This document shows positions 1-64,000 of a DNA stretch of 64,000 nucleotides, piece after piece. The first letter of the stretch is position 1. Each line of letters begins with the position of its first letter. The notes below the pieces were generated by a model that saw only the letters and a list, made by a program, of their open reading frames with translations, did no database searches and was not told the origin of the DNA. Origin of the DNA: Micromonospora sp. WMMD980 (GTDB taxonomy: Bacteria; Actinomycetota; Actinomycetes; Mycobacteriales; Micromonosporaceae). A program made the position numbers and the translations under genes. Location of the stretch: positions 5,766,001-5,830,000 of the forward strand of contig NZ_JARUBE010000003.1 of assembly GCF_029626035.1 (NCBI RefSeq), written 5' to 3'.

Positions 1-1627
1 CGCCCAGGTCGAGCGCCTGGCGGTGGAACTCCTTGAGGTCGAAGTCGGCGCCCTTGCGGGCCTTCGCCTCCTCGCGGGCCTGCAACCAGATCCGCTCGCC
101 CACCTTGTACGAGGGGGCCTGCCCGGGCCAGCCGAGGTAGCGGTTCAGCTCGAAGCGCAGATTCTCGTCCGGCACCCGGCAGTGCGCCCGCATGAACTCC
201 CAGCCCAGCTCCGGGGTCCAGCGCTCACCCGGGTGGAAGCCGAACGGGTTGTCCGCCGGGATCTCCAGCTCCAGGTGCATGCCGATGTCGACGATCACCC
301 GGGCCGCCCGCAGCGCCTGCCCGTCGAGCATGCCGAGCCGGTCACCCGGGTCCTCCAGGTAGCCCAGCTCGTCCATCAGCCGCTCCGAGTAGAGCGCCCA
401 GCCCTCACCGTGGCCGGAGACCCAGCAGAGCAGCCGCTGCCAGCGGTTGAGCAGGTCGGCCCGGACGGCGGTCTGGGCGACCTGGAGGTGGTGGCCGGGC
501 ACGCCCTCGTGGTAGACCGTGGTCACCTCGCGCCAGGTGGAGAACTCGGTGATGCCCTGCGGCAGGGCCCACCACATCCGCCCGGGCCGGGAGAAGTCCT
601 CGCTCGGGCCGGTGTAGTAGATGGCGCCGTCGCTGGTCGGTGCCAGGCAGCACTCGATCCGGCGGACCTGCTCCGGGATGTCGAAGTGGGTGCCGTCCAG
701 CTCGCTGATCGCCTTGTCGGCGAGCGCCTGCATCCAGTCGCGGAACGCCTCCTTGCCCCGGACCGTCCGCGCCGGGTCGGCGTCGAGCGCGCTCACCGCC
801 TCGTCGATCGTGGCGCCGGGACCGGCGATCCGGCCGGCGACCGTCCGCATGTCGGCCTCCAGGCGGGCCAACTCCGCGAACCCCCAGGCGTACGTCTCGT
901 CCAGGTCGACCTTCGCGCCGAGGAAGTACTGCGAGGCCAGCTCGTAGCGCTCCCGGCCGGCGGCCTGCTTCTGCCGCCCCACCGGGGCCAGCTCGGTGCG
1001 CAGGAACTGCCCGAACTCGGCGGTGGCCGCGGTCGCGGCGGCGGCGCCCTTGCGCAGTTCGGCGCCGAGCGTGCCGTCCGCGTCGAGGCGCTCGACCAGG
1101 CCGTGGAAGAAGTTGTCGCCGTTCGGGTCGACCCAGATGTCGCACTGCTTGGCGACCTCGACGAGCTGCACCTGCGAGCTGACCCGGCGTTTGGCGGCGG
1201 CCTCGCGCAAAGTGCGCTTGTAGCCCTCCAGCGCCGACGCGAAGCGGTTGAGCCGGCTGGCCACGTTGGCCTGGGCCGCCTCGCCGTCGGTCGGCATCAG
1301 GTCGAAGACCAGCCGCAGCTCGTGCAGCCCGCTCTCGATCACGCTGACCTCGCTGGTGGTCTCGCCGGTGTCGTACCGGGCGAGCTCCAGGCCGAGGCGT
1401 TCCTGCATGGCCTCCTGGGCGGTCCGCTCCGCCTCGGTCTCCGGCTCGGTCACGTCGAGCTCGGTCAGCGTGCGCCGGACCAGGTCGGCGCGGGCCGCGT
1501 AGCCGTCGGGCGTCAGGTCGTCGAGCTGGTCGTCGTAGCCCGCGATGCCGACGTAGGTGGCGCCGGTCGGGCTCAGCGGAGCCCACTGGGCCACGTATCG
1601 GTTGGCGAGGTCATCGATTCGTCCCAC
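1..1627 (-). CDS. DUF885 family hydrolase/peptidase-like protein (partial, C-terminus off window)
   Basis: The reading frame runs leftward from a GTG at 1627 and leaves the window open, so about 542 N-terminal residues are visible. It is soluble, with no signal peptide. The sequence YHEGVPGHHLQ is an HExxxGHH-like metal-binding motif typical of the DUF885 family, whose members are annotated as putative zinc carboxypeptidases or dipeptidases. The flanking EFSTWREVTTV and GEGWALYSERLMDELG segments are also characteristic of that family. A Glu-rich helical N-terminus fits the family fold. Substrate is unknown. It is divergent from nothing nearby and stands alone, followed (in its own upstream direction) by the Uma2 gene. 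Family assignment is strong; biochemical activity is inferred. Confidence 0.85.
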   Translation of the reverse strand, partial: MGRIDDLANRYVAQWAPLSPTGATYVGIAGYDDQLDDLTPDGYAARADLVRRTLTELDVTEPETEAERTAQEAMQERLGLELARYDTGETTSEVSVIESGLHELRLVFDLMPTDGEAAQANVASRLNRFASALEGYKRTLREAAAKRRVSSQVQLVEVAKQCDIWVDPNGDNFFHGLVERLDADGTLGAELRKGAAAATAATAEFGQFLRTELAPVGRQKQAAGRERYELASQYFLGAKVDLDETYAWGFAELARLEADMRTVAGRIAGPGATIDEAVSALDADPARTVRGKEAFRDWMQALADKAISELDGTHFDIPEQVRRIECCLAPTSDGAIYYTGPSEDFSRPGRMWWALPQGITEFSTWREVTTVYHEGVPGHHLQVAQTAVRADLLNRWQRLLCWVSGHGEGWALYSERLMDELGYLEDPGDRLGMLDGQALRAARVIVDIGMHLELEIPADNPFGFHPGERWTPELGWEFMRAHCRVPDENLRFELNRYLGWPGQAPSYKVGERIWLQAREEAKARKGADFDLKEFHRQALDLG

Positions 1628-1679
1628 CGGGCGAGACTACGTGACCGGGGCGCCCCGGTGTCGACCATGTTTGCCGTGT

Positions 1680-2276
1680 TCAGGGCAGCAGATCAGCCGG
1701 GTCGAAGTCGATCGGGAAAGGCAGTCCGACCTTGAGCCGCTGACCGCTGACCGCCTGGGCCGTACTGACATAGCTGCCGTTGTCGAGCGTGAGGAACTCG
1801 ACGCCGACGTGCCGGATCTGCCGGGCGATCTGCACCCGCATGAAGTACGGCACCCCGGCCTCGGCGCAGAGGCGCGGCTTGTCCACGAAGTCCTGCCGCC
1901 GGCTTCCCGGCGACACGAACTCGACCGCCATCGTGCACAGCCGTACCGGGATCCAGCGATCCTCCTGGTCGCTCGCGGGCAGGGTGTGCAGGATCGTGAG
2001 GTCGGGCTGGATCCAGCGGTCGGGGGTGAAGGTCAGGTTCACCTGACCGAAGACGTAGAAGCCGGCCGCCTTCGCCGCCGGCTTGAACAGGTAACTCAGC
2101 TCACCCTCGGCATAGCTGCTGGTGCCGGTCTCGGCGGGGGTCATGACCAGCCTTCCGTCGATGCACTCGTAGCGCGCATGCGGCAGCTCGCGCAACGGGA
2201 GGTAACGGTCGGCGAGCCGGGTGGTCCACATGCCGTCGAAATCGACGAGCGGATCGAAACGCAGGGGCGCGGCCAT
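1680..2276 (-). CDS. Uma2 family endonuclease-like protein (DUF820)
   Basis: This 198-residue protein has the PD-(D/E)xK nuclease-like core of the Uma2/DUF820 family: QPDLTIL supplies the PD, AVEFVSPGS the acidic strand, and DFVDKPRLCAEAGVPYFM the lysine and following helix. The ATG at 2276 is chosen because GAGGAGGT lies about nine bases upstream; a longer in-frame start exists twelve codons earlier but has no such site. Uma2 proteins are very numerous in actinobacteria and cyanobacteria, and their cellular targets are unknown. It reads toward the DUF885 gene with a 52-base gap. Nuclease activity is inferred from family only. Confidence 0.85.
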   Translation of the reverse strand: MAAPLRFDPLVDFDGMWTTRLADRYLPLRELPHARYECIDGRLVMTPAETGTSSYAEGELSYLFKPAAKAAGFYVFGQVNLTFTPDRWIQPDLTILHTLPASDQEDRWIPVRLCTMAVEFVSPGSRRQDFVDKPRLCAEAGVPYFMRVQIARQIRHVGVEFLTLDNGSYVSTAQAVSGQRLKVGLPFPIDFDPADLLP

Positions 2277-2384
2277 CGACGTGTCACCTCCTCGACCGGT
2301 CAACGTCTCCACTGTAAGTCGGTTGCTGTGGCGGTCGACACCACGTCCGAATTTCGCGCGACAGCGTCGTACCCGAGGGGCAGA

Positions 2385-3371
2385 GTGTCAGGGGTGAACG
2401 TCGATACCGCTCCTGACCGGGCGCCGCTGCGGAGCTGGCTGCCCGGTTTCGTCGCCCTGGGCGCGATCTGGGGTTCCAGCTTCCTCTTCATCAAGGTGGG
2501 GGTGACCGAGCTGCACCCGGTGCACCTCACCCTCTACCGGGTGGCCACCGGCGCGGCGACGCTGCTGGCGGTGCTGGTCGTGCTGCGCGACCGGCTGCCC
2601 CGCGAACCCCGGGTGTGGGCCCACATGCTGGTGGTGGCCGCGTTCGGTGTCGCGCTGCCGTTCACCCTGTTCGGGTTCGGTGAGCAGCGGGTCGAGTCCA
2701 TGCTGGCCGGCATCTGGAACGCCACCACGCCGCTGATCGTGCTGCCGCTGGCGGTGCTGGTGTTCCGCACCGAGCGACTGACCGCGCGACGGGCCGTCGG
2801 GCTGGCCCTGGGCTTCGTCGGCGTGCTGGTGGTGCTCGGCGTCTGGGCGGGCGTCGGCGGGGCCCACTTCACCGGCCAGCTCATGTGCTTCGGCGCGGCG
2901 GCCTGCTACGGCGTGGCCATCCCGTACCAGAAAAAGTTCATCGCGGGCAGCGCGCACTCGGGGTTGTCGCTGTCGGCGGCGCAGCTGCTCGTGGCGACCG
3001 CCCAGCTCGCCCTGGTCGCGCCGCTGGTGGCGGGCGCGCCGCCGGTGCCGACCGGCCTGTCGCTGCGGGTGGTGGCCAGCGTGCTCGCGCTCGGCGCGCT
3101 CGGCACCGGGCTGGCGTTCGTGATCAATATGCGCAACATCCGCTTGGCTGGCGCGAGCACGGCGTCCACCGTGACCTACCTGATCCCGGTCTTCGCGGTG
3201 CTCGTCGGCGCCGTGGTCCTCGGCGAGCGGATGAACTGGCACCAGCCGGTGGGAGCGCTCGTGGTGCTCGTCGGCGTCGCGGTCGCGCAGGGCCTGTTCG
3301 GCCGGCGCCGCGCCGCTCCGGCGCCGGTGGCACCCGCCGCCCGCCCGGTCGAGCCGGTCGCCCGGGGCTGA
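2385..3371 (+). CDS. EamA/DMT superfamily transporter
   Basis: The product is about 328 residues with ten hydrophobic segments in two repeated halves, the standard arrangement of EamA (drug/metabolite transporter) proteins. The start LPGFVALGAIWGSSFLFIKVG is the typical first-helix signature, and the second half carries the matching STASTVTYLIPVFAVLVGAV segment. It should sit in the plasma membrane; the substrate could be a metabolite, amino acid or drug and cannot be told from sequence. Start is placed at GTG 2385 after a GAGGGG stretch; GTG 2394 is an alternative three codons later. The C-terminus is a short Pro/Ala-rich cytoplasmic tail. It converges with the PHP gene three bases away. Confidence 0.88.
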   Translation: MSGVNVDTAPDRAPLRSWLPGFVALGAIWGSSFLFIKVGVTELHPVHLTLYRVATGAATLLAVLVVLRDRLPREPRVWAHMLVVAAFGVALPFTLFGFGEQRVESMLAGIWNATTPLIVLPLAVLVFRTERLTARRAVGLALGFVGVLVVLGVWAGVGGAHFTGQLMCFGAAACYGVAIPYQKKFIAGSAHSGLSLSAAQLLVATAQLALVAPLVAGAPPVPTGLSLRVVASVLALGALGTGLAFVINMRNIRLAGASTASTVTYLIPVFAVLVGAVVLGERMNWHQPVGALVVLVGVAVAQGLFGRRRAAPAPVAPAARPVEPVARG

Positions 3372-3374
3372 CCC

Positions 3375-4445
3375 TCAGCCGCGGCCGGCCGTCCACTTCA
3401 GCAGGCGGTCGGCCGTCCAGGTGTTGACCACCCGGTCCGCCGGCACGCCGCAGCGGGCCGCCCGCTCGCAGCCGAACCGCTGCCAGTCGAGCTGACCGGG
3501 GGCGTGCGCGTCGGTGTCGATGGCGAACCGGCAGCCCGCCTCCAGGGCGCGGCGGATCAACCTTTTCGGCGGGTCCTGCCGCTCCGGCCGCGAGTTGATC
3601 TCGATGGCGACGTCGCGCTCCGCGCAGGCGGCGAAGACGGCGTCCGCGTCGAAGTCGCTCTCCTTGCGGGTACGCGCCCGGTGCCCCTTGTCGCCCGGCC
3701 CGGTCACGCCGGCCGGTCGGGACGACACCATCCGGCCGGTGCAGTGGCCGAGGATGTCCAGGTGCGGGTTGGCGACCGCGGCCAGCATCCGGCGGGTCAT
3801 CTTCGCCCGGTCGTCGCTCAGGCCGCTGTGCACCGAGCCGACCACCACGTCCAGCCGGGCCAGCAACTCGTCGGTCTGGTCCAGCGAGCCGTCGGCGAGG
3901 ATGTCGACCTCGATGCCGGTGAGGATGCGGAAGCCCTTCGGCAGCGCCTCGTTCACCGCGGCCACGTGGTCGAGTTGCTTGCGGAGCCGGTCCGCGGTGA
4001 GGCCCCGGGCCACCTTGAGTCGTGGCGAGTGGTCGGTGAGCACCAGGTATTCGTGGCCCAGCTCGACCGCGGCCAACGCCATCTCCTCGATCGGTGAGCC
4101 GCCGTCGGACCAGTCGGAGTGGCTGTGGCAGTCGCCGCGCAGCGCGTCGCGCAGCCTCGCCGCCTCCTCGTCCAGGTCGGTGCCCTCGGTGGCGAGCAGC
4201 CGGCGCAGGTAGACCGGCTCCGCACCGGCCAGCGACTCGGCCACGCAGCGGGCGGTGACGTCACCGACGCCGGCCAGCTCGGTCAGCTTTCCGGTGCGGG
4301 CCCGCTCGGCCACCTCGCCGGCCGGCAGCGCGCCCAGGGCGTTCGCCGCCGACCGGAACGCCCGGACCCGGTAGGTGGCCTCGTTCGCCCGTTCCAGCAG
4401 GAACGCGATCCGGCGCAGGTCGGCGATGGGATCCCGGGCAGTCAT
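3375..4445 (-). CDS. PHP domain phosphoesterase with N-terminal helix-hairpin-helix region (PolX-like C-terminal half)
   Basis: This 356-residue protein begins with a helical region (residues about 1-90) containing LTELAGVGDVTARCVAESL, a helix-hairpin-helix as in the 8-kDa domain of family X polymerases. Residues about 105-350 are a PHP domain with the metal-ligand motifs CHSHSDWSDG, LTDHSP, GIEVDI, GSVHSG, LGHCTGR and IDTDAHAP, all apparently intact. It resembles bacterial PolX with the polymerase palm and nucleotidyltransferase residues missing. Predicted activity is metal-dependent phosphoesterase or nuclease; a histidinol-phosphatase-like role is less likely because of the HhH region. It converges with the EamA gene. 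Confidence 0.85.
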   Translation of the reverse strand: MTARDPIADLRRIAFLLERANEATYRVRAFRSAANALGALPAGEVAERARTGKLTELAGVGDVTARCVAESLAGAEPVYLRRLLATEGTDLDEEAARLRDALRGDCHSHSDWSDGGSPIEEMALAAVELGHEYLVLTDHSPRLKVARGLTADRLRKQLDHVAAVNEALPKGFRILTGIEVDILADGSLDQTDELLARLDVVVGSVHSGLSDDRAKMTRRMLAAVANPHLDILGHCTGRMVSSRPAGVTGPGDKGHRARTRKESDFDADAVFAACAERDVAIEINSRPERQDPPKRLIRRALEAGCRFAIDTDAHAPGQLDWQRFGCERAARCGVPADRVVNTWTADRLLKWTAGRG

Positions 4446-4500
4446 GCCTGGAACCTACGCGTTCCGGCGGCCCGCCGGGAGCCGCCGGGCGCGCGTCGGG

Positions 4501-5256
4501 TCAGCCGCCCGCGGCGGACCCGCCCGGCGACGTGGGGCAGCCGTGCTTGCGCTGCCACGCGGTGACCTCGGCGACCGGGGAACGGTTGCCGCCCTTGCGC
4601 CAGGAGTCGAGGTAGGGCGCCGGCCAGACCACGCCCCGGCGGATCCACCAGTCGTCGTGGCCGGAGCACTTCGGGGAGACCCCGAAGTGCAGGTGGCACA
4701 CGTTGTTGGCGTTGCCGGTGCGGCCCACCCTGCCGAGCTGCTGCCCGGCGCGGACCCGGACGCCGGCGTCCACGCCGGCCGCGACCGCGCTCAGGTGGGA
4801 GCCGTAGTAGCGCACCCCGTCGTCACCGAGCAGCGAGACCGACAACCCGCCGTTGTTCGGCCCGAGCGGCCCGCGCTTGTCGAACCGGTCCACCCGGCTC
4901 ACCTCCAGGACCACCCCGTCGGTGACCGCCACCACCGGCTCGCCGCAGTCGGCGAACAGGTCGGTGCCCGGATAGCCGCCGTGCGTCGGGTGGTAGTCGA
5001 CGTTGCCGGCCCGCACCGGGAAGACCCGACGCGCCGCCGCACGGGTCGGCGTCGGTACCGGCGCGGTGGAGGAGAGCACGGACGGGGCCGGGCCCGCCGT
5101 CGGCTCGGCGGGCTGCGCGGCGGTCGCCATCGGACTCGGGTCCCGCCACCCGTCGGCCGGCCCGGCGGGACGGTCGCACCCGGCGGCCAGCGCCGCGACG
5201 AGCAGCAGGACCGGGAACGCCGGACGCGCGCGGCGTCCGATCGATGGCGAGCGCAT
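4501..5256 (-). CDS. M23 family metallopeptidase, lipoprotein
   Basis: The 251-residue product starts with a basic n-region and a hydrophobic stretch ending LLVAALAAGC, a lipobox, so it is predicted to be an outer-face membrane lipoprotein. A Pro/Ala/Thr-rich spacer follows. The M23 (lysostaphin-type) peptidase domain holds HPTHGGYPGTD (first His and Asp zinc ligands) and VCHLHFGV (the HxH motif). M23 enzymes cut peptidoglycan cross-bridges or stems. The ATG at 5256 is preferred over one seven codons upstream because it gives a normal signal peptide. The C-terminus has CPTS and a Gly/Ala tail. Role in wall remodelling is inferred from family. Confidence 0.88.
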   Translation of the reverse strand: MRSPSIGRRARPAFPVLLLVAALAAGCDRPAGPADGWRDPSPMATAAQPAEPTAGPAPSVLSSTAPVPTPTRAAARRVFPVRAGNVDYHPTHGGYPGTDLFADCGEPVVAVTDGVVLEVSRVDRFDKRGPLGPNNGGLSVSLLGDDGVRYYGSHLSAVAAGVDAGVRVRAGQQLGRVGRTGNANNVCHLHFGVSPKCSGHDDWWIRRGVVWPAPYLDSWRKGGNRSPVAEVTAWQRKHGCPTSPGGSAAGG

Positions 5257-5367
5257 CCGATCATCCTGGCAGACCACTACCGTGGGGACGAAAGCCGAGA
5301 CCCGCCCGCACCGTCGGCGTCACTGTGCGTGATGTCGGGGCGGTGGGCCCGGATGAAGGGAGCAGCG

Positions 5368-5763
5368 GTGACGAACGGGTGGCACGGCAGTGGGGACGGC
5401 CCCGGCGCGGGAGCGTTCCAGCCGCCGCCGCGTACGCCGTCGGGGCTCTTCCCGTCCGGCGGGCCGATGCGGCCCAGCTATCGCGAGCCGAACCCGGTCA
5501 CCGGCGGCGGCGTCGCGATCGGCGCGGTGGTCACGTTCGCCTGGCTGCTGCTGTTCGGGCTGGTAGAGCGCGACGTGCCCGGCTACGCGTGGTGGACGCT
5601 GCTCGCCGGCGCGCTCGCCTGGGCGGCCGCCGCGGTGCTGGTCCGCCACGGCGACCGGGGGGTGGCGACCGGCGTCGCGATCGTCACCGCGGGCGGCTGG
5701 AGCATCGCCGCGGCGATCGTCGCGGTGCGCTGGGCGCAGACCGGGGACTGGCCGCTCTGGTGA
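5368..5763 (+). CDS. small two- to three-helix membrane protein, function unknown
   Basis: The 131-residue protein has a Gly/Pro-rich N-terminal tail of about 45 residues followed by three hydrophobic segments (AIGAVVTFAWLLLFGLV, YAWWTLLAGALAWAAAAVLV and GVAIVTAGGWSIAAAIVAV). I do not recognise a named family; similar small membrane proteins are common in Micromonospora. GTG 5368 is chosen for an AGGGAG site five bases upstream; ATG 5353 in the same frame is possible but has no such site. Divergent from the M23 gene with about 110 bases between them. Confidence 0.65.
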   Translation: MTNGWHGSGDGPGAGAFQPPPRTPSGLFPSGGPMRPSYREPNPVTGGGVAIGAVVTFAWLLLFGLVERDVPGYAWWTLLAGALAWAAAAVLVRHGDRGVATGVAIVTAGGWSIAAAIVAVRWAQTGDWPLW

Positions 5764-5835
5764 CCTTGGGTGCCGGTTTCGCTGCGTAGCGAAGACCATC
5801 TTGACGTACGGGCGGTGACGGTTCACGCTCGCCGT

Positions 5836-6006
5836 ATGGCCTGGACCACACCGCCGCGGCTCGACCCCGATCGGAGCCGCCGCCGCCTGCAACTCCTCGC
5901 CGAGTTGGCCGGTGCCCGCGCGGTACAGCAGCGCGAACGGCCGCAGCGGGCGCGCAGCGAACGTCTGCGCCAACTGATCGCCACCCGCCGGCGCGTCGCC
6001 GGCTGA
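5836..6006 (+). CDS. short Arg-rich hypothetical protein
   Basis: A 56-residue open frame beginning MAWTTPPRLDPDRSRRRLQLL, strongly basic and predicted helical. It has no recognisable ribosome binding site. A TTGACG-like hexamer lies about 35 bases upstream, so a leaderless transcript is possible. A small inverted repeat (TTTCGCT/AGCGAA) precedes it at about 5777-5791 and may end the upstream transcript. Codon usage is compatible with coding, but the gene could be spurious. Confidence 0.35.
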   Translation: MAWTTPPRLDPDRSRRRLQLLAELAGARAVQQRERPQRARSERLRQLIATRRRVAG

Positions 6007-6127
6007 CCGACTTTCTCCAGGAACGGCCGGCCCCTTACGGGGCGTTGACCGGTCGCCTGCCGACCCGACCGGTTAACGTGCATCGCGTGACGTGTCGGCG
6101 TGCTGCCGAGGCCAGTTTGGGGGGACC

Positions 6128-6652
6128 GTGTCGTACTTCGCTGCTGCCGTGGCGCGCGTCGACGGCGGCTGGACCGCCGGCGAGGTGAGCCTGCGGGGTG
6201 TCACCGACGTCGAGGAGGTGGCCGACCGGCTGCGCGACGTCGAGCCGGACGCGGACCTCTCCCTGCTCTTCGTCGAGGCCGACGACACCTACCTCGTGGT
6301 GCTGCGCCTGGACGAGGGGGAGGACCTGCGGGTCTTCGGGTCCGACTCGGCGTACGCGGAGGAGTCCCGGCTGGGCGCGCTGCTGGTGGGCGACCTGAAG
6401 ACGTCGGTCACCGGGCTGGAGGACGTCGACGAGCCGCGACCGTCCGGCGGCGACGACGAGAGCGAGCAGCCGGCCGTCGACCCGGAAGCCGACCCGGTGG
6501 GCGACGCCGACCTCCTCACCGACCTGGGCATCCCGGCACAGAAGCTGCTCGCGCTCTGCGCGCACGAGGGCAACATGCCGGCCGACGTGACGGCCGAGAT
6601 CTGCCAGGTGCTCGGCTGCGTGGACGAGGTCGAGGAGTTGCGTGAGGTCTGA
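6128..6652 (+). CDS. tRNA adenosine deaminase-associated protein
   Basis: This acidic 174-residue protein begins SYFAAAVARVDGGW and matches the actinobacterial family named for its constant position in front of tadA. The N-terminal half is a compact alpha/beta segment (about residues 1-85), then an Asp/Glu/Pro-rich linker, then a C-terminal helical part (DLLTDLGIPAQKLLALCAHEG) containing two cysteines. GTG 6128 follows a GGGGA site. Its stop overlaps the proposed tadA start by 11 bases, which indicates translational coupling. The biochemical role is unknown; a partner or chaperone function for TadA is an inference from the gene pair. Confidence 0.85.
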   Translation: MSYFAAAVARVDGGWTAGEVSLRGVTDVEEVADRLRDVEPDADLSLLFVEADDTYLVVLRLDEGEDLRVFGSDSAYAEESRLGALLVGDLKTSVTGLEDVDEPRPSGGDDESEQPAVDPEADPVGDADLLTDLGIPAQKLLALCAHEGNMPADVTAEICQVLGCVDEVEELREV

Positions 6653-7250
6653 GCCCGGCGAGTCCGTGGCACCAGGCGCCGCCGAGCCGGCCGACGCGAC
6701 CGACCCGACGTTGGACACACCCGGGTCGCCCCGGACGGGCCCCGGTGCCACCGAAGGGCTGGCCGACCCGGGCCCGCCGGGCCGCCGGCAGCGGCACGAG
6801 CTGTGGATGCGCCGGGCGCTTCAGGTCGCGGTGACCGGCCCGGACGGCGGGCCGCCCGACGAGGGCGCCGATGACGTGCCGGTCGGCGCGGTGCTCTACG
6901 GCCCCGACGGCGCCGAACTGGCGACCGGGCGCAACGAGCGGGAGCTGACCGGCGATCCCACCGCCCACGCCGAGGTGCTGGCGCTGCGCCGCGCCGCGCG
7001 GCGGCTGGGCCGGTGGCGGCTGGACGACTGCACGCTCGTGGTGACGCTGGAGCCGTGCACCATGTGCGCCGGGGCGATCGCGCTGGCCCGCGTCCCGACC
7101 GTGGTGTTCGGGGCGTGGGAGCCGAAGACCGGCGCGGTCGGCTCGCTCTGGGACGTGCTGCGCGACCGTCGCCTCCCGCACCGCCCGGAGGTGTACGGCG
7201 GCGTCCTCGCAGCGGAGAGCGCGGCGTTGCTGCGCGCGTTCTTCAGATAA
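6642..7250 (+). CDS. tadA: tRNA(adenine-34) deaminase TadA
   Basis: TadA converts A34 to inosine in the anticodon of tRNA-Arg(ACG). The zinc site is intact: HAE at residues 109-111 and PCTMC with Cys139 and Cys142; Glu111 is the proton shuttle. From the GTG at 6642 the protein is 202 residues with about 50 unusual Pro/Gly/Asp-rich residues ahead of the deaminase fold, so a later start (GTG 6666 or the Met near 6807) is possible. The 11-base overlap with the preceding gene favours the early start. The TAA stop lies at the edge of a GC-rich inverted repeat that may serve as terminator. Confidence 0.93.
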   Translation: MRSEPGESVAPGAAEPADATDPTLDTPGSPRTGPGATEGLADPGPPGRRQRHELWMRRALQVAVTGPDGGPPDEGADDVPVGAVLYGPDGAELATGRNERELTGDPTAHAEVLALRRAARRLGRWRLDDCTLVVTLEPCTMCAGAIALARVPTVVFGAWEPKTGAVGSLWDVLRDRRLPHRPEVYGGVLAAESAALLRAFFR

Positions 7251-7300
7251 GGAGGGGCCCCCTGTTAACGCCTCCGGTAGAGAAGGGGCCCCTTCTCAAC
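7248..7300. repeat. GGGGCCCC-type double inverted repeat, copy 1
   Basis: The element carries two GGGGCCCC palindromes, one followed by CTGTTAACGCCTCCGG and one flanked as GAAGGGGCCCCTTC, arranged roughly as inverted copies about a CCTCCGG centre. It starts on the tadA stop codon and lies between convergent tadA and deoD, so it could act as a bidirectional terminator. Two further copies flank the 3' ends of the MFS gene and leuA at 26236-26420. Confidence 0.8.
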
Positions 7301-7358
7301 GAACCGCCGCCCCCGGCACCGGGCGGTGACGGGGGCGGGCGGAAGACGGGACGGCGGG

Positions 7359-8066
7359 TCAGGCGACAGCGGTGTCCAGGGCGATCTCGACCATCTGGCC
7401 GAACGTCTGCTCACGCTCCTGCGACGTGGTCTTCTCACCGGTCTTGATGTGGTCGCTGACGGTCAGGATGGTCAGCGCGCGGGCCTTGAACCGGGCCGCG
7501 ATGGTGTAGAGCGCCGCCGACTCCATCTCCACCGCCAGCACGCCGTAGTCGGCGAGCGTGTCGTACAGGTCCGGCCGGTCGGTGTAGAAGGCGTCCGCGG
7601 CCAGGATCGGGCCGACCCGCATGGTGATGCCGCGCCGCTCGGCCACCTCCACCGAGGTGCGCAGCAGCCCGAAGTCGGCCACCGGGGCGTAGTCGATCAG
7701 CCCGTCGAAGCGCATCCGGTTCATGTTCGAGTCGGTGGACGAGCCGATGGCCGCCACCACGTCCCGCAACTGCAGGTCCTCGGTCAGGGCGCCGCAGGAG
7801 CCGACCCGGATCAGTGTCCTCACGCCGTAGTCGTTGATCAGCTCGTGCGCGTAGATGGAGGCGGACGGCATGCCCATGCCGGAGCCCTGGACGGAGACGT
7901 CGACGCCGTTCCACCGCCCGGTGAAGCCCAGCATCCCGCGCACCGTGGTGTAGCAGCGGGCCTCCTCGAGGTAGGTCTCCGCGATCCACTTGGCCCGCAG
8001 CGGGTCGCCCGGCATCAGGACCCGCTCGGCGATCTCTCCCGGCTCAGCGCCGATGTGCGTACTCAT
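7359..8066 (-). CDS. deoD: purine-nucleoside phosphorylase, DeoD type
   Basis: The 235-residue protein matches hexameric DeoD phosphorylases in length and sequence. [18 protein letters not shown] carries the phosphate-binding Arg region, VGSCGAL and the [11 protein letters not shown] motif bind ribose and phosphate, and [12 protein letters not shown] has the catalytic Asp of the base site. It reversibly phosphorolyses purine (deoxy)nucleosides in salvage. ATG 8066 is chosen because it gives the normal N-terminus [14 protein letters not shown]; an upstream extension is unsupported. It is convergent with tadA and divergent from tRNA-Ser. Confidence 0.95.
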
Positions 8067-8141
8067 GGCAAAGATCCTGCCAGGCCGGCCGGCGGGATAC
8101 CGGTTCGGCGTCCGTACCGGTGGTCCTGTACCCTCGTCGGC

Positions 8142-8228
8142 GGTGGCGTGTCCGAGTGGCCTAAGGAGCACGCCTCGAAAGCGTGTGAGGGTTTACGCCC
8201 TCCGCGGGTTCAAATCCCGCCGCCACCG
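8142..8228 (+). tRNA. tRNA-Ser (anticodon CGA)
   Basis: The acceptor stem GGTGGCG pairs with CGCCACC, followed by discriminator G. The anticodon arm CACGC-CTCGAAA-GCGTG gives anticodon CGA. A long variable arm (GAGGG/CCCTC) and GGTTCAAATCC T-loop confirm a class II serine tRNA. CCA is not encoded. Confidence 0.97.
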
Positions 8229-8243
8229 CTCGTGAACAGCGAG

Positions 8244-8281
8244 AACGCCCGGTGTGACCCGTGCGGGTCACACCGGGCGTT
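8244..8281. terminator. strong hairpin between tRNA-Ser and the sigma-factor gene
   Basis: A perfect 17-bp stem (arms 8244-8260 and 8265-8281, beginning AACGCCCGG) with a GTGC loop lies 15 bases past the tRNA and 14 bases past the convergent sigma-factor stop. It can end transcription from both sides. There is no U-run, as is usual in actinobacteria. Confidence 0.85.
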
Positions 8282-8295
8282 CCGTGTCCACGGGG

Positions 8296-8880
8296 TCAGT
8301 TCCCGGTGAAGTCCTCGCCGAGCAGCGCGCGGATCCGGCCCAACGCCCGGGCGTCGCGCATCTTCACCGCCGAGACGGACAGCCCAACGATCTTGGCGAC
8401 GGCGGCGACGCTCTGGTCCTCCCAGTGCCGCAGCACCACGATCGCCTGGTCCCGGACGGGCAGCGTCGCCAGCGCGGTCATCAGCGCGACGTGCAGTTCC
8501 GGATTCGGCTCCGGTTCCGAACGGTCGGGCGGCTCCGCGCAGACCACCTCGGTGCCGCTGCGCCGTCGCCGCTGGTCGAAGAGGGCGTTCACGAGCACCC
8601 GTCGGCTGTACGCGTCGAGGTTCGCGCTCTGCCGGATGCGACCCCAGGAGGCGTACATGCGGGTGAACGTGATCTGGGTCAGGTCCTGGGCGAGGTGCCA
8701 GTCCCGGCACATGAGGTAGGCGGTGCGTCTCAGTCGGGGCGCGCTCGCCGCGACGAACGCGCTGAAGTCCTCGTCTTGGACGTCACGCTCGCGTCGGCGG
8801 GCGATTCTCCACCGGGCCAGCGGGCCGGGCTGACGTTCGGCGGCCGGCGGGGCGCAGACGTCGACCTGCCCGCTGCTCAC
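8296..8880 (-). CDS. SigE-family RNA polymerase sigma factor (sigma-70, ECF type)
   Basis: The protein is up to 194 residues. Region 2 is FSAFVAASAPRLRRTAY through the AQDLTQITFTRMY segment, and region 4 is LPVRDQAIVVLRHWEDQSVAAVAKIVG followed by a recognition helix LSVSAVKMRDARAL. This is the SigE-family ECF type common in actinomycetes. The GTG at 8880 overlaps the TGA of the upstream membrane gene (GTGA), indicating translational coupling; it leaves about 30 basic residues before region 2, so a later start cannot be ruled out. Promoter targets are unknown. The order, membrane partner first and sigma second, is the reverse of the usual sigma/anti-sigma pair. Confidence 0.88.
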   Translation of the reverse strand: MSSGQVDVCAPPAAERQPGPLARWRIARRRERDVQDEDFSAFVAASAPRLRRTAYLMCRDWHLAQDLTQITFTRMYASWGRIRQSANLDAYSRRVLVNALFDQRRRRSGTEVVCAEPPDRSEPEPNPELHVALMTALATLPVRDQAIVVLRHWEDQSVAAVAKIVGLSVSAVKMRDARALGRIRALLGEDFTGN

Positions 8881-9485
8881 TCGCCCTCCCCGGAACCGGT
8901 GCGGAACGCGCAGGGGTTGGCCGCGATCTGGTCCACGCCGCTCGCGTCGCGAAACTTCGCCGCGAGCCGCGCGTAGTCCGCCGTCCGCACCAGCTCGACC
9001 TGGAAGGACTCGGGAAGCTGCTCCGGTTCCACTGAGCCGACCAGATCCGGGTTGTCCTGGTAGGACTCCTTGAACCTGGCGTACGCCTCGTCGTGACCCT
9101 GGAACGTCACGCGCCGCACCGGCGGGTACGACTGGAGCGCAGCGCGCAGGTCGAGGCGCTGCTGATCGGTGACGTCCTGCCGCAGGAAGATCCGAGCGTC
9201 GACCGGCTCGCGTCGCATCTGGGGGCTGCACGCGGGGTCCGTGGACGGCTCTGGTGCTCCGATCGCCGCCGGTGGCACCGGCTCCGGGGATGTCGGTGTC
9301 AGGTTCAGGGCGACCAGGGTGGCGGCGATCGCGACGAGGCCGGCCGTCGCGCCGCCCGCGAGCAGGCCACGCCTGCGCCGCAGCGCGGTGCCCGCCACCA
9401 TGGCCTCCCGGGCCAGTTCCCCGGTCGGGGGCGCGGGTCCGGCGCCGAGTGCCCGCTCGAAGAGCACGTGCAGGTTCTGGTCCAC
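8877..9485 (-). CDS. membrane protein with FtsX-like extracellular domain, coupled to sigma factor
   Basis: The 202-residue protein has a cytoplasmic N-terminus of about 45 residues (MDQNLHVLFERALG), one transmembrane helix (GGATAGLVAIAATLVALNL), a Pro-rich spacer, and an outside domain from about residue 95 on. That domain, with ARIFLRQDVTDQQRLDLRAA, VRRVTFQGHDEAYARFKESY and PESFQVELV, resembles the extracellular domain of the cell-division protein FtsX, including its conserved order of strand, helix and PxSF-like segment. The FtsX permease helices are absent. The overlap with the sigma gene suggests a membrane regulator, possibly an anti-sigma-like sensor. That role is inferred and not known for the family. 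Confidence 0.75.
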   Translation of the reverse strand: MDQNLHVLFERALGAGPAPPTGELAREAMVAGTALRRRRGLLAGGATAGLVAIAATLVALNLTPTSPEPVPPAAIGAPEPSTDPACSPQMRREPVDARIFLRQDVTDQQRLDLRAALQSYPPVRRVTFQGHDEAYARFKESYQDNPDLVGSVEPEQLPESFQVELVRTADYARLAAKFRDASGVDQIAANPCAFRTGSGEGE

Positions 9486-9555
9486 AGCTCGCTCCTGTTT
9501 CCGATGGCTTCCCTCTTTAGGACTGGTCGGGACGCCGGATCGGTCACATCTCCGG

Positions 9556-10086
9556 TCAGCAGGGACCGTAGCCCTCGTCGAAGAAGCGGCGGGCCCAGTT
9601 CGCGTACCCGGCGATGATCTTGCGGACGGTGACGCCGTCGTGCAGGAACAGGTAGGCGCGGTCGCCGGCGCGGGCGAGCAGCCCGGCGAAGCGGTGGCTG
9701 CCGGGCGGCGCCGGCAGCGCGACGGTGTCGGGGTACGCGGCGCGCGCCTCGGCGATCGGCGTGCCCGCGCCGATGCCCTCCGGCGTGGTCATCGGGTCGT
9801 CGAGCCAGAGCAGTACGAGCCGGTCGTCGACGAAGATCGGGCTGACCGAGCCGTGCCCGGCGAGCGTGGGCCCGCACGCCTCCTCGTCGGTGCGCAGCAG
9901 GCCGCGCCGGGTGAGGTCCTCCTCGGTGGCGCCGAACTCCGCGTTGCGCAGGCCGTCCAGGCCGACCACCTCGGCGGAGCCGACCGGGCGGGCCGGGATG
10001 TCCGACCCCTGTGGATGGACGCCGCTCCCGGCGACGGAAGCGGCGGCGAGCAGCGTGGCGATAAAGACGAATTGTCGCAATTTCAT
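9556..10086 (-). CDS. secreted protein of unknown function
   Basis: The 176-residue product begins MKLRQFVFIATLLAAASVAGS, a clear signal peptide. The mature part contains GLDGLRNAEFGATEEDLTRRG, two cysteines (EEACGPTL and the C-terminal GYGPC) likely to form a disulfide, and a segment FGATEEDL...GTPIAEARAAYP that resembles the repeated motifs of secreted actinobacterial proteins of unknown function. It follows the next gene by eight bases and precedes the FtsX-domain/sigma pair by 70, so all four may be one transcription unit. Confidence 0.7.
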   Translation of the reverse strand: MKLRQFVFIATLLAAASVAGSGVHPQGSDIPARPVGSAEVVGLDGLRNAEFGATEEDLTRRGLLRTDEEACGPTLAGHGSVSPIFVDDRLVLLWLDDPMTTPEGIGAGTPIAEARAAYPDTVALPAPPGSHRFAGLLARAGDRAYLFLHDGVTVRKIIAGYANWARRFFDEGYGPC

Positions 10087-10094
10087 GTAATCCC

Positions 10095-10697
10095 CTAGTC
10101 CCCAACGGGGCCGGGGCGAAGAGGTTGCTGGTGCGGGCCGGATTGGCGCAGTTCCCACTCGTCGGCCAGATCGTCCCAATAGTCGGCGGACAGCCCGCGC
10201 CGGCCGTGCGCCAGCCAGCCGGCCGTGTCCCGCTCCAGATGCAGGCCCAACTCGGCGAACGGGTCGAGCCACGCGCCCGGCTCGACACCGAGTCGGGCCA
10301 GCGCCGCGTTGATCGGCCATTCGACGCGCGGTCGGTCCAGGACGCCGTCGTGGCGCGGCCCCCAGCTCACCTCGCCGTCCAGCCACGCCACCGCCGCCTG
10401 GTGGCCGAGCCCGCCGGCGAACTCCGCCTCCAGGTATGCCACCGGCCCGCGCCTCGACCAGCGGGCCAGCGTCTCCGCCAGCGGCGGCGAGAGAACCAGC
10501 CGGAACGGACGCACGGCGCACGGCTCGTCGGCGGCGAAGTCCGGCGGGCTGCCGGTCAGCTCCTCCACGAGCTGCGGGGTGACCGGCAGCAGCGCGAAGT
10601 CCTGGCGGAGCGCGGCCAGCACCGCGTGATCGAGGTCGGCGGTCTGCTCGCGCAACAGCTCGATGTCGGCGACCACGGCGCTGAGCTGGTAACTCAT
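10095..10697 (-). CDS. hypothetical protein
   Basis: A 200-residue soluble acidic protein beginning MSYQLSAVVADIELLREQT. I recognise no family. Segments such as VEWPINAALARLGV and YWDDLADEWELRQSG suggest an alpha/beta fold of the kind found in uncharacterised actinobacterial proteins. ATG 10697 is supported by GAGAGGA five bases upstream. It is the first gene of the leftward unit ending in the sigma factor, and a palindromic promoter-region element lies 14 bases upstream (10711-10742). Confidence 0.7.
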   Translation of the reverse strand: MSYQLSAVVADIELLREQTADLDHAVLAALRQDFALLPVTPQLVEELTGSPPDFAADEPCAVRPFRLVLSPPLAETLARWSRRGPVAYLEAEFAGGLGHQAAVAWLDGEVSWGPRHDGVLDRPRVEWPINAALARLGVEPGAWLDPFAELGLHLERDTAGWLAHGRRGLSADYWDDLADEWELRQSGPHQQPLRPGPVGD

Positions 10698-10710
10698 CCG
10701 ATCCTCTCGG

Positions 10711-10742
10711 CATCCACAGCCTGTGGATAGAACATGTGTACG
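10711..10742 (-). promoter_or_regulatory. 32-bp promoter-region element, copy 1
   Basis: Read on the minus strand, this starts CGTACACATGTTCTATCC and continues with a 15-base odd palindrome TCCACAGGCTGTGGA. A copy at 36028-36059 matches 30 of 32 bases and also precedes a gene start. The first part resembles an actinobacterial LexA box (GAAC-N4-GTTC) with one mismatch. The second part looks like two inverted DnaA-box-like 9-mers. Which protein binds is inference. Confidence 0.55.
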
Positions 10743-10861
10743 ACGGTGGATCCTGGTGCCGTCCTGGAACGGTAGCCCGCCGCCCGGGGTGGAAAACCCT
10801 CGGATGAGGTCGGATGGTTTCCGGCTTACCGCTCCCCGGCGCGGTGCCTGGCGTCGTCCTC

Positions 10862-10945
10862 GTGATCGAAGTACGCGACCTGACCGAACGCTACGGCGCT
10901 CGGACCGCCGTCGACAGGCTGAGCGTCCGGATCCGACCGGGCGCG
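10862..10945 (+). pseudogene. remnant of an ABC transporter ATP-binding subunit N-terminus
   Basis: From GTG 10862 the frame reads IEVRDLTERYGARTAVDRLS then VRIRPG, the standard first 27 residues of an ABC ATPase up to just before Walker A. The frame then continues for about 60 residues with no ATPase similarity. The rest of the gene is gone, so this is a 5' fragment. Confidence 0.55.
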
Positions 10946-10972
10946 GCGCTGGACCCGCTGTCGCGGCTGACG

Positions 10973-11140
10973 TCACGCCGGGGCGCCGCCGACGAGATAC
11001 CTCGGACGTCCGTCGCCGAGCGCGGCCACCGCGTGACGCAACCGCAGCCAGGGGTACGGGCGACGCAGCCCTTGCGCGTCGTCGAGTGCGACGAAACGCG
11101 CCTCGGCCGGCTCGCCGTCCGTCGGCCATGACGCCAGTGT
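10973..11140 (-). pseudogene. possible 3' fragment of an unknown gene
   Basis: In one minus-strand frame ending with TGA at 10973, about 56 residues read like real protein (DGEPAEARFVALDDAQGLRR, then YPWLRLRHAVAALGDGRPRY). No start codon or upstream portion is present because the mannanase terminator abuts it. It overlaps the tail of the ABC fragment frame. Apart from these two fragments I see nothing in the 10743-11155 interval. Confidence 0.3.
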
Positions 11141-11155
11141 CCGCGTACGCGGGAA

Positions 11156-11184
11156 GGGGGCCGGCCCTCGACGGGCCGGCCCCC
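11156..11184. terminator. terminator of the mannanase gene
   Basis: A perfect 12-bp stem GGGGGCCGGCCC / GGGCCGGCCCCC with a TCGAC loop sits 14 bases beyond the mannanase stop on the minus strand. Confidence 0.85.
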
Positions 11185-11198
11185 TGGCGATCAGGTCG

Positions 11199-12962
11199 TC
11201 ACCACGCGGACATGTCGGGAAGCTGGTCGATCGAGATGGTCCTGGGGTTGGCCATCGCGGTGCGCCACAGCCCGGCCACGTCCTTGCCGCTGCCGTTCCA
11301 GTCGCGCGACGCCCAGACCACGAAGTACGGCCAGGCCGGGTCGGAGTTCGGGTTGAGCGGGCTGAACGTCTCCGCCACGCCGGTGGTCTTGGCGCCGCTG
11401 ACCGCCTTGGTGGTGGCGAAGTCGCCGCTGCTCTGGAAGTAGTCGGAGGTGACCAGGTCGACGTAGCCGTCGCCCGGGTACCAGGACGCCAGCGAGGTGC
11501 CCTGGCCGCTGGCCATGCCGTTGAACACCCAGACGATGTTGTGCGCGCCGGCGAGCTGGGCCCGCTGGTAGATCAGCCGCCAGAGCTGCTTGTAGGCGTC
11601 CTGGCCCTTCTTCGCCCACCACATGTAGTTGTTGTTCGCCTCGTGCAGCGGGCGGAACAGCACCGGCACGCCGGCGTCGCCCATCTTCTTCAGCTCCCGC
11701 ACCACCAGGTCGATGTCCTGGTAGAGCTTCGACGACGGGTTGTTCAGGTCGGGCTGGAAGTCGCAGGGTGCGGAGTAGTTGCCGCCGCGCGGGCAGTACC
11801 AGTGCCACTGGAACGCGACGATGCCGTTGCGGGCCTTGGCCCAGTCGATTTCCTGCTGGGTCTGGATGCTGCCCTGGGTGTACTCCATGAAGTCGAACGC
11901 CACGATCGCCGGATAGCGGCCGGTCAACTGCTGCACCCGGTCCGCGTCCGGCAGGTCGGTCTGGCCGCTGACGTAGGTGTGCGTGCGCAGGTAGCAGATC
12001 AGGTTGCGGGCCTTCGAGTTCGCCTGCGGGTCGGCCGGGGCCTGGCCGCAGTCCGGGCCGGGCGGGGTGGGCGGCTTCACCGCGTACACCTCGAACTCGT
12101 AGAGCGAGTAACCCCAGGCGGTGCCGCGGGCGGTGCCGGACATCCGCACGTACCGGCCGCTGGCGCCGGCCGGCGTCACGTCGTCGGTGCCGCCGTCGCC
12201 GGTGGTGGTGCTGAACACTGAGGTCCAGGTGGTGCCGTCCGTCGAGGTCTGGATCTGGTACGCCCTGCCGTACGCGGCCTCCCAGCGCAGCCGCACCGTG
12301 TTGATCGGGTACGTGGCGCCGAGGTCGACCTGGATCCACTGCGGGTCGGCGTAGAGGCTGGACCAGCGGGTGCCGCCGTTGCCGTCGACCGCCTGGCCGG
12401 CGGCGTGCGGGCTCTCCGTGGACGACGCGGTGACCGGTCGGTTGAGCGCGAGGTTGCCGCTGGGGGTGGTGGTCGGGTCGGGGCTCGCCGTCGGGCTCGG
12501 GCTGCCGGTCGGGCTCGGGCTGCCGGTCGGGCTGGGTGGTGTGGTGTCGCCGCAGCTCGCGCCGTTGAGCGTAAACGCGGTCGGGGCCGCGTTCGACCCG
12601 GTGTAGGTGACGTTGAAGCCGAAGCTGACCGTGCCGCCGGCCGGGAGGCCCGCGTTGTAGGAGACGTTCGTGGCGGTGGCGTTCGCGCCGGACTGGGTCT
12701 TCGTCGCGTTCCACATGTCGCCGATCACCTGGTTGCCGGGGAACGCCCAGCCCAGCGTCCAGCCGTTCACGGTGGCGCCGGTGTTGGTGATGGTGACGTT
12801 GGTGGTGGCGCCGCCGCTCCATTCGTTGGTGACCTGCCAGGTCACCGAGCAGGCGCCGGCGGCGGCCTGGGCGGGTGGCGTGGTGACGAGGGCGGTGGCC
12901 AGCGCGGTGACGGCTGCCGCCGCCCCGGCCAGGCACGCCCGTGTGCGGGTGCGCTGGATCAT
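11199..12962 (-). CDS. secreted GH26 beta-mannanase with CBM2 and F5/8-type C modules
   Basis: The 587-residue enzyme has a signal peptide ending near TPPAQA-A (residue 34), a CBM2 cellulose-binding module between Cys38 and Cys137 with surface Trp residues, a PSPTGS-repeat linker, an F5/8 type C (CBM32-like) module at about 168-292 (ALNRPVTASST, WIQVDLG), and a GH26 domain from about 305 to the end. The acid/base Glu is in VLFRPLHEANNNY; a Glu in GVAETFS is the candidate nucleophile. It should cut beta-1,4-mannan in plant biomass outside the cell. It is monocistronic, with a palindromic operator candidate about 110 bases upstream of the ATG. Confidence 0.92.
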   Translation of the reverse strand: MIQRTRTRACLAGAAAAVTALATALVTTPPAQAAAGACSVTWQVTNEWSGGATTNVTITNTGATVNGWTLGWAFPGNQVIGDMWNATKTQSGANATATNVSYNAGLPAGGTVSFGFNVTYTGSNAAPTAFTLNGASCGDTTPPSPTGSPSPTGSPSPTASPDPTTTPSGNLALNRPVTASSTESPHAAGQAVDGNGGTRWSSLYADPQWIQVDLGATYPINTVRLRWEAAYGRAYQIQTSTDGTTWTSVFSTTTGDGGTDDVTPAGASGRYVRMSGTARGTAWGYSLYEFEVYAVKPPTPPGPDCGQAPADPQANSKARNLICYLRTHTYVSGQTDLPDADRVQQLTGRYPAIVAFDFMEYTQGSIQTQQEIDWAKARNGIVAFQWHWYCPRGGNYSAPCDFQPDLNNPSSKLYQDIDLVVRELKKMGDAGVPVLFRPLHEANNNYMWWAKKGQDAYKQLWRLIYQRAQLAGAHNIVWVFNGMASGQGTSLASWYPGDGYVDLVTSDYFQSSGDFATTKAVSGAKTTGVAETFSPLNPNSDPAWPYFVVWASRDWNGSGKDVAGLWRTAMANPRTISIDQLPDMSAW

Positions 12963-13073
12963 GAGGAACTCCCGTGGGGTGATGGTTGCGGGGAGCCCTC
13001 GCCGCCCGGACGGGTCGGGCCGTCGGTTGCCCTTCCGGCGGCCGACCCGGCGAAGATATCCACGATGGTCTTC

Positions 13074-13085
13074 TTAACCGGTTAA
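13074..13085. promoter_or_regulatory. TTAACCGGTTAA palindrome, candidate LacI-family operator
   Basis: A perfect 12-bp palindrome in an otherwise very GC-rich stretch upstream of the mannanase gene. LacI-type regulators of actinobacterial polysaccharide genes bind such central-CG palindromes. No regulator gene is adjacent, so assignment rests on position and symmetry only. Confidence 0.5.
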
Positions 13086-13155
13086 CTTTGTCAATCCCCG
13101 TCGAACTCACGTCGAACGGGAAGGTTTGTGAACCGGTCAAGAGGGGGCGCGGGAA

Positions 13156-13194
13156 CGAAGAAGGGCCGGCACGCGGGGTGCCGGCCCTTCTTCG
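13156..13194. terminator. hairpin terminator downstream of tRNA-Ser(GGA)
   Basis: A perfect 17-bp stem (arms 13156-13172 and 13178-13194) starting CGAAGAAGGGCC with a five-base loop. On the minus strand it ends four bases from the tRNA and terminates its transcript in a run of T residues. Confidence 0.85.
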
Positions 13195-13198
13195 ACTG

Positions 13199-13283
13199 CG
13201 GAGGATACGAGATTCGAACTCGTGAGGGTGTAAACCCAACACGCTTTCCAAGCGTGCGCCCTAGGCCTCTAGGCGAATCCTCC
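13199..13283 (-). tRNA. tRNA-Ser (anticodon GGA)
   Basis: On the minus strand the acceptor stem GGAGGAT pairs with ATCCTCC, followed by G. The anticodon arm CACGC-TTGGAAA-GCGTG gives GGA. The variable arm (TGGGT...ACCCT) is long, as in serine tRNAs, and the T-loop is GTTCGAATC. CCA is not encoded. Confidence 0.97.
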
Positions 13284-13362
13284 GCGAGCCAGGATACAGG
13301 TCCCGCGACGGCGGGCCACCCCACCCTCCCGGAAGATCCACACGGCTTCGGGTAGTCTTGGC

Positions 13363-13455
13363 GGCACCCCCCGTGCGGCGTGCATCTCGTGAACCTCCCC
13401 AGGGCCGGAAGGCAGCAAGGATAAGCGGGCTCTGACGGGTGCACGGGGGGCCTTT
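13363..13455 (+). ncRNA. ffs: signal recognition particle RNA, small bacterial (4.5S) type
   Basis: The closing stem CCCCCCGTGC / GCACGGGGGG encloses the highly conserved SRP domain IV: GTGAACCTCCCC, AGGGCCGGAAGGCAGCAAGG, then TAAGCGGG. The GGAA tetraloop and the asymmetric loop that bind Ffh are intact. A TAGTCT hexamer six bases upstream of the predicted 5' end is a plausible -10 box. dnaX follows about 100 bases later, a common actinobacterial arrangement. Confidence 0.96.
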
Positions 13456-13562
13456 CTGTCTCCGGGGCCCGGTAGCGTCGCTGCGGGTCAGGTCACGGGG
13501 TGGTGGGTGGTCACCGGCGGCCGACCGGCGCAGAATGGCTCGGTCGAGAGGAGGCGGGACGG

Positions 13563-16403
13563 GTGGCACTGGCCCTTTACCGCAAGTACCGGCCCCGTAC
13601 GTTCGCCGAGATCATCGGTCAGGAGCACGTGACCGAGCCGCTGTCGCAGGCGCTGCGCAGCGGGCGGCTCAACCACGCCTATCTCTTCTCCGGTCCACGC
13701 GGCTGCGGCAAGACCTCCAGCGCCCGGATCCTGGCCCGCTCGCTCAACTGCGAGCAGGGGCCGACGCCCGAGCCGTGCGGCCAGTGCGAGTCCTGCCGCT
13801 CGCTGGCCACCGACGGCTCCGGCTCGATCGACGTCATCGAGATCGACGCGGCCAGTCACGGCGGCGTCGACGACGCCCGCGAACTGCGCGAGAAGGCGTT
13901 CTTCGCGCCGGCCCGCAGCCGCTTCAAGATCTATGTCATCGACGAGGCGCACATGGTCTCGTCGGCCGGCTTCAACGCCCTGCTCAAGCTGGTCGAGGAG
14001 CCCCCGGAATACGTCAAGTTCATCTTCGCCACCACCGAGCCGGACAAGGTCCTCGGCACGATCAAGTCGCGGACCCACCACTACCCGTTCCGGCTGATCC
14101 CGCCAAAGGTGCTCCGGCCCTATCTGGAGCAGCTCACCGAGGCCGAGGGCGTCAAGGTCGAGCCGGCGGTGTTCCCGCTGGTGGTGCGCGCCGGCGGGGG
14201 CAGCGCACGGGACAGCCTCTCCGTGCTCGACCAACTCATCGCCGGCGCCGGCCCGGAGGGGGTCGGCTACGCCCGGGCCGCCGCGCTGCTCGGCGTCACC
14301 GACTCCGCGTTGATCGACGAGATGTGCGACGCGCTGGCCGCCGGCGACGGCGCGGCCGCCTACGCGACCGTCGACCGGGTCGCCGAGGCCGGCCACGACC
14401 CGCGCCGGTTCGCCTCCGACCTGCTGGAGCGGCTGCGTGACCTGATCGTGCTCCAGCAGGTGCCGGACGCCGCCGCCAAGGGCCTCATCGACGGTCCGGC
14501 CGACCAGATCGAGCGGATGGCCGCCCAGGCCCAACGGCTCGGTCCCGCCACGCTGTCGCGCTGCGCCGACATCGTGCACAACGGCCTGGTCGGGATGCGC
14601 GGCACCACCGCGCCCCGGCTGCTGCTGGAGCTGATCTGCGCCCGGATGCTCCTGCCCGGCGTCGACGACTCGTCCGGCGGCCTGCTCCAGCGCCTGGAGC
14701 GGATGGAGCGCCGGCTCACCCTGGGCGGCACCGAGCCGCCGCCGGTCGGGCACGCCGGCACCGCCCAGGAGGTACGCCCGGTGCCTTCCGCCCCGGGCGC
14801 GGCTGCCGCCGCGATCCACCCGGAGACCGCCGGCACGCCGGCGGCTGCCGACGCCCCGACCGGTGCCGCCGCCGCCCGGGCCGCCGCCATGGCAGCCGGC
14901 TCCCGTCCCGCCTCGGCCGCGCCGCGCGCCGCCAACGATGCGGCTGCCGGCCGGCGAGCCCCGGTCGGTGCGGACCCGGTGGACGGCCCGGCCGTCCCCA
15001 CCGGCCTGTCCGGGGCCACCCCGGCCACCGACGACCGGCCCGCCGCAGGTGCGAGCACCGGCCCCGGCGCCGGCCCGGCCGGCGGTCCGGCCGGGGTCGA
15101 CGCGGTCGCCGGTTCCGCTGGTCCGGCTGGGTCCGGCGCGGCGCCCGGTGGCCCGGGTGACCGGTCCACCCCCGGAGCGCCGGCCCGACGGCCCGTGCCG
15201 GCCTCGGCGGTGATGCCCGACCCGGTCACCCCCGAGCCGCCCCGGCCCGGTTCCGCCGGCCCCGGCGCGCTGGACGCGGTCGCGGTGCGGCGGGTGTGGC
15301 CGGACATCGTGGCCAAGGTCAACCGGATCAAGAAGCCGGCCGCCGCGCTGATGCGGGACGCGGTGGTCCGCGACGTGGACGGCGAGACGCTGGTGCTGAC
15401 CGTCAAGTCGCCGGTGCTCGCCCAGATGATGGCCGCGCAGACATCGGTCCTGGCCGAAGCGCTCTACGAGGAGTTCGGCGGGCGCTGGCAGATCCGCTGC
15501 GAGGTGGCCGGCGAGCGGGGTGGCACCTCGCTCGGCGGATCGCGCCCGGCCCGCCCGGCATCCGGCCCGGCCGCCGAGCCCGACGGCCCGGCTCCTCGTC
15601 CCGGCGGATCAGCCGGGACCGGTGCCCCGGGCTCGACCGGTGGACCCGGTGGTCCGGGCGCGGCGGGCGTCGGGTCCGGTGGTCCGGGTCCGGCGGGTGC
15701 CTCGCAAGGCGATCCCGGTCCGTCCGCTGCCGGCACCGGTCGGGCTGATGCGGGCGAGGGCACGAACGGCGCTGCGCGACGGCCCGACACCCCGCCGGCC
15801 AGTCCGGCCGCCGACGACGACGACGACGAGGACTGGCCGGAGGCGGCCCGTCCCGGCGGCGAGGCGAGCGCGGCGGACCGGTCGGAGCCGGTGCGCTCCG
15901 CCGGCACCGGCACGGCGGCGGGTTCCGGCGGCGCCGAGGACTGGCCGGCGGCGGCCCGTCCGGGTGGGGGCACGGCCACCGCGACCGCGACTCCCGCCGT
16001 ATCGAAGCCGGCCGGACCGGCGGCCACGCCGCCGCCGTCCGCGAAGGGCGCCGCCGGCGGGCCGCGGAACAGCGCGATCGCGGCGGCCCGGGCCGCGGCG
16101 GCCGCCGCGGCGGGTGGTGGGCCGGGTAAGGGCACCCGCGCGGCGCAGGCGGGTCAGCCGGCCGCGGACGTCGAGTGGGCCGGTGAGCCGCCCTATGACC
16201 CGGACTTCGACGGGCCGATCCGGCCCGGCCAGCGGGGAGCGGCCCCGGCGACCCCCGCCTACGAGGGGTTCGACCCGGGCGACGAGCCGCTGGACGAGGT
16301 GATCGACGAGCGGACCGCCCGGCAGTCCAGCGAGGAGCAGGCGGTGGCGCTGCTGCGCGAGGCGTTCGGGGCCGAGAGGATCAACGAGGTCGACGCGCGC
16401 TGA
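13563..16403 (+). CDS. dnaX: DNA polymerase III subunit gamma/tau
   Basis: The 946-residue protein is the clamp-loader ATPase of the replisome. The AAA+ part occupies about residues 1-370: Walker A GPRGCGKTSS, the zinc finger CEQGPTPEPCGQCESC, Walker B IDEAHMVS, and the sensor/arginine-finger region TIKSRTHHYPF. A domain around residues 570-670 (VRRVWPDIVAKVNRIKK) is the tau region that contacts polymerase. The rest is very long Ala/Pro/Gly low-complexity linker, longer than in most homologues. GTG 13563 follows GAGGAGG. I see no programmed-frameshift slippery site, so only the full tau form is expected. Confidence 0.95.
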   Translation: MALALYRKYRPRTFAEIIGQEHVTEPLSQALRSGRLNHAYLFSGPRGCGKTSSARILARSLNCEQGPTPEPCGQCESCRSLATDGSGSIDVIEIDAASHGGVDDARELREKAFFAPARSRFKIYVIDEAHMVSSAGFNALLKLVEEPPEYVKFIFATTEPDKVLGTIKSRTHHYPFRLIPPKVLRPYLEQLTEAEGVKVEPAVFPLVVRAGGGSARDSLSVLDQLIAGAGPEGVGYARAAALLGVTDSALIDEMCDALAAGDGAAAYATVDRVAEAGHDPRRFASDLLERLRDLIVLQQVPDAAAKGLIDGPADQIERMAAQAQRLGPATLSRCADIVHNGLVGMRGTTAPRLLLELICARMLLPGVDDSSGGLLQRLERMERRLTLGGTEPPPVGHAGTAQEVRPVPSAPGAAAAAIHPETAGTPAAADAPTGAAAARAAAMAAGSRPASAAPRAANDAAAGRRAPVGADPVDGPAVPTGLSGATPATDDRPAAGASTGPGAGPAGGPAGVDAVAGSAGPAGSGAAPGGPGDRSTPGAPARRPVPASAVMPDPVTPEPPRPGSAGPGALDAVAVRRVWPDIVAKVNRIKKPAAALMRDAVVRDVDGETLVLTVKSPVLAQMMAAQTSVLAEALYEEFGGRWQIRCEVAGERGGTSLGGSRPARPASGPAAEPDGPAPRPGGSAGTGAPGSTGGPGGPGAAGVGSGGPGPAGASQGDPGPSAAGTGRADAGEGTNGAARRPDTPPASPAADDDDDEDWPEAARPGGEASAADRSEPVRSAGTGTAAGSGGAEDWPAAARPGGGTATATATPAVSKPAGPAATPPPSAKGAAGGPRNSAIAAARAAAAAAAGGGPGKGTRAAQAGQPAADVEWAGEPPYDPDFDGPIRPGQRGAAPATPAYEGFDPGDEPLDEVIDERTARQSSEEQAVALLREAFGAERINEVDAR

Positions 16404-16416
16404 GCGCGCGTCGACC
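16388..16416. terminator. hairpin with the dnaX stop codon as its loop
   Basis: A 13-bp perfect stem GGTCGACGCGCGC / GCGCGCGTCGACC encloses exactly TGA, the dnaX stop codon. Half the stem is coding. It may terminate or attenuate transcription into ybaB-recR. Confidence 0.65.
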
Positions 16417-16487
16417 CGGAACAGCGGTGCCGCGACCGGACTAGGCTGGGCGCGGCCGATCAGACGAGTGCGAAGAAGGAGCGGCCC

Positions 16488-16820
16488 GTGCGCCCAGGTG
16501 GACAGCCCAACATGCAGCAGATGCTGAAGCAGGCGCAGAAGATGCAGCAGCAGATCGCCAACGCCCAGGCCGAGTTGGCCGAGGCGGAGCTGACCGGCAC
16601 CGCGGGCGGTGGCCTGGTGACGGCCACCGTCGCCGGCACCGGCGAGCTGAAGGCGATCAAGATCGACCCGAAGGCGGTCGACCCGGAGGACGTGGAGACG
16701 CTGGAGGACCTGGTCGTCGCGGCCGTGCACAACGCCGCCGAGGCGGCCCGCGAACTGACCGAGAAGAAGATGGGCCCGGTCGCGGGCGGGATGGGCGGCC
16801 TCGGCCTGCCCGGTTTCTGA
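16488..16820 (+). CDS. YbaB/EbfC family nucleoid-associated protein
   Basis: The 110-residue protein has the classic family pattern: an N-terminal coiled coil rich in Met, Gln and Lys ([19 protein letters not shown]), a central beta-sheet region ([20 protein letters not shown]) and a C-terminal helix with a Gly-rich tail. Family members bind DNA as dimers and organise the nucleoid. Its position between dnaX and recR is conserved across bacteria. GTG 16488 follows an AGGAG site. It is eight bases from recR and probably cotranscribed. Confidence 0.93.
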
Positions 16821-16828
16821 GCCGGCAG

Positions 16829-17422
16829 ATGTACGAAGGTGCCATCCAGGACCTGATCGACGAGTTGGGTCGGCTGCCGGGTGTCGGCCCGAAGAGCGCC
16901 CAGCGGATCGCCTTCCACGTCCTGTCGGCGGATCCGGCCGACGTCAACCGGTTGGCCGGCGCGCTGCGCAAGGTCAAGGACCTGGTGCGGTTCTGCACGA
17001 CCTGTTACAACGTGGCCGAGTCCGAGCAGTGCCGGATCTGCCGCGACCCACGGCGCACCGACGAGGTGCTGTGCGTGGTCGAGGAGCCGAAGGACGTGGT
17101 GGCGATCGAGCGGACCGGCGAGTTCCGCGGGCGCTACCACGTGCTCGGTGGCGCGATCAACCCGCTGGAGGGCATCGGTCCGGACAACCTGCGGATCCGC
17201 GAGCTGATGACCCGGTTGGGCGGTGGCGAGGTCCGCGAGCTGATCCTCGCCACCGACCCGAACACCGAGGGTGAGGCGACCGCGACCTATCTGGCGCTGA
17301 TGGTCAAGCCGATGGGGATCGCGGTGACCCGGTTGGCCAGCGGCCTGCCGGTCGGCGGCGACCTGGAGTACGCCGACGAGATCACGCTGGGCCGCGCCTT
17401 CGAGGGGCGCCGGGCGGTCTGA
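16829..17422 (+). CDS. recR: recombination mediator protein RecR
   Basis: The 197-residue protein acts with RecF/RecO to load RecA at gaps. It has a helix-hairpin-helix near the N-terminus ([18 protein letters not shown]), a four-cysteine zinc finger ([16 protein letters not shown]), a Toprim domain with [12 protein letters not shown] and [12 protein letters not shown], and the C-terminal Walker-B-like segment. All typical elements are intact. It is the last gene of the dnaX-ybaB-recR group and is followed by a hairpin terminator. Confidence 0.96.
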
Positions 17423-17428
17423 GTTCCC

Positions 17429-17463
17429 GGCCTGGTGGTGGGCGCTGTGCTCACCACCAGGCC
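17429..17463. terminator. terminator after recR
   Basis: A 12-bp stem GGCCTGGTGGTG / CACCACCAGGCC with an 11-base loop lies seven bases after the recR stop. Confidence 0.8.
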
Positions 17464-17606
17464 GTTGGGTGAGACGGCCTCGGAAGGTGTCGGCTTGATA
17501 GCGATTGCCCCTCGCCCGTTCCTCTTCTGTGTGACATGCCATAACCTCCCGCTCACGGACTGAGTCACAGCTCGGCGTGTACACATGCGCATGACAGAGG
17601 TGAGAG

Positions 17607-19277
17607 ATGCAGGCGAGCAGGCTGAAAACGGCCGTGGCCCTCGCGGCCGTGGCCGCCCTGGCGGTCGGTGCGTCCGGCTGCGCCAAGAGCGACCGCGAAG
17701 AGGGCGGTGGTGACGCCAAGACCGGCGGCACCTTCGTCTTCGCCGGTGCCGGGGACCCGAAGAACTTCGACCCGATCTTCAACGACGACGGTGAGTCGTT
17801 CCGGCCGATCCGCCAGATGTACGACACCCTCGTGCAGAACAAGCCCGGCACCGCCGAGCTGCAGGGTGCCCTGGCGGAGAGCTGGGAGCACGACCCGGAC
17901 GGCAAGGTCTGGACCTTCAAGCTCCGCAAGGGCGTGAAGTTCCACGACGGCACCGACTTCAACGCGGCCGCGGTCTGCTTCAACTTCGACCGCTGGTTCA
18001 ACATGAAGGGCGCCGCCGCCCAGTCGCAGATGATCTACTACTCGGACACGTTCGGCGGCTTCGCCAAGAACGAGGCCGAGGGTGTCGGCGACCCGGTCTA
18101 CAACAAGTGCGAGGCCAAGGACGACGGCGCCGCCGTCATCACGATGAACCAGTACAAGGGCGCCTTCCCGGGCGCCTTCGCGCTCACCGCGCTGTCGATC
18201 GCCAGCCCCGAGGCGCTGAAGAAGTACGACGCCGACTCGGTGAAGCAGAACGGTGACTCGTTCGAGTACAGCGCGTTCGCCAACGAGCACCCGGTCGGCA
18301 CCGGCCCGTTCAAGTTCGTCGGCTGGGACAAGGCCAAGGGTGAGATCACCCTGGACCGGAACCCCGACTACTGGGGCGAGAAGGCCAAGGTCGACAAGCT
18401 GATCATCAAGATCATCAAGGACGAGAACACCCGCAAGCAGGAGCTCAAGGCGGGCACCGTCCAGGGCATCGACTTCCCGGCCCCGGCCGACCGCAAGGCG
18501 CTGGCCGGTGAGGGCTTCCAGGTCCTCGACCGTCCGGCCTTCAACATCCTCTACCTCGGCATCAACCAGAAGAACCCGAAGCTGAAGGACCTGCGGGTGC
18601 GCCAGGCGATCGCCTACGCGCTCAACCGTCAGCAGCTCGTCCAGACCAAGGGCCCGGGTGGCACCAAGGTCGCCGACGAGTTCATGCCGGACACCGTGCT
18701 CGGCTACGCGCCGGACGTGCAGAAGTACGACTACAACCCGGAGAAGGCCAAGCAGCTGCTCAAGGAGGCGGGCGCGGAGAAGTTGACCCTCAACTTCTAC
18801 TACCCCACCGACGTGTCCCGGCCGTACATGCCGAACCCGCAGGAGATCTTCACCGTCCTGGCCAACGACCTGAAGGCCGTCGGCATCACGGTCAACGGTG
18901 TGGCCCGCCCGTGGAACGGTGGCTACAAGGACGACGTGCAGCAGTTCGGCAAGCACGACCTGCACCTGCTCGGCTGGACCGGTGACTACAACGACCCGGG
19001 CAACTTCATCGGCACGTTCTTCGGCCGCGGCAAGGTCGAGTTCGGCGACCAGGCCATGACCGAGATGTTCGCCGCCATCGGCAAGGCCGACGGCACTGTG
19101 GACGAGGCCGGCAAGAAGGCCGCCTGGGAGCAGGTCAACCGCGACATCGCCGCCAAGTGGCTGCCGGCCGTGCCGGTCTGGCACGCCCCGCCGGCCATCG
19201 TGGTCACCAAGGACGTCAAGGGTCTCGTCGCCAGCCCGCTGACCGACGAGCGGTTCAACACCGTCAGCGTCGGCTGA
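17607..19277 (+). CDS. ABC transporter substrate-binding lipoprotein, family 5 (peptide/nickel type)
   Basis: The 556-residue protein has a lipoprotein signal ending VGASGC (Cys25), so it is anchored outside the membrane. The mature part is an SBP family 5 (OppA/DppA-like) fold: LAESWEHDPDGKVWTFKLRKG, FHDGTDFNA and GTGPFKFVGWDKAKG are signature segments. It captures oligopeptides or a similar ligand for the permease genes downstream; the ligand is not certain. ATG 17607 follows AGGTGAGAG. It is richer in Lys, Asn and AAG codons than its neighbours, as expected for a highly expressed binding protein. A hairpin separates it from the permease genes. Confidence 0.92.
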   Translation: MQASRLKTAVALAAVAALAVGASGCAKSDREEGGGDAKTGGTFVFAGAGDPKNFDPIFNDDGESFRPIRQMYDTLVQNKPGTAELQGALAESWEHDPDGKVWTFKLRKGVKFHDGTDFNAAAVCFNFDRWFNMKGAAAQSQMIYYSDTFGGFAKNEAEGVGDPVYNKCEAKDDGAAVITMNQYKGAFPGAFALTALSIASPEALKKYDADSVKQNGDSFEYSAFANEHPVGTGPFKFVGWDKAKGEITLDRNPDYWGEKAKVDKLIIKIIKDENTRKQELKAGTVQGIDFPAPADRKALAGEGFQVLDRPAFNILYLGINQKNPKLKDLRVRQAIAYALNRQQLVQTKGPGGTKVADEFMPDTVLGYAPDVQKYDYNPEKAKQLLKEAGAEKLTLNFYYPTDVSRPYMPNPQEIFTVLANDLKAVGITVNGVARPWNGGYKDDVQQFGKHDLHLLGWTGDYNDPGNFIGTFFGRGKVEFGDQAMTEMFAAIGKADGTVDEAGKKAAWEQVNRDIAAKWLPAVPVWHAPPAIVVTKDVKGLVASPLTDERFNTVSVG

Positions 19278-19309
19278 CGCTGCACCACCGCTGACGCCAC
19301 ACGCGGAAT

Positions 19310-19345
19310 CGGCCCGGGCCGGGCTCTCGCTCCCGGCCCGGGCCG
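19310..19345 (+). terminator. intra-operon hairpin after the binding-protein gene
   Basis: A perfect 14-bp stem CGGCCCGGGCCGGG / CCCGGCCCGGGCCG with an eight-base loop lies between the substrate-binding gene and the first permease. In many ABC operons such a structure stabilises the first mRNA segment or partly terminates, giving excess binding protein. Confidence 0.7.
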
Positions 19346-19380
19346 ACCCGCTGTTCACCCGAGAATCTGGTGTGTGAGAG

Positions 19381-20388
19381 ATGTTGCGAGTCATAGTTCG
19401 CCGCCTGCTCCAACTGGTGGTGACCCTGATAGGGCTGTCCGCGCTGGTCTTCGTCTGGCTGCGGAACCTGCCCGGCGGTCCGATCGAGGCGCTGCTCGGT
19501 GAACGGGCCACGCCGGAGCGACGCGCGCTGCTGGTCAAGGCGCTCGGCTACGACCAGCCGATCCTGGTGCAGTACGCGAAGTTCATGCAGCGACTGGTCA
19601 CCGGCGACTTCGGCAACTCGATCCGGAGCGGCGACCCGGTCACCGAGGTGATCGGCCGCGCCTTCCCGGCCACCGTGGAGCTGGCCGCCGCCGCGATGAT
19701 CATCGCGATCGGGCTCGGCGTACCGCTCGGCTACCTGGCCGCCCGGCACCGCGGACGCCTGCTCGACAACCTGAGCATCGGCGGAACTCTGCTCGGCATC
19801 TCGATCCCGATCTTCTTCCTGGGCTATCTGCTCAAGGACGTGTTCACCCAGAACATGCACCTGTTCCCGCCGTCCGGCCGGATCAGCACCGGGCTGGACA
19901 ACACCGACGTCACCGGCTTCTTCGTGCTGGACGGTCTGCTCACCCGGGAGTTCGACGCCACCGGTGACGCGCTGTGGCACCTGATCCTGCCGGCGATCAC
20001 GCTGGCCACCATCCCGCTCGCGGTGGTCGTCCGGATCACCCGGGCCAGCGTGCTCGACGTGCTCAACGAGGACTACGTGCGCACCGCCGAGGCGAAGGGC
20101 CTGCGCCACAAGACGATCCGCGGCCGGCACATCCTGCGCAACGCGCTGCTCCCGGTGGTCACCACCATCGGCCTGCAGACCGGCGCGCTGCTCTCCGGCG
20201 CGGTGCTCACCGAGCGGGTCTACAACTGGGGCGGCCTCGGCACGCTGATCTACGACTCGATCAGCGGCGGTCGCGACTACCCGGTGCTCCAGGCGCTGAT
20301 CCTGCTGGCCGCGCTGGTCTTCGTGCTGGTCAACCTCCTGGTCGACCTCTCCTACGCCTTCATCGACCCGAGGGTGCGTGTGCGATGA
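19381..20388 (+). CDS. ABC transporter permease, DppB type
   Basis: The 335-residue inner-membrane protein has a first helix near the N-terminus, an outside loop, then five more helices. The BPD_transp_1 domain carries the EAA-like coupling motif in YVRTAEAKGLRHKTIRGRHI. It pairs with the next gene product to form the translocation pore. ATG 19381 follows GAGAG. The stop overlaps the next start by four bases (ATGA), indicating translational coupling. Confidence 0.92.
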   Translation: MLRVIVRRLLQLVVTLIGLSALVFVWLRNLPGGPIEALLGERATPERRALLVKALGYDQPILVQYAKFMQRLVTGDFGNSIRSGDPVTEVIGRAFPATVELAAAAMIIAIGLGVPLGYLAARHRGRLLDNLSIGGTLLGISIPIFFLGYLLKDVFTQNMHLFPPSGRISTGLDNTDVTGFFVLDGLLTREFDATGDALWHLILPAITLATIPLAVVVRITRASVLDVLNEDYVRTAEAKGLRHKTIRGRHILRNALLPVVTTIGLQTGALLSGAVLTERVYNWGGLGTLIYDSISGGRDYPVLQALILLAALVFVLVNLLVDLSYAFIDPRVRVR

Positions 20389-21425
20389 GCGATCCGATCA
20401 CCCGGCCCACCGTGGGCGCACCGCGCGAGAGCGTGGACCCGTCGGCCGTCACCGAGAAGCCCGAGGGCAGCCTGCCCCGCGGCCTCGACCGGCTCGGCGA
20501 GCGCAAGCGCGCCCGGCTGGAGCAGTTGGCCCAGGCCACCGCCGACAAGGGCGGCGTCAGCCTGGTCCGCGACGCGTTCCGCCGCCTGCGGCGCAACCCC
20601 AGCGCGATGGTCGGCGCGGCGATCGTGGCGCTGTTCGTCCTGGTCGCGATCTTCGCGCCGCTGCTCGCGCCGCACGACCCGGCCCAGCGCTTCGACGAGT
20701 TGACGAAGAACCTGACCGTTGACAACATCCCCGGCGCCAGCAGCGACTTCCCGCTCGGCTCCGACCCGCTTGGCCGCGACTTCCTGTCCCGGATGATCCA
20801 CGGCAGCCGCCAGACCCTGTTCGTCGGCGTGCTCGCCACGCTGATCGGGTTGGCCCTGGGCGTGCTGGTGGGCGCGCTCGCCGGCGCCTTCGGCGGCTGG
20901 GTCGACAACATCCTGATGCGTGTCACCGACGTCATGCTGGCGCTGCCGGCGCTGCTGCTGGCGATCAGCCTGGTCGCCCTGGCCAGCCGGTCCAGCCAGT
21001 GGACGGTCATCTTCGCGGTGGCCATCGTGAACGTGCCGATCTTCGCCCGGCTGCTGCGCGGTTCGATGCTCGCCCAGCGGGAGAGCGACCACGTGCTGGC
21101 CGCCCGGGCGCTCGGCGTCAAGCGGGGCGCGATCGTGCTGCGGCACATGCTGCCCAACGCGATGACCGCGGTCATCGTGCAGGCGACGCTGACGCTCTCC
21201 ACCGCGATCCTGGAGGCGGCGTCGCTGTCCTTCCTCGGCCTCGGCGACCCCGACATCAACCGCGCGGAGTGGGGCCTGATGCTCGGCGTGGACGGTCAGC
21301 GCTACTTCGAGGTCCGGCCCGAGCTGGCCTACTTCCCGGCCGCCGCGATCATCGTGGTCGCGCTCGGCTTCACCCTGCTGGGCGAGGGCATGCGCGAGGC
21401 CATCGACCCGAAGAGCCGGCGGTGA
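20385..21425 (+). CDS. ABC transporter permease, DppC type
   Basis: The 346-residue second permease has a long cytoplasmic N-terminal tail of about 75 residues before the first helix (MVGAAIVALFVLVAIFAPLL), the conserved HPLGTD-like segment (PLGSDPLGRDFLSRMIHGSR), and the coupling motif HVLAARALGVKRGAIVLRHM. The start is ATG 20385, overlapping the upstream stop. It forms the heterodimeric pore with the DppB-type protein. Confidence 0.92.
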   Translation: MSDPITRPTVGAPRESVDPSAVTEKPEGSLPRGLDRLGERKRARLEQLAQATADKGGVSLVRDAFRRLRRNPSAMVGAAIVALFVLVAIFAPLLAPHDPAQRFDELTKNLTVDNIPGASSDFPLGSDPLGRDFLSRMIHGSRQTLFVGVLATLIGLALGVLVGALAGAFGGWVDNILMRVTDVMLALPALLLAISLVALASRSSQWTVIFAVAIVNVPIFARLLRGSMLAQRESDHVLAARALGVKRGAIVLRHMLPNAMTAVIVQATLTLSTAILEAASLSFLGLGDPDINRAEWGLMLGVDGQRYFEVRPELAYFPAAAIIVVALGFTLLGEGMREAIDPKSRR

Positions 21426-21467
21426 CCCGGTGCGGACCAACGACCAGCACGATGAGGACGTGACCCG

Positions 21468-22454
21468 ATGAGCCTGCTCGACGTACGCGACCTGAGCGTC
21501 GTGTTCCAGCGTAAGGGTGAGCGGCCGTTCACCGCGGTCGACCAGGTCAGCTTCAGTGTGGAGCCGGGGCAGACGGTGGGCCTGGTCGGCGAGTCCGGCT
21601 GCGGCAAGAGCGTCACCAGCCTGGCGATCATGGGCCTGCTGCCGCGACGCGGCAACAAGGTCACCGGCGAGGTCAACTTCGACGGCGCCGACCTGCTGAA
21701 GCTGCGCCCGGAGGACCTGCGGGACCGCCGTGGCCGGGACATCGGCATGATCTTCCAGGACCCGCTCTCCTCGCTGAACCCGGTCATCCCGATCGGCACC
21801 CAGGTGGCCGAGGTGCTCGAACGGCACCGCGGCATGGATCACAAGGTGGCGCTGAAGGAGGCCCGGGAACTGCTCGACGCGGTCGGCATCCCGGACCCGA
21901 CGCGGCGGTTGAAGGAATACCCGCACCAGATCTCGGGCGGGATGCGGCAGCGCGCCCTGATCGCCATCGCGCTGGCCTGCAAGCCGCGGCTGCTGATCGC
22001 CGACGAGCCGACCACCGCCCTAGACGTGACGATTCAGGCGCAGATCCTCACGCTGCTCAAGCAGCTCGTCGACGAGACCGGCACCGCGCTCATCATGATC
22101 ACGCACGATCTGGGTGTGGTGGCCGGGCTCTGCGACACGGTGAACGTGCTCTACGGCGGCAAGATCGTGGAGCGGGCGGAGCGGCACGAGCTGTTCGCCC
22201 GGCCGGAGCACCCGTACACCCACGGGCTGCTCAACTCCGTGCCGAGGCTCGACTCGCCGCGCGGCGAGCGGCTGCACGCCATCCGCGGCTCGGTCGCCGA
22301 CAACATCCCGTGGGCCGAGGGCTGCGCGTTCGCCCCCCGGTGCGACAACGTGGTGGACGCGTGCCTCGACGGCACGCCCCCGCTGGAGCCCACCGCGAAC
22401 GGCGGCGACCTGCGCTGCAACAACCCCGTTTCCGAGGAGGTGGCGGTCCCGTGA
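21468..22454 (+). CDS. ABC transporter ATP-binding protein, DppD type
   Basis: The 328-residue ATPase has Walker [13 protein letters not shown]-loop [11 protein letters not shown], signature [15 protein letters not shown] and Walker [13 protein letters not shown], with the switch histidine in MITHDLGV. The C-terminal oligopeptide/dipeptide region contains [14 protein letters not shown], a cysteine-rich segment that binds an iron-sulfur cluster in related proteins. It couples ATP hydrolysis to peptide import. The next gene starts within its stop codon. Confidence 0.94.
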
Positions 22455-23557
22455 CCGAGTCGACCGAGCGGACCGGACCGCTGATCGAACTGCGCGACGT
22501 CAAGGTCCACTTCCCGATCAAGAGCGGCGTGCTCGTCGACCGGACGATCGGGCACGTCTACGCCGTCGACGGGGTCTCGCTCTCCATCAACCGTGGCGAG
22601 ACGTACGGGCTGGTGGGCGAGTCGGGCTGCGGCAAGTCCACGCTGGGCCGGGGCCTGCTGCGGCTGGTCGAGCCGACCGACGGCGAGATCGTCTTCGACG
22701 GCACCGACCTGCGCGCGCTCAAGGACGAACCGATGCGCCGGATCCGCCGCCGGATTCAGATGATCTTCCAGGACCCGCTGTCCAGCCTCGACCCTCGGCA
22801 GTCGGTGGAGTCGCTGCTGGTCGAGGGTCTCAAGGCGCACGGCCTGGCGAAGGACAAGGCCGCCGTCGCCAAGCGGCTGCGCGAGGCGCTCGCCGCGGTC
22901 GGCCTGCCCGCGTCGGCGCTGAGCAAGTATCCGCACGAGTTCTCCGGCGGCCAGCGCCAGCGCATCGGCATCGCCCGGGCGCTGGTGCTCGAACCGGACC
23001 TGATCGTCGCCGACGAGCCGGTCTCCGCGCTGGACGTGTCGATCCAGGCCCAGGTGCTCAACCTCCTCGACGATTTGCAGGAGGAGCGCGGCCTGACCTA
23101 CCTGATCATCGCGCACGACCTGGCGGTGGTCCGGCACATCGCCGACACGGTCGGGGTGATGTACCTCGGCGGCCTGGTGGAGGAGGCGTCGAGCGACGAC
23201 CTCTACCGGGAGCCGATGCACCCGTACACCAGGGCGCTCATGTCCGCGGTGCCGGTGCCCGACCCGCAGGTCGAGGACCAGCGGGAGCGGATCCTGCTCG
23301 CCGGCGACCTGCCGTCACCGGCGAACCCGCCGGCCGGCTGCCGCTTCCACACCCGCTGCCCGTGGGCCCAGCCCACCCGCTGCGCCGACGAGCGGCCGGC
23401 GCTGCGCGAGGTGCTCGACGGGCACCGGGTCGCCTGCCACTACGCCGAGGACATCGCGGCCGGGAAGATCCGGCCGCACGAGGTGGAGCCGGAGCTGGTC
23501 CGCCCGGACGACGGTGGCGCGTCGGGCGAGACGGGGGACCTCATCCCCACCCCGTGA
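22451..23557 (+). CDS. ABC transporter ATP-binding protein, DppF type
   Basis: The 368-residue second ATPase has Walker [13 protein letters not shown]-loop [11 protein letters not shown], signature [15 protein letters not shown], Walker [13 protein letters not shown] and IIAHDLAVV. The C-terminal region includes [18 protein letters not shown] 22451 overlaps the dppD-type stop (GTGA), so translation is coupled. This completes a five-gene importer; the order SBP-B-C-D-F is standard. Confidence 0.94.
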
Positions 23558-23560
23558 CAC

Positions 23561-23596
23561 GACGACGCGTCGGCCCGCCGGGGCCGACGCGTCGTC
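23561..23596. terminator. bidirectional terminator after the ABC operon
   Basis: A perfect 16-bp stem (arms 23561-23576 and 23581-23596, beginning GACGACGCG) with a GCCG loop lies three bases after the ATPase stop and seven bases after the convergent hypothetical gene. Confidence 0.85.
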
Positions 23597-23602
23597 CGGG
23601 GA

Positions 23603-24061
23603 TCAGCCCTCGGGGCGGTTGAGCAGCCCCACCGCGACCGTGTGCACCGCGTCCAGCCCGGCCGGGTCGGCCAGCGGCGCGGTGCCGCCGGTGACCGCGT
23701 ACCACTCGTCGGCGTCCTTGTACTGCACACGCAACGTGACCCTGCCGTCGGCGTGCTCGGTGCGCAACGTCAGCTCGCCGGTCACCACACCCACCTCGTC
23801 GGTCATCACCCCGCCCGGGCCGGCCGTGATGTCGGCGGTACGTGCCGTCGGCCCGCCCCCGGCGGGGGCGGCGTCGGCGGACATCCCCGCGCCGGAGACG
23901 TCGGCGGGCGCCGCCTGCTGGCCGTCCGCGGTCATCCCGGCCGACGCCGGACCGGTCGGGGTCGGACCGGTGCCGGCCGCCGCGGCGTCGTCACCGGTGG
24001 CGTCCGGCGTTCTCTCCTCCGCCGGTGCGCCACCCGCCCCGGTCACGGCTTGCTCGCCCAT
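23603..24061 (-). CDS. hypothetical protein with disordered N-terminus
   Basis: The 152-residue product has about 85 residues rich in Ala, Gly, Thr and Pro, probably disordered, then a small beta-rich C-terminal domain (GELTLRTEHADGRVTLRVQY, DEWYAVTG). I recognise no family. ATG 24061 has a GGAGGG site six bases upstream and overlaps the upstream nuclease gene by 19 bases, so the two are probably coupled. Confidence 0.6.
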   Translation of the reverse strand: MGEQAVTGAGGAPAEERTPDATGDDAAAAGTGPTPTGPASAGMTADGQQAAPADVSGAGMSADAAPAGGGPTARTADITAGPGGVMTDEVGVVTGELTLRTEHADGRVTLRVQYKDADEWYAVTGGTAPLADPAGLDAVHTVAVGLLNRPEG

Positions 24062-24702
24062 GTGCAGCCCTCCAGCATGTCGGTGAGGGCGGCCTTCTCG
24101 GCGGTGGTCACCGTCAGCCGCCAGTAGTGCTTGACCGTCACCCAGTTGGCGGCGTACTGGCACCAGTACTGCCGGCTCGCCGGCTTCCACTGCGACGGGT
24201 CCTGGTCACCCTTTGCCCGGTTGGAGCGCGCGGAAACCGCGATGAGCTGCGGCCGGGTCAGGTCGTTGGCGAAGTCGCCGCGCTTCGAGTCGTCCCACTC
24301 GTCCGCGCCGGAGCGCCAGGCGTTCGCCAGCGGCACGGTGTGGTCGATGTCGACATCCGACGGGTCGGTCAGCTCCACCCCGTCGTACACGCTCTCCCAT
24401 CGCCCACCGACCACGTTGCAGCCGGACAGCTTGATCCCCGCACCGTCCTTCTGGAGGACGCTGTCCCGCACGTCGCAGTTCTTGCCGGTGTCCCGCCAGT
24501 GCGGGAACCGGGAGCGGCTGTAACCCTTCATCGAGCCGGCAGCGGCCACGGTGAGCTGGCCGAGCTGCTGATTCACGTTTCCCGAGGCGCTCGGCGGCGC
24601 GTCCGGCTCGGTGACGGCGGGGTCACAGCCGGCCGCGCCGAGGGCGAGCACCGCGGTGAGCGCGGCGGTCAGCCCGGCTCGGACTCCTGAACTCGTACGC
24701 AC
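24043..24702 (-). CDS. secreted HNH-type nuclease lipoprotein (DUF1524/GmrSD-C-like)
   Basis: The protein of about 219 residues has a signal peptide ending LGAAGC, a lipobox. The catalytic region reads DVDIDHTVPLANAWRSGADEW followed by NDLTRPQLIAVSARSNRAKGD, which is the His-Asp/Asn metal-finger pattern of HNH nucleases of the DUF1524 group. Cysteines in NCDVRD, GCNVVG, YWCQY and GCTW likely form disulfides. It probably degrades extracellular DNA or RNA. GTG 24702 has GGAGAGG eight bases upstream; GTG 24711 is an alternative three codons earlier. Confidence 0.85.
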   Translation of the reverse strand: MRTSSGVRAGLTAALTAVLALGAAGCDPAVTEPDAPPSASGNVNQQLGQLTVAAAGSMKGYSRSRFPHWRDTGKNCDVRDSVLQKDGAGIKLSGCNVVGGRWESVYDGVELTDPSDVDIDHTVPLANAWRSGADEWDDSKRGDFANDLTRPQLIAVSARSNRAKGDQDPSQWKPASRQYWCQYAANWVTVKHYWRLTVTTAEKAALTDMLEGCTWASKP

Positions 24703-24804
24703 AGACGACACCTCTCCAGCTTGCGGGCTCCGGGCGAGTCCGCACAGTACCCGGCGGCGGTTTCTCTGATTCGTGGCGTCGGCGGTGGATCGAGGGCAGA
24801 GTGG

Positions 24805-26256
24805 ATGGACGTGACCTCACCCGCTTCCGCGCCCAGCCTGCGTACCGGAACCGCCGCCGGGCGCGGCACACTGCTCGCGGCGGTCCTCGCCTCCGGCATG
24901 GTGTTCCTGGACAGCACCGTGGTCAACGTCGCGCTGCCCCGCCTCGGCGCCGAACTGGACGCCACGGTGGCCGGTCTCCAGTGGACCGTGAACGGCTACC
25001 TGCTGATGCTCGCCGCGTTCGTGCTGCTCGGCGGCGCGCTGGGGGACAGGTTCGGCCGGCGACGGATCTTTCTGCTCGGGGTGCTCTGGTTCGCGGGGGC
25101 GTCGGTGCTCTGCGGGTTGGCCCAGGGCACCGGCTGGCTCATCGCCGCCCGGTTCCTCCAGGGCGCCGGCGGGGCGCTGCTCACCCCCGGCTCGCTCTCC
25201 GTGCTCCAGGCCAGCTTCCACCCCGACGACCGGGGTAGGGCGATCGGCACCTGGTCCGGCCTCTCCGGCGTGTCCACCGCGCTCGGACCGCTGGTCGGCG
25301 GCTGGCTGATCGACGCGCTCTCCTGGCGGTGGATCTTCTTCGTCAACCTGCCGCTGGCCCTGGGCGTGGTGCTCGCCGCGATGCGCTGGGTGCCGGAGAG
25401 CCGGGACGAGTCGGTCTCGCGTACCGGTGGGGAGCACCACGGGTTCGACGTGGCCGGCGCGCTGCTCGGCGCGCTGGCGCTCGGCGGCGTCACGTACGCG
25501 CTCATCGACGCCCCCGCACACGGCGCCTCCCCGGCGGTGCTCGCCGCCGCCGTCGTCGGGTTGGCCGCCGTGGTGGTCTTCGTGCTGGTCGAGCGGCGAC
25601 GCGGCGACCACGCGATGCTGCCCACCGGCCTGTTCTCCAGCCGGCTCTTCTCGGTGCTCAACGTCTTCACCGTGGTGGTGTACGCGGCGCTCGGCGGGTT
25701 CACCTTCTTCCTCGCCGTCTACCTGCAGAACGTGGTCGGCTGGTCGGCGCTGCTGACCGGGCTGGCCACGGTGCCGATGACGGTGCTGCTGCTGGTCGGC
25801 TCGCCCCGGGCCGGCGCGCTCTCCGCCCGGATCGGCCCCCGACTGCCGCTGACCGTCGGCCCGGTGATCGCCGCCGCCGGTCTGCTGCTGCTGCGCGGGG
25901 TCGGGCCGGGCGCCTCCTACTGGACCGACGTACTGCCCGGCGTGGTGCTGTTCGGCGCCGGGCTCACGCTGGTGGTCGCGCCGCTGACCACGTCGGTGCT
26001 CGGCGCCGTGTCGGACCGCTTCGCCGGGGTGGCGAGCGGCTTCAACAACGCCGCGTCGAGGGCCGGTGGCCTGCTCGCGGTGGCCGCGCTGCCGCTGCTG
26101 GTCGGGCTCTCCGGGACCGGGTACGAGCAGAAGGGCGCACTGGCCGACGCCTACCGGGGCGCGTTGGCGTGGTGCGCCGGGCTGCTGCTCGCCGGCGCCC
26201 TGCTCGCCGCCGTGCTCATCCACCGCCCCCCGGCGAAAGGAGGGGCCCCCTCTTAA
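24805..26256 (+). CDS. MFS transporter, DHA2 (EmrB/QacA) family
   Basis: The 483-residue protein has 14 predicted helices. VFLDSTVVNVALPRLGAEL and VNGYLLMLAAFVLLGGALGD, then RFGRRRIFLLG, are the DHA2 motif A region; GPLVGGWLID is motif C of drug-proton antiporters. Likely function is proton-driven export of a toxic compound. ATG 24805 is preferred; an in-frame upstream extension lacks support. Its last codons (KGGAPS) and the stop are supplied by a GGGGCCCC-type repeat element, so the repeat has become part of the gene end. It is divergent from the HNH nuclease. Confidence 0.9.
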   Translation: MDVTSPASAPSLRTGTAAGRGTLLAAVLASGMVFLDSTVVNVALPRLGAELDATVAGLQWTVNGYLLMLAAFVLLGGALGDRFGRRRIFLLGVLWFAGASVLCGLAQGTGWLIAARFLQGAGGALLTPGSLSVLQASFHPDDRGRAIGTWSGLSGVSTALGPLVGGWLIDALSWRWIFFVNLPLALGVVLAAMRWVPESRDESVSRTGGEHHGFDVAGALLGALALGGVTYALIDAPAHGASPAVLAAAVVGLAAVVVFVLVERRRGDHAMLPTGLFSSRLFSVLNVFTVVVYAALGGFTFFLAVYLQNVVGWSALLTGLATVPMTVLLLVGSPRAGALSARIGPRLPLTVGPVIAAAGLLLLRGVGPGASYWTDVLPGVVLFGAGLTLVVAPLTTSVLGAVSDRFAGVASGFNNAASRAGGLLAVAALPLLVGLSGTGYEQKGALADAYRGALAWCAGLLLAGALLAAVLIHRPPAKGGAPS

Positions 26257-26291
26257 CACCTCCGGTAGAGGAGGGGCCCCCTGTTAACACC
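26236..26291. repeat. GGGGCCCC-type double inverted repeat, copy 2
   Basis: It consists of GGAGGGGCCCCCTCTTAAC, then ACCTCCGGTAG, then GAGGAGGGGCCCCCTGTTAAC, closely matching copy 1. It overlaps the last seven codons and TAA stop of the MFS gene. A plausible terminator. Confidence 0.8.
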
Positions 26292-26368
26292 ACGCAGCCG
26301 GTGCGGGCGGCGTGGGCGGTGCGGGCGGCGTGGGCAGCGGGCGCGGCGCGGCGCGGCGGGCGTGCCGT

Positions 26369-26420
26369 GTTAAGCGGGGCCCCCTCCTATGCCTCAGGCG
26401 TTAAGAGGGGGCCCCGCCTT
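26369..26420. repeat. GGGGCCCC-type double inverted repeat, copy 3
   Basis: The two arms GTTAAGCGGGGCCCC and GTTAAGAGGGGGCCCC flank a centre CTATGCCTCAGGC. It lies six bases past the leuA stop on the minus strand. With copy 2 it separates convergent MFS and leuA genes. The 77 bases between the copies are GC-rich tandem-like (GCGGCGTGGGC repeats) with no gene. Confidence 0.8.
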
Positions 26421-26425
26421 GCGCG

Positions 26426-28405
<1,980 letters not shown>

Positions 28406-29680
28406 CTATGGGACCGGAGTCACCGTACGGGCGGGCTCCGGCGCCTCGCCCAGCCGGGGCGTCCGCTCGGCTCGGGTCACCGCCGGCACGATCGCCAGCC
28501 CGACCAGCACGAAGATCGCCGCCGCCGGGTACCAGCCCCAGCCGCCGGTGCTCACGCCGAGCGCGGTCAGCCCGGCCGGGGCGATCAGGAACTGGAGTTG
28601 TGAGCCGAGCCCGAACGCGCCCACGTACGCGCCGCGTTGGGCGGCGGGCGGCAGCGTGGCGGTGAGCCCCCAGGTGCCCGCCGACTCGATCAGCTCGGCC
28701 AGGATGAGCAGCGTCGCGGCGGCCACCAGCGCCACCACGGTGAGCCAGCCCCGGGTCTGCGCCGAGATCGGCAGCACCACGCAGAACAGGGTGATCAGCA
28801 GCGCGCCCCGGCGGGACGCCCGGGCCGCGCCCGACGCGGTGTCCGCGCCCCGGCTGGCCCGCACCTGGAGCAGCACGATCAGGACGGTGTTGAGCAGCAC
28901 CAGCGCCGCGATGATCGTCTTCGGCGCGTCGGTGTGGGTGAGGATCCACAGCGGCATCACCGTGAGGTAGAGCGTCTGGTGCGCGGTGAGCAGCCCGGAC
29001 AGCAGCGCGACGGTCATGAACGGGCGGTCCCGCAGCACCGCGAGCCGGCTCATCGGCTCGGTCGGTCGGGTCACCTCCGGCAGCCGGGGCAGCCGGCGCA
29101 CGAAGACGGCGGTCACCACGAAGACCGTGGCGATGAAGAAGACCATGCCCCGGTACGCCCAGATCGTGTCGACGGCCAGCACCAGGCCGCTGATCAGCGC
29201 GCCGATCCCGAAGCCGACGTTGAGCGAGGAACGCTGGTAGGCCATCGCGGTCACCCGTTCCTCCGGGCGCAGCACGTTGATCGAGTAGACCTGGCGCGCG
29301 GTGTTCGCGGCGGCGCCCACCACGGCCAGCGCGAGCACCACGGCGAGGAACCCGGCGAAGCCACCGACGAACGGGTACGCCGCGAACAGCGCCGCGTCGA
29401 GCAGTAGACCGACGATCCAGACCCGCTGCGGGCCGTACCGGTCGGTGAGCCCGCCCAGCGGGACGGTGCCGAGCAGGGACGCCCCGGCGGCCAGCGAGAG
29501 GCCGAGACCCACCTGGGCCGGGCTCAGCCCCAGCGCCCGGGTGAAGAAGACCGCGCTGCCGGCCTGGAACAGGCCGTGGCCGACGGCGTTCACCATGGCC
29601 TGCACGGCCAGCGCGCGGGTCAGCCCGGCCGGCGGTACGACGTGTCGGACGGCGGTGCGGATGCTTTCTCTGGCCCCCAT
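28406..29680 (-). CDS. MFS transporter
   Basis: The 424-residue protein has about 12 hydrophobic helices, with the motif A-like GGLTDRYGPQRVWIVG after helix 2. It lacks the DHA2 features of the other MFS protein in the window and resembles smaller actinobacterial exporters. ATG 29680 gives a short basic N-terminus before the first helix. It is transcribed away from a winged-helix regulator with only 72 bases between them, so that regulator probably controls it. Substrate unknown. Confidence 0.88.
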   Translation of the reverse strand: MGARESIRTAVRHVVPPAGLTRALAVQAMVNAVGHGLFQAGSAVFFTRALGLSPAQVGLGLSLAAGASLLGTVPLGGLTDRYGPQRVWIVGLLLDAALFAAYPFVGGFAGFLAVVLALAVVGAAANTARQVYSINVLRPEERVTAMAYQRSSLNVGFGIGALISGLVLAVDTIWAYRGMVFFIATVFVVTAVFVRRLPRLPEVTRPTEPMSRLAVLRDRPFMTVALLSGLLTAHQTLYLTVMPLWILTHTDAPKTIIAALVLLNTVLIVLLQVRASRGADTASGAARASRRGALLITLFCVVLPISAQTRGWLTVVALVAAATLLILAELIESAGTWGLTATLPPAAQRGAYVGAFGLGSQLQFLIAPAGLTALGVSTGGWGWYPAAAIFVLVGLAIVPAVTRAERTPRLGEAPEPARTVTPVP

Positions 29681-29752
29681 GACCGGTGAGCAAACCGTGC
29701 CCCCCGCCCTCCGGTCGAACGTTTTAGGCTGGGTCGAATCCTGGCTCCGGGG

Positions 29753-30745
29753 GTGCGGGTGTCCGAGTTGCGGTTCAATCTGGCCGACGTGGCGGGCGTG
29801 CGGTTCGCGGTGTCGCCGGTCAACGAGACGGTGATGAGCCTGTGGGCGCTGTCCCAGCCGGTCCGCTACGCGGTGCACCTGCCGTGGATCGACCGGGCCC
29901 GGTCGACGCTGCGCCGTCCGGAGGTGGCGGTCCGGGTCCGCCCGCTGGTGGAGTTGACCCTTCCGCGCCGATGGCTGCCCGACTTCCTCACCCCGGCGGC
30001 CCGACCGGACGCGGGGATCACCGAGCAGCTCGACCAGATCGCGGCGACACCGCCGGACGTGGTGGTCCAGGACCTGCTGGCGACCCTGCCGAGCCGGCCG
30101 CTGAGCCCGTTCGGCGCGGCGTTGCTGGCGGATCCGCGCGGGCTGCTGCCGCAGCTCGTCGACGCCGTCCGGATCTGGCACGACGAGGCGATCGCCCCGG
30201 ACTGGCCACGGATGCGGGCGCTGCTCGACGCCGACGTGGCGCACCGGGCCGCCCAGCTCGCCGAGGGCGGCGCGGGCCGGCTGTTCGAGCAGCTCCACCC
30301 GAGCCTGCGCTGGCTCGGCGACCGGGTGGTCAGCGACGACCCGTTCGAACGCGACTTCGACCTGCGCAGCCGGGGCTTGGCGTTGAACCCGAGCGTGTTC
30401 ACCGACCGTCGGGTGCTGTGGAACCTGCTGGAGGACTCGCTGCCGGCCGGGGCGTACCCGGTCCGGGCGGTCGGGACGCTCTGGGAGCGGGCCCCGGCGC
30501 CGCCCGGCGACCCGCTGGCCCGGGTGGTCGGCGCCGGCCGGGCCGCGCTGCTGCACCGGCTCGATTCGGCGGTGAGCACGACCGACCTGGCCCGGCTCAC
30601 CGGGATGTCGGCGGGGAACGTCTCCCAGCACCTGACCGCGCTGCACGCGGCCGGGCTCGTCGCCCGGTCCCGGGCCGGGCGGCACGTGCTCTACCGCAAC
30701 ACCGACGTCGGCGACGCCCTGCTCCGGGCCGCTCGGGGCGGCTGA
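29753..30745 (+). CDS. ArsR-like winged-helix regulator with DUF5937-type N-terminal domain
   Basis: The 330-residue protein begins with a long N-terminal domain (SELRFNLADVAGVRFAVSPV, and RLFEQLHPSLRWLGDRVV) found in actinobacterial ArsR-type regulators. A C-terminal winged helix-turn-helix at about 265-325 (TTDLARLTGMSAGNVSQHL, then AAGLVARSRAGRHVLYRNTD) should bind DNA. Start is GTG 29753 or GTG 29759, two codons later. The divergent MFS gene is the obvious target. Ligand unknown. Confidence 0.85.
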   Translation: MRVSELRFNLADVAGVRFAVSPVNETVMSLWALSQPVRYAVHLPWIDRARSTLRRPEVAVRVRPLVELTLPRRWLPDFLTPAARPDAGITEQLDQIAATPPDVVVQDLLATLPSRPLSPFGAALLADPRGLLPQLVDAVRIWHDEAIAPDWPRMRALLDADVAHRAAQLAEGGAGRLFEQLHPSLRWLGDRVVSDDPFERDFDLRSRGLALNPSVFTDRRVLWNLLEDSLPAGAYPVRAVGTLWERAPAPPGDPLARVVGAGRAALLHRLDSAVSTTDLARLTGMSAGNVSQHLTALHAAGLVARSRAGRHVLYRNTDVGDALLRAARGG

Positions 30746-30783
30746 GTCGGCCGTGCGACGCCGGGGCCGCCGGCCGGCGGCGC

Positions 30784-31035
30784 TCAGCGGAGCAGCAGGG
30801 CGGCGGCGTGCCGGGCCCAGCCCTGGTCGGTGTCGGGGAGGCCGACCAGGATCCGCTTCCAGGTCTCGTCCTGCCGGCGCCCGAGCGCGAACCGCCACGG
30901 CTGGGCGTTGCCGGCCGAGGGGGCCCAGCGGGCCGCCTCCAGCAGGGTGGCCACCTCGTCGGCGGTCAGCTCCGCGTCGGGGTCGAACGCGCGGGGGCTC
31001 CACCGGAAGGCGAGCAGCGGGGTCAGGTCCGTCAT
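30784..31035 (-). pseudogene. truncated nitroreductase family protein (N-terminal part only)
   Basis: The 83-residue frame starts MTDLTPLLAFRWSPRAFDPD and contains LLEAARWAPSAGNAQPWRFA, the FMN-binding N-terminus of nitroreductases. It stops at HAAALLLR, about where a full protein of roughly 190 residues would continue into its dimerisation helix and second FMN-binding half. No continuation is found in other frames; the convergent regulator gene ends 38 bases away. Probably a deletion remnant. Confidence 0.7.
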
Positions 31036-31117
31036 GGAGTCAGCGTCCCCGATGACCGTTTTGTCGGGGAGGTGAGGGTGTGCGGGTGTGGTCAAGGACA
31101 CCCGTAACGGACAAAAG

Positions 31118-31882
31118 CTAGGGTGTTCCGGGCGGCGGCGCGTCCCGGCCGACCGGCTCGTCCTCGGTCACCGCGCCGGCCAGCTCGACCGTCCCCGGCC
31201 CCGGGCCGGGCTTCCCGGTCAGGGTGAGGCTGCCCAGGGCGGCGCGGACCGCCAGTGGCGTGCCGTCCTCGCCGAAGCAGTAGACGCCCACGTCCAGCGG
31301 CGCGTTCATGGAGGCCGCGGTGGAGTCGACCGAGTAGCACCGGCCGGTGACGCCGGCCGGCGAGGTGGCCGAAGCGACCGCGAGCGGCGCGCGCCGGTCG
31401 GTGAGCACCTCCAGCCAGTCGGTGAACGGGTGCTGCACCCGCGGGTCGAGCCGGCGGGGCACCGCGTCGTCGGTGTCGCCGAGGCGCACGCAGCCGGCCG
31501 GCCGGGTCCGGCCGGTCGAGGGCAGGGCGCACTGGAACAGCCCGTCGGAGGTGCCGGCGAGGGAGACGTCCACCGTGCCACCCTGCCCCCAGCCGGGCAC
31601 GTCGACCCGCCAGCTGTCGTCGTTCGCGCTGGTCCAGGTGACGGTCCGGGACGGCCCGCCGGGCGGGGCCCAGGCGTAGGTGGCGACGAAGTGTAGGTCC
31701 TGCGCGGCGGCGGCCAGCCCGGCGAGTTCGTCGCGGGCGGCGTCGACCTGCACCGGCACCGGGTCGGCGCCGTCGGCGGGCGCTGTCCGCGGATGGTCGG
31801 TGGCGCAGGCGGCGAGCAGCGCCGGCAGGGTGAGCGCGAGTACGCCGGTCAGCCGCCGGGCCGCGCGTCGATGAGCGAGCAC
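31118..31882 (-). CDS. hypothetical lipoprotein
   Basis: The 254-residue protein has a signal peptide ending LPALLAACA, with a lipobox Cys near residue 26. The mature part is beta-rich with cysteines in QCALPS, GCVRLG, GRCYSVD and VYCFGE that may form two disulfides. I recognise no named family; it is similar in style to lipoproteins that precede or follow core metabolic genes in Micromonospora. GTG 31882 is the start giving the full signal. It is divergent from lysC. Confidence 0.65.
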
Positions 31883-32087
31883 CAGGTCATTCTGCGACGT
31901 CCCGGTGGCCCGGGTCAGCCCACCGTACGGCTGTACCGGTTGGCGTCCCCGGGCCGGATGGTGGGATCACCCGCTCCGGCCGCGCGGCCCGCCCGATACC
32001 CTGAGGAGGTCTGACACGCGCCGCCGGACCGAGAAACCCGGCGGCGTCGGCACGCTCAGGGCCGTCATGGGAGGGGAGCGCACCGTC

Positions 32088-33353
32088 GTGGCACTCGTGG
32101 TGCAGAAGTACGGCGGGTCCTCCGTCGCCAACGCCGAGCGGATCAAGCGGGTGGCCGAGCGCATCGTGGCGGCCCGCAAGGCGGGCGACGACGTGGTCGT
32201 GGTGGTCTCCGCGATGGGTGACACCACCGACGAGCTGCTCGACCTGGCCAACCAGGTGAGCCCGCTGCCGCCCGGCCGCGAGTTGGACATGCTGCTCACC
32301 GCCGGCGAGCGGATCTCCATGGCGCTGCTGGCCATGGCGATCCACAACCTGGGCTACGAGGCGCGGTCGTTCACCGGCTCCCAGGCCGGCGTGATCACCA
32401 CCTCGGTGCACGGCCGGGCCCGGATCATCGACGTGACCCCGGGGCGGCTCAAGGGCGCGCTGGACGAGGGCGCGGTGGTCATCGTCGCCGGCTTCCAGGG
32501 CGTCTCGCAGGACACCAAGGACGTGACCACGCTCGGTCGGGGTGGCTCGGACACCACCGCCGTCGCGCTGGCCGCCGCGCTCCACGCGGACGTCTGCGAG
32601 ATCTACACCGACGTGGACGGCATCTTCACCGCCGACCCGCGGATCGTGCCGAACGCCCGGCACATCGCGCAGATCACCTACGAGGAGACGCTGGAGTTGG
32701 CCGCGTGCGGCGCGAAGGTGCTGCACCTGCGCAGCGTCGAGTACGCCCGGCGCGCGGGGTTGCCGATCCACGTCCGTTCGTCATACTCGACCAACACCGG
32801 CACGATGGTCACCGGATCGATGGAGGACCTTCCTGTGGAACAGGCACTGATCACCGGGGTCGCCCACGACCGCAGCGAGGCGAAGATCACGATCGTCGGG
32901 GTGCCCGACGAGCCGGGCGCCGCCGCGCGGATCTTCGACACCGTCGCCGGTGCCGAGATCAACATCGACATGATCGTGCAGAACGTGTCCACCGAGGGCA
33001 CCGGCCGCACCGACATCTCGTTCACGCTGCCCAAGGCCGACGGTCCGACCGCGATGGCCGCGCTCAGCAAGATCCAGGAGACGGTCAAGTTCAAGGGCCT
33101 GCTCTACGACGACCACGTCGGCAAGGTCTCGCTGATCGGCGCCGGCATGCGCTCGCACCCGGGCGTCGCCGCCGGCTTCTTCGCCGCGCTGGGCACCGCC
33201 GGGGTGAACATCGAAATGATCTCCACGTCGGAGATCCGGGTCTCCGTGGTCTGCCGCGACACCGACCTCGACAAGGCGGTCCGCGCCATCCACGACGCCT
33301 TCGAGCTGGGTGGTGACACCGAAGCCGTCGTCTACGCCGGCACCGGGCGGTAA
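32088..33353 (+). CDS. lysC: aspartate kinase (alpha subunit; contains internal beta-subunit start)
   Basis: The 421-residue enzyme phosphorylates aspartate, the first step toward lysine, threonine and methionine. [17 protein letters not shown] is the amino-acid-kinase signature, with [17 protein letters not shown] and [14 protein letters not shown] in the active site. Two ACT domains follow from about residue 265. GTG 32088 has GAGGGGAG ten bases upstream; ATG 32067 is less likely. The length equals the alpha subunit of Corynebacterium LysC, and an internal start for a beta subunit is present. asd follows five bases later. Confidence 0.95.
32835..33353 (+). CDS. lysC: aspartate kinase beta subunit (in-frame internal translation)
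   Basis: GTG 32835 lies in the lysC frame, seven bases after GGAGGA, and would give a 172-residue product starting [17 protein letters not shown]. The Corynebacterium glutamicum beta subunit (overlapping the alpha gene) is also 172 residues and begins with a very similar sequence. The product is the ACT regulatory part; alpha2-beta2 enzymes of this type are feedback-inhibited by lysine and threonine. The match in length and ribosome site is strong; expression is inferred. Confidence 0.75.
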
Positions 33354-33358
33354 CGCGG

Positions 33359-34417
33359 ATGCGGCCGCTGCCCACCCTCGCCGTGGTCGGTGCGACAGGT
33401 GCCGTCGGCACGGTGATGTGCCAGATCCTCTCCTCCCGCCGCAACGTGTGGGGCGAGATCCGGCTGCTCGCCTCGGAGCGCTCGGCCGGCCGTCGGTTGC
33501 GGTGCCGGGGCGAGGAGCTGACCGTCCAGGCCGTCACGCCGGAGGCGTTCGACGGCGTCGACGTGGCGATGTTCGACGTGCCCGACGACGTCTCGGCCGA
33601 GTGGGCGCCGGTCGCGGTGACCCGGGGCGCGGTGGTGGTGGACAACTCCGGCGCCTTCCGGATGGACCGCGACGTGCCGCTGGTGGTCCCCGAGATCAAC
33701 CCCGAGCAGGTGCGCAACCGGGCCAAGGGGATCATCGCCAACGCCAACTGCACCACCCTGGCGATGATCGTCGCGATCGCGCCGCTGCACCGCGAGTACG
33801 GCCTGCGTGAACTGGTCCTCGCCTCCTACCAGGCGGTCTCCGGCGCGGGGCAGGCCGGTGTGGACGCGCTGCACCTCCAGCTCGGCAAGATCGCCGGGGA
33901 TCGGGCGCTCGGTTCCCGCGCCGGCGACGTACGCCAGGCCGTCGGCGACGAGCTGGGCCCGTTCCCGGCGCCGCTGGCGCTCAACGTGGTGCCCTGGACG
34001 GGCTCGCTGGCCGACGCCGGCTGGTCCTCCGAGGAGCTGAAGCTGCGCAACGAGTCGCGCAAGATCCTCGGGCTGCCCGACCTGAAGGTCTCCGCCACCT
34101 GCGTGCGGGTGCCGGTGGTGACCGGGCACTCGGTGGCCGTGCACGCCGTCTTCGCCACCGAGGTGGACGCCGAGGGCGCCCGCGAGGTGCTGCGCAACGC
34201 GCCGGGTGTGATCCTGGTCGACGACCCGGCGGCCGGGGAGTTCCCGATGCCGATCGACGCGGTCGGCACGGACCCGTCCTGGGTCGGCCGCATCCGGCGC
34301 GCCGTCGACGACCCGAGAGCCCTCGACCTCTTCGTGACGGGCGACAACCTCCGCAAGGGCGCCGCCCTGAACACCGCCCAGATCGCCGAACTCCTGGCCC
34401 GCGAACTCACCGCCTGA
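33359..34417 (+). CDS. asd: aspartate-semialdehyde dehydrogenase
   Basis: The 352-residue enzyme reduces aspartyl phosphate to the semialdehyde. The N-terminal Rossmann motif is VVGATGAVGTVM; the catalytic cysteine is in IIANANCTTLAMI, and the catalytic region SYQAVSGAGQAGV and CVRVPVVTGHS are intact. ATG 33359 follows the lysC stop by five bases, and cotranscription with lysC is expected. It ends at an inverted repeat that may act as terminator. Confidence 0.96.
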   Translation: MRPLPTLAVVGATGAVGTVMCQILSSRRNVWGEIRLLASERSAGRRLRCRGEELTVQAVTPEAFDGVDVAMFDVPDDVSAEWAPVAVTRGAVVVDNSGAFRMDRDVPLVVPEINPEQVRNRAKGIIANANCTTLAMIVAIAPLHREYGLRELVLASYQAVSGAGQAGVDALHLQLGKIAGDRALGSRAGDVRQAVGDELGPFPAPLALNVVPWTGSLADAGWSSEELKLRNESRKILGLPDLKVSATCVRVPVVTGHSVAVHAVFATEVDAEGAREVLRNAPGVILVDDPAAGEFPMPIDAVGTDPSWVGRIRRAVDDPRALDLFVTGDNLRKGAALNTAQIAELLARELTA

Positions 34418-34420
34418 CCC

Positions 34421-34505
34421 CCGCGATCTTGCAGTTCCTGCCCCGGCAGAAGGCACATCTGCCGCGTGATCCGGGCCGAAAGTGCAAGATCGACGCGCGG
34501 GGGGT
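34421..34505. repeat. GATCTTGCA-type interspersed inverted repeat, copy 1
   Basis: The outer arms CCGCGATCTTGCA and TGCAAGATCGACGCG enclose a CCCCGGCAGA segment and an inner stem CGGCAGA / TCTGCCG (34444-34450 and 34458-34464). It lies between convergent asd and the GGDEF gene. A near-identical element is at 53861-53940. Confidence 0.8.
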
Positions 34506-34510
34506 GGGGG

Positions 34511-35962
34511 TCAGGCGGCGGAGAGGTGGACGCCGTCTCGGCCCTGGCGCTTGACGGCGTAGAGGGCCTGGTCGGCTCGGTGCAGGGTGCCGTCGGGGGT
34601 TTCGCCGGGGCGGGGCAGCGCGATGCCGACGCTGATCGTCCGGCCGGTGCGGCGGGCCGCCTCGGTGAGCCGTTCGGCGATCCCGACCGCCTCCTGCGGG
34701 TGGCTCACCTCGATCACCGCGACGAACTCGTCGCCGCCGGTCCGGTACAGCTCGTCGCCTTGGCGCAGCGCGCCCTCCAGCGCCCGGGCCAGCCCCACCA
34801 GCAGCCGGTCGCCGGCCTGGTGGCCGAAGGTGTCGTTGACGTCCTTGAACCCGTCCACGTCGATCGCCAGCAGCGCGGTACGCCCCGGCGTGGCACTGGC
34901 GATCCGCTGCCCGAACGGCCCGGTGTGCCGCAGCCCGGTCAGCGGGTCGGAGCTGGCCTGCTCGCGCAGGCGTGCCAGGGTGCGCAGCCGGTCGAGGCAG
35001 GTCCACGCCTGCCCGGCCAGCAACTCGATCAGGTTGACCGTGGTCGGGTCGGGCCGCAGCGACCGCTCGTCGGCGACGAGCAGCACGCCACCGGCGGTCG
35101 GCGCGCCGACCGGCACCGCCACCAGCGTGCGCGCGCCGGCCCGGGTCAGCGGCAGATATTCCCCGGTCGGCGGGTGCCCCGCCTCGCCCAGCGTGTACGC
35201 CGAACCGTAGCGGTGGGCCCGGTCGATCATCCGGTCGAGCGCGGCCGGGCCGGCGTCGGTCAGCTCGGCCCGGATCCGGGCCTCCAACTCGCCCGGGGTG
35301 TCGGTGGGTGCGCCCAGCCGGGGGCCGCGCCGGCCGGTGAGCACCAGCACGGCGGCGGAGAGCGCGGACACGTCCCGGGCCGCCGCGATGGCGGCGGTCA
35401 TCAGGTCCCAGTCGGTCGGCGCGGCGGTGAACGCGGCGGCGTGCCGGAGCAGCTTCTCGCTGCGGCTCTCGGCCGGCGGGCCGCCGAGCGTCGCGATCCG
35501 GGCACCGAGCCGGTCGGCCAGCCGTTCGGCGGTCTCCCGCCACGGCGCGAGCGTGACCGGCTCGCTCCACTGGAGGTCGAGCACGCCGATCGGCCGGCCG
35601 GCCGGGTCGCGTACCGGCACGCAGAGCTCGGCCGTGACGTCCGGTCGGACCGGCAGGTAGTCGGGGTCGGCGGTGACGTCCGGGACGGCGGCGGTCTCAC
35701 CGGAGGCGTAGACCCGCCGCACCACCGACGGCTCGGGCCGGTGCCGGGCCGGCCCGTCGGCGGTGGCCGGCACGTGCGAGAAGACCTGCCAGGCGCCGGT
35801 GGCCGCGACGCACCTCAGGCGGTCGTGGACCCGGAGCAGGATGGTGGCGGTCGCCGGGGTGTGCCGGGCGAGCGCGGCGACGGTCCACTGGCACGCCTCC
35901 GGCACGGTCGACGCCGTGGGAAGGCGCACCGTGACATCGCGGAGGACTCGCTCGTGATCCAC
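34511..35962 (-). CDS. diguanylate cyclase with GAF domains (GGDEF)
   Basis: The 483-residue soluble protein has two GAF-like sensor regions (about 30-160 and 190-315; LCVPVRDPAGRPIGVLDLQ and TLVAVPVGAPTAGGVLLVAD) and a C-terminal GGDEF domain. The active site is YRTGGDEFVAV, preceded five residues earlier by RQGD, the RxxD inhibitory site, so both cyclase activity and product inhibition are predicted. DPLTGL and IDVDGFKDVNDTFGH are intact. GTG 35962 with AGGA five bases upstream is chosen over TTG 35998. It should make cyclic di-GMP in response to a small ligand or redox signal. Confidence 0.92.
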   Translation of the reverse strand: MDHERVLRDVTVRLPTASTVPEACQWTVAALARHTPATATILLRVHDRLRCVAATGAWQVFSHVPATADGPARHRPEPSVVRRVYASGETAAVPDVTADPDYLPVRPDVTAELCVPVRDPAGRPIGVLDLQWSEPVTLAPWRETAERLADRLGARIATLGGPPAESRSEKLLRHAAAFTAAPTDWDLMTAAIAAARDVSALSAAVLVLTGRRGPRLGAPTDTPGELEARIRAELTDAGPAALDRMIDRAHRYGSAYTLGEAGHPPTGEYLPLTRAGARTLVAVPVGAPTAGGVLLVADERSLRPDPTTVNLIELLAGQAWTCLDRLRTLARLREQASSDPLTGLRHTGPFGQRIASATPGRTALLAIDVDGFKDVNDTFGHQAGDRLLVGLARALEGALRQGDELYRTGGDEFVAVIEVSHPQEAVGIAERLTEAARRTGRTISVGIALPRPGETPDGTLHRADQALYAVKRQGRDGVHLSAA

Positions 35963-36027
35963 GTCGTTCCTGCTGGGAGGGGGGATGGTCGCGATCAAGC
36001 GTACTCAGCGTGGGCATCGTCGACCTT

Positions 36028-36059
36028 CGTACACATGTGCTATCCACAGGCTGTGGACG
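36028..36059 (+). promoter_or_regulatory. 32-bp promoter-region element, copy 2
   Basis: Starts CGTACACATGTGCTATCC and continues with the odd palindrome TCCACAGGCTGTGGA. It matches the element at 10711-10742 at 30 of 32 positions. It lies 44 bases before the phosphoesterase start and between that gene and the divergent GGDEF gene. Confidence 0.55.
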
Positions 36060-36103
36060 CCGCCTGTGGGTACGGTGGAGATCCCGGGCCCGAGGAGACG
36101 CCG

Positions 36104-36883
36104 ATGCTCATCGCCCAGCTCAGTGACCCGCACGTGACCACCGGCCCGCTCGCCGCCGAGCCGGCCGCCGGGCTGCACCGGGCATTGGGCACCGTGCTCG
36201 CCCTGCGCCCCCGGCCCGAGTGCGTGGTGATCAGCGGGGACCTCACCGGCAACGGCCGGCCGGACGAATACCTCGCCCTCCGCGAGATCGTCGGGCGGTT
36301 TCCGCTGCCGGTCCACCTGGCCGCCGGCAACCATGACGACCGGGAGTCGCTGCTCGACACGTTCGGCGGCACCCCCCACCTGGCCGGCGGGTTCTCCGCG
36401 CATTACCACGTGGACCACGAGGAGGCGACGCTCGTGGTGCTCGACTCGCTCGCGCCGGGCGGCTCCGGCGGTCGGCTCGGCGACGAGCAGCTCGACTGGC
36501 TCGACGGGGTGCTCGCCGGGCGACCGGAGGCGCCGGCCGTCGTGTGCCTGCACCATCCGCCGGTCGCGGTGGGCGTGCCGGCCGCCGACGCCGTCCGGCT
36601 CGCCGACGCCGACGCGCTCGCCGCCGTGATCGGCCGGCACCCCCATGTCGTACGCGTCGCCGCTGGTCACCTGCACCGGCCGGTGACCAGCGCGTTCGCC
36701 GGCACGGTGCTGACCACCGCGCCGAGCACCTGGGTGCAGGCGAGCCTGACCATGACCGACGGCGACGAGATCGGCTGGGTCGCCGAGCCGACCGCGTTCC
36801 TGCTGCACCGGGTGGCCGACGTCGGCTGCGTCACGCACACCGTCCAGGTCAGTCACGCGGCCGGGCGGACCTGTTGGTTCTGA
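36104..36883 (+). CDS. metallophosphoesterase, CpdA-like (3',5'-cyclic nucleotide phosphodiesterase family)
   Basis: The 259-residue calcineurin-type enzyme carries the metal motifs QLSDPHVT, ISGDLTGNG, AAGNHDDRES, CLHHPPV and AAGHLHRP. The family includes CpdA and Rv0805, which hydrolyse cyclic AMP and related nucleotides. ATG 36104 follows GAGGAGA. It starts next to a GGDEF gene on the other strand, but this enzyme class is not a c-di-GMP hydrolase. The next gene follows six bases after its stop. Confidence 0.88.
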   Translation: MLIAQLSDPHVTTGPLAAEPAAGLHRALGTVLALRPRPECVVISGDLTGNGRPDEYLALREIVGRFPLPVHLAAGNHDDRESLLDTFGGTPHLAGGFSAHYHVDHEEATLVVLDSLAPGGSGGRLGDEQLDWLDGVLAGRPEAPAVVCLHHPPVAVGVPAADAVRLADADALAAVIGRHPHVVRVAAGHLHRPVTSAFAGTVLTTAPSTWVQASLTMTDGDEIGWVAEPTAFLLHRVADVGCVTHTVQVSHAAGRTCWF

Positions 36884-36889
36884 CGCTCC

Positions 36890-37615
36890 GTGTCGTTCCT
36901 CTGGTACGTCGCCTACGGCTCCAACCTGCACGCGGCGCGACTCGACTGGTATCTGCGCGGCGGACGGCCGCCGGGCGGGCTGCGCGCGTACCCCGGTTGT
37001 CGTGACTGCCGGCCACCACGGCGGACGGTTCCGGTGCTGATTCCCGGCGGGATCTACTTCGCAGGCGAGTCGCGGGCCTGGACCGGCGGCATGGCGTTCT
37101 ACGACCCGGAGCTGCCCGGCCGCGCGGCGGTCCGCGGCTACCTGGTGACCATCGAGCAGTTCGCCGACATCGCGGCCCAGGAGATGTACCGGCCGCCCGG
37201 CGCCGACCTGGCGGGGATCCGCACGGCGGCCGGGACCGGCCGGGCCACGCTCGGTCCGGGCCGCTACGAGACGCTGCTGCGGGTCGGCGAGCGCGACGGC
37301 CTGCCGATGCTCACCTTCACCGCCGGGCACCGGGCGGTGGAGGTGCCGTGGAACCGTCCCGCCGCGGTCTACCTCGGCATGCTGGCGCGCGGGTTGCGGG
37401 AGGCGCACGGCTGGGACGTCGCGCGGACCGTCGGCTACCTGGCGGGTCGGCCGGGGGTGGCCGGTAGGTGGTCCGGTGCGGCGTTGCGCGCACTGGTGCG
37501 GGCCACCCACACCGGGTCCGGATCCCGGCCCTCCGGCGCTCGTGTCGAGTTCGGACAGTCCGTGCCGGATGCCGGACCGGTCGGGGTGAACGGCCGTTCG
37601 GTTCGCGATGGGTGA
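36890..37615 (+). CDS. gamma-glutamylcyclotransferase-like (BtrG-fold) protein
   Basis: The 241-residue protein starts SFLWYVAYGSNLHAARL; YGSNL is the substrate-pocket signature of gamma-glutamylcyclotransferase-fold proteins. Similar actinobacterial proteins are often called histone deacetylases without support. A conserved acidic catalytic residue is hard to place in this variant. The last 40 residues are Ser/Arg/Pro-rich. GTG 36890 is six bases from the phosphoesterase stop, indicating one operon. Confidence 0.75.
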   Translation: MSFLWYVAYGSNLHAARLDWYLRGGRPPGGLRAYPGCRDCRPPRRTVPVLIPGGIYFAGESRAWTGGMAFYDPELPGRAAVRGYLVTIEQFADIAAQEMYRPPGADLAGIRTAAGTGRATLGPGRYETLLRVGERDGLPMLTFTAGHRAVEVPWNRPAAVYLGMLARGLREAHGWDVARTVGYLAGRPGVAGRWSGAALRALVRATHTGSGSRPSGARVEFGQSVPDAGPVGVNGRSVRDG

Positions 37616-37679
37616 CCTGCCGGGGGTGTTTCGGCCAACGACGGTTGCCAGCGCAAGGAATTCCGCGTGACATGAGCGT

Positions 37680-37715
37680 CGGCGTCGGCTCCCTGGTCCC
37701 TGGGGGCCGACGCCG
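37680..37715 (+). terminator. hairpin in the 37616-37873 interval
   Basis: A 10-bp stem CGGCGTCGGC / GCCGACGCCG with a 16-base loop, suitable to end the preceding operon. A second small hairpin (CCGGGCGA / TCGCCCGG, 37822-37841) lies in the leader of the next gene. I see no gene in this interval. Confidence 0.5.
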
Positions 37716-37873
37716 TGGGCTCGACCTGCGGCCCGGCGGATGAGAAGCTACCCCGGCGGGCGGCGTTCCCCCGAGTGCCGCCTCTCGCGATCGACCCCTG
37801 TCACGGCACGGATCAGGGTCACCGGGCGAACCATCGCCCGGACACCACGCGCCGGTATCTCACGAGGAGTTCC

Positions 37874-39616
37874 ATGTCCGTCTCCGGGATGCGCCGCCGG
37901 GCCACCGTAGGCCTGGCCGCACTCGCCGCGACCGCGTTCACCGCGGTCGCCGTCACCCCCGACCAGGCCGAGGCCCACTCGAAGCCGGTCGACGTCCAGC
38001 TGCTCGCGATCAACGACTTCCACGGCAACCTGGAGCCGCCGAGCGGGTCCAGCGGCACCATCGACGGCCAGCCCGCCGGTGGCGCGGAATACCTGGCCAG
38101 CCACCTGAAGGCGATGCGTGCGGCGGCCCAGGCGCAGGGCAAGGGCACGGTCACGGTCGCCGCGGGCGACCTGATCGGCGCCTCCCCGCTGCTCTCCGCC
38201 GCGTTCCACGACGAGCCCACCATCGAGGAGATGAACCTCGCCGGGCTCGAGTTCGCCAGCGTCGGCAACCACGAGTTCGACGAGGGCGCCAAGGAGCTGC
38301 TGCGGATGCAGCGCGGCGGCTGCCATCCGGTGGACGGCTGCGCCGACGGCACGCCGTTCGAGGGCGCCAAGTTCAGGTACCTCTCCGCGAACGCGTTCAA
38401 GACCTCCACCGGCCTGCCGCTGATGCAGCCGTTCGGCATCAAGATCGTCAAGGGTGTGCCGATCGGGTTCATCGGGATGACCCTGGAGGGCACCCCGAAC
38501 ATCGTCAGCCAGCAGGGCGTCGCCGGGCTGCGCTTCACCGACGAGGCCGACACCGCCAACAAGTACGCCAAGATCCTGAAGCTGCTCGGCGTCAAGAGCA
38601 TCGTCGTGCTGCTGCACGAGGGCGGCGTGCAGAACGGCGGCGGCATCAACGACTGCACCGGCTTCAGCGGCCCGATCGTCGACATCGCCAACCGGATGGA
38701 CCCGGCCATCGACGTGATCGTCAGCGGGCACACCCACGCCGCGTACAACTGCAACATCAACGGCAAGCTGGTCACCAGCGCCAGCTCGTTCGGCCGCCTG
38801 GTCACCGACATCAACCTGAAGATCGACCCGCGTACCCGGGACGTGATCAGCGCGTCGGCGAACAACGTGGTGGTCACCCGGGACGTCGCCAAGGACCCGG
38901 CCTCCACCGAGCTGATCAGCCGGTACAAGACCGCGCTCGGCCCGGTGGCCGACCGGGTGGTCGGCGAGACCACCGAGGCGATCACCAAGACCCAGGAGAA
39001 CCTCTTCCAGACCGGGGTCGACGCCAACGGCAAGCCGACCTACCAGACCGGTGAGTCGCCGCTGGGCAACCTGATCGCGGACGCGCAGCTCGCCGCGACC
39101 GACAACGAGCAGAACGCCGTCGCCGCGTTCATGAACCCCGGTGGGGTGCGCGCCGACCTCGACGCCGGCCCGGTCACCTACGCCGAGGCGTTCACCGTCC
39201 AGCCGTTCGCCAACAACCTGGTCACGCTGGACCTGACCGGCGCGCAGCTCTACTGCATGCTGGAGCAGCAGTTCACCGTGGCCCGGGTGCTCTACGCGTC
39301 CTCGACCGTGAACTACGTGGTCGACGTCAACGGCACCACCGCGCCGGCCGGCACGCCCTGCGCCGGCACCCGGGTGGTCCGGGGCAGCCTCACCATCAAC
39401 GGCACCCCGGTCACCGACACCGCGACCTACCAGGTCACGGTGAACAACTTCCTCGCCGGTGGCGGCGACGGCTTCAGCGTCCTGACCGGCGGCACCAACG
39501 CGGTGACCGGCCAGATCGACCTGGACGCCTTCACCGCGTACCTGACCGAGAAGTCGCCGGTGTCCGCGCCGGCGCTGGACCGGATCCGGACCACCGCGGA
39601 GGTCCCCGCGGCCTGA
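37874..39616 (+). CDS. secreted 5'-nucleotidase/2',3'-cyclic phosphodiesterase family protein (UshA-like)
   Basis: The 580-residue protein has a signal peptide ending near DQAEA-H. The N-terminal metallophosphatase domain has LLAINDFHGNLEP, ASVGNHEFDEGAKE, and DVIVSGHTHAAY (metal ligands). The C-terminal 5'-nucleotidase domain (GESPLGNLIADAQLAAT, AFMNPGGVRADLD, NNFLAGGGDGFSVL) binds the nucleotide base. It should hydrolyse extracellular nucleotides for phosphate and nucleoside recovery. ATG 37874 follows CGAGGAG. A strong terminator follows. Confidence 0.93.
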   Translation: MSVSGMRRRATVGLAALAATAFTAVAVTPDQAEAHSKPVDVQLLAINDFHGNLEPPSGSSGTIDGQPAGGAEYLASHLKAMRAAAQAQGKGTVTVAAGDLIGASPLLSAAFHDEPTIEEMNLAGLEFASVGNHEFDEGAKELLRMQRGGCHPVDGCADGTPFEGAKFRYLSANAFKTSTGLPLMQPFGIKIVKGVPIGFIGMTLEGTPNIVSQQGVAGLRFTDEADTANKYAKILKLLGVKSIVVLLHEGGVQNGGGINDCTGFSGPIVDIANRMDPAIDVIVSGHTHAAYNCNINGKLVTSASSFGRLVTDINLKIDPRTRDVISASANNVVVTRDVAKDPASTELISRYKTALGPVADRVVGETTEAITKTQENLFQTGVDANGKPTYQTGESPLGNLIADAQLAATDNEQNAVAAFMNPGGVRADLDAGPVTYAEAFTVQPFANNLVTLDLTGAQLYCMLEQQFTVARVLYASSTVNYVVDVNGTTAPAGTPCAGTRVVRGSLTINGTPVTDTATYQVTVNNFLAGGGDGFSVLTGGTNAVTGQIDLDAFTAYLTEKSPVSAPALDRIRTTAEVPAA

Positions 39617-39627
39617 CCCGCACCGAC

Positions 39628-39660
39628 GACGGGCCCCGGAGCAGCGCTCCGGGGCCCGTC
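39628..39660 (+). terminator. terminator after the 5'-nucleotidase gene
   Basis: A perfect 15-bp stem (GACGGGCCCCGGAGC / GCTCCGGGGCCCGTC) with an AGC loop, 11 bases past the stop. Confidence 0.9.
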
Positions 39661-39727
39661 GCCGTCCGCGCCGCTCCGGCGCAGGATGGCTGGATTCTTC
39701 GCGGCCGGTGTCTGCCATGCTGACCCG

Positions 39728-40201
39728 GTGACCACGACCTGGCGTCATCTGCCCGCACCGGTGCGCGAGATCGCCGTGACCGCCACGGACGCGGTCGACG
39801 CGGCGCGGGCCCGGGACGCCGAGGCGTACCGGCCGGCCGTGGCACGGCTCGCCACCGCCGACCGGGCCGGGCTGGTGCTCGGCGGCGTGGTCCGGCTGCT
39901 GCTGGAGGAGGGCCATCCGGACGGGCTGGACGGCGACGACGTCCGCCAGGTGCTGGAACGCTGCGTCCGGGCCGCCGCGACGTGGTGGCCCGAGGTCGAC
40001 CCGCACATCCTGCTGGTGCTGCTGGCCGGCGCGCTCGGCGTCTACGACCCGGGCGACGACGACGCCCCGCCCGACCCGGCGGCCGTGGCCCGGCACGCCC
40101 CGCTGCTCGTCGCCGACCTGCTCACGGTCACCGGCCGCCCGTTCGCGGACTACCTGACCGCGGCGTTCGGCGAGGTGGCCCGCACCGAGCTGCACGACTG
40201 A
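39728..40201 (+). CDS. hypothetical protein
   Basis: A 157-residue mostly helical acidic protein beginning MTTTWRHLPAPVREIAVTAT. The centre (GLVLGGVVRLLLEEGHPDGL and DPHILLVLLAGALGVY) is hydrophobic but more like a buried helical core than membrane segments. I recognise no family; similar proteins occur in other Micromonosporaceae. GTG 39728 is chosen; a start 14 codons upstream adds unlikely residues. It converges with the broken chaA gene 19 bases away. Confidence 0.65.
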   Translation: MTTTWRHLPAPVREIAVTATDAVDAARARDAEAYRPAVARLATADRAGLVLGGVVRLLLEEGHPDGLDGDDVRQVLERCVRAAATWWPEVDPHILLVLLAGALGVYDPGDDDAPPDPAAVARHAPLLVADLLTVTGRPFADYLTAAFGEVARTELHD

Positions 40202-40220
40202 CCGCGACCGTCCGGGTTGG

Positions 40221-41337
40221 TCACGGGCTGGCGGCCAGGAAGACGAACGCGGCGAGCAGCACCAGGTGCACACCGCCCTGGAGCACGGTGGCCCGCCCGG
40301 GCACCACGGTCAGCACGGCGGTCACCGCGGTCAGCGCGAGCAGCGTCATCTGGGTGCCGCCCAGGCCCAGCAGCAGCGGACCGTCCAGCCAGATCGAGGC
40401 GATCGCGATGGCCGGAATGGTCAGCCCGATGCTGGCCATCGCCGAGCCGAGGGCGAGGTTCAGGCTGATCTGCACCCGGTCCCGCCGGGCCGCCCGCGCG
40501 GCGGCAAGCGTCTCCGGCGCCAGCACCAGCAGCGCGATGACCACACCGACGAACGCCTGCGGCAGGTTCGCCGCCTGCGCGGCGCTCTCGATCGCCGGGG
40601 AGATGGTCTTCGCGTCGCCGACCACCGCCACCAGCGCCACCACCAGCAACGCCAGGCTGGCCAGCGCGGTACGGGTGGACGGCGGCTCGGCGTGCCCGTC
40701 GCCGTCGCGGTCCTCGGCCATGATGCTGCCCTCCTGGGTCACCGGGAGGAAGTAGTCACGGTGCCGGCCGGTCTGCACCATCACGAACAGCAGGTAGAGG
40801 GCGAGCGAGGCGACCGCCGCGAAGGCGAGCTGGGCCGGGGAGAACTCCGGGCCGTGCCGGCTGGTGGTGAACGTCGGCACCACCATGCTCAGCGTGGCCA
40901 GGGTGGCCACGGTGGCCAGCGCCCCGCCGGTGCCCTCCGGGTTGAACACCGCCACCTGCCGGCGCAGCGCGCCGAGCAGCAGGGACAGGCCGAAGGATGC
41001 CGTTGCAGGTGATCATCACGGCGGCGAAGACGGTGTCCCGGGCCAGCGCCTGCGTCTTGTCCCCGCCGTTGATCATCAGTGTGACGATCAGACCGACCTC
41101 GATCACGGTGACCGCGACGGCCAGCACCAGCGACCCGTACGGCTCACCCACCTTGTGCGCGACCACCTCGGCGTGGTGGACGGCGGCCAGGACCGCGGCC
41201 GCGAGCAGGGCGGCCACCACGAAGATCAGCGGACCGGGCAGCTCGCGGCCCCAGGTGAAGACCAGCAGGAGCACGGCGAGCACGGGGACGACGGTGGTCC
41301 AATCGGTCAGGCGGGATCGGATCATCATCGCTTGCAT
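40221..41337 (-). pseudogene. chaA: calcium:proton antiporter ChaA-like, frameshifted
   Basis: The first 115 residues read in one frame from ATG 41337 (MMIRSRLTDWTTVVPVLAVL, VGEPYGSLVLAVAVTVIEVG, VMITCNGI) and the rest in another (FGLSLLLGALRRQVAVFNPE, then SPAIESAAQAANLPQAFVGV). Joined, they form a normal CaCA-family antiporter of about 370 residues with both acidic helix motifs (AVTVIEVGL and VVIALLVLAPETL). The join needs removal of one base at 40995-40996. Either a natural frameshift or a sequencing error; no other damage is visible. Confidence 0.8.
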
Positions 41338-41444
41338 GCGTCCTACTCTGCCAGGTGGACGGGTAGACCGCCCGCAGCCGGGCGTGCCCTCGTCGTCGAC
41401 GTCACCGACGCAATCTGGCTGGCCGGTGTCACGTGTACGCCGTC

Positions 41445-41583
41445 GGAGACACCCATCGTGTTCCAATCGCCGGCTGGCTGAACCACGAGTGGAACGCCAT
41501 GGGTGTCTCCAGAGCGCGGAGACATCCATAATGTTCCACTCGTGGACCGGATGAGGCGTGAATGGAACGCCACGGGTGTCTGC
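41445..41583. repeat. four-unit alternating repeat array
   Basis: Four units of about 21-29 bases occur in alternating orientation: 41445-41465 (+), 41482-41510 (-), 41518-41545 (+) and 41558-41583 (-). The shared core, read in one direction, is GAGACACCCATGGCGTTCCA followed by CTCGTGG in the longer copies. Adjacent units can pair to form cruciforms or RNA hairpins. A fifth copy is at 62489-62512. Nothing else is seen in 41338-41603. Confidence 0.8.
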
Positions 41584-41603
41584 ACGGGGGCCGGGTGTCG
41601 TCC

Positions 41604-42807
41604 TCAGCCCGTTCCGAGCGTGGCGGCGAGTTCGGTGAGCGTCGTCGGGGCACGCGGGTCGCGGGCAACCTGGGCGAGTACGTCCCGGCCGGCCGGCCGG
41701 TGGCGGATCTCGGCCGGCGCGATGCGATCGGCAGCGATCAGGGTGCGGCCGGCGTTGACCGGGTCGCCGGTGTGCAGGTACATGCGGGGCGGCGTCGATC
41801 AGGTGCGCGGCGCGGTGTTCGGCGGGCAGCCACCGCCAGCCGTCGCGGGTGGTCACCTCCTCGTGCCGGGCGACGGCCTGTCGTGCGTCGCCCCGCTCCG
41901 CCGTTGCGGCGATCCGAGCAAGCTCCACCGCAGTTGGTCCGAATCCGGTCCGGTGGTGGTCGTGGCCGTCGCCCACCCGCGCGGCCATCTCGGCGGCCTC
42001 GTCGATCAGCTCGACTGCGGTGCGATCTTCCCCGTCGCGGGACGCGGCCAGGGCAGCCTGGACGAGAAGCGTGCCACACAGGGACAGCTCGGGCGGGGTG
42101 CTGTACCCGGCAACCGGCGGGGCGATCCGGTAGGCGGCGGCCAGCATCGCCGATGTCGCCAGCTTTGCCCGACCCGACTCGCGTAGGACCGGACCGAGCT
42201 GCACGGCGGCGGCAGCCACCGAGAGTCGGTCGCCGGTGGCGGCGATCATCGCCCGGTCGACGGCCAACCACGCGACGTCGGTGGAACCCAGCTTCGTCAG
42301 CAGCGATGCCGTGACCCGGTACGCCTCCACCAGCAGCGCTCGGCCTGCCTCAGGATGGTGGGCGTGGGTCCGCTGCGCGTCGGCCACCATCCGGGGTACC
42401 AGGTCGACCGCCTGCGGATAGCGGGCGTGCTGGAAGGTGCTCCACACGTGCGCGACCCCCCGCGACAGCGTCTCGACCGACAGCGGGGGACGGCGGCCGG
42501 CCGGGCGCCCCAGGGCGATTTCGTAGGTCGACAGTGCCGCGCGGATCCGCTCCACACCCTCAACGCGCTCGGTCGCCCCGACCGGCCGGGCAGCTCGACC
42601 GAGCAGCACCGCCGTGTCGATCCGCAGGGCGGCGGCGATGTCCTGAAGCGTCGACACCTTGTCCAGCGACCGGACACCCCGCTCCACCTTGTCCACCCAG
42701 CTCTTCGACTTGCCCAGCCGGTCGGCCAGCATCTGCTGGGAGAGCTTGCGCCGACCACGCCAGTACGCCACCCGCCGGCCGATCGGCAGCAGGTCACTGC
42801 TGTCCAC
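41604..42807 (-). pseudogene. XRE-family transcriptional regulator, frameshifted near its C-terminus
   Basis: From GTG 42807 the protein has an N-terminal XRE helix-turn-helix (GRRVAYWRGRRKLSQQMLAD, RLGKSKSWVDKVERGVRSLD) and a TPR-like helical body typical of actinobacterial regulators of about 400 residues. After HRAAHLIDAA the frame becomes nonsense. Removing one G from the run 41786-41789 restores RMYLHTGDPVNAGRTLIAAD and a normal end, LTELAATLGTG, at 41604. The frame as given reads on into the chaA region. It overlaps a small upstream gene by 14 bases. Confidence 0.8.
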
Positions 42808-42958
42808 GGCGCCACCGCCGGTCCGGCACCGCCCGGGTCGTGTCCTCGGCCGGTATTCGATCCGCCTCGGCCTGCTGGAGAAGCCGCTGACGGGCGGCCT
42901 CCCGCTCCGCCTTCTGGACTTCCTCGCCTCGGCGTCCCGACGGGGCCTTCTCGCTCAT
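42794..42958 (-). CDS. small charged protein coupled to the XRE regulator
   Basis: A 54-residue frame, MSEKAPSGRRGEEVQKAERE, continuing through AARQRLLQQAEADRIPAED, is highly charged and predicted to be one long helix. ATG 42958 has GGAGGTAGGG directly upstream, a strong ribosome site. Its stop lies inside the start of the XRE gene (14-base overlap), so the XRE gene is probably translated by coupling. Function unknown. A GTCACC-TG-GGTAAC near-palindrome at 43034-43047 is a possible operator. Confidence 0.6.
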   Translation of the reverse strand: MSEKAPSGRRGEEVQKAEREAARQRLLQQAEADRIPAEDTTRAVPDRRWRRGQQ

Positions 42959-43128
42959 CCCTACCTCCGCTGGCAGGGGCGTGACGGCATGCTCGGTTAA
43001 GGACCGCGACCGCCGCGCCCGACCTCCAGGCGGGTCACCTGGGTAACTCCGCCCTGGTCACAGCATCGAGGGATCGGCCGGTTACCTAAAGGTGCCGCGT
43101 GTCCGCTGGACGAACGGGTTGTCCGCTG

Positions 43129-44295
43129 TCAGGACGCGGGCCGGTACGCCTCGTAGACCTCGCGAAGCGTCGACACCTCTGACGCGCCGGTCTGCTCGAC
43201 CCGCCGGAGCACCTCTCGCGCCCGCCACCAGTTTGAAGGCACCACCCGTCCGGAGCGGATCGCCTCGACGGCGACCGCACTGGCTTCGTCGGGCTGATCA
43301 GACGCGACCAACGCCAGGGCCAGGTCGAGACGCGCGGAAGCGGAGCGTCTAGGGCGGTCGCCACCGTCCCCGCGCGGATCCAACTCCGCCAACACGACCC
43401 GGGCGACCTGCTCCGCAGCCGGATCGCCCGCCCAGGACAACGTCGTCGCCGTGTACGCCAACGCTTTCGTCGGGTCGTACCGGTAGTGATGCTCGGCCCG
43501 CTGCGGCACGGCCAGGTTCGCGGTCGCCCGCTCCAAACGGTCCAACGCACGGCGGGTCAGCCGGACATCACCGACGCGTGCCCAGCCCCGCGCCTCCTGC
43601 GCCGTCGCCTGGATGTGCGCCGAGCTTCCCCGAGGCGCCACCCGCTGGGCCTGCTGCGCCAGTGCGATCGCCGGCCGGTGCTCGCCCCGGGTGAGGTGGT
43701 CCCACGCCCGGGTCTCCAGGCACCACGCCTGCATCTCCGCATGCTCGCCGTGATCGGCGAGCTTGGCAGCGGCAGCCAGATGCGCCCCGGCCGCTGAACG
43801 CTGCTGAAGGTCGATGTGCACCGTCGCCCGCAGCACGGTCAGCCAACCGCCGGCAACGATCAGACTCCGCCGCTGCGCAACGGTGCCCCGGCCGTCGAGC
43901 AGCCGACCCACGTACGCCAGATGCCGGCGCACCGCCGGAAGCAGGTCCACCGGGCGGGTGGTCGCGTACGCACTCGCCAGATCGTCGACGCCCGCCTCGA
44001 TCCGGCTCAGCGTCTCGGCGCTCACATCACTGGCGCGCACCCGAGCCAGCAGCTCATCTGCCTCCGCGTCGTGGTCGACGGGCTGATCGACAAGCCGTAC
44101 GAGTGCCCCACCAGCCTGAAGAATCTCATCAAGGTGCCGGGCCGTTTCGGGCGTCGGAGCCTTGACGCCGGTCTCCAGGTCGTGCAGATGGCTCTTACCC
44201 CGGTGGGCGAGCTGCCCGAGCGCCCGCAGAGACAGCCCACGGTCGGTACGCAGGGTCCGCAACCGAGCCCCGAAACGCGGATCGACGTGCGACAC
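43129..44295 (-). CDS. XRE-family transcriptional regulator with TPR-like domain
   Basis: The 388-residue protein starts SHVDPRFGARLRTLRTDRGL, the beginning of a helix-turn-helix (LSLRALGQLAHRGKSHLHDL, ETGVKAPT). The rest is helical repeats (GEHAEMQAWCLETRAWDHLT, RAEHHYRYDPTKALAYTATT) resembling tetratricopeptide sensor domains in actinobacterial regulators. GTG 44295 has GGAG seven bases upstream. It precedes the small-gene/XRE pair by 170 bases on the same strand. Two different XRE regulators in tandem beside repeats and a tRNA suggest an accessory insertion. Targets unknown. Confidence 0.85.
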   Translation of the reverse strand: MSHVDPRFGARLRTLRTDRGLSLRALGQLAHRGKSHLHDLETGVKAPTPETARHLDEILQAGGALVRLVDQPVDHDAEADELLARVRASDVSAETLSRIEAGVDDLASAYATTRPVDLLPAVRRHLAYVGRLLDGRGTVAQRRSLIVAGGWLTVLRATVHIDLQQRSAAGAHLAAAAKLADHGEHAEMQAWCLETRAWDHLTRGEHRPAIALAQQAQRVAPRGSSAHIQATAQEARGWARVGDVRLTRRALDRLERATANLAVPQRAEHHYRYDPTKALAYTATTLSWAGDPAAEQVARVVLAELDPRGDGGDRPRRSASARLDLALALVASDQPDEASAVAVEAIRSGRVVPSNWWRAREVLRRVEQTGASEVSTLREVYEAYRPAS

Positions 44296-44406
44296 AACGA
44301 CGCTCCAAGCGTTAGAGGAGGACGCGCCACCACATCGGAAGGTACACCGGAGCGCCACGCTATGTAATGCCACGCTGACCTGATCGCGAGCGACCTTGAC
44401 TCAGTC

Positions 44407-44649
44407 GTGTCCGGAACGTGGTCGGTTCGGTGCGGGGGATCAATACCTGACGCCTTCGTCGCCAAGCTGAAGAACAGCTCCCGTCCGGTCGATCACTCCG
44501 TCCTCGGCGGGGCGTTCGCGGACGAACCCGGCCATCGAGCGTGGATCGACGTGCGGCTCGTCGAGGGGAGCGGTGCGACCCGCGAGGTGACGCTCTCCCT
44601 GGCGGGCCGCGACCGAGCCTGGCGGGTCTGCGGAGACACATTCATCTAG
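44407..44649 (+). CDS. small hypothetical protein, possibly a fragment
   Basis: An 80-residue frame from GTG 44407. The C-terminal half (AWIDVRLVEGSGATREVTLS, LAGRDRAWRVCGDTFI) looks like a genuine small beta domain, whereas the N-terminus (SGTWSVRCGGSIPDAF) is less convincing. No ribosome site is seen. It could be the 3' end of a lost secreted-protein gene. A hairpin terminator follows about 90 bases later. Confidence 0.35.
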   Translation: MSGTWSVRCGGSIPDAFVAKLKNSSRPVDHSVLGGAFADEPGHRAWIDVRLVEGSGATREVTLSLAGRDRAWRVCGDTFI

Positions 44650-44739
44650 GCCAGGACGTGGGGCGCATCGGCGGCGAGGACATCGCCGACCTGTGCGGCT
44701 ACTCCGGCGTAATCGCTCAGTTGGTCACCCAGAAAGCAC

Positions 44740-44772
44740 AGAGGGCACATCCATAGATCGGATGTGCCCTCT
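44740..44772. terminator. terminator beside tRNA-Pro
   Basis: A 13-bp perfect stem AGAGGGCACATCC / GGATGTGCCCTCT with a seven-base loop, nine bases past the 3' end of tRNA-Pro on the minus strand. It can also serve the rightward small ORF. Confidence 0.8.
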
Positions 44773-44780
44773 TACCTCTG

Positions 44781-44854
<74 letters not shown>

Positions 44855-44927
44855 AGGCGTGCCGACAAATAGTAGCCCACCCGCCCCCGTGGTCAAACTC
44901 GGTACCCCCCGCCTGCCTCGGCACCTG

Positions 44928-44977
44928 GATCTTGGTACGAATCCGCCCCGCCATGAGCGCGGATCCGTACCAAGATC
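44928..44977. repeat. GATCTTGG-type inverted repeat
   Basis: Arms of 19 bases, GATCTTGGTACGAATCCGC and GCGGATCCGTACCAAGATC, pair with one mismatch around CCCGCCATGAGC. It resembles the GATCTTGCA elements at 34421 and 53861 in plan but has GGTACG in place of GCA. It lies between tRNA-Pro and the metallophosphoesterase stop. Confidence 0.75.
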
Positions 44978-44995
44978 GCCGGAGGCGGGCCCGGG

Positions 44996-45889
44996 TCAGC
45001 GGGAGATCAGGGTCAGGATGCTCGCCTCCGGCCGGCACGCGAAGCGGATCGGCGCGGTCGGGTGGGTGCCCAGGCCGGCGGAGACGTGCAGCCACGAGTC
45101 CGAGCCGGGCCAGCGGTGCAGGCCGCGGGCCATCGACCGGGGCAGCCCGCAGTTGGTCACCAGCGCGCCGTAGCCGGGCACGCAGACCTGCCCGCCGTGG
45201 GTGTGCCCGGCCAGCAGCAGCCCGAAGCCGTCGGCGGCCATCCGGTCCAGCACGGCCGGCTCCGGGGAATGGGCCAGGGCGATCGACAGCGCGGCGGAGT
45301 CACCGGCCGGCCCGGCCACCGCGTCGTAGTCGTCCCGCTCGATGTGCGGATCGTCCACGCCGACCAGTTCGATCTCCCGGCCACCGGCCTTGAGCGTGGT
45401 GCGCGCGTTGTTCAGGTCGGCCCAGCCGGCACCGGTGAGGATGCCGCGCAGTTCCTCGTACGGCAGCGGCACGCCCTCGGTGTACTCCCGGTCGGGCAGG
45501 AAGTAGGCGAACGGGTTCTTCAGCACCGGCCCGGTGTAGTCGTTGGAGCCGAACACGAACGCGCCGGGCAGATCGAGCAACGGCTGGAGGGCCCGCAGCA
45601 CGCCGGGCGCCGCCTCCGGGTCGGCCATGTTGTCGCCGGTGACCACCACCAGGTCCGGGTCGAGCGCGGCCAGCGAGGCCACCCAGTCCTGCTTGCGCCG
45701 CTGGTTGGGCATCATGTGCAGGTCCGACAGGTGGAGCACCCGCAGCGGTTCGGCGTCGGTCGGGAGCACCGGCACGTCATAGCGGCGCAGGGTGAACAGG
45801 TTGCGCTCGACGAGCGACGCGTAGGCCAGGGTCGCCGCGCCGAAGGCGGCGGTGCCGGCCGCGAGCCGGAATAGTGTGCGCTTTCGCAT
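44996..45889 (-). CDS. membrane-anchored metallophosphoesterase (YaeI-like)
   Basis: The 297-residue protein has an N-terminal anchor (TLFRLAAGTAAFGAATLAYA) and a calcineurin-type domain: LHLSDLHMMPNQ, VTGDNMADPEA, FGSNDYTGP, ALAHSPEP and LAGHTHGGQV supply metal ligands. Note SNDY replaces the common GNHD/GNHE motif, which occurs in this subfamily. Related proteins act on lipid-linked phosphates such as lipid A precursors or other headgroups; the substrate here is unknown. ATG 45889 is chosen. It is divergent from the YqeY gene by 25 bases. Confidence 0.87.
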   Translation of the reverse strand: MRKRTLFRLAAGTAAFGAATLAYASLVERNLFTLRRYDVPVLPTDAEPLRVLHLSDLHMMPNQRRKQDWVASLAALDPDLVVVTGDNMADPEAAPGVLRALQPLLDLPGAFVFGSNDYTGPVLKNPFAYFLPDREYTEGVPLPYEELRGILTGAGWADLNNARTTLKAGGREIELVGVDDPHIERDDYDAVAGPAGDSAALSIALAHSPEPAVLDRMAADGFGLLLAGHTHGGQVCVPGYGALVTNCGLPRSMARGLHRWPGSDSWLHVSAGLGTHPTAPIRFACRPEASILTLISR

Positions 45890-45914
45890 GGTGTTCAGGG
45901 TAGTTTCACCGTCC

Positions 45915-46370
45915 ATGAGCACGCTGAAGGACCGTCTCACCACCGACATGCGCGCCGCTCTCAAGGCGCGCGACGAGCTGACCACGTCCACGCTGCGGAT
46001 GGCCCTCGCGGCCGTCGGCAACGCGGAGGTGGCCGGCCGCGAGAAGCGCGAGCTCAGCGACGACGAGGTGCTCGCGGTGCTGACCAAGGAGGCGAAGAAG
46101 CGGCGCGAGGCGGCCACCGCGTTCGCCGACGCCGGGCGCGCCGAGCAGGCCGGCAAGGAGACCGCCGAGGGTGAGGTGCTGGAGCGCTACCTGCCGAAGC
46201 AGCTCTCCGACGACGAGCTGGCCGAGCTGGTCTCGGGGGCGCTCGCGGCGGGCGGCTTCACCGGCAAGGCGCAGATGGGCCCGGCGATGAAGGCGGCCCA
46301 GGCCGCGGTGGCCGGTCGGGCCGAGGGTGGTCGGGTGGCCGCGGAGGTACGCCGCCAGCTCGGTCTCTGA
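45915..46370 (+). CDS. GatB/YqeY domain-containing protein
   Basis: The 151-residue helical protein starts MSTLKDRLTTDMRAALKARD and ends with GRAEGGRVAAEVRRQL, the typical YqeY pattern that resembles the C-terminal tRNA-binding part of GatB. Its cellular role is not settled. ATG 45915 is chosen since an extended frame upstream overlaps the divergent gene. A strong hairpin follows. Confidence 0.92.
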   Translation: MSTLKDRLTTDMRAALKARDELTTSTLRMALAAVGNAEVAGREKRELSDDEVLAVLTKEAKKRREAATAFADAGRAEQAGKETAEGEVLERYLPKQLSDDELAELVSGALAAGGFTGKAQMGPAMKAAQAAVAGRAEGGRVAAEVRRQLGL

Positions 46371-46388
46371 CCGCCGGACGGGGACGGA

Positions 46389-46420
46389 ACGGGCGGGCAC
46401 CCGCTGGGGTGCCCGCCCGT
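46389..46420. terminator. terminator between yqeY and ponA2
   Basis: A 14-bp perfect stem ACGGGCGGGCACCC / GGGTGCCCGCCCGT with a GCTG loop, between convergent genes. Confidence 0.88.
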
Positions 46421-46436
46421 CGTCGTTGCTCTCCGG

Positions 46437-48860
46437 TCAGCCGCGGCGTCCCGGCCGGCCGTTGCCCGGGTTGGCCGGTCCGGTGGCGTCGCCGGGTTTC
46501 GGCGCGCCCTGCCCGGAGCTGACCTCGATCAGGACCACGCCGCCCTTGATGGTGCGCCCGTCCGGGCTGGTGCCGGCCGCGGTGCCGGCGGGGCACTCGG
46601 ACGGCACCTTGTTGCTGGACACCACCGGCTCGAAGCCGGCGCCGCTGATCCGCGACTTGGCGGCATCCACCGACTGGCACTTCACGCCCGGGATCGAGCG
46701 CTGGTCACCCATGACGATCTTGCCGTCCGGCGGGGTGAAGTTCTTCCGTTCCTTGCCCTTCATGGCGTCGCGCAGCGTCTCGTAGACCGCCGGGTTGATG
46801 CCCTGGGGCGTCTCGTTGTGGAGCATCTTCTGGGTGGTCTGCGCCCAGTCCGGGTCGGCCATGATGCCGGCCACCGCGTACTGCTTGGTCATGGCGACCA
46901 GCGCGGAGGTCTTGTCGCCGTCGGTGGTGCCGGACTTGCCGGCGACCGGCGCCTTGACGATGCCGCGGACGTTGCCGGCGGTGGCGGAGGGGCCGCACTT
47001 CGACGTGTCGGAGTGGTCGCCGACCGGGCAGCGGGCCGCGTCCACTGCGGCGCGCGCCACCTCGGTGCTGACCCGCTGCTCGCAGTGCGGGTTGGCGATG
47101 TCGAGCTTGTTGCCGTCCGGTCCGCGGATCTCCTGCACCGGGATCGGCTCGCAGTATTTCCCGTCGGCGGCCAGCGTGGCGTACGCGTTGGCCAGCTCGA
47201 GTGGGGTGGTCTGCGAGACGCCGAGGCTGAACGCGCCCCACTGGTGCGGGTTGGCGGCGAGCTTGGCGTCCTCGGACGAGCGGAAGCTGATGCCGAGCTT
47301 CTGCGCCGCCTTGACCGCGTTCTCCGCGCCGACCCGTTGCTGGAGGTCGATGAAGAACGTGTTGACCGAGAAGCTGAAGCCGCTCCACATGGTATGCGTG
47401 CCGGCCATCGACTTGCTGGCGTTCTGCGGGCAGTACTTGTTGGTGCCCTTGCAGGCGGCCGGGGAGTTGACCTCGACCGGGTAGTCGGACTTGAACTGCT
47501 GCGGCGCGTTGATGGTGTAGCTGAGCGGGTAGCCCCTCTCCAGCGCGGCCACCAACGTGAAGATCTTGAAGGTCGAGCCGGCCTGGTAGCCGGAGATGCC
47601 CGGGCCGCCGGTGACCAGCGGGTTCACCGTGTTCGGGTAGTTGCCCCGGATCTTCTTCTTGGCCTTCTTCGGGTCGCTGGAGATCTTGTTCTGCGGGTTC
47701 TTCGGGTCGTCGATCTTGAACTTCCGGTTCACCGCGACGGCCCGGACCCGGCCGCTGCCGGGCTCGATCACGGCCACCATCCGGGCCGCCTTGCTGCTCT
47801 CGCTCAGATGGTTGCGGACGGCCTTGTCGGCGGCCTTCTGCGCCTGCACGTCCATGCTGGTCACGATGGTGTAGCCGCCGCTCTTCAGCCGCCGCTCGCG
47901 GTCGTACGAGGTGGCGCCGAACGTCTCCTGCTGGAGCCACCAGCGGTAGAAGTAGTCGCAGAAGAAGCCCCAGGAGTTGGTGGCCGCCTGCACGCAGCCG
48001 TTCGGCGTGCGCTTGTCCTTCACCACCAGCTTGATCTTCTTGGCGGCGTCCGCCTCGGCCTGGTTGATCGCGCCGATCTGCACCATGTTCTGGATGACGT
48101 AGTCGCGCCGCCCGACCGCCTCCGGGTAGCCGGCCTTGGTGGTCGGGTCGAACGAGGTCGGCGCCTTGACCAGGCCGGCGAGCATCGCCGACTCCTGGAT
48201 GTCGAGCTTGCTCGGCAGCTTGCCGAAGTAGACCTGACTGGCGGCGAAGATGCCGTACGCGCCGTTGCCGAACGCGGCGATGTTCAGGTAGCGCTCCAGG
48301 ATTTCGTCCTTGGAGAGTTCCTTGTCGACCTGGAGCGCCAGGCTCATCTCGCGCAGCTTGCGGGCGCTGGTGTCCTCGGTGGCGGCGACCACGTCGGCCG
48401 GGTGGGTGGCCGAGTAGGAGATGGCCAGCCGGACGTACTGCATGGTGAGCGTGGACGCGCCCTGCTGCGAGGAGCCGGCGGACTGGTTGTTGACGAACGC
48501 CCGGGCGACGCCGTTGAGGTCCACGCCGTTGTGCTTGTAGAAGTCGTGGTCCTCGGCGGCGACGATGGCCTTGCGCATGAACGGCGAGATGTCCTTGAGC
48601 TTGACGTCCTTGCGGTTCTCGTCGTACATGGTGGCCAGCGGCGTCTTGCCGTCCGAGGCGTAGACGTTGGTGATCTGCGGGGCCCGGGCCACCGTCAGCT
48701 CCTTGGGCAGCGCGCCGAACGTCTCGGCGCCGGCCTTGGCGGCCAGGCCGGACATCGCCACCGCGGGGAAGGCCGCCGCGGCCACCACCACACCGGCCAA
48801 CAGGCCGCAGATCAGCAGCGATGCGGCGTTGGTAAAGACGTTGTGGTCACGTTTCCGCAT
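46437..48860 (-). CDS. ponA2: bifunctional penicillin-binding protein (PonA2-like) with PASTA domain
   Basis: The 807-residue class A PBP has an N-terminal transmembrane helix, a GT51 glycosyltransferase domain (AAEDHDFYKHNGVDL, SQQGASTLTMQYVR), and a transpeptidase domain with GSTFKIF (SxxK), SFSVNTF (SxN) and AGKSGTT (KSG). Residues about 715-775 form one PASTA repeat (VPSECPAGTAAGTSPDGR), then a Gly/Pro tail. It polymerises and cross-links peptidoglycan. ATG 48860 gives MRKRDHNVFTNAASLL. Divergence from a whiB4-like gene, with ArsA-like genes beyond, matches the mycobacterial ponA2 locus, which supports the symbol. Confidence 0.92.
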   Translation of the reverse strand: MRKRDHNVFTNAASLLICGLLAGVVVAAAAFPAVAMSGLAAKAGAETFGALPKELTVARAPQITNVYASDGKTPLATMYDENRKDVKLKDISPFMRKAIVAAEDHDFYKHNGVDLNGVARAFVNNQSAGSSQQGASTLTMQYVRLAISYSATHPADVVAATEDTSARKLREMSLALQVDKELSKDEILERYLNIAAFGNGAYGIFAASQVYFGKLPSKLDIQESAMLAGLVKAPTSFDPTTKAGYPEAVGRRDYVIQNMVQIGAINQAEADAAKKIKLVVKDKRTPNGCVQAATNSWGFFCDYFYRWWLQQETFGATSYDRERRLKSGGYTIVTSMDVQAQKAADKAVRNHLSESSKAARMVAVIEPGSGRVRAVAVNRKFKIDDPKNPQNKISSDPKKAKKKIRGNYPNTVNPLVTGGPGISGYQAGSTFKIFTLVAALERGYPLSYTINAPQQFKSDYPVEVNSPAACKGTNKYCPQNASKSMAGTHTMWSGFSFSVNTFFIDLQQRVGAENAVKAAQKLGISFRSSEDAKLAANPHQWGAFSLGVSQTTPLELANAYATLAADGKYCEPIPVQEIRGPDGNKLDIANPHCEQRVSTEVARAAVDAARCPVGDHSDTSKCGPSATAGNVRGIVKAPVAGKSGTTDGDKTSALVAMTKQYAVAGIMADPDWAQTTQKMLHNETPQGINPAVYETLRDAMKGKERKNFTPPDGKIVMGDQRSIPGVKCQSVDAAKSRISGAGFEPVVSSNKVPSECPAGTAAGTSPDGRTIKGGVVLIEVSSGQGAPKPGDATGPANPGNGRPGRRG

Positions 48861-49097
48861 CCAGGTCACCTCGACAGGGTACGCGAGCAGGGATCGGCGG
48901 GCGCATGGGGAAGTTTCCCCATTTCCATCACGCGCCGGCCTCGTTGTGCTAAACGCGCGGCCCCCGGTTCGGGGTTGCGTGAGATCCACAGAAGTTCCTT
49001 CAAACAGCCGCGTTTTGCCGTACCGGGGTCGGGTAGACGGCGGCGAAGGCCCGGGAAGCCGGGTATGTCCGGAACAATGGATTTTGCCGACAACGTT

Positions 49098-49147
49098 GCG
49101 TAATCGAGTGACTACGCAGCATGATGGTGACGGCGATCGCAGTCACC
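49098..49147. promoter_or_regulatory. paired palindromes in the ponA2-whiB divergent region
   Basis: Within the 390-base intergenic region 48861-49250, two imperfect palindromes lie 8 bases apart: GCGTA-ATCGAGTGAC-TACGC (49098-49117) and GGTGAC-GGCGATCGCA-GTCACC (49126-49147). They sit about 100-150 bases before the whiB start and are candidate operators. The rest of the region holds no gene that I can support. Confidence 0.45.
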
Positions 49148-49250
49148 TGTCGTCCGTGCCGCCTTGGGGAGGCCGGCCGGGACGACCGGGGGGAAGTTCG
49201 GGGGCTGCTCGCGCGAAGTCGGTAGGTACTGCAAGGGGGGACGTGTACAG

Positions 49251-49571
49251 ATGGGCATGATCACTGACTGGCCGTCGCTGGCGGCGTGTCAGAACGGGGA
49301 CCCGGACGCGTTGTTCGTACAGGGCGCCGAACAGAACGTGGCGAAGAGGATCTGCCGGAGCTGCCCAGTTCGGTACGAGTGCCTGGCTGACGCGCTCGAC
49401 AACCGGATCGAGTTCGGCGTGTGGGGCGGCATGACCGAACGCGAACGCCGCGCGTTGCTGCGCCGTCACCCGCAGGTGACCAGTTGGCGCAAGATGTTCG
49501 AGGCGGCGATGAGGAAGAACGCCAAGGAGAAGGCCGGCAAGGACAAGGTCCTGGTCACCACCGCGACCTGA
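49251..49571 (+). CDS. WhiB-family iron-sulfur transcription factor (WhiB4/WblA-like)
   Basis: The 106-residue protein has the four cluster ligands Cys13, Cys35, Cys38 and Cys44 (ACQNGD, ICRSCPVRYECL), the GVWGG turn and a basic C-terminal tail (RRALLRRH, KNAKEKAGKDK) for DNA or sigma contact. WhiB4/WblA proteins sense oxygen and redox stress. The sequence and its place beside ponA2 and two ArsA-like ATPases fit WhiB4. ATG 49251 is chosen; ATG 49257 is possible. It converges with the ATPase gene, three bases between stops. Confidence 0.93.
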   Translation: MGMITDWPSLAACQNGDPDALFVQGAEQNVAKRICRSCPVRYECLADALDNRIEFGVWGGMTERERRALLRRHPQVTSWRKMFEAAMRKNAKEKAGKDKVLVTTAT

Positions 49572-49574
49572 CCG

Positions 49575-50723
49575 TCACGGCCGGCTGATCGCCTCGCCGA
49601 TCGTCCGCAGCCCGTCGACGTCGTGCACGTCGGCGGGCTGCGCCGTCACCGACACCGCCGGCACCGCCGGGAACGCCTCGGTGAACCGGGCCGCCACCCG
49701 CCGCTCCCGGTCCGCCTGTCGGGCCAGCGTGGCGTGCGCGCGCAGCACCTCGACCGTGCTCTCGTGCCCGCCGGCGGTCGCCAACCGCTCCGCGGCGGCC
49801 AGGCTCTCCGCCGCGCCCAACTCCGACGCCGCCGGCTCGTGCACCCGGTTGAGCACCAGCCCGGCCAGCGGCATCCGCTCGTCGCGCAGCCGGCCGGCGA
49901 AGTAGGCGGCCTCCCGGACCGCGTCCGGCTCCGGCGCCGCGACCAGCAGGAACGCCGTCTCTCCGGCCTGCAGGATCTGGTACGTCTGCTCGGCCCGCTG
50001 CCGGAACCCGCCGAACATCGAGTCGAGTGCGGCGACGAAGCCGGACAGGTCGGTGAGCAGTTGGGCGCCGAGCACCTTCTGCACCACCTTGGAGAACATC
50101 CCGAAGCTCGCCGTCACCAGGCTGAACATGCTCCGCCCACCGCTGCGCGCCGGGGCCAGCAGCAGCCGCAGCATCCGGCCGTCGAGGAACCGCGACAGCC
50201 GGGCCGGCGCGTCGAGGAAGTCGAGCGCGGAACGCGACGGCGGCGTGTCCACCACGATCAGGTCCCAGTCGCCCCGGGCGTGCAACTGCCCCAGCTTCTC
50301 CATCGCCATGTATTCCTGCGTGCCGGCGAAGGTGGAGCTCATGGCCTGGTAGAAGGGGTTGGCGAAGATCTCCGCCGCCTTCGCCGGGTCGGTGTGCTGG
50401 AGCACCACGTCGTCGAACGTGCGCTTCATGTCGAGCATCATGGCGTGCAGCTCGCCGCCGCTGGCCTCGACGTCGATGCCCTTGACCTGCCGGGGCGTGT
50501 TGTCCAGCTCGGTCAGGCCGAGCGACTGGGCCAACCGGCGGGCCGGGTCGATGGTGAGCACCACCGTCCGCCGGCCGTGCCGCTCGGCCGCCCGCAGCGC
50601 CAGCGCCGCGGCGGTGGTCGTCTTGCCCACGCCGCCCGCACCGCAGCAGACCACGATCCGCACGCCCGGGTCGGCGAGGATCTGGTCGACGTCCAGCGGA
50701 GGCGCCGCGTCTTCGGAAGGCAC
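49575..50723 (-). CDS. ArsA/GET3-like anion-transporting ATPase (Rv3680-like)
   Basis: The 382-residue P-loop ATPase has a deviant Walker A CGAGGVGKTTTAAALA, the switch I Asp region VLTIDPARRLAQSLG and switch II VDTPPSRSALDFLDAP. Homologues form a pair in mycobacteria beside whiB4. They resemble ArsA/Get3 but arsenite transport is unproven; in mycobacteria the pair has been linked to stress and glycerol-related physiology. GTG 50723 is used; TTG 50726 just upstream is an alternative. It follows the partner gene by 57 bases on the same strand. Confidence 0.9.
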   Translation of the reverse strand: MPSEDAAPPLDVDQILADPGVRIVVCCGAGGVGKTTTAAALALRAAERHGRRTVVLTIDPARRLAQSLGLTELDNTPRQVKGIDVEASGGELHAMMLDMKRTFDDVVLQHTDPAKAAEIFANPFYQAMSSTFAGTQEYMAMEKLGQLHARGDWDLIVVDTPPSRSALDFLDAPARLSRFLDGRMLRLLLAPARSGGRSMFSLVTASFGMFSKVVQKVLGAQLLTDLSGFVAALDSMFGGFRQRAEQTYQILQAGETAFLLVAAPEPDAVREAAYFAGRLRDERMPLAGLVLNRVHEPAASELGAAESLAAAERLATAGGHESTVEVLRAHATLARQADRERRVAARFTEAFPAVPAVSVTAQPADVHDVDGLRTIGEAISRP

Positions 50724-50780
50724 CAATCGAGCGTATCGGTCCCGAGGGGCTCTCTGCTCCGTGCCGGCCGCAGGTGTGAG

Positions 50781-51755
50781 TCAATCCGCCCGGACGAGCG
50801 CCTCGGCGAGCGTCGCCAACCCGGCCCGGTCGACCCCGTCGGGGAGCAGCGGCAACTCGGTCAGGGGCAGGCCCAGCTCCACCAGGTCACCGCGGAGCGA
50901 GTCCTCCAGCTCTCGGCGTACCCGCTGGTCGCGGGCCTCCTCGGCGAGGCCGGCCGCGGTCCGGGCGTCGGCGGGCAGGCCGGCGGCGGCCAAGCCCCGC
51001 CTCAGCTCGGCCGCGGTCACCGCGCGGCCGGCGGGCACCGGCGGGCGGACCCCGTTGACGATGACCCGGCCGACCGGGAAGCCGAGCTGGGTCAGGTCGG
51101 CCACCGCGTCGAGCGTCTCCTGGACCGGCATCTCCTCCAGCAGCGTCACCACGTGCACCGAGGCCATCGGCGAGCGCAGCAGCGCGGAGACACCCTCGCT
51201 CTGGGTCTTGATCGGGCCGACCTTGGCCAGCCGGGCGGTCTCCGCCGTGACGTTGAGGAAGCGGCCGATCCGCCCGGTCGGCGGGGCGTCCAGCACCACC
51301 GCGTCGTACGCCCGGCGGGACCCGACGGTGCGGGTGGTGGCCTCCTTGACCTTGCCGGTGAGCAGCACGTCGCGCAGGCCCGGGGCGATCGTGGTGGCGA
51401 AGTCGATCGCGCCGAGCTTGCGCAGCGCCCGGCCGGCCGCGCCGAGCTTGTAGAACATGTCCAGGTATTCGAGGAGCGCCTCCTCGGCGTCGACCGCCAG
51501 GGCCCGCACCTCACCGCCGCCGGGGGCGTCGGTGAGGTGCCGCTCCTTGTAGGGCAGCGGGTCGGTGTCGAAGAGCTGGGCGATGCCCTGCCGCCCCTCG
51601 ACCTCGACCAGCAGGGTGCGTCGCCCCCCGGCGGCCAGTCCGAGGGCCAACGCGGCGGCCACGCTCGTCTTGCCCGTGCCGCCCTTGCCGGTCACCACGT
51701 GCAGGCGCCCCCGCCATCTGCCGGCGGACTCGGCCGGCTGCTCACTCGCTGCCAC
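50781..51755 (-). CDS. ArsA/GET3-like ATPase (Rv3679-like)
   Basis: The 324-residue partner ATPase has Walker A VVTGKGGTGKTSVAAALA, switch I LLVEVEGRQGIAQLFD and switch II VVLDAPPTGRIGRFLNV. It and the downstream protein likely form a heterodimer, as proposed for the mycobacterial pair. Gene order with the 382-residue partner, WhiB and PonA2 is conserved. It lies 26 bases from the upstream membrane-protein gene stop. Confidence 0.9.
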   Translation of the reverse strand: MAASEQPAESAGRWRGRLHVVTGKGGTGKTSVAAALALGLAAGGRRTLLVEVEGRQGIAQLFDTDPLPYKERHLTDAPGGGEVRALAVDAEEALLEYLDMFYKLGAAGRALRKLGAIDFATTIAPGLRDVLLTGKVKEATTRTVGSRRAYDAVVLDAPPTGRIGRFLNVTAETARLAKVGPIKTQSEGVSALLRSPMASVHVVTLLEEMPVQETLDAVADLTQLGFPVGRVIVNGVRPPVPAGRAVTAAELRRGLAAAGLPADARTAAGLAEEARDQRVRRELEDSLRGDLVELGLPLTELPLLPDGVDRAGLATLAEALVRAD

Positions 51756-51781
51756 CCGTCGAGCCTAACCAGCCGCCGCGA

Positions 51782-52390
51782 TCAGGCGACCTCGCAGACC
51801 CACCAACCCGTCTTCCGCACCACGGTGAAGCGCAGTTCCTGGTCGGCGACCTTCTCGTCGGCGGTGGTCATGGTGACCCGGGTGGAGACCGTGGCGCGGT
51901 CCCCGGTCTGGTTGTCGACCGTCGGGTTGGTCCAGCGGAACCGCGGGTTCTGGTACTGCCCGGCGTACTTCTGGACCTCGGCGACCTTGGCGGCGATCTT
52001 CTCCTCGTCGCGGGCCGCGGAGCAGACGAACGTGGCCGCCTTCTCGGCGTCCCGGTCCTGGTAGACGGCCTTGACGAAGCCGTCCACCGCCACCTGTGGC
52101 TCCTTCGCGCCCTGGCCGTCCTCGCCGTTGCGGAGGGCAAGGAAGGCGGCGGTGCCGCCGCCGCCGCAGAGCAGCACCGCCGCGGCCAGCACGATCGAGG
52201 CGATCAGCAGCGTCGGGCGCTTGCGCGGCGGCGCACCCGCGGGGTGCGGCGGGTGGCCGGGCGCGGGGCCCGGTGGGGTGCCGGTGGGCGGTGGCTGATG
52301 GGGCCCGGCCGGCGTGGCGCCGGTGGACGTGGGTGGTGGGAAGGGGTCGCCAGGCGTGCCGGTGGCGCCGCCGGCGGGTGGTTGGGTCAT
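51782..52390 (-). CDS. proline-rich single-pass membrane protein
   Basis: The 202-residue protein has a Pro/Gly/Thr-rich cytoplasmic N-terminus of about 70 residues, one transmembrane helix (LLIASIVLAAAVLLCGGGG), and an outside domain of about 110 residues (VAVDGFVKAVYQDRDAEKAA, then FVCSAARDEEKI, ending TGWWVCEVA) that resembles small cystatin/NTF2-like domains of actinobacterial membrane proteins. The two Cys may pair. ATG 52390 has GGGGAG upstream. Function unknown. Confidence 0.75.
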   Translation of the reverse strand: MTQPPAGGATGTPGDPFPPPTSTGATPAGPHQPPPTGTPPGPAPGHPPHPAGAPPRKRPTLLIASIVLAAAVLLCGGGGTAAFLALRNGEDGQGAKEPQVAVDGFVKAVYQDRDAEKAATFVCSAARDEEKIAAKVAEVQKYAGQYQNPRFRWTNPTVDNQTGDRATVSTRVTMTTADEKVADQELRFTVVRKTGWWVCEVA

Positions 52391-52572
52391 CGATCTCCCC
52401 CGGGTTGCGGCGCGCCCGTCGCCGCCCCAGGCGACGGGCACGGGGTCGAGGTGGTGGGCGTGCGACCGCGCGCGCCCAGTCCGAGAGGGTAGCGGTCGGC
52501 GGGCCGCTTGCCAGCCCCGCGTGGACGGCGTGCCGGACGTGAGAAAGCCATCGCGTTCCCGACCAGCCTTGT

Positions 52573-52586
52573 GTCGCATATGTGAC
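52573..52586. promoter_or_regulatory. near-palindrome in the 52391-52724 divergent region
   Basis: GTCGCATATGTGAC is a 14-base inverted repeat with one mismatched pair, followed by the AT-rich TTAACGTAATCAATC. It sits centrally between divergent genes and is a candidate operator or -10 region. The rest of this 334-base interval has no gene that I can support. Confidence 0.3.
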
Positions 52587-52724
52587 TTAACGTAATCAAT
52601 CATGCGCGTCCCGTTGTCGGGGCGGTCGCCGCGTCCTACGTTCGTCGCGACGCGGTGGCCGACTCGGGGGACTTCGGGCCGCCCGATGGTGCTTGTGAAC
52701 AGGTATGACGCCCGGAGGCAGCGG

Positions 52725-53171
52725 ATGCGCGACGCGGAGAACATTCCCCGAGCCCAGTTTCCCCTCGGCGACCGGGCGGCGCGGCCCGGCGACGCCGACG
52801 GCCCCGGCGCGGGCGCGTCGTTCAACGAGCGTTCCTACCGCCCCCCGGTCGAGGTGGTCCGTACGCTGGTCCGACCGGCCGGTCGCGGCCGGGACGAGGA
52901 GGAGCCCGGCTACGTCATCCACCTGCCGGTGCGGGTGCCCGACCTGGCGGCGGCCACCGCGCTCGCCAGCATCGTGGCCACCTCGCTGGGCTTCCTGGCC
53001 GAGTTGGACGCCGGGGAGACCACCGTCTCCACGGCCGACGACCAGAACAACCGGCACCGGGTCTTCTGCGACCTGCTGCTGGCCGACCGCAGCCGCTGCC
53101 CCCAACGCTACGAGCACCTGGGCCCCTGCGGCGAGCCGCCCGCCCCGGAGCAACGTCCCGCGACCGGCTGA
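52725..53171 (+). CDS. hypothetical protein
   Basis: A 148-residue soluble protein beginning MRDAENIPRAQFPLGDRAAR. A conserved-looking core covers about residues 50-125 (VEVVRTLVRPAGRGRDEEEP, YVIHLPVRVPDLAAATALAS, CPQRYEHLGPCGE) with three cysteines. I do not recognise the family. ATG 52725 has GGAGG seven bases upstream; the frame is open for longer upstream but without support. Confidence 0.65.
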   Translation: MRDAENIPRAQFPLGDRAARPGDADGPGAGASFNERSYRPPVEVVRTLVRPAGRGRDEEEPGYVIHLPVRVPDLAAATALASIVATSLGFLAELDAGETTVSTADDQNNRHRVFCDLLLADRSRCPQRYEHLGPCGEPPAPEQRPATG

Positions 53172-53233
53172 GGTCGCCGGACCGTAGGCTGTGCCTGACC
53201 GAAGTCCAAGCCAGGCAAGGGAGCCTTCCTCCG

Positions 53234-53389
53234 ATGCAGAAGTGGGAATACGCCACGGTTCCGCTGCTGGTCCACGCGACCAAGCAGATCCTCGACAACT
53301 GGGGCGAGGACGGCTGGGAGCTGGTCTCCGTGGTGCCCGGCCCGAACCCGGAGCAGCTCGTCGCGTACCTGAAGCGCCCGAAGGGCTGA
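53234..53389 (+). CDS. DUF4177 family small protein
   Basis: A 51-residue protein, MQKWEYATVPLLVHATKQIL, then DNWGEDGWELVSVVPGP, which is the DUF4177 pattern (WEY...LxxxGxxGWELV). Its counterpart Rv3678A sits beside the RidA gene in Mycobacterium tuberculosis. It ends four bases before the RidA start, so cotranscription is likely. Function unknown. Confidence 0.85.
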   Translation: MQKWEYATVPLLVHATKQILDNWGEDGWELVSVVPGPNPEQLVAYLKRPKG

Positions 53390-53393
53390 CGCC

Positions 53394-53855
53394 GTGAGCA
53401 ACGGACCCCACGCGAAGCTCGCCGAACTCGGTCTCGACCTGCCCGAGGTGGTGCCGCCGGTGGCCAGCTACGTCCCGGCCGTCCAGTCCGGGCAGCACGT
53501 CTACGTCTCGGGTCAGCTCCCGATGGCCGAGGGCAAGCTGCTCGCCACCGGCAAGGTCGGCAACGGTGTCTCCGCCGAGCAGGCAAAGGATCTGGCGGAG
53601 CGGTGCGCGTTGAACGCGCTCGCCGCGATCGACGCGCTGGTCGGGCTGGAGAACGTGGTCAAGATCGTGAAACTGACCGGCTTCGTGGCGAGCGCGACCG
53701 GCTTCACCGGCCAGCCCGGCGTGATCAACGGCGCCTCCGACCTGCTCGGCGCCGTCTTCGGCGAGGCCGGCCGCCACGCCCGCAGCGCCGTGGGCGTGGC
53801 CGAACTCCCCCTCGACGCCCCCGTCGAGGTCGAGCTCATCGTCGAGGTCGCGTAA
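53394..53855 (+). CDS. RidA family protein (YjgF/Rv3678-like)
   Basis: The 153-residue protein is a trimeric RidA-fold member with VQSGQHVYVSGQLP, VVKIVKLTGFVAS and the C-terminal ARSAVGVAELPLDAPVEVEL. The catalytic Arg that RidA uses to bind enamine/imine is represented by HARSAVGV. RidA proteins clear reactive enamines formed by PLP enzymes, but this subgroup is less well characterised. GTG 53394 is the start. It lies between DUF4177 and the metallo-beta-lactamase gene as in mycobacteria. Confidence 0.9.
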   Translation: MSNGPHAKLAELGLDLPEVVPPVASYVPAVQSGQHVYVSGQLPMAEGKLLATGKVGNGVSAEQAKDLAERCALNALAAIDALVGLENVVKIVKLTGFVASATGFTGQPGVINGASDLLGAVFGEAGRHARSAVGVAELPLDAPVEVELIVEVA

Positions 53856-53860
53856 CCCCT

Positions 53861-53940
53861 CCCCGCGATCTTGCAGGTTCCGCCCCGGCAGAAGCCCCGA
53901 ACGAGGACAAACTCCGGGCCGGAAGTGCAAGATCGCGGGG
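53861..53940. repeat. GATCTTGCA-type interspersed inverted repeat, copy 2
   Basis: Outer arms CCCCGCGATCTTGCA and TGCAAGATCGCGGGG (15 bp, perfect) enclose GTTCCGCCCCGGCAGAAG and CTCCGGGCCGGAAG, the same internal plan as the element at 34421-34505. It fills the gap between ridA and the MBL gene. Confidence 0.8.
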
Positions 53941-53970
53941 GATGGCGGGTGGGGTCGTACGATCGCTGCC

Positions 53971-54765
53971 ATGGGTGGGCGCGTGACCGGGGCCGCAGGA
54001 GCACTCGCGGAGGAGTTGCCGCGGTGGGTGTCGCTTCTTCGTGCGCCCAATCCGGGGCCGATGACGCTCGACGGGACCAACACCTGGGTGCTGCGGGCCG
54101 GCCCGGACGCGCCGGCCGTGGTGGTCGACCCGGGCCCGGCCGACGAGGGGCACCTGGCGGCGATCGCCGCGCACGGGCCGATCGGGCTGGTGCTGATCAC
54201 GCACGGGCACCCGGACCACACCGAGGGCGCGCCCCGGCTCAGCGAACTGCTCGGCGGCACGCACGTGCTCGCCGCCGACCCGGCGCACACGATCGGCGGC
54301 GAGCCGCTGACCGCCGACACTCCGCTCGACGGAAGCATCGACATCCGGCTGCTCAAGACCCCCGGGCACACCGCCGACTCGGTCTGCTTCCTGGTCGAGC
54401 ACGCCGGCGAGCGGGTGGTGCTGACCGGCGACACCATCCTCGGCCGGGGCACCACCGTGGTCGCCCACCCGGACGGGCACCTCGGGGACTACCTGTCGAG
54501 CCTGGAGCTGCTCTCGACGTACCGGGGGATCCCGGCGCTGCCCGGCCACGGCCCGGCGCTGGCCGACTGCGGCGCGGCGGCCGAGTTCTACCTGGCGCAC
54601 CGGCGGGCCCGGCTCGACCAGGTGCGCGCCGCCGTGGCCGCCGGCGCGACCACCGCGCCCGAGGTGGTCGCCGTGGTCTACGCCGACGTCGACCGGTCGC
54701 TGTGGTGGGCCGCCGAGTGGTCGGTCCGCGCCCAGCTCGAACACCTCGGGGTGGAGCAGCCGTGA
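53971..54765 (+). CDS. metallo-beta-lactamase fold hydrolase (LACTB2/Rv3677-like)
   Basis: The 264-residue protein has the MBL zinc motif THGHPDHTEGAP and further ligands in LKTPGHTADSV, LTGDTILGRG and PALPGHGPALA. The C-terminal helical region (HRRARLDQVRAAVAAGATT) resembles LACTB2-like ribonucleases/hydrolases. The catalytic site is complete; the substrate is unknown. The stop overlaps the next gene start by four bases (GTGA), so expression is coupled to the cyclase protein. Confidence 0.9.
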   Translation: MGGRVTGAAGALAEELPRWVSLLRAPNPGPMTLDGTNTWVLRAGPDAPAVVVDPGPADEGHLAAIAAHGPIGLVLITHGHPDHTEGAPRLSELLGGTHVLAADPAHTIGGEPLTADTPLDGSIDIRLLKTPGHTADSVCFLVEHAGERVVLTGDTILGRGTTVVAHPDGHLGDYLSSLELLSTYRGIPALPGHGPALADCGAAAEFYLAHRRARLDQVRAAVAAGATTAPEVVAVVYADVDRSLWWAAEWSVRAQLEHLGVEQP

Positions 54766-57700
54766 CCTGCCCGGTGTGCGGGACCGTCGCCGTGCCCGGC
54801 GCGCGGTTCTGCCACAACTGCGGCGCGGCGCTGCCGGCCGCGGCCACGCTGCCGGCCGCCGAGCGCCGCGTGGTCACCGTGCTCTTCGGCGACCTCTCCG
54901 AGTTCACCTCCTGGTCGGAGGACCTGGACCCGGAGCGGGTCGGCGCGGTCACCGACCGGGTGCTCGCCGCCCTGGCCGGCGCGGTCAAGACGTTCGGCGG
55001 GCACGTCGACAAGCTCACCGGCGACGGGATCATGGCGGTCTTCGGCGCGCCGGTCGCGCACGAGGACGACGCCGAGCGGGCGGTCCGGGCGGCGCTGTCC
55101 ATGCAGCGGGCCGTCCGCCGGGCGCTCGACGACGAGCGGGGCGGCGGCGCGCCGCTGGGCCTGCGGGTCGGGCTCAACACCGGGGACGTCATCGCCGGCA
55201 TCCAGGCCGCGATCGAATACACGGTCATCGGCGACACGGTGAACACCGCAGCGCGGCTCGCCGACGCCGCCGCGGTCGGCGCGATCTACGCCGGCGCGCG
55301 GACCTCCACCGCGACCCGGCACGTCGCCTCCTGGCGGGCGCTGCGCCCGCTGCGGCTCAAGGGCAAGCGCGAGCCGGTCGAGGCGTACGAGCTGCTGGGC
55401 CTGCTGGACGCGCCGGGCACCCGGTCCGGTCTCGGCGACGAGGCGCCCTACGTGGGCCGGGAGACCGAGATCGGCCGGATGGCCGGCCGGCTCGCCGAGG
55501 TGATCGACCGGGGTGAGCCCCGGGTGCTGCTGATGACCGCCGAGGCGGGCATCGGCAAGTCCCGGTTCGCCGCCGAGGTGGAGCGGCTCGCCGCCGGCTA
55601 CGACGTCGGCGCCGGCCGGTACGCGGCGCACACCGGCGCCCGGGTGCTCTCGGTCCGCTGCGCCGCGTTCGGCGAGCGGCGCCGGCTGGCGCCCCTGGCC
55701 GACCTGGTCCGCGCCGCGGTCGGCCTGCCCACCGACGCGGCGACCGCGGTCACCCGGGCCGCCGTCGAGGAGCGGCTGCGCCGCCTCGGCCAGCGCCTCG
55801 CCCGGCTCCCCGGCGACCCGCCGCCGATCGCCGTGGACCAGCTTCTGGCCCTGCTCGGGTACGCCGAGCTGCCCCCCGCCGCCGACAGTGTCGAGTGGAA
55901 CGCCGCGGGCGCCCCGCCGGACGCCGAGGCGGTGCCGAACGCGGTCGCCGAACTGCTCAGCGCGCTGGCCGGCGAGGCGCCGCTGGTGATCGTGGTGGAC
56001 GACCTGCACGACGCGACCGCCGAGACGGTCAAGGCGCTCGCGCTGACCCTCAACCGGCTCGCCGGGCCGGTGCTGGTGCTGCTGCTCGGCCGCCCCGAAC
56101 TGGTGCGGACCGCTGGTGCGCTGACCCGGCTCGCCGACGCCGAGGTGCACGCGCTGCCACCGTTGCGCGGCGCCGACGCGGCGCGGCTGCTCACCAGCTA
56201 TCTGGCCGGGGGCCGGCTGCCCCAGGCCGACGCCGACCGGCTGCTCGCCACCGCCCAGGGCAACCCGTTCTACCTGGCCGAACTGGTCACGCTGCTGATG
56301 GAGCGCGGCGCGCTGACCGCCGGCGCGGGCCGAGGTGCGGACGTGTCCTGGCGCCTGGCCCCCGGCTCGCTCGGCAGCCGGCTGCTCTCCCGGGACCTGG
56401 CGGCCGTCCTGGCGGCCCGCATCGACGCGCTGCCGCCGGACGCCCGCTCGGTGCTGCGCGACGCCGCGGTGGTCGGCGACACGGTGGCCACCGGCACGTT
56501 GGAGGCGCTGCGCGAGCAGCGGGTCGGGTGGGACGGGCGGCCCGCCGCGGTGGCCGCGGTCGAGCTGGACCGGGCCGTCGAGGAACTGCTGCAACGCCGG
56601 ATGCTGCACCGCACGCGCACCGGGTTCGCCTTCGCGACCCCGCTGATGCGGGAGGCCGCCTACGCCGGGGTGAGCAAGGCCGAGCTGGCCGAGCGGCACG
56701 CCGCGCTGGCCCGCTGGGCGGCGCCGGATAGCGCGGCCGAGGCGGGCAACCCGCCGGGCGGGTTCACCGAGCCGGCCCGGGACGACTTCGTCGCCGAGCA
56801 CGTCGAGCGGGCCACCGCGTTGGCCGACGCGGTGAAGCTCCGCCCGGACGCGCCGGCCCGGGCGGTCGCCGGCCTGGGCGTGGCCGCGCTGGGCCGGGCC
56901 GCCCGCCGGTCGTTGCGGCTCGGCGAGCCGGCGCTCGCCGTCGAGTACGCCGAACGCGCGGCCGAACTGGCGCGTGGCGCGGTGCCCCCGGCCGACCGGG
57001 TGGTGCACGCCCGGGCGCTGCTGCAGATCGGCCGCCCGGCCGACGCGCTCGCCTCGGCCGAGAAGATCGCCGCGAACGCCGGCGAACCGTCCATCCGGGC
57101 CGCCGCGCTGCTGCTCGCCGGACAGGCCCAGCAGACCCTGGGCGACGCCGAGCGGGCCGAACGCAGCTATCAGGAGGCGTTGCAGGTGGCCACCGACGCC
57201 GACCTGCCGACCGTGCGCGGTTCGGCGATGCGCCGGCTCGGCATGGCCGACTTCATCGCCGGCCGGCTCGGGCAGGCGAGCAGCCGGCTGGCCGCCTCCT
57301 ACCAGGTAAGCCTCTCGGCACGCGACCCGCGTGGGCAGGCCTGGTCGTTGCAGAACCTGGCCTGGGTGACCACCACCCGGGGCGACTTCGCCGGCACCGA
57401 CGCGGTGCTCGGGCGGGCCGCCCGGCTCTTCGCCGAGCTGAAGGACCCCTACGGGCGAGCCTGGCTGCGCGGCACCACCGCGTTCGCCCGGCTGCTCGCC
57501 GGCCGGCTGCGGGAGGCGGGCCGGCTGGCCCGGGTGTTCCTGCCGTTCGGTGAGCGGGTCGGCGAGGCGTGGGCGGTGGGCACGCTGCGGGCGGTCGAGG
57601 CGTACGCCACCGCCGAGCTGGGCGACCTGGCCGAGGCGGATCGGGCGGCGCGGCGCGCGTACCGGGACTTCGCCGAGGTGGGGGACGACTGGGGGCAGGG

Positions 57701-58340
57701 CTTCGCGCTCGTGGTGCGCGGCGTGGTGGCGCGCGGCCTGGGCGAGCCGGAGCACGCGGCCGACCTGTTCTGCGACGCGCTCGAGTACGCCGACCGCACC
57801 ACCCATCCGCTGCTCACCGGGATGGCCGGCACGCTGCGCGGCTTCGTCGCCCTGGACATGGGCGACTGCGAAACCGCCGAGCGGGAGGCGCGCGCGGTGC
57901 TGACCAGCGTTGAGCCGCACAACCCGCAGGCGCCGGCCCAGGTCGCGCCGCGGGTGCTGCTGGCCATGGCCCGGGTGGCGGCCGGTGACCCGGGCACCGC
58001 GGTGGGACTGCTCGCGCCGGTCGCCACCGGCGCGGCGAACGCGCCCTCGCTGCTGTTCTCCCGGCGCCAGACGATGGCCCGGTACGCCGGCGCGCTGCTC
58101 GCGTACGGCCAGCGGGAGCAGGCGCTGGACTGGGCGCAGCGGGCGATCTGCGCCCCGGCCGAGGACGTCCGCAGCCAGGTGGTGGCCCGGCTGGTGCTGG
58201 CCGAGGCGCTGGACGCCTGCGGCCGTCCGGCGGAGGCGCTGGCCAGCGCCGAGGAGGCGGTGCGCCTGGCGTACGCCACCGAGCAGCGCAGCGAGCGGGC
58301 TGCCGCCGACGCGTTGCGGGCCCGCCTCGCCGCGGGCTGA
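54762..58340 (+). CDS. adenylate cyclase-AAA ATPase-TPR regulator protein
   Basis: The 1192-residue protein has an N-terminal zinc ribbon (CPVCG...CHNCGAA), a class III nucleotide cyclase (about 30-220; VTVLFGDLSEFTSWSE, KLTGDGIMAVFG, YTVIGDTVNTAARL), an ATPase domain (Walker A TAEAGIGKSRFAAE, Walker B PLVIVVDDLHD), and a long TPR-like C-terminal half. Metal-binding Asp residues and the transition-state Asn/Arg are present, so cyclase activity is plausible. This multidomain plan is common in actinobacteria. GTG 54762 overlaps the MBL stop. Stimulus unknown. Confidence 0.9.
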   Translation: MTCPVCGTVAVPGARFCHNCGAALPAAATLPAAERRVVTVLFGDLSEFTSWSEDLDPERVGAVTDRVLAALAGAVKTFGGHVDKLTGDGIMAVFGAPVAHEDDAERAVRAALSMQRAVRRALDDERGGGAPLGLRVGLNTGDVIAGIQAAIEYTVIGDTVNTAARLADAAAVGAIYAGARTSTATRHVASWRALRPLRLKGKREPVEAYELLGLLDAPGTRSGLGDEAPYVGRETEIGRMAGRLAEVIDRGEPRVLLMTAEAGIGKSRFAAEVERLAAGYDVGAGRYAAHTGARVLSVRCAAFGERRRLAPLADLVRAAVGLPTDAATAVTRAAVEERLRRLGQRLARLPGDPPPIAVDQLLALLGYAELPPAADSVEWNAAGAPPDAEAVPNAVAELLSALAGEAPLVIVVDDLHDATAETVKALALTLNRLAGPVLVLLLGRPELVRTAGALTRLADAEVHALPPLRGADAARLLTSYLAGGRLPQADADRLLATAQGNPFYLAELVTLLMERGALTAGAGRGADVSWRLAPGSLGSRLLSRDLAAVLAARIDALPPDARSVLRDAAVVGDTVATGTLEALREQRVGWDGRPAAVAAVELDRAVEELLQRRMLHRTRTGFAFATPLMREAAYAGVSKAELAERHAALARWAAPDSAAEAGNPPGGFTEPARDDFVAEHVERATALADAVKLRPDAPARAVAGLGVAALGRAARRSLRLGEPALAVEYAERAAELARGAVPPADRVVHARALLQIGRPADALASAEKIAANAGEPSIRAAALLLAGQAQQTLGDAERAERSYQEALQVATDADLPTVRGSAMRRLGMADFIAGRLGQASSRLAASYQVSLSARDPRGQAWSLQNLAWVTTTRGDFAGTDAVLGRAARLFAELKDPYGRAWLRGTTAFARLLAGRLREAGRLARVFLPFGERVGEAWAVGTLRAVEAYATAELGDLAEADRAARRAYRDFAEVGDDWGQGFALVVRGVVARGLGEPEHAADLFCDALEYADRTTHPLLTGMAGTLRGFVALDMGDCETAEREARAVLTSVEPHNPQAPAQVAPRVLLAMARVAAGDPGTAVGLLAPVATGAANAPSLLFSRRQTMARYAGALLAYGQREQALDWAQRAICAPAEDVRSQVVARLVLAEALDACGRPAEALASAEEAVRLAYATEQRSERAAADALRARLAAG

Positions 58341-58450
58341 GCGGTTCCGGTTCTGCCGGTTCCGGGGATGTGTTCGGCGGTGCGGCCGGTTAGCGTGGGG
58401 CGGCGGCGCGCGTGGGCGATCGCCGCCGCGGGCGTGCATGGGGAGGGACG

Positions 58451-58921
58451 ATGAGGCTGCCGCGCTCCGGCGCCGGCTGGACGATCGCGGTCTTCGGGCT
58501 GCTGGCGCTGCTGCTCGGCGCGCTGGGTCTGATCTGGCCGGAGACGCAGCTGCGCTTGCTCGGCTTCGAGGTGCCGGCCGAGCGCGCTCCCGGTGACTAC
58601 ACCGGCACGTTCCTCACCGCCTCCTCGATGGCCTCGTTCAACATGGGCGTCTACTACCTGCTCGCGGTCGCCACCGAGTGGCGTCCGTTCTACCGCTTCA
58701 CGGTCTGGTTTCGGCTGGTCACGTTCACCGTGTTCACCATCGCGGTGCTCTCCGACGTGGCGCCGGGGCGGTTCTTCGGGGTGGCCGCGTGGGAAGGGCT
58801 GGGGGCGCTGGCGACCGCCGCCGGGCTGTGGTGGGACGCGCGCCGAGTGACCGCCGATCCGTCCGGTCCGACCGGGCCGGATGCGTCAGTGCCGACGCCG
58901 GCCCCCGACGCGGCGCGCTGA
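58451..58921 (+). CDS. small four-helix membrane protein
   Basis: The 156-residue protein has four predicted helices (AVFGLLALLLGALGLIW, MASFNMGVYYLLAVAT, LVTFTVFTIAVLSDV, VAAWEGLGALATAAGL) and a Pro/Asp tail. I recognise no named family; similar small proteins occur in other actinomycetes. ATG 58451 has GGGAGGGAC upstream. It lies between two signalling genes but nothing indicates its role. Confidence 0.75.
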   Translation: MRLPRSGAGWTIAVFGLLALLLGALGLIWPETQLRLLGFEVPAERAPGDYTGTFLTASSMASFNMGVYYLLAVATEWRPFYRFTVWFRLVTFTVFTIAVLSDVAPGRFFGVAAWEGLGALATAAGLWWDARRVTADPSGPTGPDASVPTPAPDAAR

Positions 58922-58951
58922 CCGACCGGGACCGTTGGGTATTTTCGAGCC

Positions 58952-60427
58952 GTGACCGAGACCCCGCCCGGCGCCCTGCGGCTGCCCATCGTGCCCGGTC
59001 TGACCGATCTGGAAGTTTTCGCCCGGGGTGGTTACGCCACCGTCTACCGGGCGACCCAGATCTCGGTGGGGCGAGAGGTGGCTGTCAAGGTCGAGAACCG
59101 GACGCTGGACAGCGAGCGCGACCAGGCCCGGTTCCTGCGCGAGGCCCGGGCCGCCGGCCGGATGTCGTCGCACCCGCACGTGGTCGACCTCTTCGACGTC
59201 GGGGTCACCGTCGACCAGCACCCCTACCTGATCATGGAGCTCTGCGACGGCTCGTACGCGGAACGGATGCGCACCTCGCCGCTGGGCCCGCTGGAGACCC
59301 GCGACCTGGGTGTGAAGATCGCCGACGCGTTGGCCCACTCGCACGCGGCCGGCGTGCTGCACCGCGACGTCAAGCCGGCCAACATCCTGCACTCCGAGTT
59401 CAACTCGGCGGTGCTCGCCGACTTCGGCCTGGCGGTGCTGGCCGAGGTGCGCGATGCCTCGGTCACGATGGAGGTCCTCACCCCGGCGTACGCGCCGCCG
59501 GAGATGTTCAGCCACAGCCCACCCAGCCCGGCCGTCGACGTCTACGCGCTCTGCGCCACGCTCTACGCGGTGATGCACGGCCGCCCGCCGCGTTGGCAGT
59601 CCGAGCGCAACCCGAGCCTGGTCACCGTGCTGGAGATGTTCCAGCAGCCGATCCCCGGCCTGCCCGGGGTGCCCGAGGAACTGGTCGACGTGCTGCGCCT
59701 GGGCATGTCCAACGATCCGGGTGCACGCCCCTCCGCCGTCGAGCTGCGCGGCATGCTCGCCGCGCTCCCGCTCGACCCGGGCGCCCCGACGCCCCCGTTC
59801 GTCGGCACCTGCGGCCCGTACTGCCGGCCCGACGGGCCGAGCCCGCGGCAGCCCGTCAAGGACGAGCACCCGACCGTGCCCGCCCGGAGCCGGCGCTGGC
59901 CGAGGCGCTGGTTCCTCGGCGGAGCCGGGGTGCTCGCACTTGCCGCCTCCGCCGGTGGCGGCGCCTGGCTCGCCGGGGGGTCGACCTCCGGGGTGTCGCC
60001 GACCGTGCTGGCGACCGGTGCGGCCGGGGCGACGCCGCTGCCCGGCTGCGCCTCCGCCGACGTCCGGCTCCCGGCCGGCGCGCGCTGCGGCTCCGAGTTG
60101 GAGTGCTACGGCCCGGTGCGGTTGCGCCGTGACCGGGCCGAGGCGAGTCGGGTGCCGTGCGACGGGCAGCACACCTGGGAGACCTACGCCGCGGGCGACC
60201 TGCCGGCCGCGCTCGCCGGGGCGGCGTACGACGCGGTCACCGCCGACCCGGCCGTCCGAAAGATCTGCAACACCGGCACCCTCCGCCTGGTCAGCGGTGC
60301 CGCGTCGGCGAGCGGATGGAACCTGGAGGTGCTGCCGCCGGACGCGACCGGGTCCGACCGCACCTACCGCTGCCTGGCCGGGCAGGGCGTGAACGCGCTC
60401 GCCCGCCCCACCCTCACCGGTCGCTGA
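58952..60427 (+). CDS. membrane serine/threonine protein kinase (PknB-like)
   Basis: The 491-residue protein has an N-terminal kinase domain (about 15-270): GGYATVYRATQ, VAVKVEN, HRDVKPANIL catalytic loop and DFGLAVL. The activation segment (PAYAPPEMF) is present. A Pro-rich linker, one transmembrane helix (LGGAGVLALAASAGGGAWLA) and an outside domain with conserved cysteines (GCASAD, RCGSELECYG, VPCDGQHTWET, KICNTG, YRCLAG) follow. It resembles septum-formation-type domains. It should sense an outside cue and phosphorylate cytoplasmic targets. Its 3' end overlaps the opposing gene by 14 bases. Confidence 0.9.
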   Translation: MTETPPGALRLPIVPGLTDLEVFARGGYATVYRATQISVGREVAVKVENRTLDSERDQARFLREARAAGRMSSHPHVVDLFDVGVTVDQHPYLIMELCDGSYAERMRTSPLGPLETRDLGVKIADALAHSHAAGVLHRDVKPANILHSEFNSAVLADFGLAVLAEVRDASVTMEVLTPAYAPPEMFSHSPPSPAVDVYALCATLYAVMHGRPPRWQSERNPSLVTVLEMFQQPIPGLPGVPEELVDVLRLGMSNDPGARPSAVELRGMLAALPLDPGAPTPPFVGTCGPYCRPDGPSPRQPVKDEHPTVPARSRRWPRRWFLGGAGVLALAASAGGGAWLAGGSTSGVSPTVLATGAAGATPLPGCASADVRLPAGARCGSELECYGPVRLRRDRAEASRVPCDGQHTWETYAAGDLPAALAGAAYDAVTADPAVRKICNTGTLRLVSGAASASGWNLEVLPPDATGSDRTYRCLAGQGVNALARPTLTGR

Positions 60428-60812
60428 GCCCGTTCCCGGCGCGCTGCTGCTGTCGCACCGAGCGCGGGTCGAGCGTCTCCAGCGTGTCGGCGTCGACCGG
60501 GTGACCGCCGGGGGTACGCAGGTTCCGCACCGCGCGCGGGTCGATCGCCTCGAGCGTGTCGGCGTCCACGCCGTATCCCGGGTCGGGGACCGGCCAGCCC
60601 TGGGGTCGGGAGGTGTCGGCGCCGCCGCCGGACTGCCGGGCGGCGGTGATCGTCACGCCGGCGACCATGCCGAGCACGACGCAGACCAGGGCCAGGACCA
60701 CCGACAGGATGCCGGACGGCCGCCAGAGGGCCAGCGTCACCAGCGCGGCCAGCGTCGCCACGGATGCGACGAGGGCCTTCGTCCGCGCAGTCGACCTCGG
60801 GAACGAACTCAC
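60414..60812 (-). CDS. two-helix membrane protein with DADTLE motifs
   Basis: The 132-residue protein has two adjacent transmembrane helices (ALVASVATLAALVTLALW and ILSVVLALVCVVLGMVAGV), then a cytoplasmic tail with a repeated phrase: GVDADTLEAIDPRAVRNLRT and PVDADTLETLDPRSVRQQQR. I do not recognise a named family. GTG 60812 is used as start. It converges on the kinase gene with overlapping 3' ends. The duplicated 15-residue motif is unusual in a protein this small. Confidence 0.65.
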   Translation of the reverse strand: MSSFPRSTARTKALVASVATLAALVTLALWRPSGILSVVLALVCVVLGMVAGVTITAARQSGGGADTSRPQGWPVPDPGYGVDADTLEAIDPRAVRNLRTPGGHPVDADTLETLDPRSVRQQQRAGNGLSDR

Positions 60813-60899
60813 CCGACAAGCATGGCCCAGCGCGTCCACCTGTCAACCGCCGGCTCGGGACGGCTTCCCGTCACTGGCGCGCTCCACATCGGAGCGCGG

Positions 60900-61775
<876 letters not shown>

Positions 61776-61791
61776 TCGGCAAGGGGCCTGG

Positions 61792-62499
61792 TCAGCGCGT
61801 GCTTCGGGGCAGGTCGACCAGGTCTGCCGCCTCGGCCAACTCGTCGCCGAGGAAAGTGCCCGCACTGGCCACCGCCGCCGTCCACAGCAACTCCGCCGGG
61901 GTGCCGGAGGTCAACCAGCGCGCCAACTCCCGCCCGGACCGCTCGTCCGGCGCCGACCACCGCACGACCTCCGCCAGGTGACGGGTGGGCGCCTCGCCCG
62001 GCAGCTCGGCGAAGTCCGCCAGGTAGGGGCCGGTGTTCAGCTCCAGCGCGGCCACCGCGTCCAGCACCTCCTCCGCCGGACATGTCGACGGCCACGACGA
62101 CAACGTCCACCGCCACCAGGCGCGGAGGAAGTCCTCGACCGCGTCCCGCTCGGCCGGTGTCCAGCCCGCCCACTGCGCGCCGATCCGGCGGGTGCCGTTC
62201 GACGGCCACCACCAGTCGGTCAGCTCGCCGGCGGCGTAGGCGGTCAGCAGTCGAGGCACCAGGTGTGGCAGTTCGCTCCCGTCGCCCCAGGTGCCCGGGT
62301 TGCCGAGGTAGCTTCCGAGCTGGTCCGGGGTCAGCGCGCGCAGCGGCGTACGTCGAAACCGGTCGACCTCCGCCGGGTCCACGCAGTGCTCGCACGCCGC
62401 CATGTCGGGCGGCATCGGGTGACGGGCGAAGACGGCGTACAGCCGCTCGCCCTGCCCGCTCCACCTCACCCGTCCACACCGCGCCAGTGTGACACCCAC
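61792..62499 (-). CDS. hypothetical protein
   Basis: A 235-residue protein whose start is GTG 62499 (MGVTLARCGRVRWSGQGERL). It contains CEHCVDPAEVDRFR, a CxxC pair possibly for zinc, and Trp-rich segments (TDWWWPSNGTRRIGAQWAGW, FLRAWWRWTLSSWPS). I recognise no named family, though similar proteins occur in other actinomycetes. The start region lies inside a repeat unit (62489-62512), so a later start (Met near 62411, MPPDMAAC) is possible. Confidence 0.65.
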   Translation of the reverse strand: MGVTLARCGRVRWSGQGERLYAVFARHPMPPDMAACEHCVDPAEVDRFRRTPLRALTPDQLGSYLGNPGTWGDGSELPHLVPRLLTAYAAGELTDWWWPSNGTRRIGAQWAGWTPAERDAVEDFLRAWWRWTLSSWPSTCPAEEVLDAVAALELNTGPYLADFAELPGEAPTRHLAEVVRWSAPDERSGRELARWLTSGTPAELLWTAAVASAGTFLGDELAEAADLVDLPRSTR

Positions 62500-62512
62500 G
62501 GCGTTCCACTCG
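62489..62512. repeat. fifth copy of the GACACCC-GGCGTTCCA repeat
   Basis: GTGACACCCACGGCGTTCCA then CTCG, matching the unit of the array at 41445-41583. It covers the start codon of the hypothetical gene. Confidence 0.7.
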
Positions 62513-62528
62513 GCGCCGAGAACGGCGG

Positions 62529-63692
62529 TCAGTAGGACTTGTCCTGGCCCAGGACGTGCTGGGCTACGAAGTTGAGGATCATCTCGCGGCTGACCGGGGC
62601 GATCCGGCCGGCCCGTACCGCGCCGAGCAGCGTCGCCACCCCGTACTCGGTGGTCATGCCGGCCCCGCCGAGCGCCTGGACGGCGGTGTCCACGGCGAGC
62701 GCGGCGGCCTCGCCGGCCGCGTACTTGGCCATGTTGCCGGAGACGCCGGCCTCCAGGTCGCGGCCGGCGTCGTAGAGCGTGGCCGCCTTGTGGATCATCA
62801 GCCGGGCCAGTTCCACCTGCACTGCCGCGTGCGCGAGCGGGTGCGCCACGCCCTGGTGCGAGCCGATCGACCGGCCGCCCCACACCTTGCGGGTGGCGGT
62901 GTAGTCGGACGCCTTCTCGATCGCGTACCGGCCGGTGCCGGCGCCCATCGCGGCCACCGTGATCCGCTCCGGGTTGAGGCCGGCGAACAGCGCCGGCAGG
63001 CCGGCGTCCAGCGACTCGCCGACCAGCGCGTCGGCGGGCAGCCGGACGTCGTCCAGGAAGAGCAGGAACTGGTTCTCCGGAGAGAGGATCTCCATGTCCA
63101 GTTTGGACTTCTCCAGCCCGGGCGCGTCGGTCGGCACGATGAACAGCGCCGGCTTGAGCTTTCCGGTCGAGGAGTCCTCGGTCCTGGCCACCACCAGCAC
63201 GTGATCGGCCTCGTCGACGCCGGAGATGTAGACCTTGCGGCCGGTGAGCAGCCAGTCGTCGCCGTCGCGGCGGGCCACCGTGCCGAGCCGGTGGAAGTTC
63301 GAGCCGGCGTCCGGTTCGGTGATCGCGAAGACGATCTTCTGGGAGCCGTCGGCGAGGCCGGGCAGGTGCCGCTTGCGCTGCGCCTCGGTGCCGTGCTTGG
63401 TGATCACCGTGGCGGCGATGGCGGGGGAGACGACGAGCAGCAGCAGTGGGCAGCCCGCCGCGGCCAGCTCCTCGCAGACCAGCGCCAGTTCGGTGATGCC
63501 GCCGCCCCCGCCGCCGTACTCGGTGGGGATGTTGACGCCGAGGTAGCCGAGCCGGCCGGCCTCGTGCCACAGCTCGGTGGTGTGCTCACCGGCCTTGGCC
63601 TTGCGGACGAAGTAGTCGTGGCCGTACCTGCGGCCCAGCGCCCGCACGGCGTCGCGGAGCTGGTCCTGTTCCTCGGTCAGGTCGAAGTTCAC
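62529..63692 (-). CDS. acyl-CoA dehydrogenase
   Basis: The 387-residue flavoprotein has the N-terminal helical domain (FDLTEEQDQLRDAVRALGRR), middle beta domain (FAITEPDAGSN, KVYISGVDEADHVLVVA) and C-terminal helical domain (QALGGAGMTTEYGVATLLGA, then RAGRIAPVSREMI). It oxidises an acyl-CoA to the enoyl-CoA with FAD; the chain length is not clear. GTG 63692 overlaps the stop of the upstream biotin-carrier gene. This pairing is typical of isovalerate/leucine or related acyl-CoA breakdown clusters. Confidence 0.92.
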   Translation of the reverse strand: MNFDLTEEQDQLRDAVRALGRRYGHDYFVRKAKAGEHTTELWHEAGRLGYLGVNIPTEYGGGGGGITELALVCEELAAAGCPLLLLVVSPAIAATVITKHGTEAQRKRHLPGLADGSQKIVFAITEPDAGSNFHRLGTVARRDGDDWLLTGRKVYISGVDEADHVLVVARTEDSSTGKLKPALFIVPTDAPGLEKSKLDMEILSPENQFLLFLDDVRLPADALVGESLDAGLPALFAGLNPERITVAAMGAGTGRYAIEKASDYTATRKVWGGRSIGSHQGVAHPLAHAAVQVELARLMIHKAATLYDAGRDLEAGVSGNMAKYAAGEAAALAVDTAVQALGGAGMTTEYGVATLLGAVRAGRIAPVSREMILNFVAQHVLGQDKSY

Positions 63693-64000
63693 TGCGGGTC
63701 CTCCTCGGGGTCGACCACGGCCAGTACCGCGCCCGTCTCCACCTGGCCGCCGGGTGGCACCGGCAGCTCCGCCACCACGCCGTCGGCCGGGGCGAGCACG
63801 GGGTGTTCGAGCTTCATCGCTTCCAGCGTCAGCAGCAGGTCACCGGCGGCGACCCGCTGGCCGACCTCGACGTGCACCCGGGTCACCGCGCCGGGCAGCG
63901 GTGCGAGCAGCGAGCCGGCCGCCAGTGCCGCGGTGGGCCGGGGCAGCCGGGGCAGCTCGGTGAGGCTCGCCGCCCCGTCCGGGCCGTCCACGAAGACCGA
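63689..64000 (-). CDS. biotin carboxylase/biotin carboxyl carrier subunit (C-terminal part only)
   Basis: The last 104 or so residues of an acetyl/propionyl-type acyl-CoA carboxylase alpha subunit are visible; the gene starts beyond the window. The BCCP domain includes GSLLAPLPGAVTRVHVEVGQ, LLLTLEAMKLEHPVLAPADG with the biotinyl Lys in EAMKLEH, and VVAELPVPPGGQV. It overlaps the acyl-CoA dehydrogenase start (GTGA), so the two are coupled. The product probably carboxylates an unsaturated acyl-CoA made by the dehydrogenase, by analogy with known clusters. Confidence 0.88.
   Translation of the reverse strand, partial: SVFVDGPDGAASLTELPRLPRPTAALAAGSLLAPLPGAVTRVHVEVGQRVAAGDLLLTLEAMKLEHPVLAPADGVVAELPVPPGGQVETGAVLAVVDPEEDPQ

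Follow-up and report, generated by a model that had tools for sequence, protein, structure and literature searches.

A two-gene unit of a soil bacterium probably couples the outer part of FtsX to a transcription factor

In the soil bacterium Micromonospora sp. WMMD980, a two-gene unit probably couples the outer part of the cell-division protein FtsX to a transcription factor. This part elsewhere contacts enzymes that cut the cell wall, and the condition of the wall might in this way switch genes on. The unit lies on the minus strand of the window, the term used here for the whole 64,000-nucleotide stretch of DNA that was analysed. The first gene of the operon (8877..9485) encodes a membrane protein of 202 residues, here called the sensor, which carries an FtsX extracellular domain (ECD) and lacks a permease part. 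Residues 1-42 (9360..9485), with the pattern LRxxFxxA..EP..GDLAxxAMxxGxxxRRRR, are predicted to form a cytoplasmic arm and are proposed to contact the sigma factor. A predicted transmembrane (TM) segment follows at about residues 43-62 (9300..9359; hydropathy maximum from residue ~41), and the FtsX-type domain occupies 8910..9230, with C86 and C192 at its flanks and a helical lobe at about residues 131-161. The second gene (8296..8880) encodes an ECF sigma factor of the SigE family (TIGR02983) with 194 residues and regions 2 and 4, the start codon of which overlaps the sensor stop codon in the sequence GTGA (8877..8880). A bipartite promoter-like motif, TGTGACCGAT-N13-CAGTC, is located on the same strand at 9521..9548, 35 nt from the sensor start codon. 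The sigma gene is followed by a tRNA-Ser gene, and the frame upstream of the sensor (9556-10188) matches no Pfam family.

The preliminary description had read the outer part of the sensor as an FtsX-type extracellular domain detached from the permease, and the analysis bears this out. The ectodomain matches Pfam PF18075 with an E value of 9.6e-20, the Pfam search detects no permease domain in the sensor, and the best structural matches of the sensor fold are solved FtsX extracellular domains, so that the fold comparison suggested at that time agrees with the reading. The TM segment is of low confidence in the AlphaFold model. The lack of an FtsE partner is also confirmed: the neighbours are the sigma gene, the tRNA-Ser gene and the frame without a Pfam match, with no FtsE ATPase next to the sensor, and the genuine FtsE-FtsX of the same genome is located elsewhere and intact. 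In the helical lobe (131-161), 58% of the residues (18/31) are identical to those of the FtsX of the same genome, compared with 30% (19/63) in the ectodomain outside the lobe. This lobe of FtsX binds PcsB in pneumococcus and is implicated in the contact with RipC in M. tuberculosis, as described in an excerpt of PMC6355983. FtsX proteins compared with one another follow the same trend (57% in the lobe versus 47% in the rest), which indicates that conservation of the lobe alone is no proof of a shared ligand.

The sigma factor scores 152.1 bits against TIGR02983 (cut-off 141.55) and carries the Pfam domains Sigma70_r2 and r4_2; its assignment to the SigE family and the GTGA overlap with the sensor stop had thus been described correctly. 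Of the 34 loci collected for the pair, 31 have a sigma start codon at this overlap of 4 bases, the exceptions being L008 (1-base overlap), L023 (no overlap) and L014 (the sensor frame runs on). Alternative sigma starts are available at some loci and the N-terminal part of the sigma factor varies in length, yet the start at the overlap is kept. In L014, the sensor frame passes the usual stop and GTGA is present at the homologous place, out of frame, which, judged from the sequence, is a frame change or a sequencing error.

Directly downstream of the sensor and on the same strand, a SigE-like sigma gene is present in all 34 clade-A loci examined, which come from 33 Micromonosporaceae genomes; the search for the pair in related genomes, proposed earlier as a check, therefore recovers it throughout. 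The loci comprise the 30 best matches from 150 genomes of the family (the window's own included), three further loci that matched across arm and domain and one from a later search; the count is a lower bound of at least 34, with at most 21 candidates scored per genome, and one locus (L030) ends at a contig end. Within the genus the distribution is patchy, with the pair in 4 of 23 sampled genomes among the matches listed; Micromonospora humi and M. maritima are named close relatives that bear it. No match spanning the arm is found outside the family among the matches listed for a class sample of 293 genomes and an order sample of ~171 genomes (200 less 29 family members), where clade-A-like matches are expected at the top. 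In the flanks of 1.5-2 kb, other gene families recur in at most 6 of the 34 loci, and only within subgroups, which gives the two genes the appearance of a unit. Over 28 pairs, sensor distances correlate with sigma distances at r 0.78, a value reached in none of 2000 permutations and partly due to shared descent. A single genome (G140) holds two sensor-sigma pairs (L024 and L114), which belong to different subgroups of the sigma tree. Another match of non-FtsX length, in a 273-codon frame, was observed in the genus (G138:C9:166755-167117).

Conservation within the sensor is highest in the arm, with a mean pairwise identity of 54% for residues 1-40, compared with 39% for the TM segment, 24% for the linker and 41% for residues 86-192. 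Residues that are invariant in 28/28 aligned sensors include F9, P17, G32, R36, C86 and C192, and cysteine is absent from the arm in these 28 members. The run-on frame L014 and the contig-edge locus L030 were excluded from the sensor alignments and the arm profile, and L014 from the sigma set as well. In the AlphaFold model, the arm consists of two short helices of low confidence. No known anti-sigma domain, of the zinc or the classical type, is recognised in the sensor, as the Pfam search at E values up to 1 returns only FtsX_ECD.

Eleven sigma factors of the same genome exceed the TIGR02983 cut-off. Seven of these 11, as well as two sigmas below the cut-off, have a TM-bearing partner frame downstream that begins on the sigma stop; two sigmas have no TM frame beside them, and L038 has only an upstream frame of another kind. 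The window pair runs in the reverse order of these nine sigma-first partner loci, in agreement with the earlier remark that a sensor preceding its sigma factor is unusual. A profile of arm and TM segment matches four of the downstream SigE-family partners at E values from 1.3e-7 to 7e-4 (1075 ORFs), and the sensor itself is the sole match among 1696 control ORFs. The arm-only profile gives two partner matches (3e-4 and 0.014), and reversed-sequence controls give one match at 0.014 with the TM segment and one at 0.037 without it. The sensor arm thus appears to resemble, weakly, the arms of four other SigE-family partners. In one of the four (L041), beta-propeller repeats exceed the Pfam cut-off; the other three match no family above a cut-off.

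The upstream regions of 29 loci, that is, the clade-A operons with enough upstream sequence, align on TGTGACCGA(T/A)-N13-C(A/C)GTC or variants, and the strict pattern at fixed spacing precedes 21 of these 29 operons. The only exact match of TGTGACCGAT-N13-CAGTC in the window's own genome is the window's own site; with up to two mismatches, the genome contains 53 matches, one of them exact, and the reversed pattern gives 9. The exact motif, which was derived from the operon of the pair, occurs 14 times in 21 pair-bearing genomes, 12 of them at that operon, and the reversed control gives 0. With up to one mismatch, 45 places are found in 31 pair-bearing genomes (reversed control, 6), of which 17 are at the operon of the pair. 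Seven of the remaining 28 places represent one identical site, which, in the 3 loci read, is antisense in a frame that resembles a catalase-peroxidase. Genome G126 (L143, L154) has a near-motif site in three identical copies, perhaps within a repeated element. Nine bases separate the end of the motif from the chosen start in L022, L026 and L027, a spacing that would be compatible with a leaderless message. The conservation of the motif and its rarity elsewhere suggest that the operon is autoregulated from this candidate promoter, and use of the promoter by the sigma factor is proposed on the basis of the two-part form of the motif and its conservation with the pair. No regulon emerged from the motif searches in the own genome and the 31 pair-bearing genomes; strict matches are nearly confined to the operon of the pair, which means that no regulon backs an envelope role.

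It is very probable that the sensor regulates its sigma factor in some way, and an anti-sigma-like sensor within an autoregulated cassette is, by a modest lead over even odds, the form that we favour. In this proposal, the two genes would constitute an autoregulated signalling cassette, with the sensor in the membrane, where its arm of 42 residues would face the cytoplasm and its FtsX-type domain the outside. The arm would most likely keep the sigma factor inactive, as a non-classical anti-sigma. The most plausible input to the ectodomain would be a peptidoglycan hydrolase, or its adaptor, docking at or leaving the helical lobe, the part employed by genuine FtsX, although a ligand of this kind is put forward tentatively. 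A change in the ectodomain would alter the arm or open the sensor to proteolysis, and the freed sigma factor would transcribe its own operon and a further regulon. The proposal is favoured by the commonest ECF arrangement, a co-transcribed membrane partner that sequesters the sigma factor (excerpt of PMC8999054), and by a receptor precedent, the anti-sigma RsiV, which binds lysozyme and controls SigV (excerpt of PMC4183432). As for the functional coupling advanced in the preliminary description, the link itself is supported by the kept overlap, the upstream motif, the arm and the repeated linkage to SigE-like factors, whereas the anti-sigma role and the sensing of the envelope are what we still infer.

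Solo FtsX-ECD proteins also adjoin other sigma factors. At seven further loci, such a protein lies beside a SigE-like sigma gene in the opposite gene order (L108-L111 in another family of the class; L116, L119 and L120 in the same family). TIGR02983 is the best NCBIfam family for the six opposite-order sigmas tested, with only that of L108 over the cut-off. In the sigma tree, the FtsX-linked sigmas scatter, some of them beside own-genome sigmas with other partners. A single clade of all FtsX-linked sigmas is rejected by the AU test (p 6e-37), as are clades of A with B2 (4e-9), A with B3 (8e-86) and B2 with B3 (0.011), and A with B1 is not rejected (0.09); the split into B1-B3 was made after the first tree had been seen, which weakens these p-values. 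Six long-branch own-genome sigmas and the partial B_L111 of the 56-row tree were omitted from the test. FtsX-ECD proteins thus adjoin sigma factors of at least three lineages. The ECD tree is too short to resolve, with FtsX and solo rows falling among the clade-A rows, so the number of domain uptakes from FtsX, or of moves between partners, is not readable from it.

Of the own-genome partners, L049 alone stands out from noise in matches to the arm of L119 (E 9e-6); it is the partner of a sigma factor near that of L119 in the tree. The matches to L048 (0.017) and L044 (0.05) are mixed with noise frames, which score 0.03-0.08, and the arms of B1 and B2 match no own-genome partner above noise. 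One tentative account is that the arm follows the sigma factor while the ectodomain is swapped, the FtsX ECD having been taken up at least three times to give receptors that would report the occupancy of cell-wall hydrolases or adaptors to transcription, in parallel to FtsEX.

Solo FtsX-ECD proteins with no sigma match within ~2 kb on either side also exist (e.g., L115, L121 and L124-L127), which indicates that the domain has a role apart from sigma factors as well, and several solo proteins have a lipobox-like cysteine by eye. Such proteins, one of which (L117) has two copies of the domain, favour an alternative in which the FtsX-domain protein is an output, acting as a decoy or co-regulator for the peptidoglycan hydrolases that depend on FtsEX and sharing an operon with the sigma factor that drives it; the retained helical lobe and the first position of the sensor gene in the operon are likewise in its favour. 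However, the cytoplasmic arm is better conserved than the ectodomain, and a decoy needs no arm that weakly resembles those of four SigE-family partners, one of them a beta-propeller protein; this alternative is considered rather unlikely. The solo frames of L121 and L124-L127 (~1950-2450) have 141 codons, appear lipoprotein-like by eye and all come from a single genus of the family; the ~4.3 kb covered at each locus contains no sigma match. Tandem FtsX-type domains, in one frame or in neighbouring frames, were observed in L117 (1648-2394), L123 (1617-3347) and L122 (1898-2939).

A second alternative reverses the sign of control: the sensor would serve as a co-activator or membrane tether, with the arm positioning or activating a sigma factor that requires it. 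The sensor gene coming first with its stop overlapped by the sigma start, together with the lack of a recognised anti-sigma domain, would suit such a role, but the commonest ECF partner is a co-transcribed membrane protein that sequesters (PMC8999054, in excerpt), and we regard this alternative as improbable.

Slightly less probable again is a redox sensor, in which a putative C86-C192 disulphide could close the domain and provide the signal input. Both cysteines are invariant in the 28 aligned sequences, and 10 FtsX ECDs lack cysteine both in the domain and in the 15 residues on either side of it. Against this, disulphides of exported proteins are often merely structural, and C86 and C192 are in low-confidence parts of the AlphaFold model. 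Additionally, the M. tuberculosis FtsX ECD contains a disulphide too (PMC6355983, in excerpt); in the aligned stretch, the cysteines of M. tuberculosis FtsX are inside the domain and not at its flanks. An ordinary truncated FtsX lying beside a sigma gene by chance, to which the NCBIfam FtsX models covering only the extracellular domain of the sensor (FtsX_actino, 49.7 bits against a cut-off of 250) would correspond, is in effect ruled out by the 34/34 pairs and the separate intact FtsEX, and the protein has its own arm, cysteines and upstream motif.

With the anti-sigma-like sensor as the preferred reading, the pair is of a known kind, an ECF sigma factor with a membrane partner, and its new aspects are the FtsX-type ectodomain and the reversed gene order. 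The sensor shares PF18075, the fold and helical lobe residues with FtsX ECL1 (4n8n, 6he6, 6tpi) and differs from FtsX in its single predicted TM helix, the absence of FtsE, the two flanking cysteines and the sigma partner. As in other SigE-family (TIGR02983) systems with membrane partners, the sigma factor is over the cut-off and the partner has a short arm, an Arg-rich stretch, a TM segment and an ectodomain; the start-stop overlap is alike in the nine other loci of the genome, from which the pair differs in its FtsX-type ectodomain and sensor-then-sigma order. RsiV-SigV of Bacillus subtilis provides a parallel in function, in which a membrane regulator controls an ECF sigma factor, and the ectodomain here would similarly read a cell-wall-cutting enzyme; binding and proteolysis are demonstrated for RsiV (excerpt of PMC4183432) and are proposed for the sensor. 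The CU044_5270 family (NF038083) matches the sensor weakly over the arm and TM segment (residues 25-78, E 0.074), and the score of 12.9 bits against a cut-off of 100 indicates that the sensor is not a member. No FtsX-domain/sigma pair appears in the titles and abstract openings of the papers retrieved on FtsX with ECF sigma (from 2012) or an anti-sigma factor, and no literature was found on CU044_5270 or on an ECF group with an anti-sigma factor in Micromonospora.

A domain with which FtsX contacts cell-wall hydrolases or adaptors, here joined to a transcription factor, would allow the state of the hydrolases to act directly, and in a testable way, on gene expression, and the predicted promoter lends itself to a simple reporter assay. 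The pair also hints at a modular logic among a large set of sigma factors in actinobacteria, of which this genome alone has 11 above the cut-off, and solo FtsX-domain proteins risk being annotated as FtsX.

Scans of the region for sigma-70 promoters and T-run terminators gave no matches, the latter also returning nothing at a perfect 19-bp inverted repeat with a 2-nt loop (8243..8282), which separates the sigma stop from the tRNA-Ser(CGA) gene at 8142-8229 and is perhaps a candidate two-way terminator. The repeat includes GGTGTGACC, which resembles the first half of the upstream motif. Elsewhere in the window, the frame at 11199-12962 on the minus strand resembles, by eye, a secreted mannanase with carbohydrate-binding modules.
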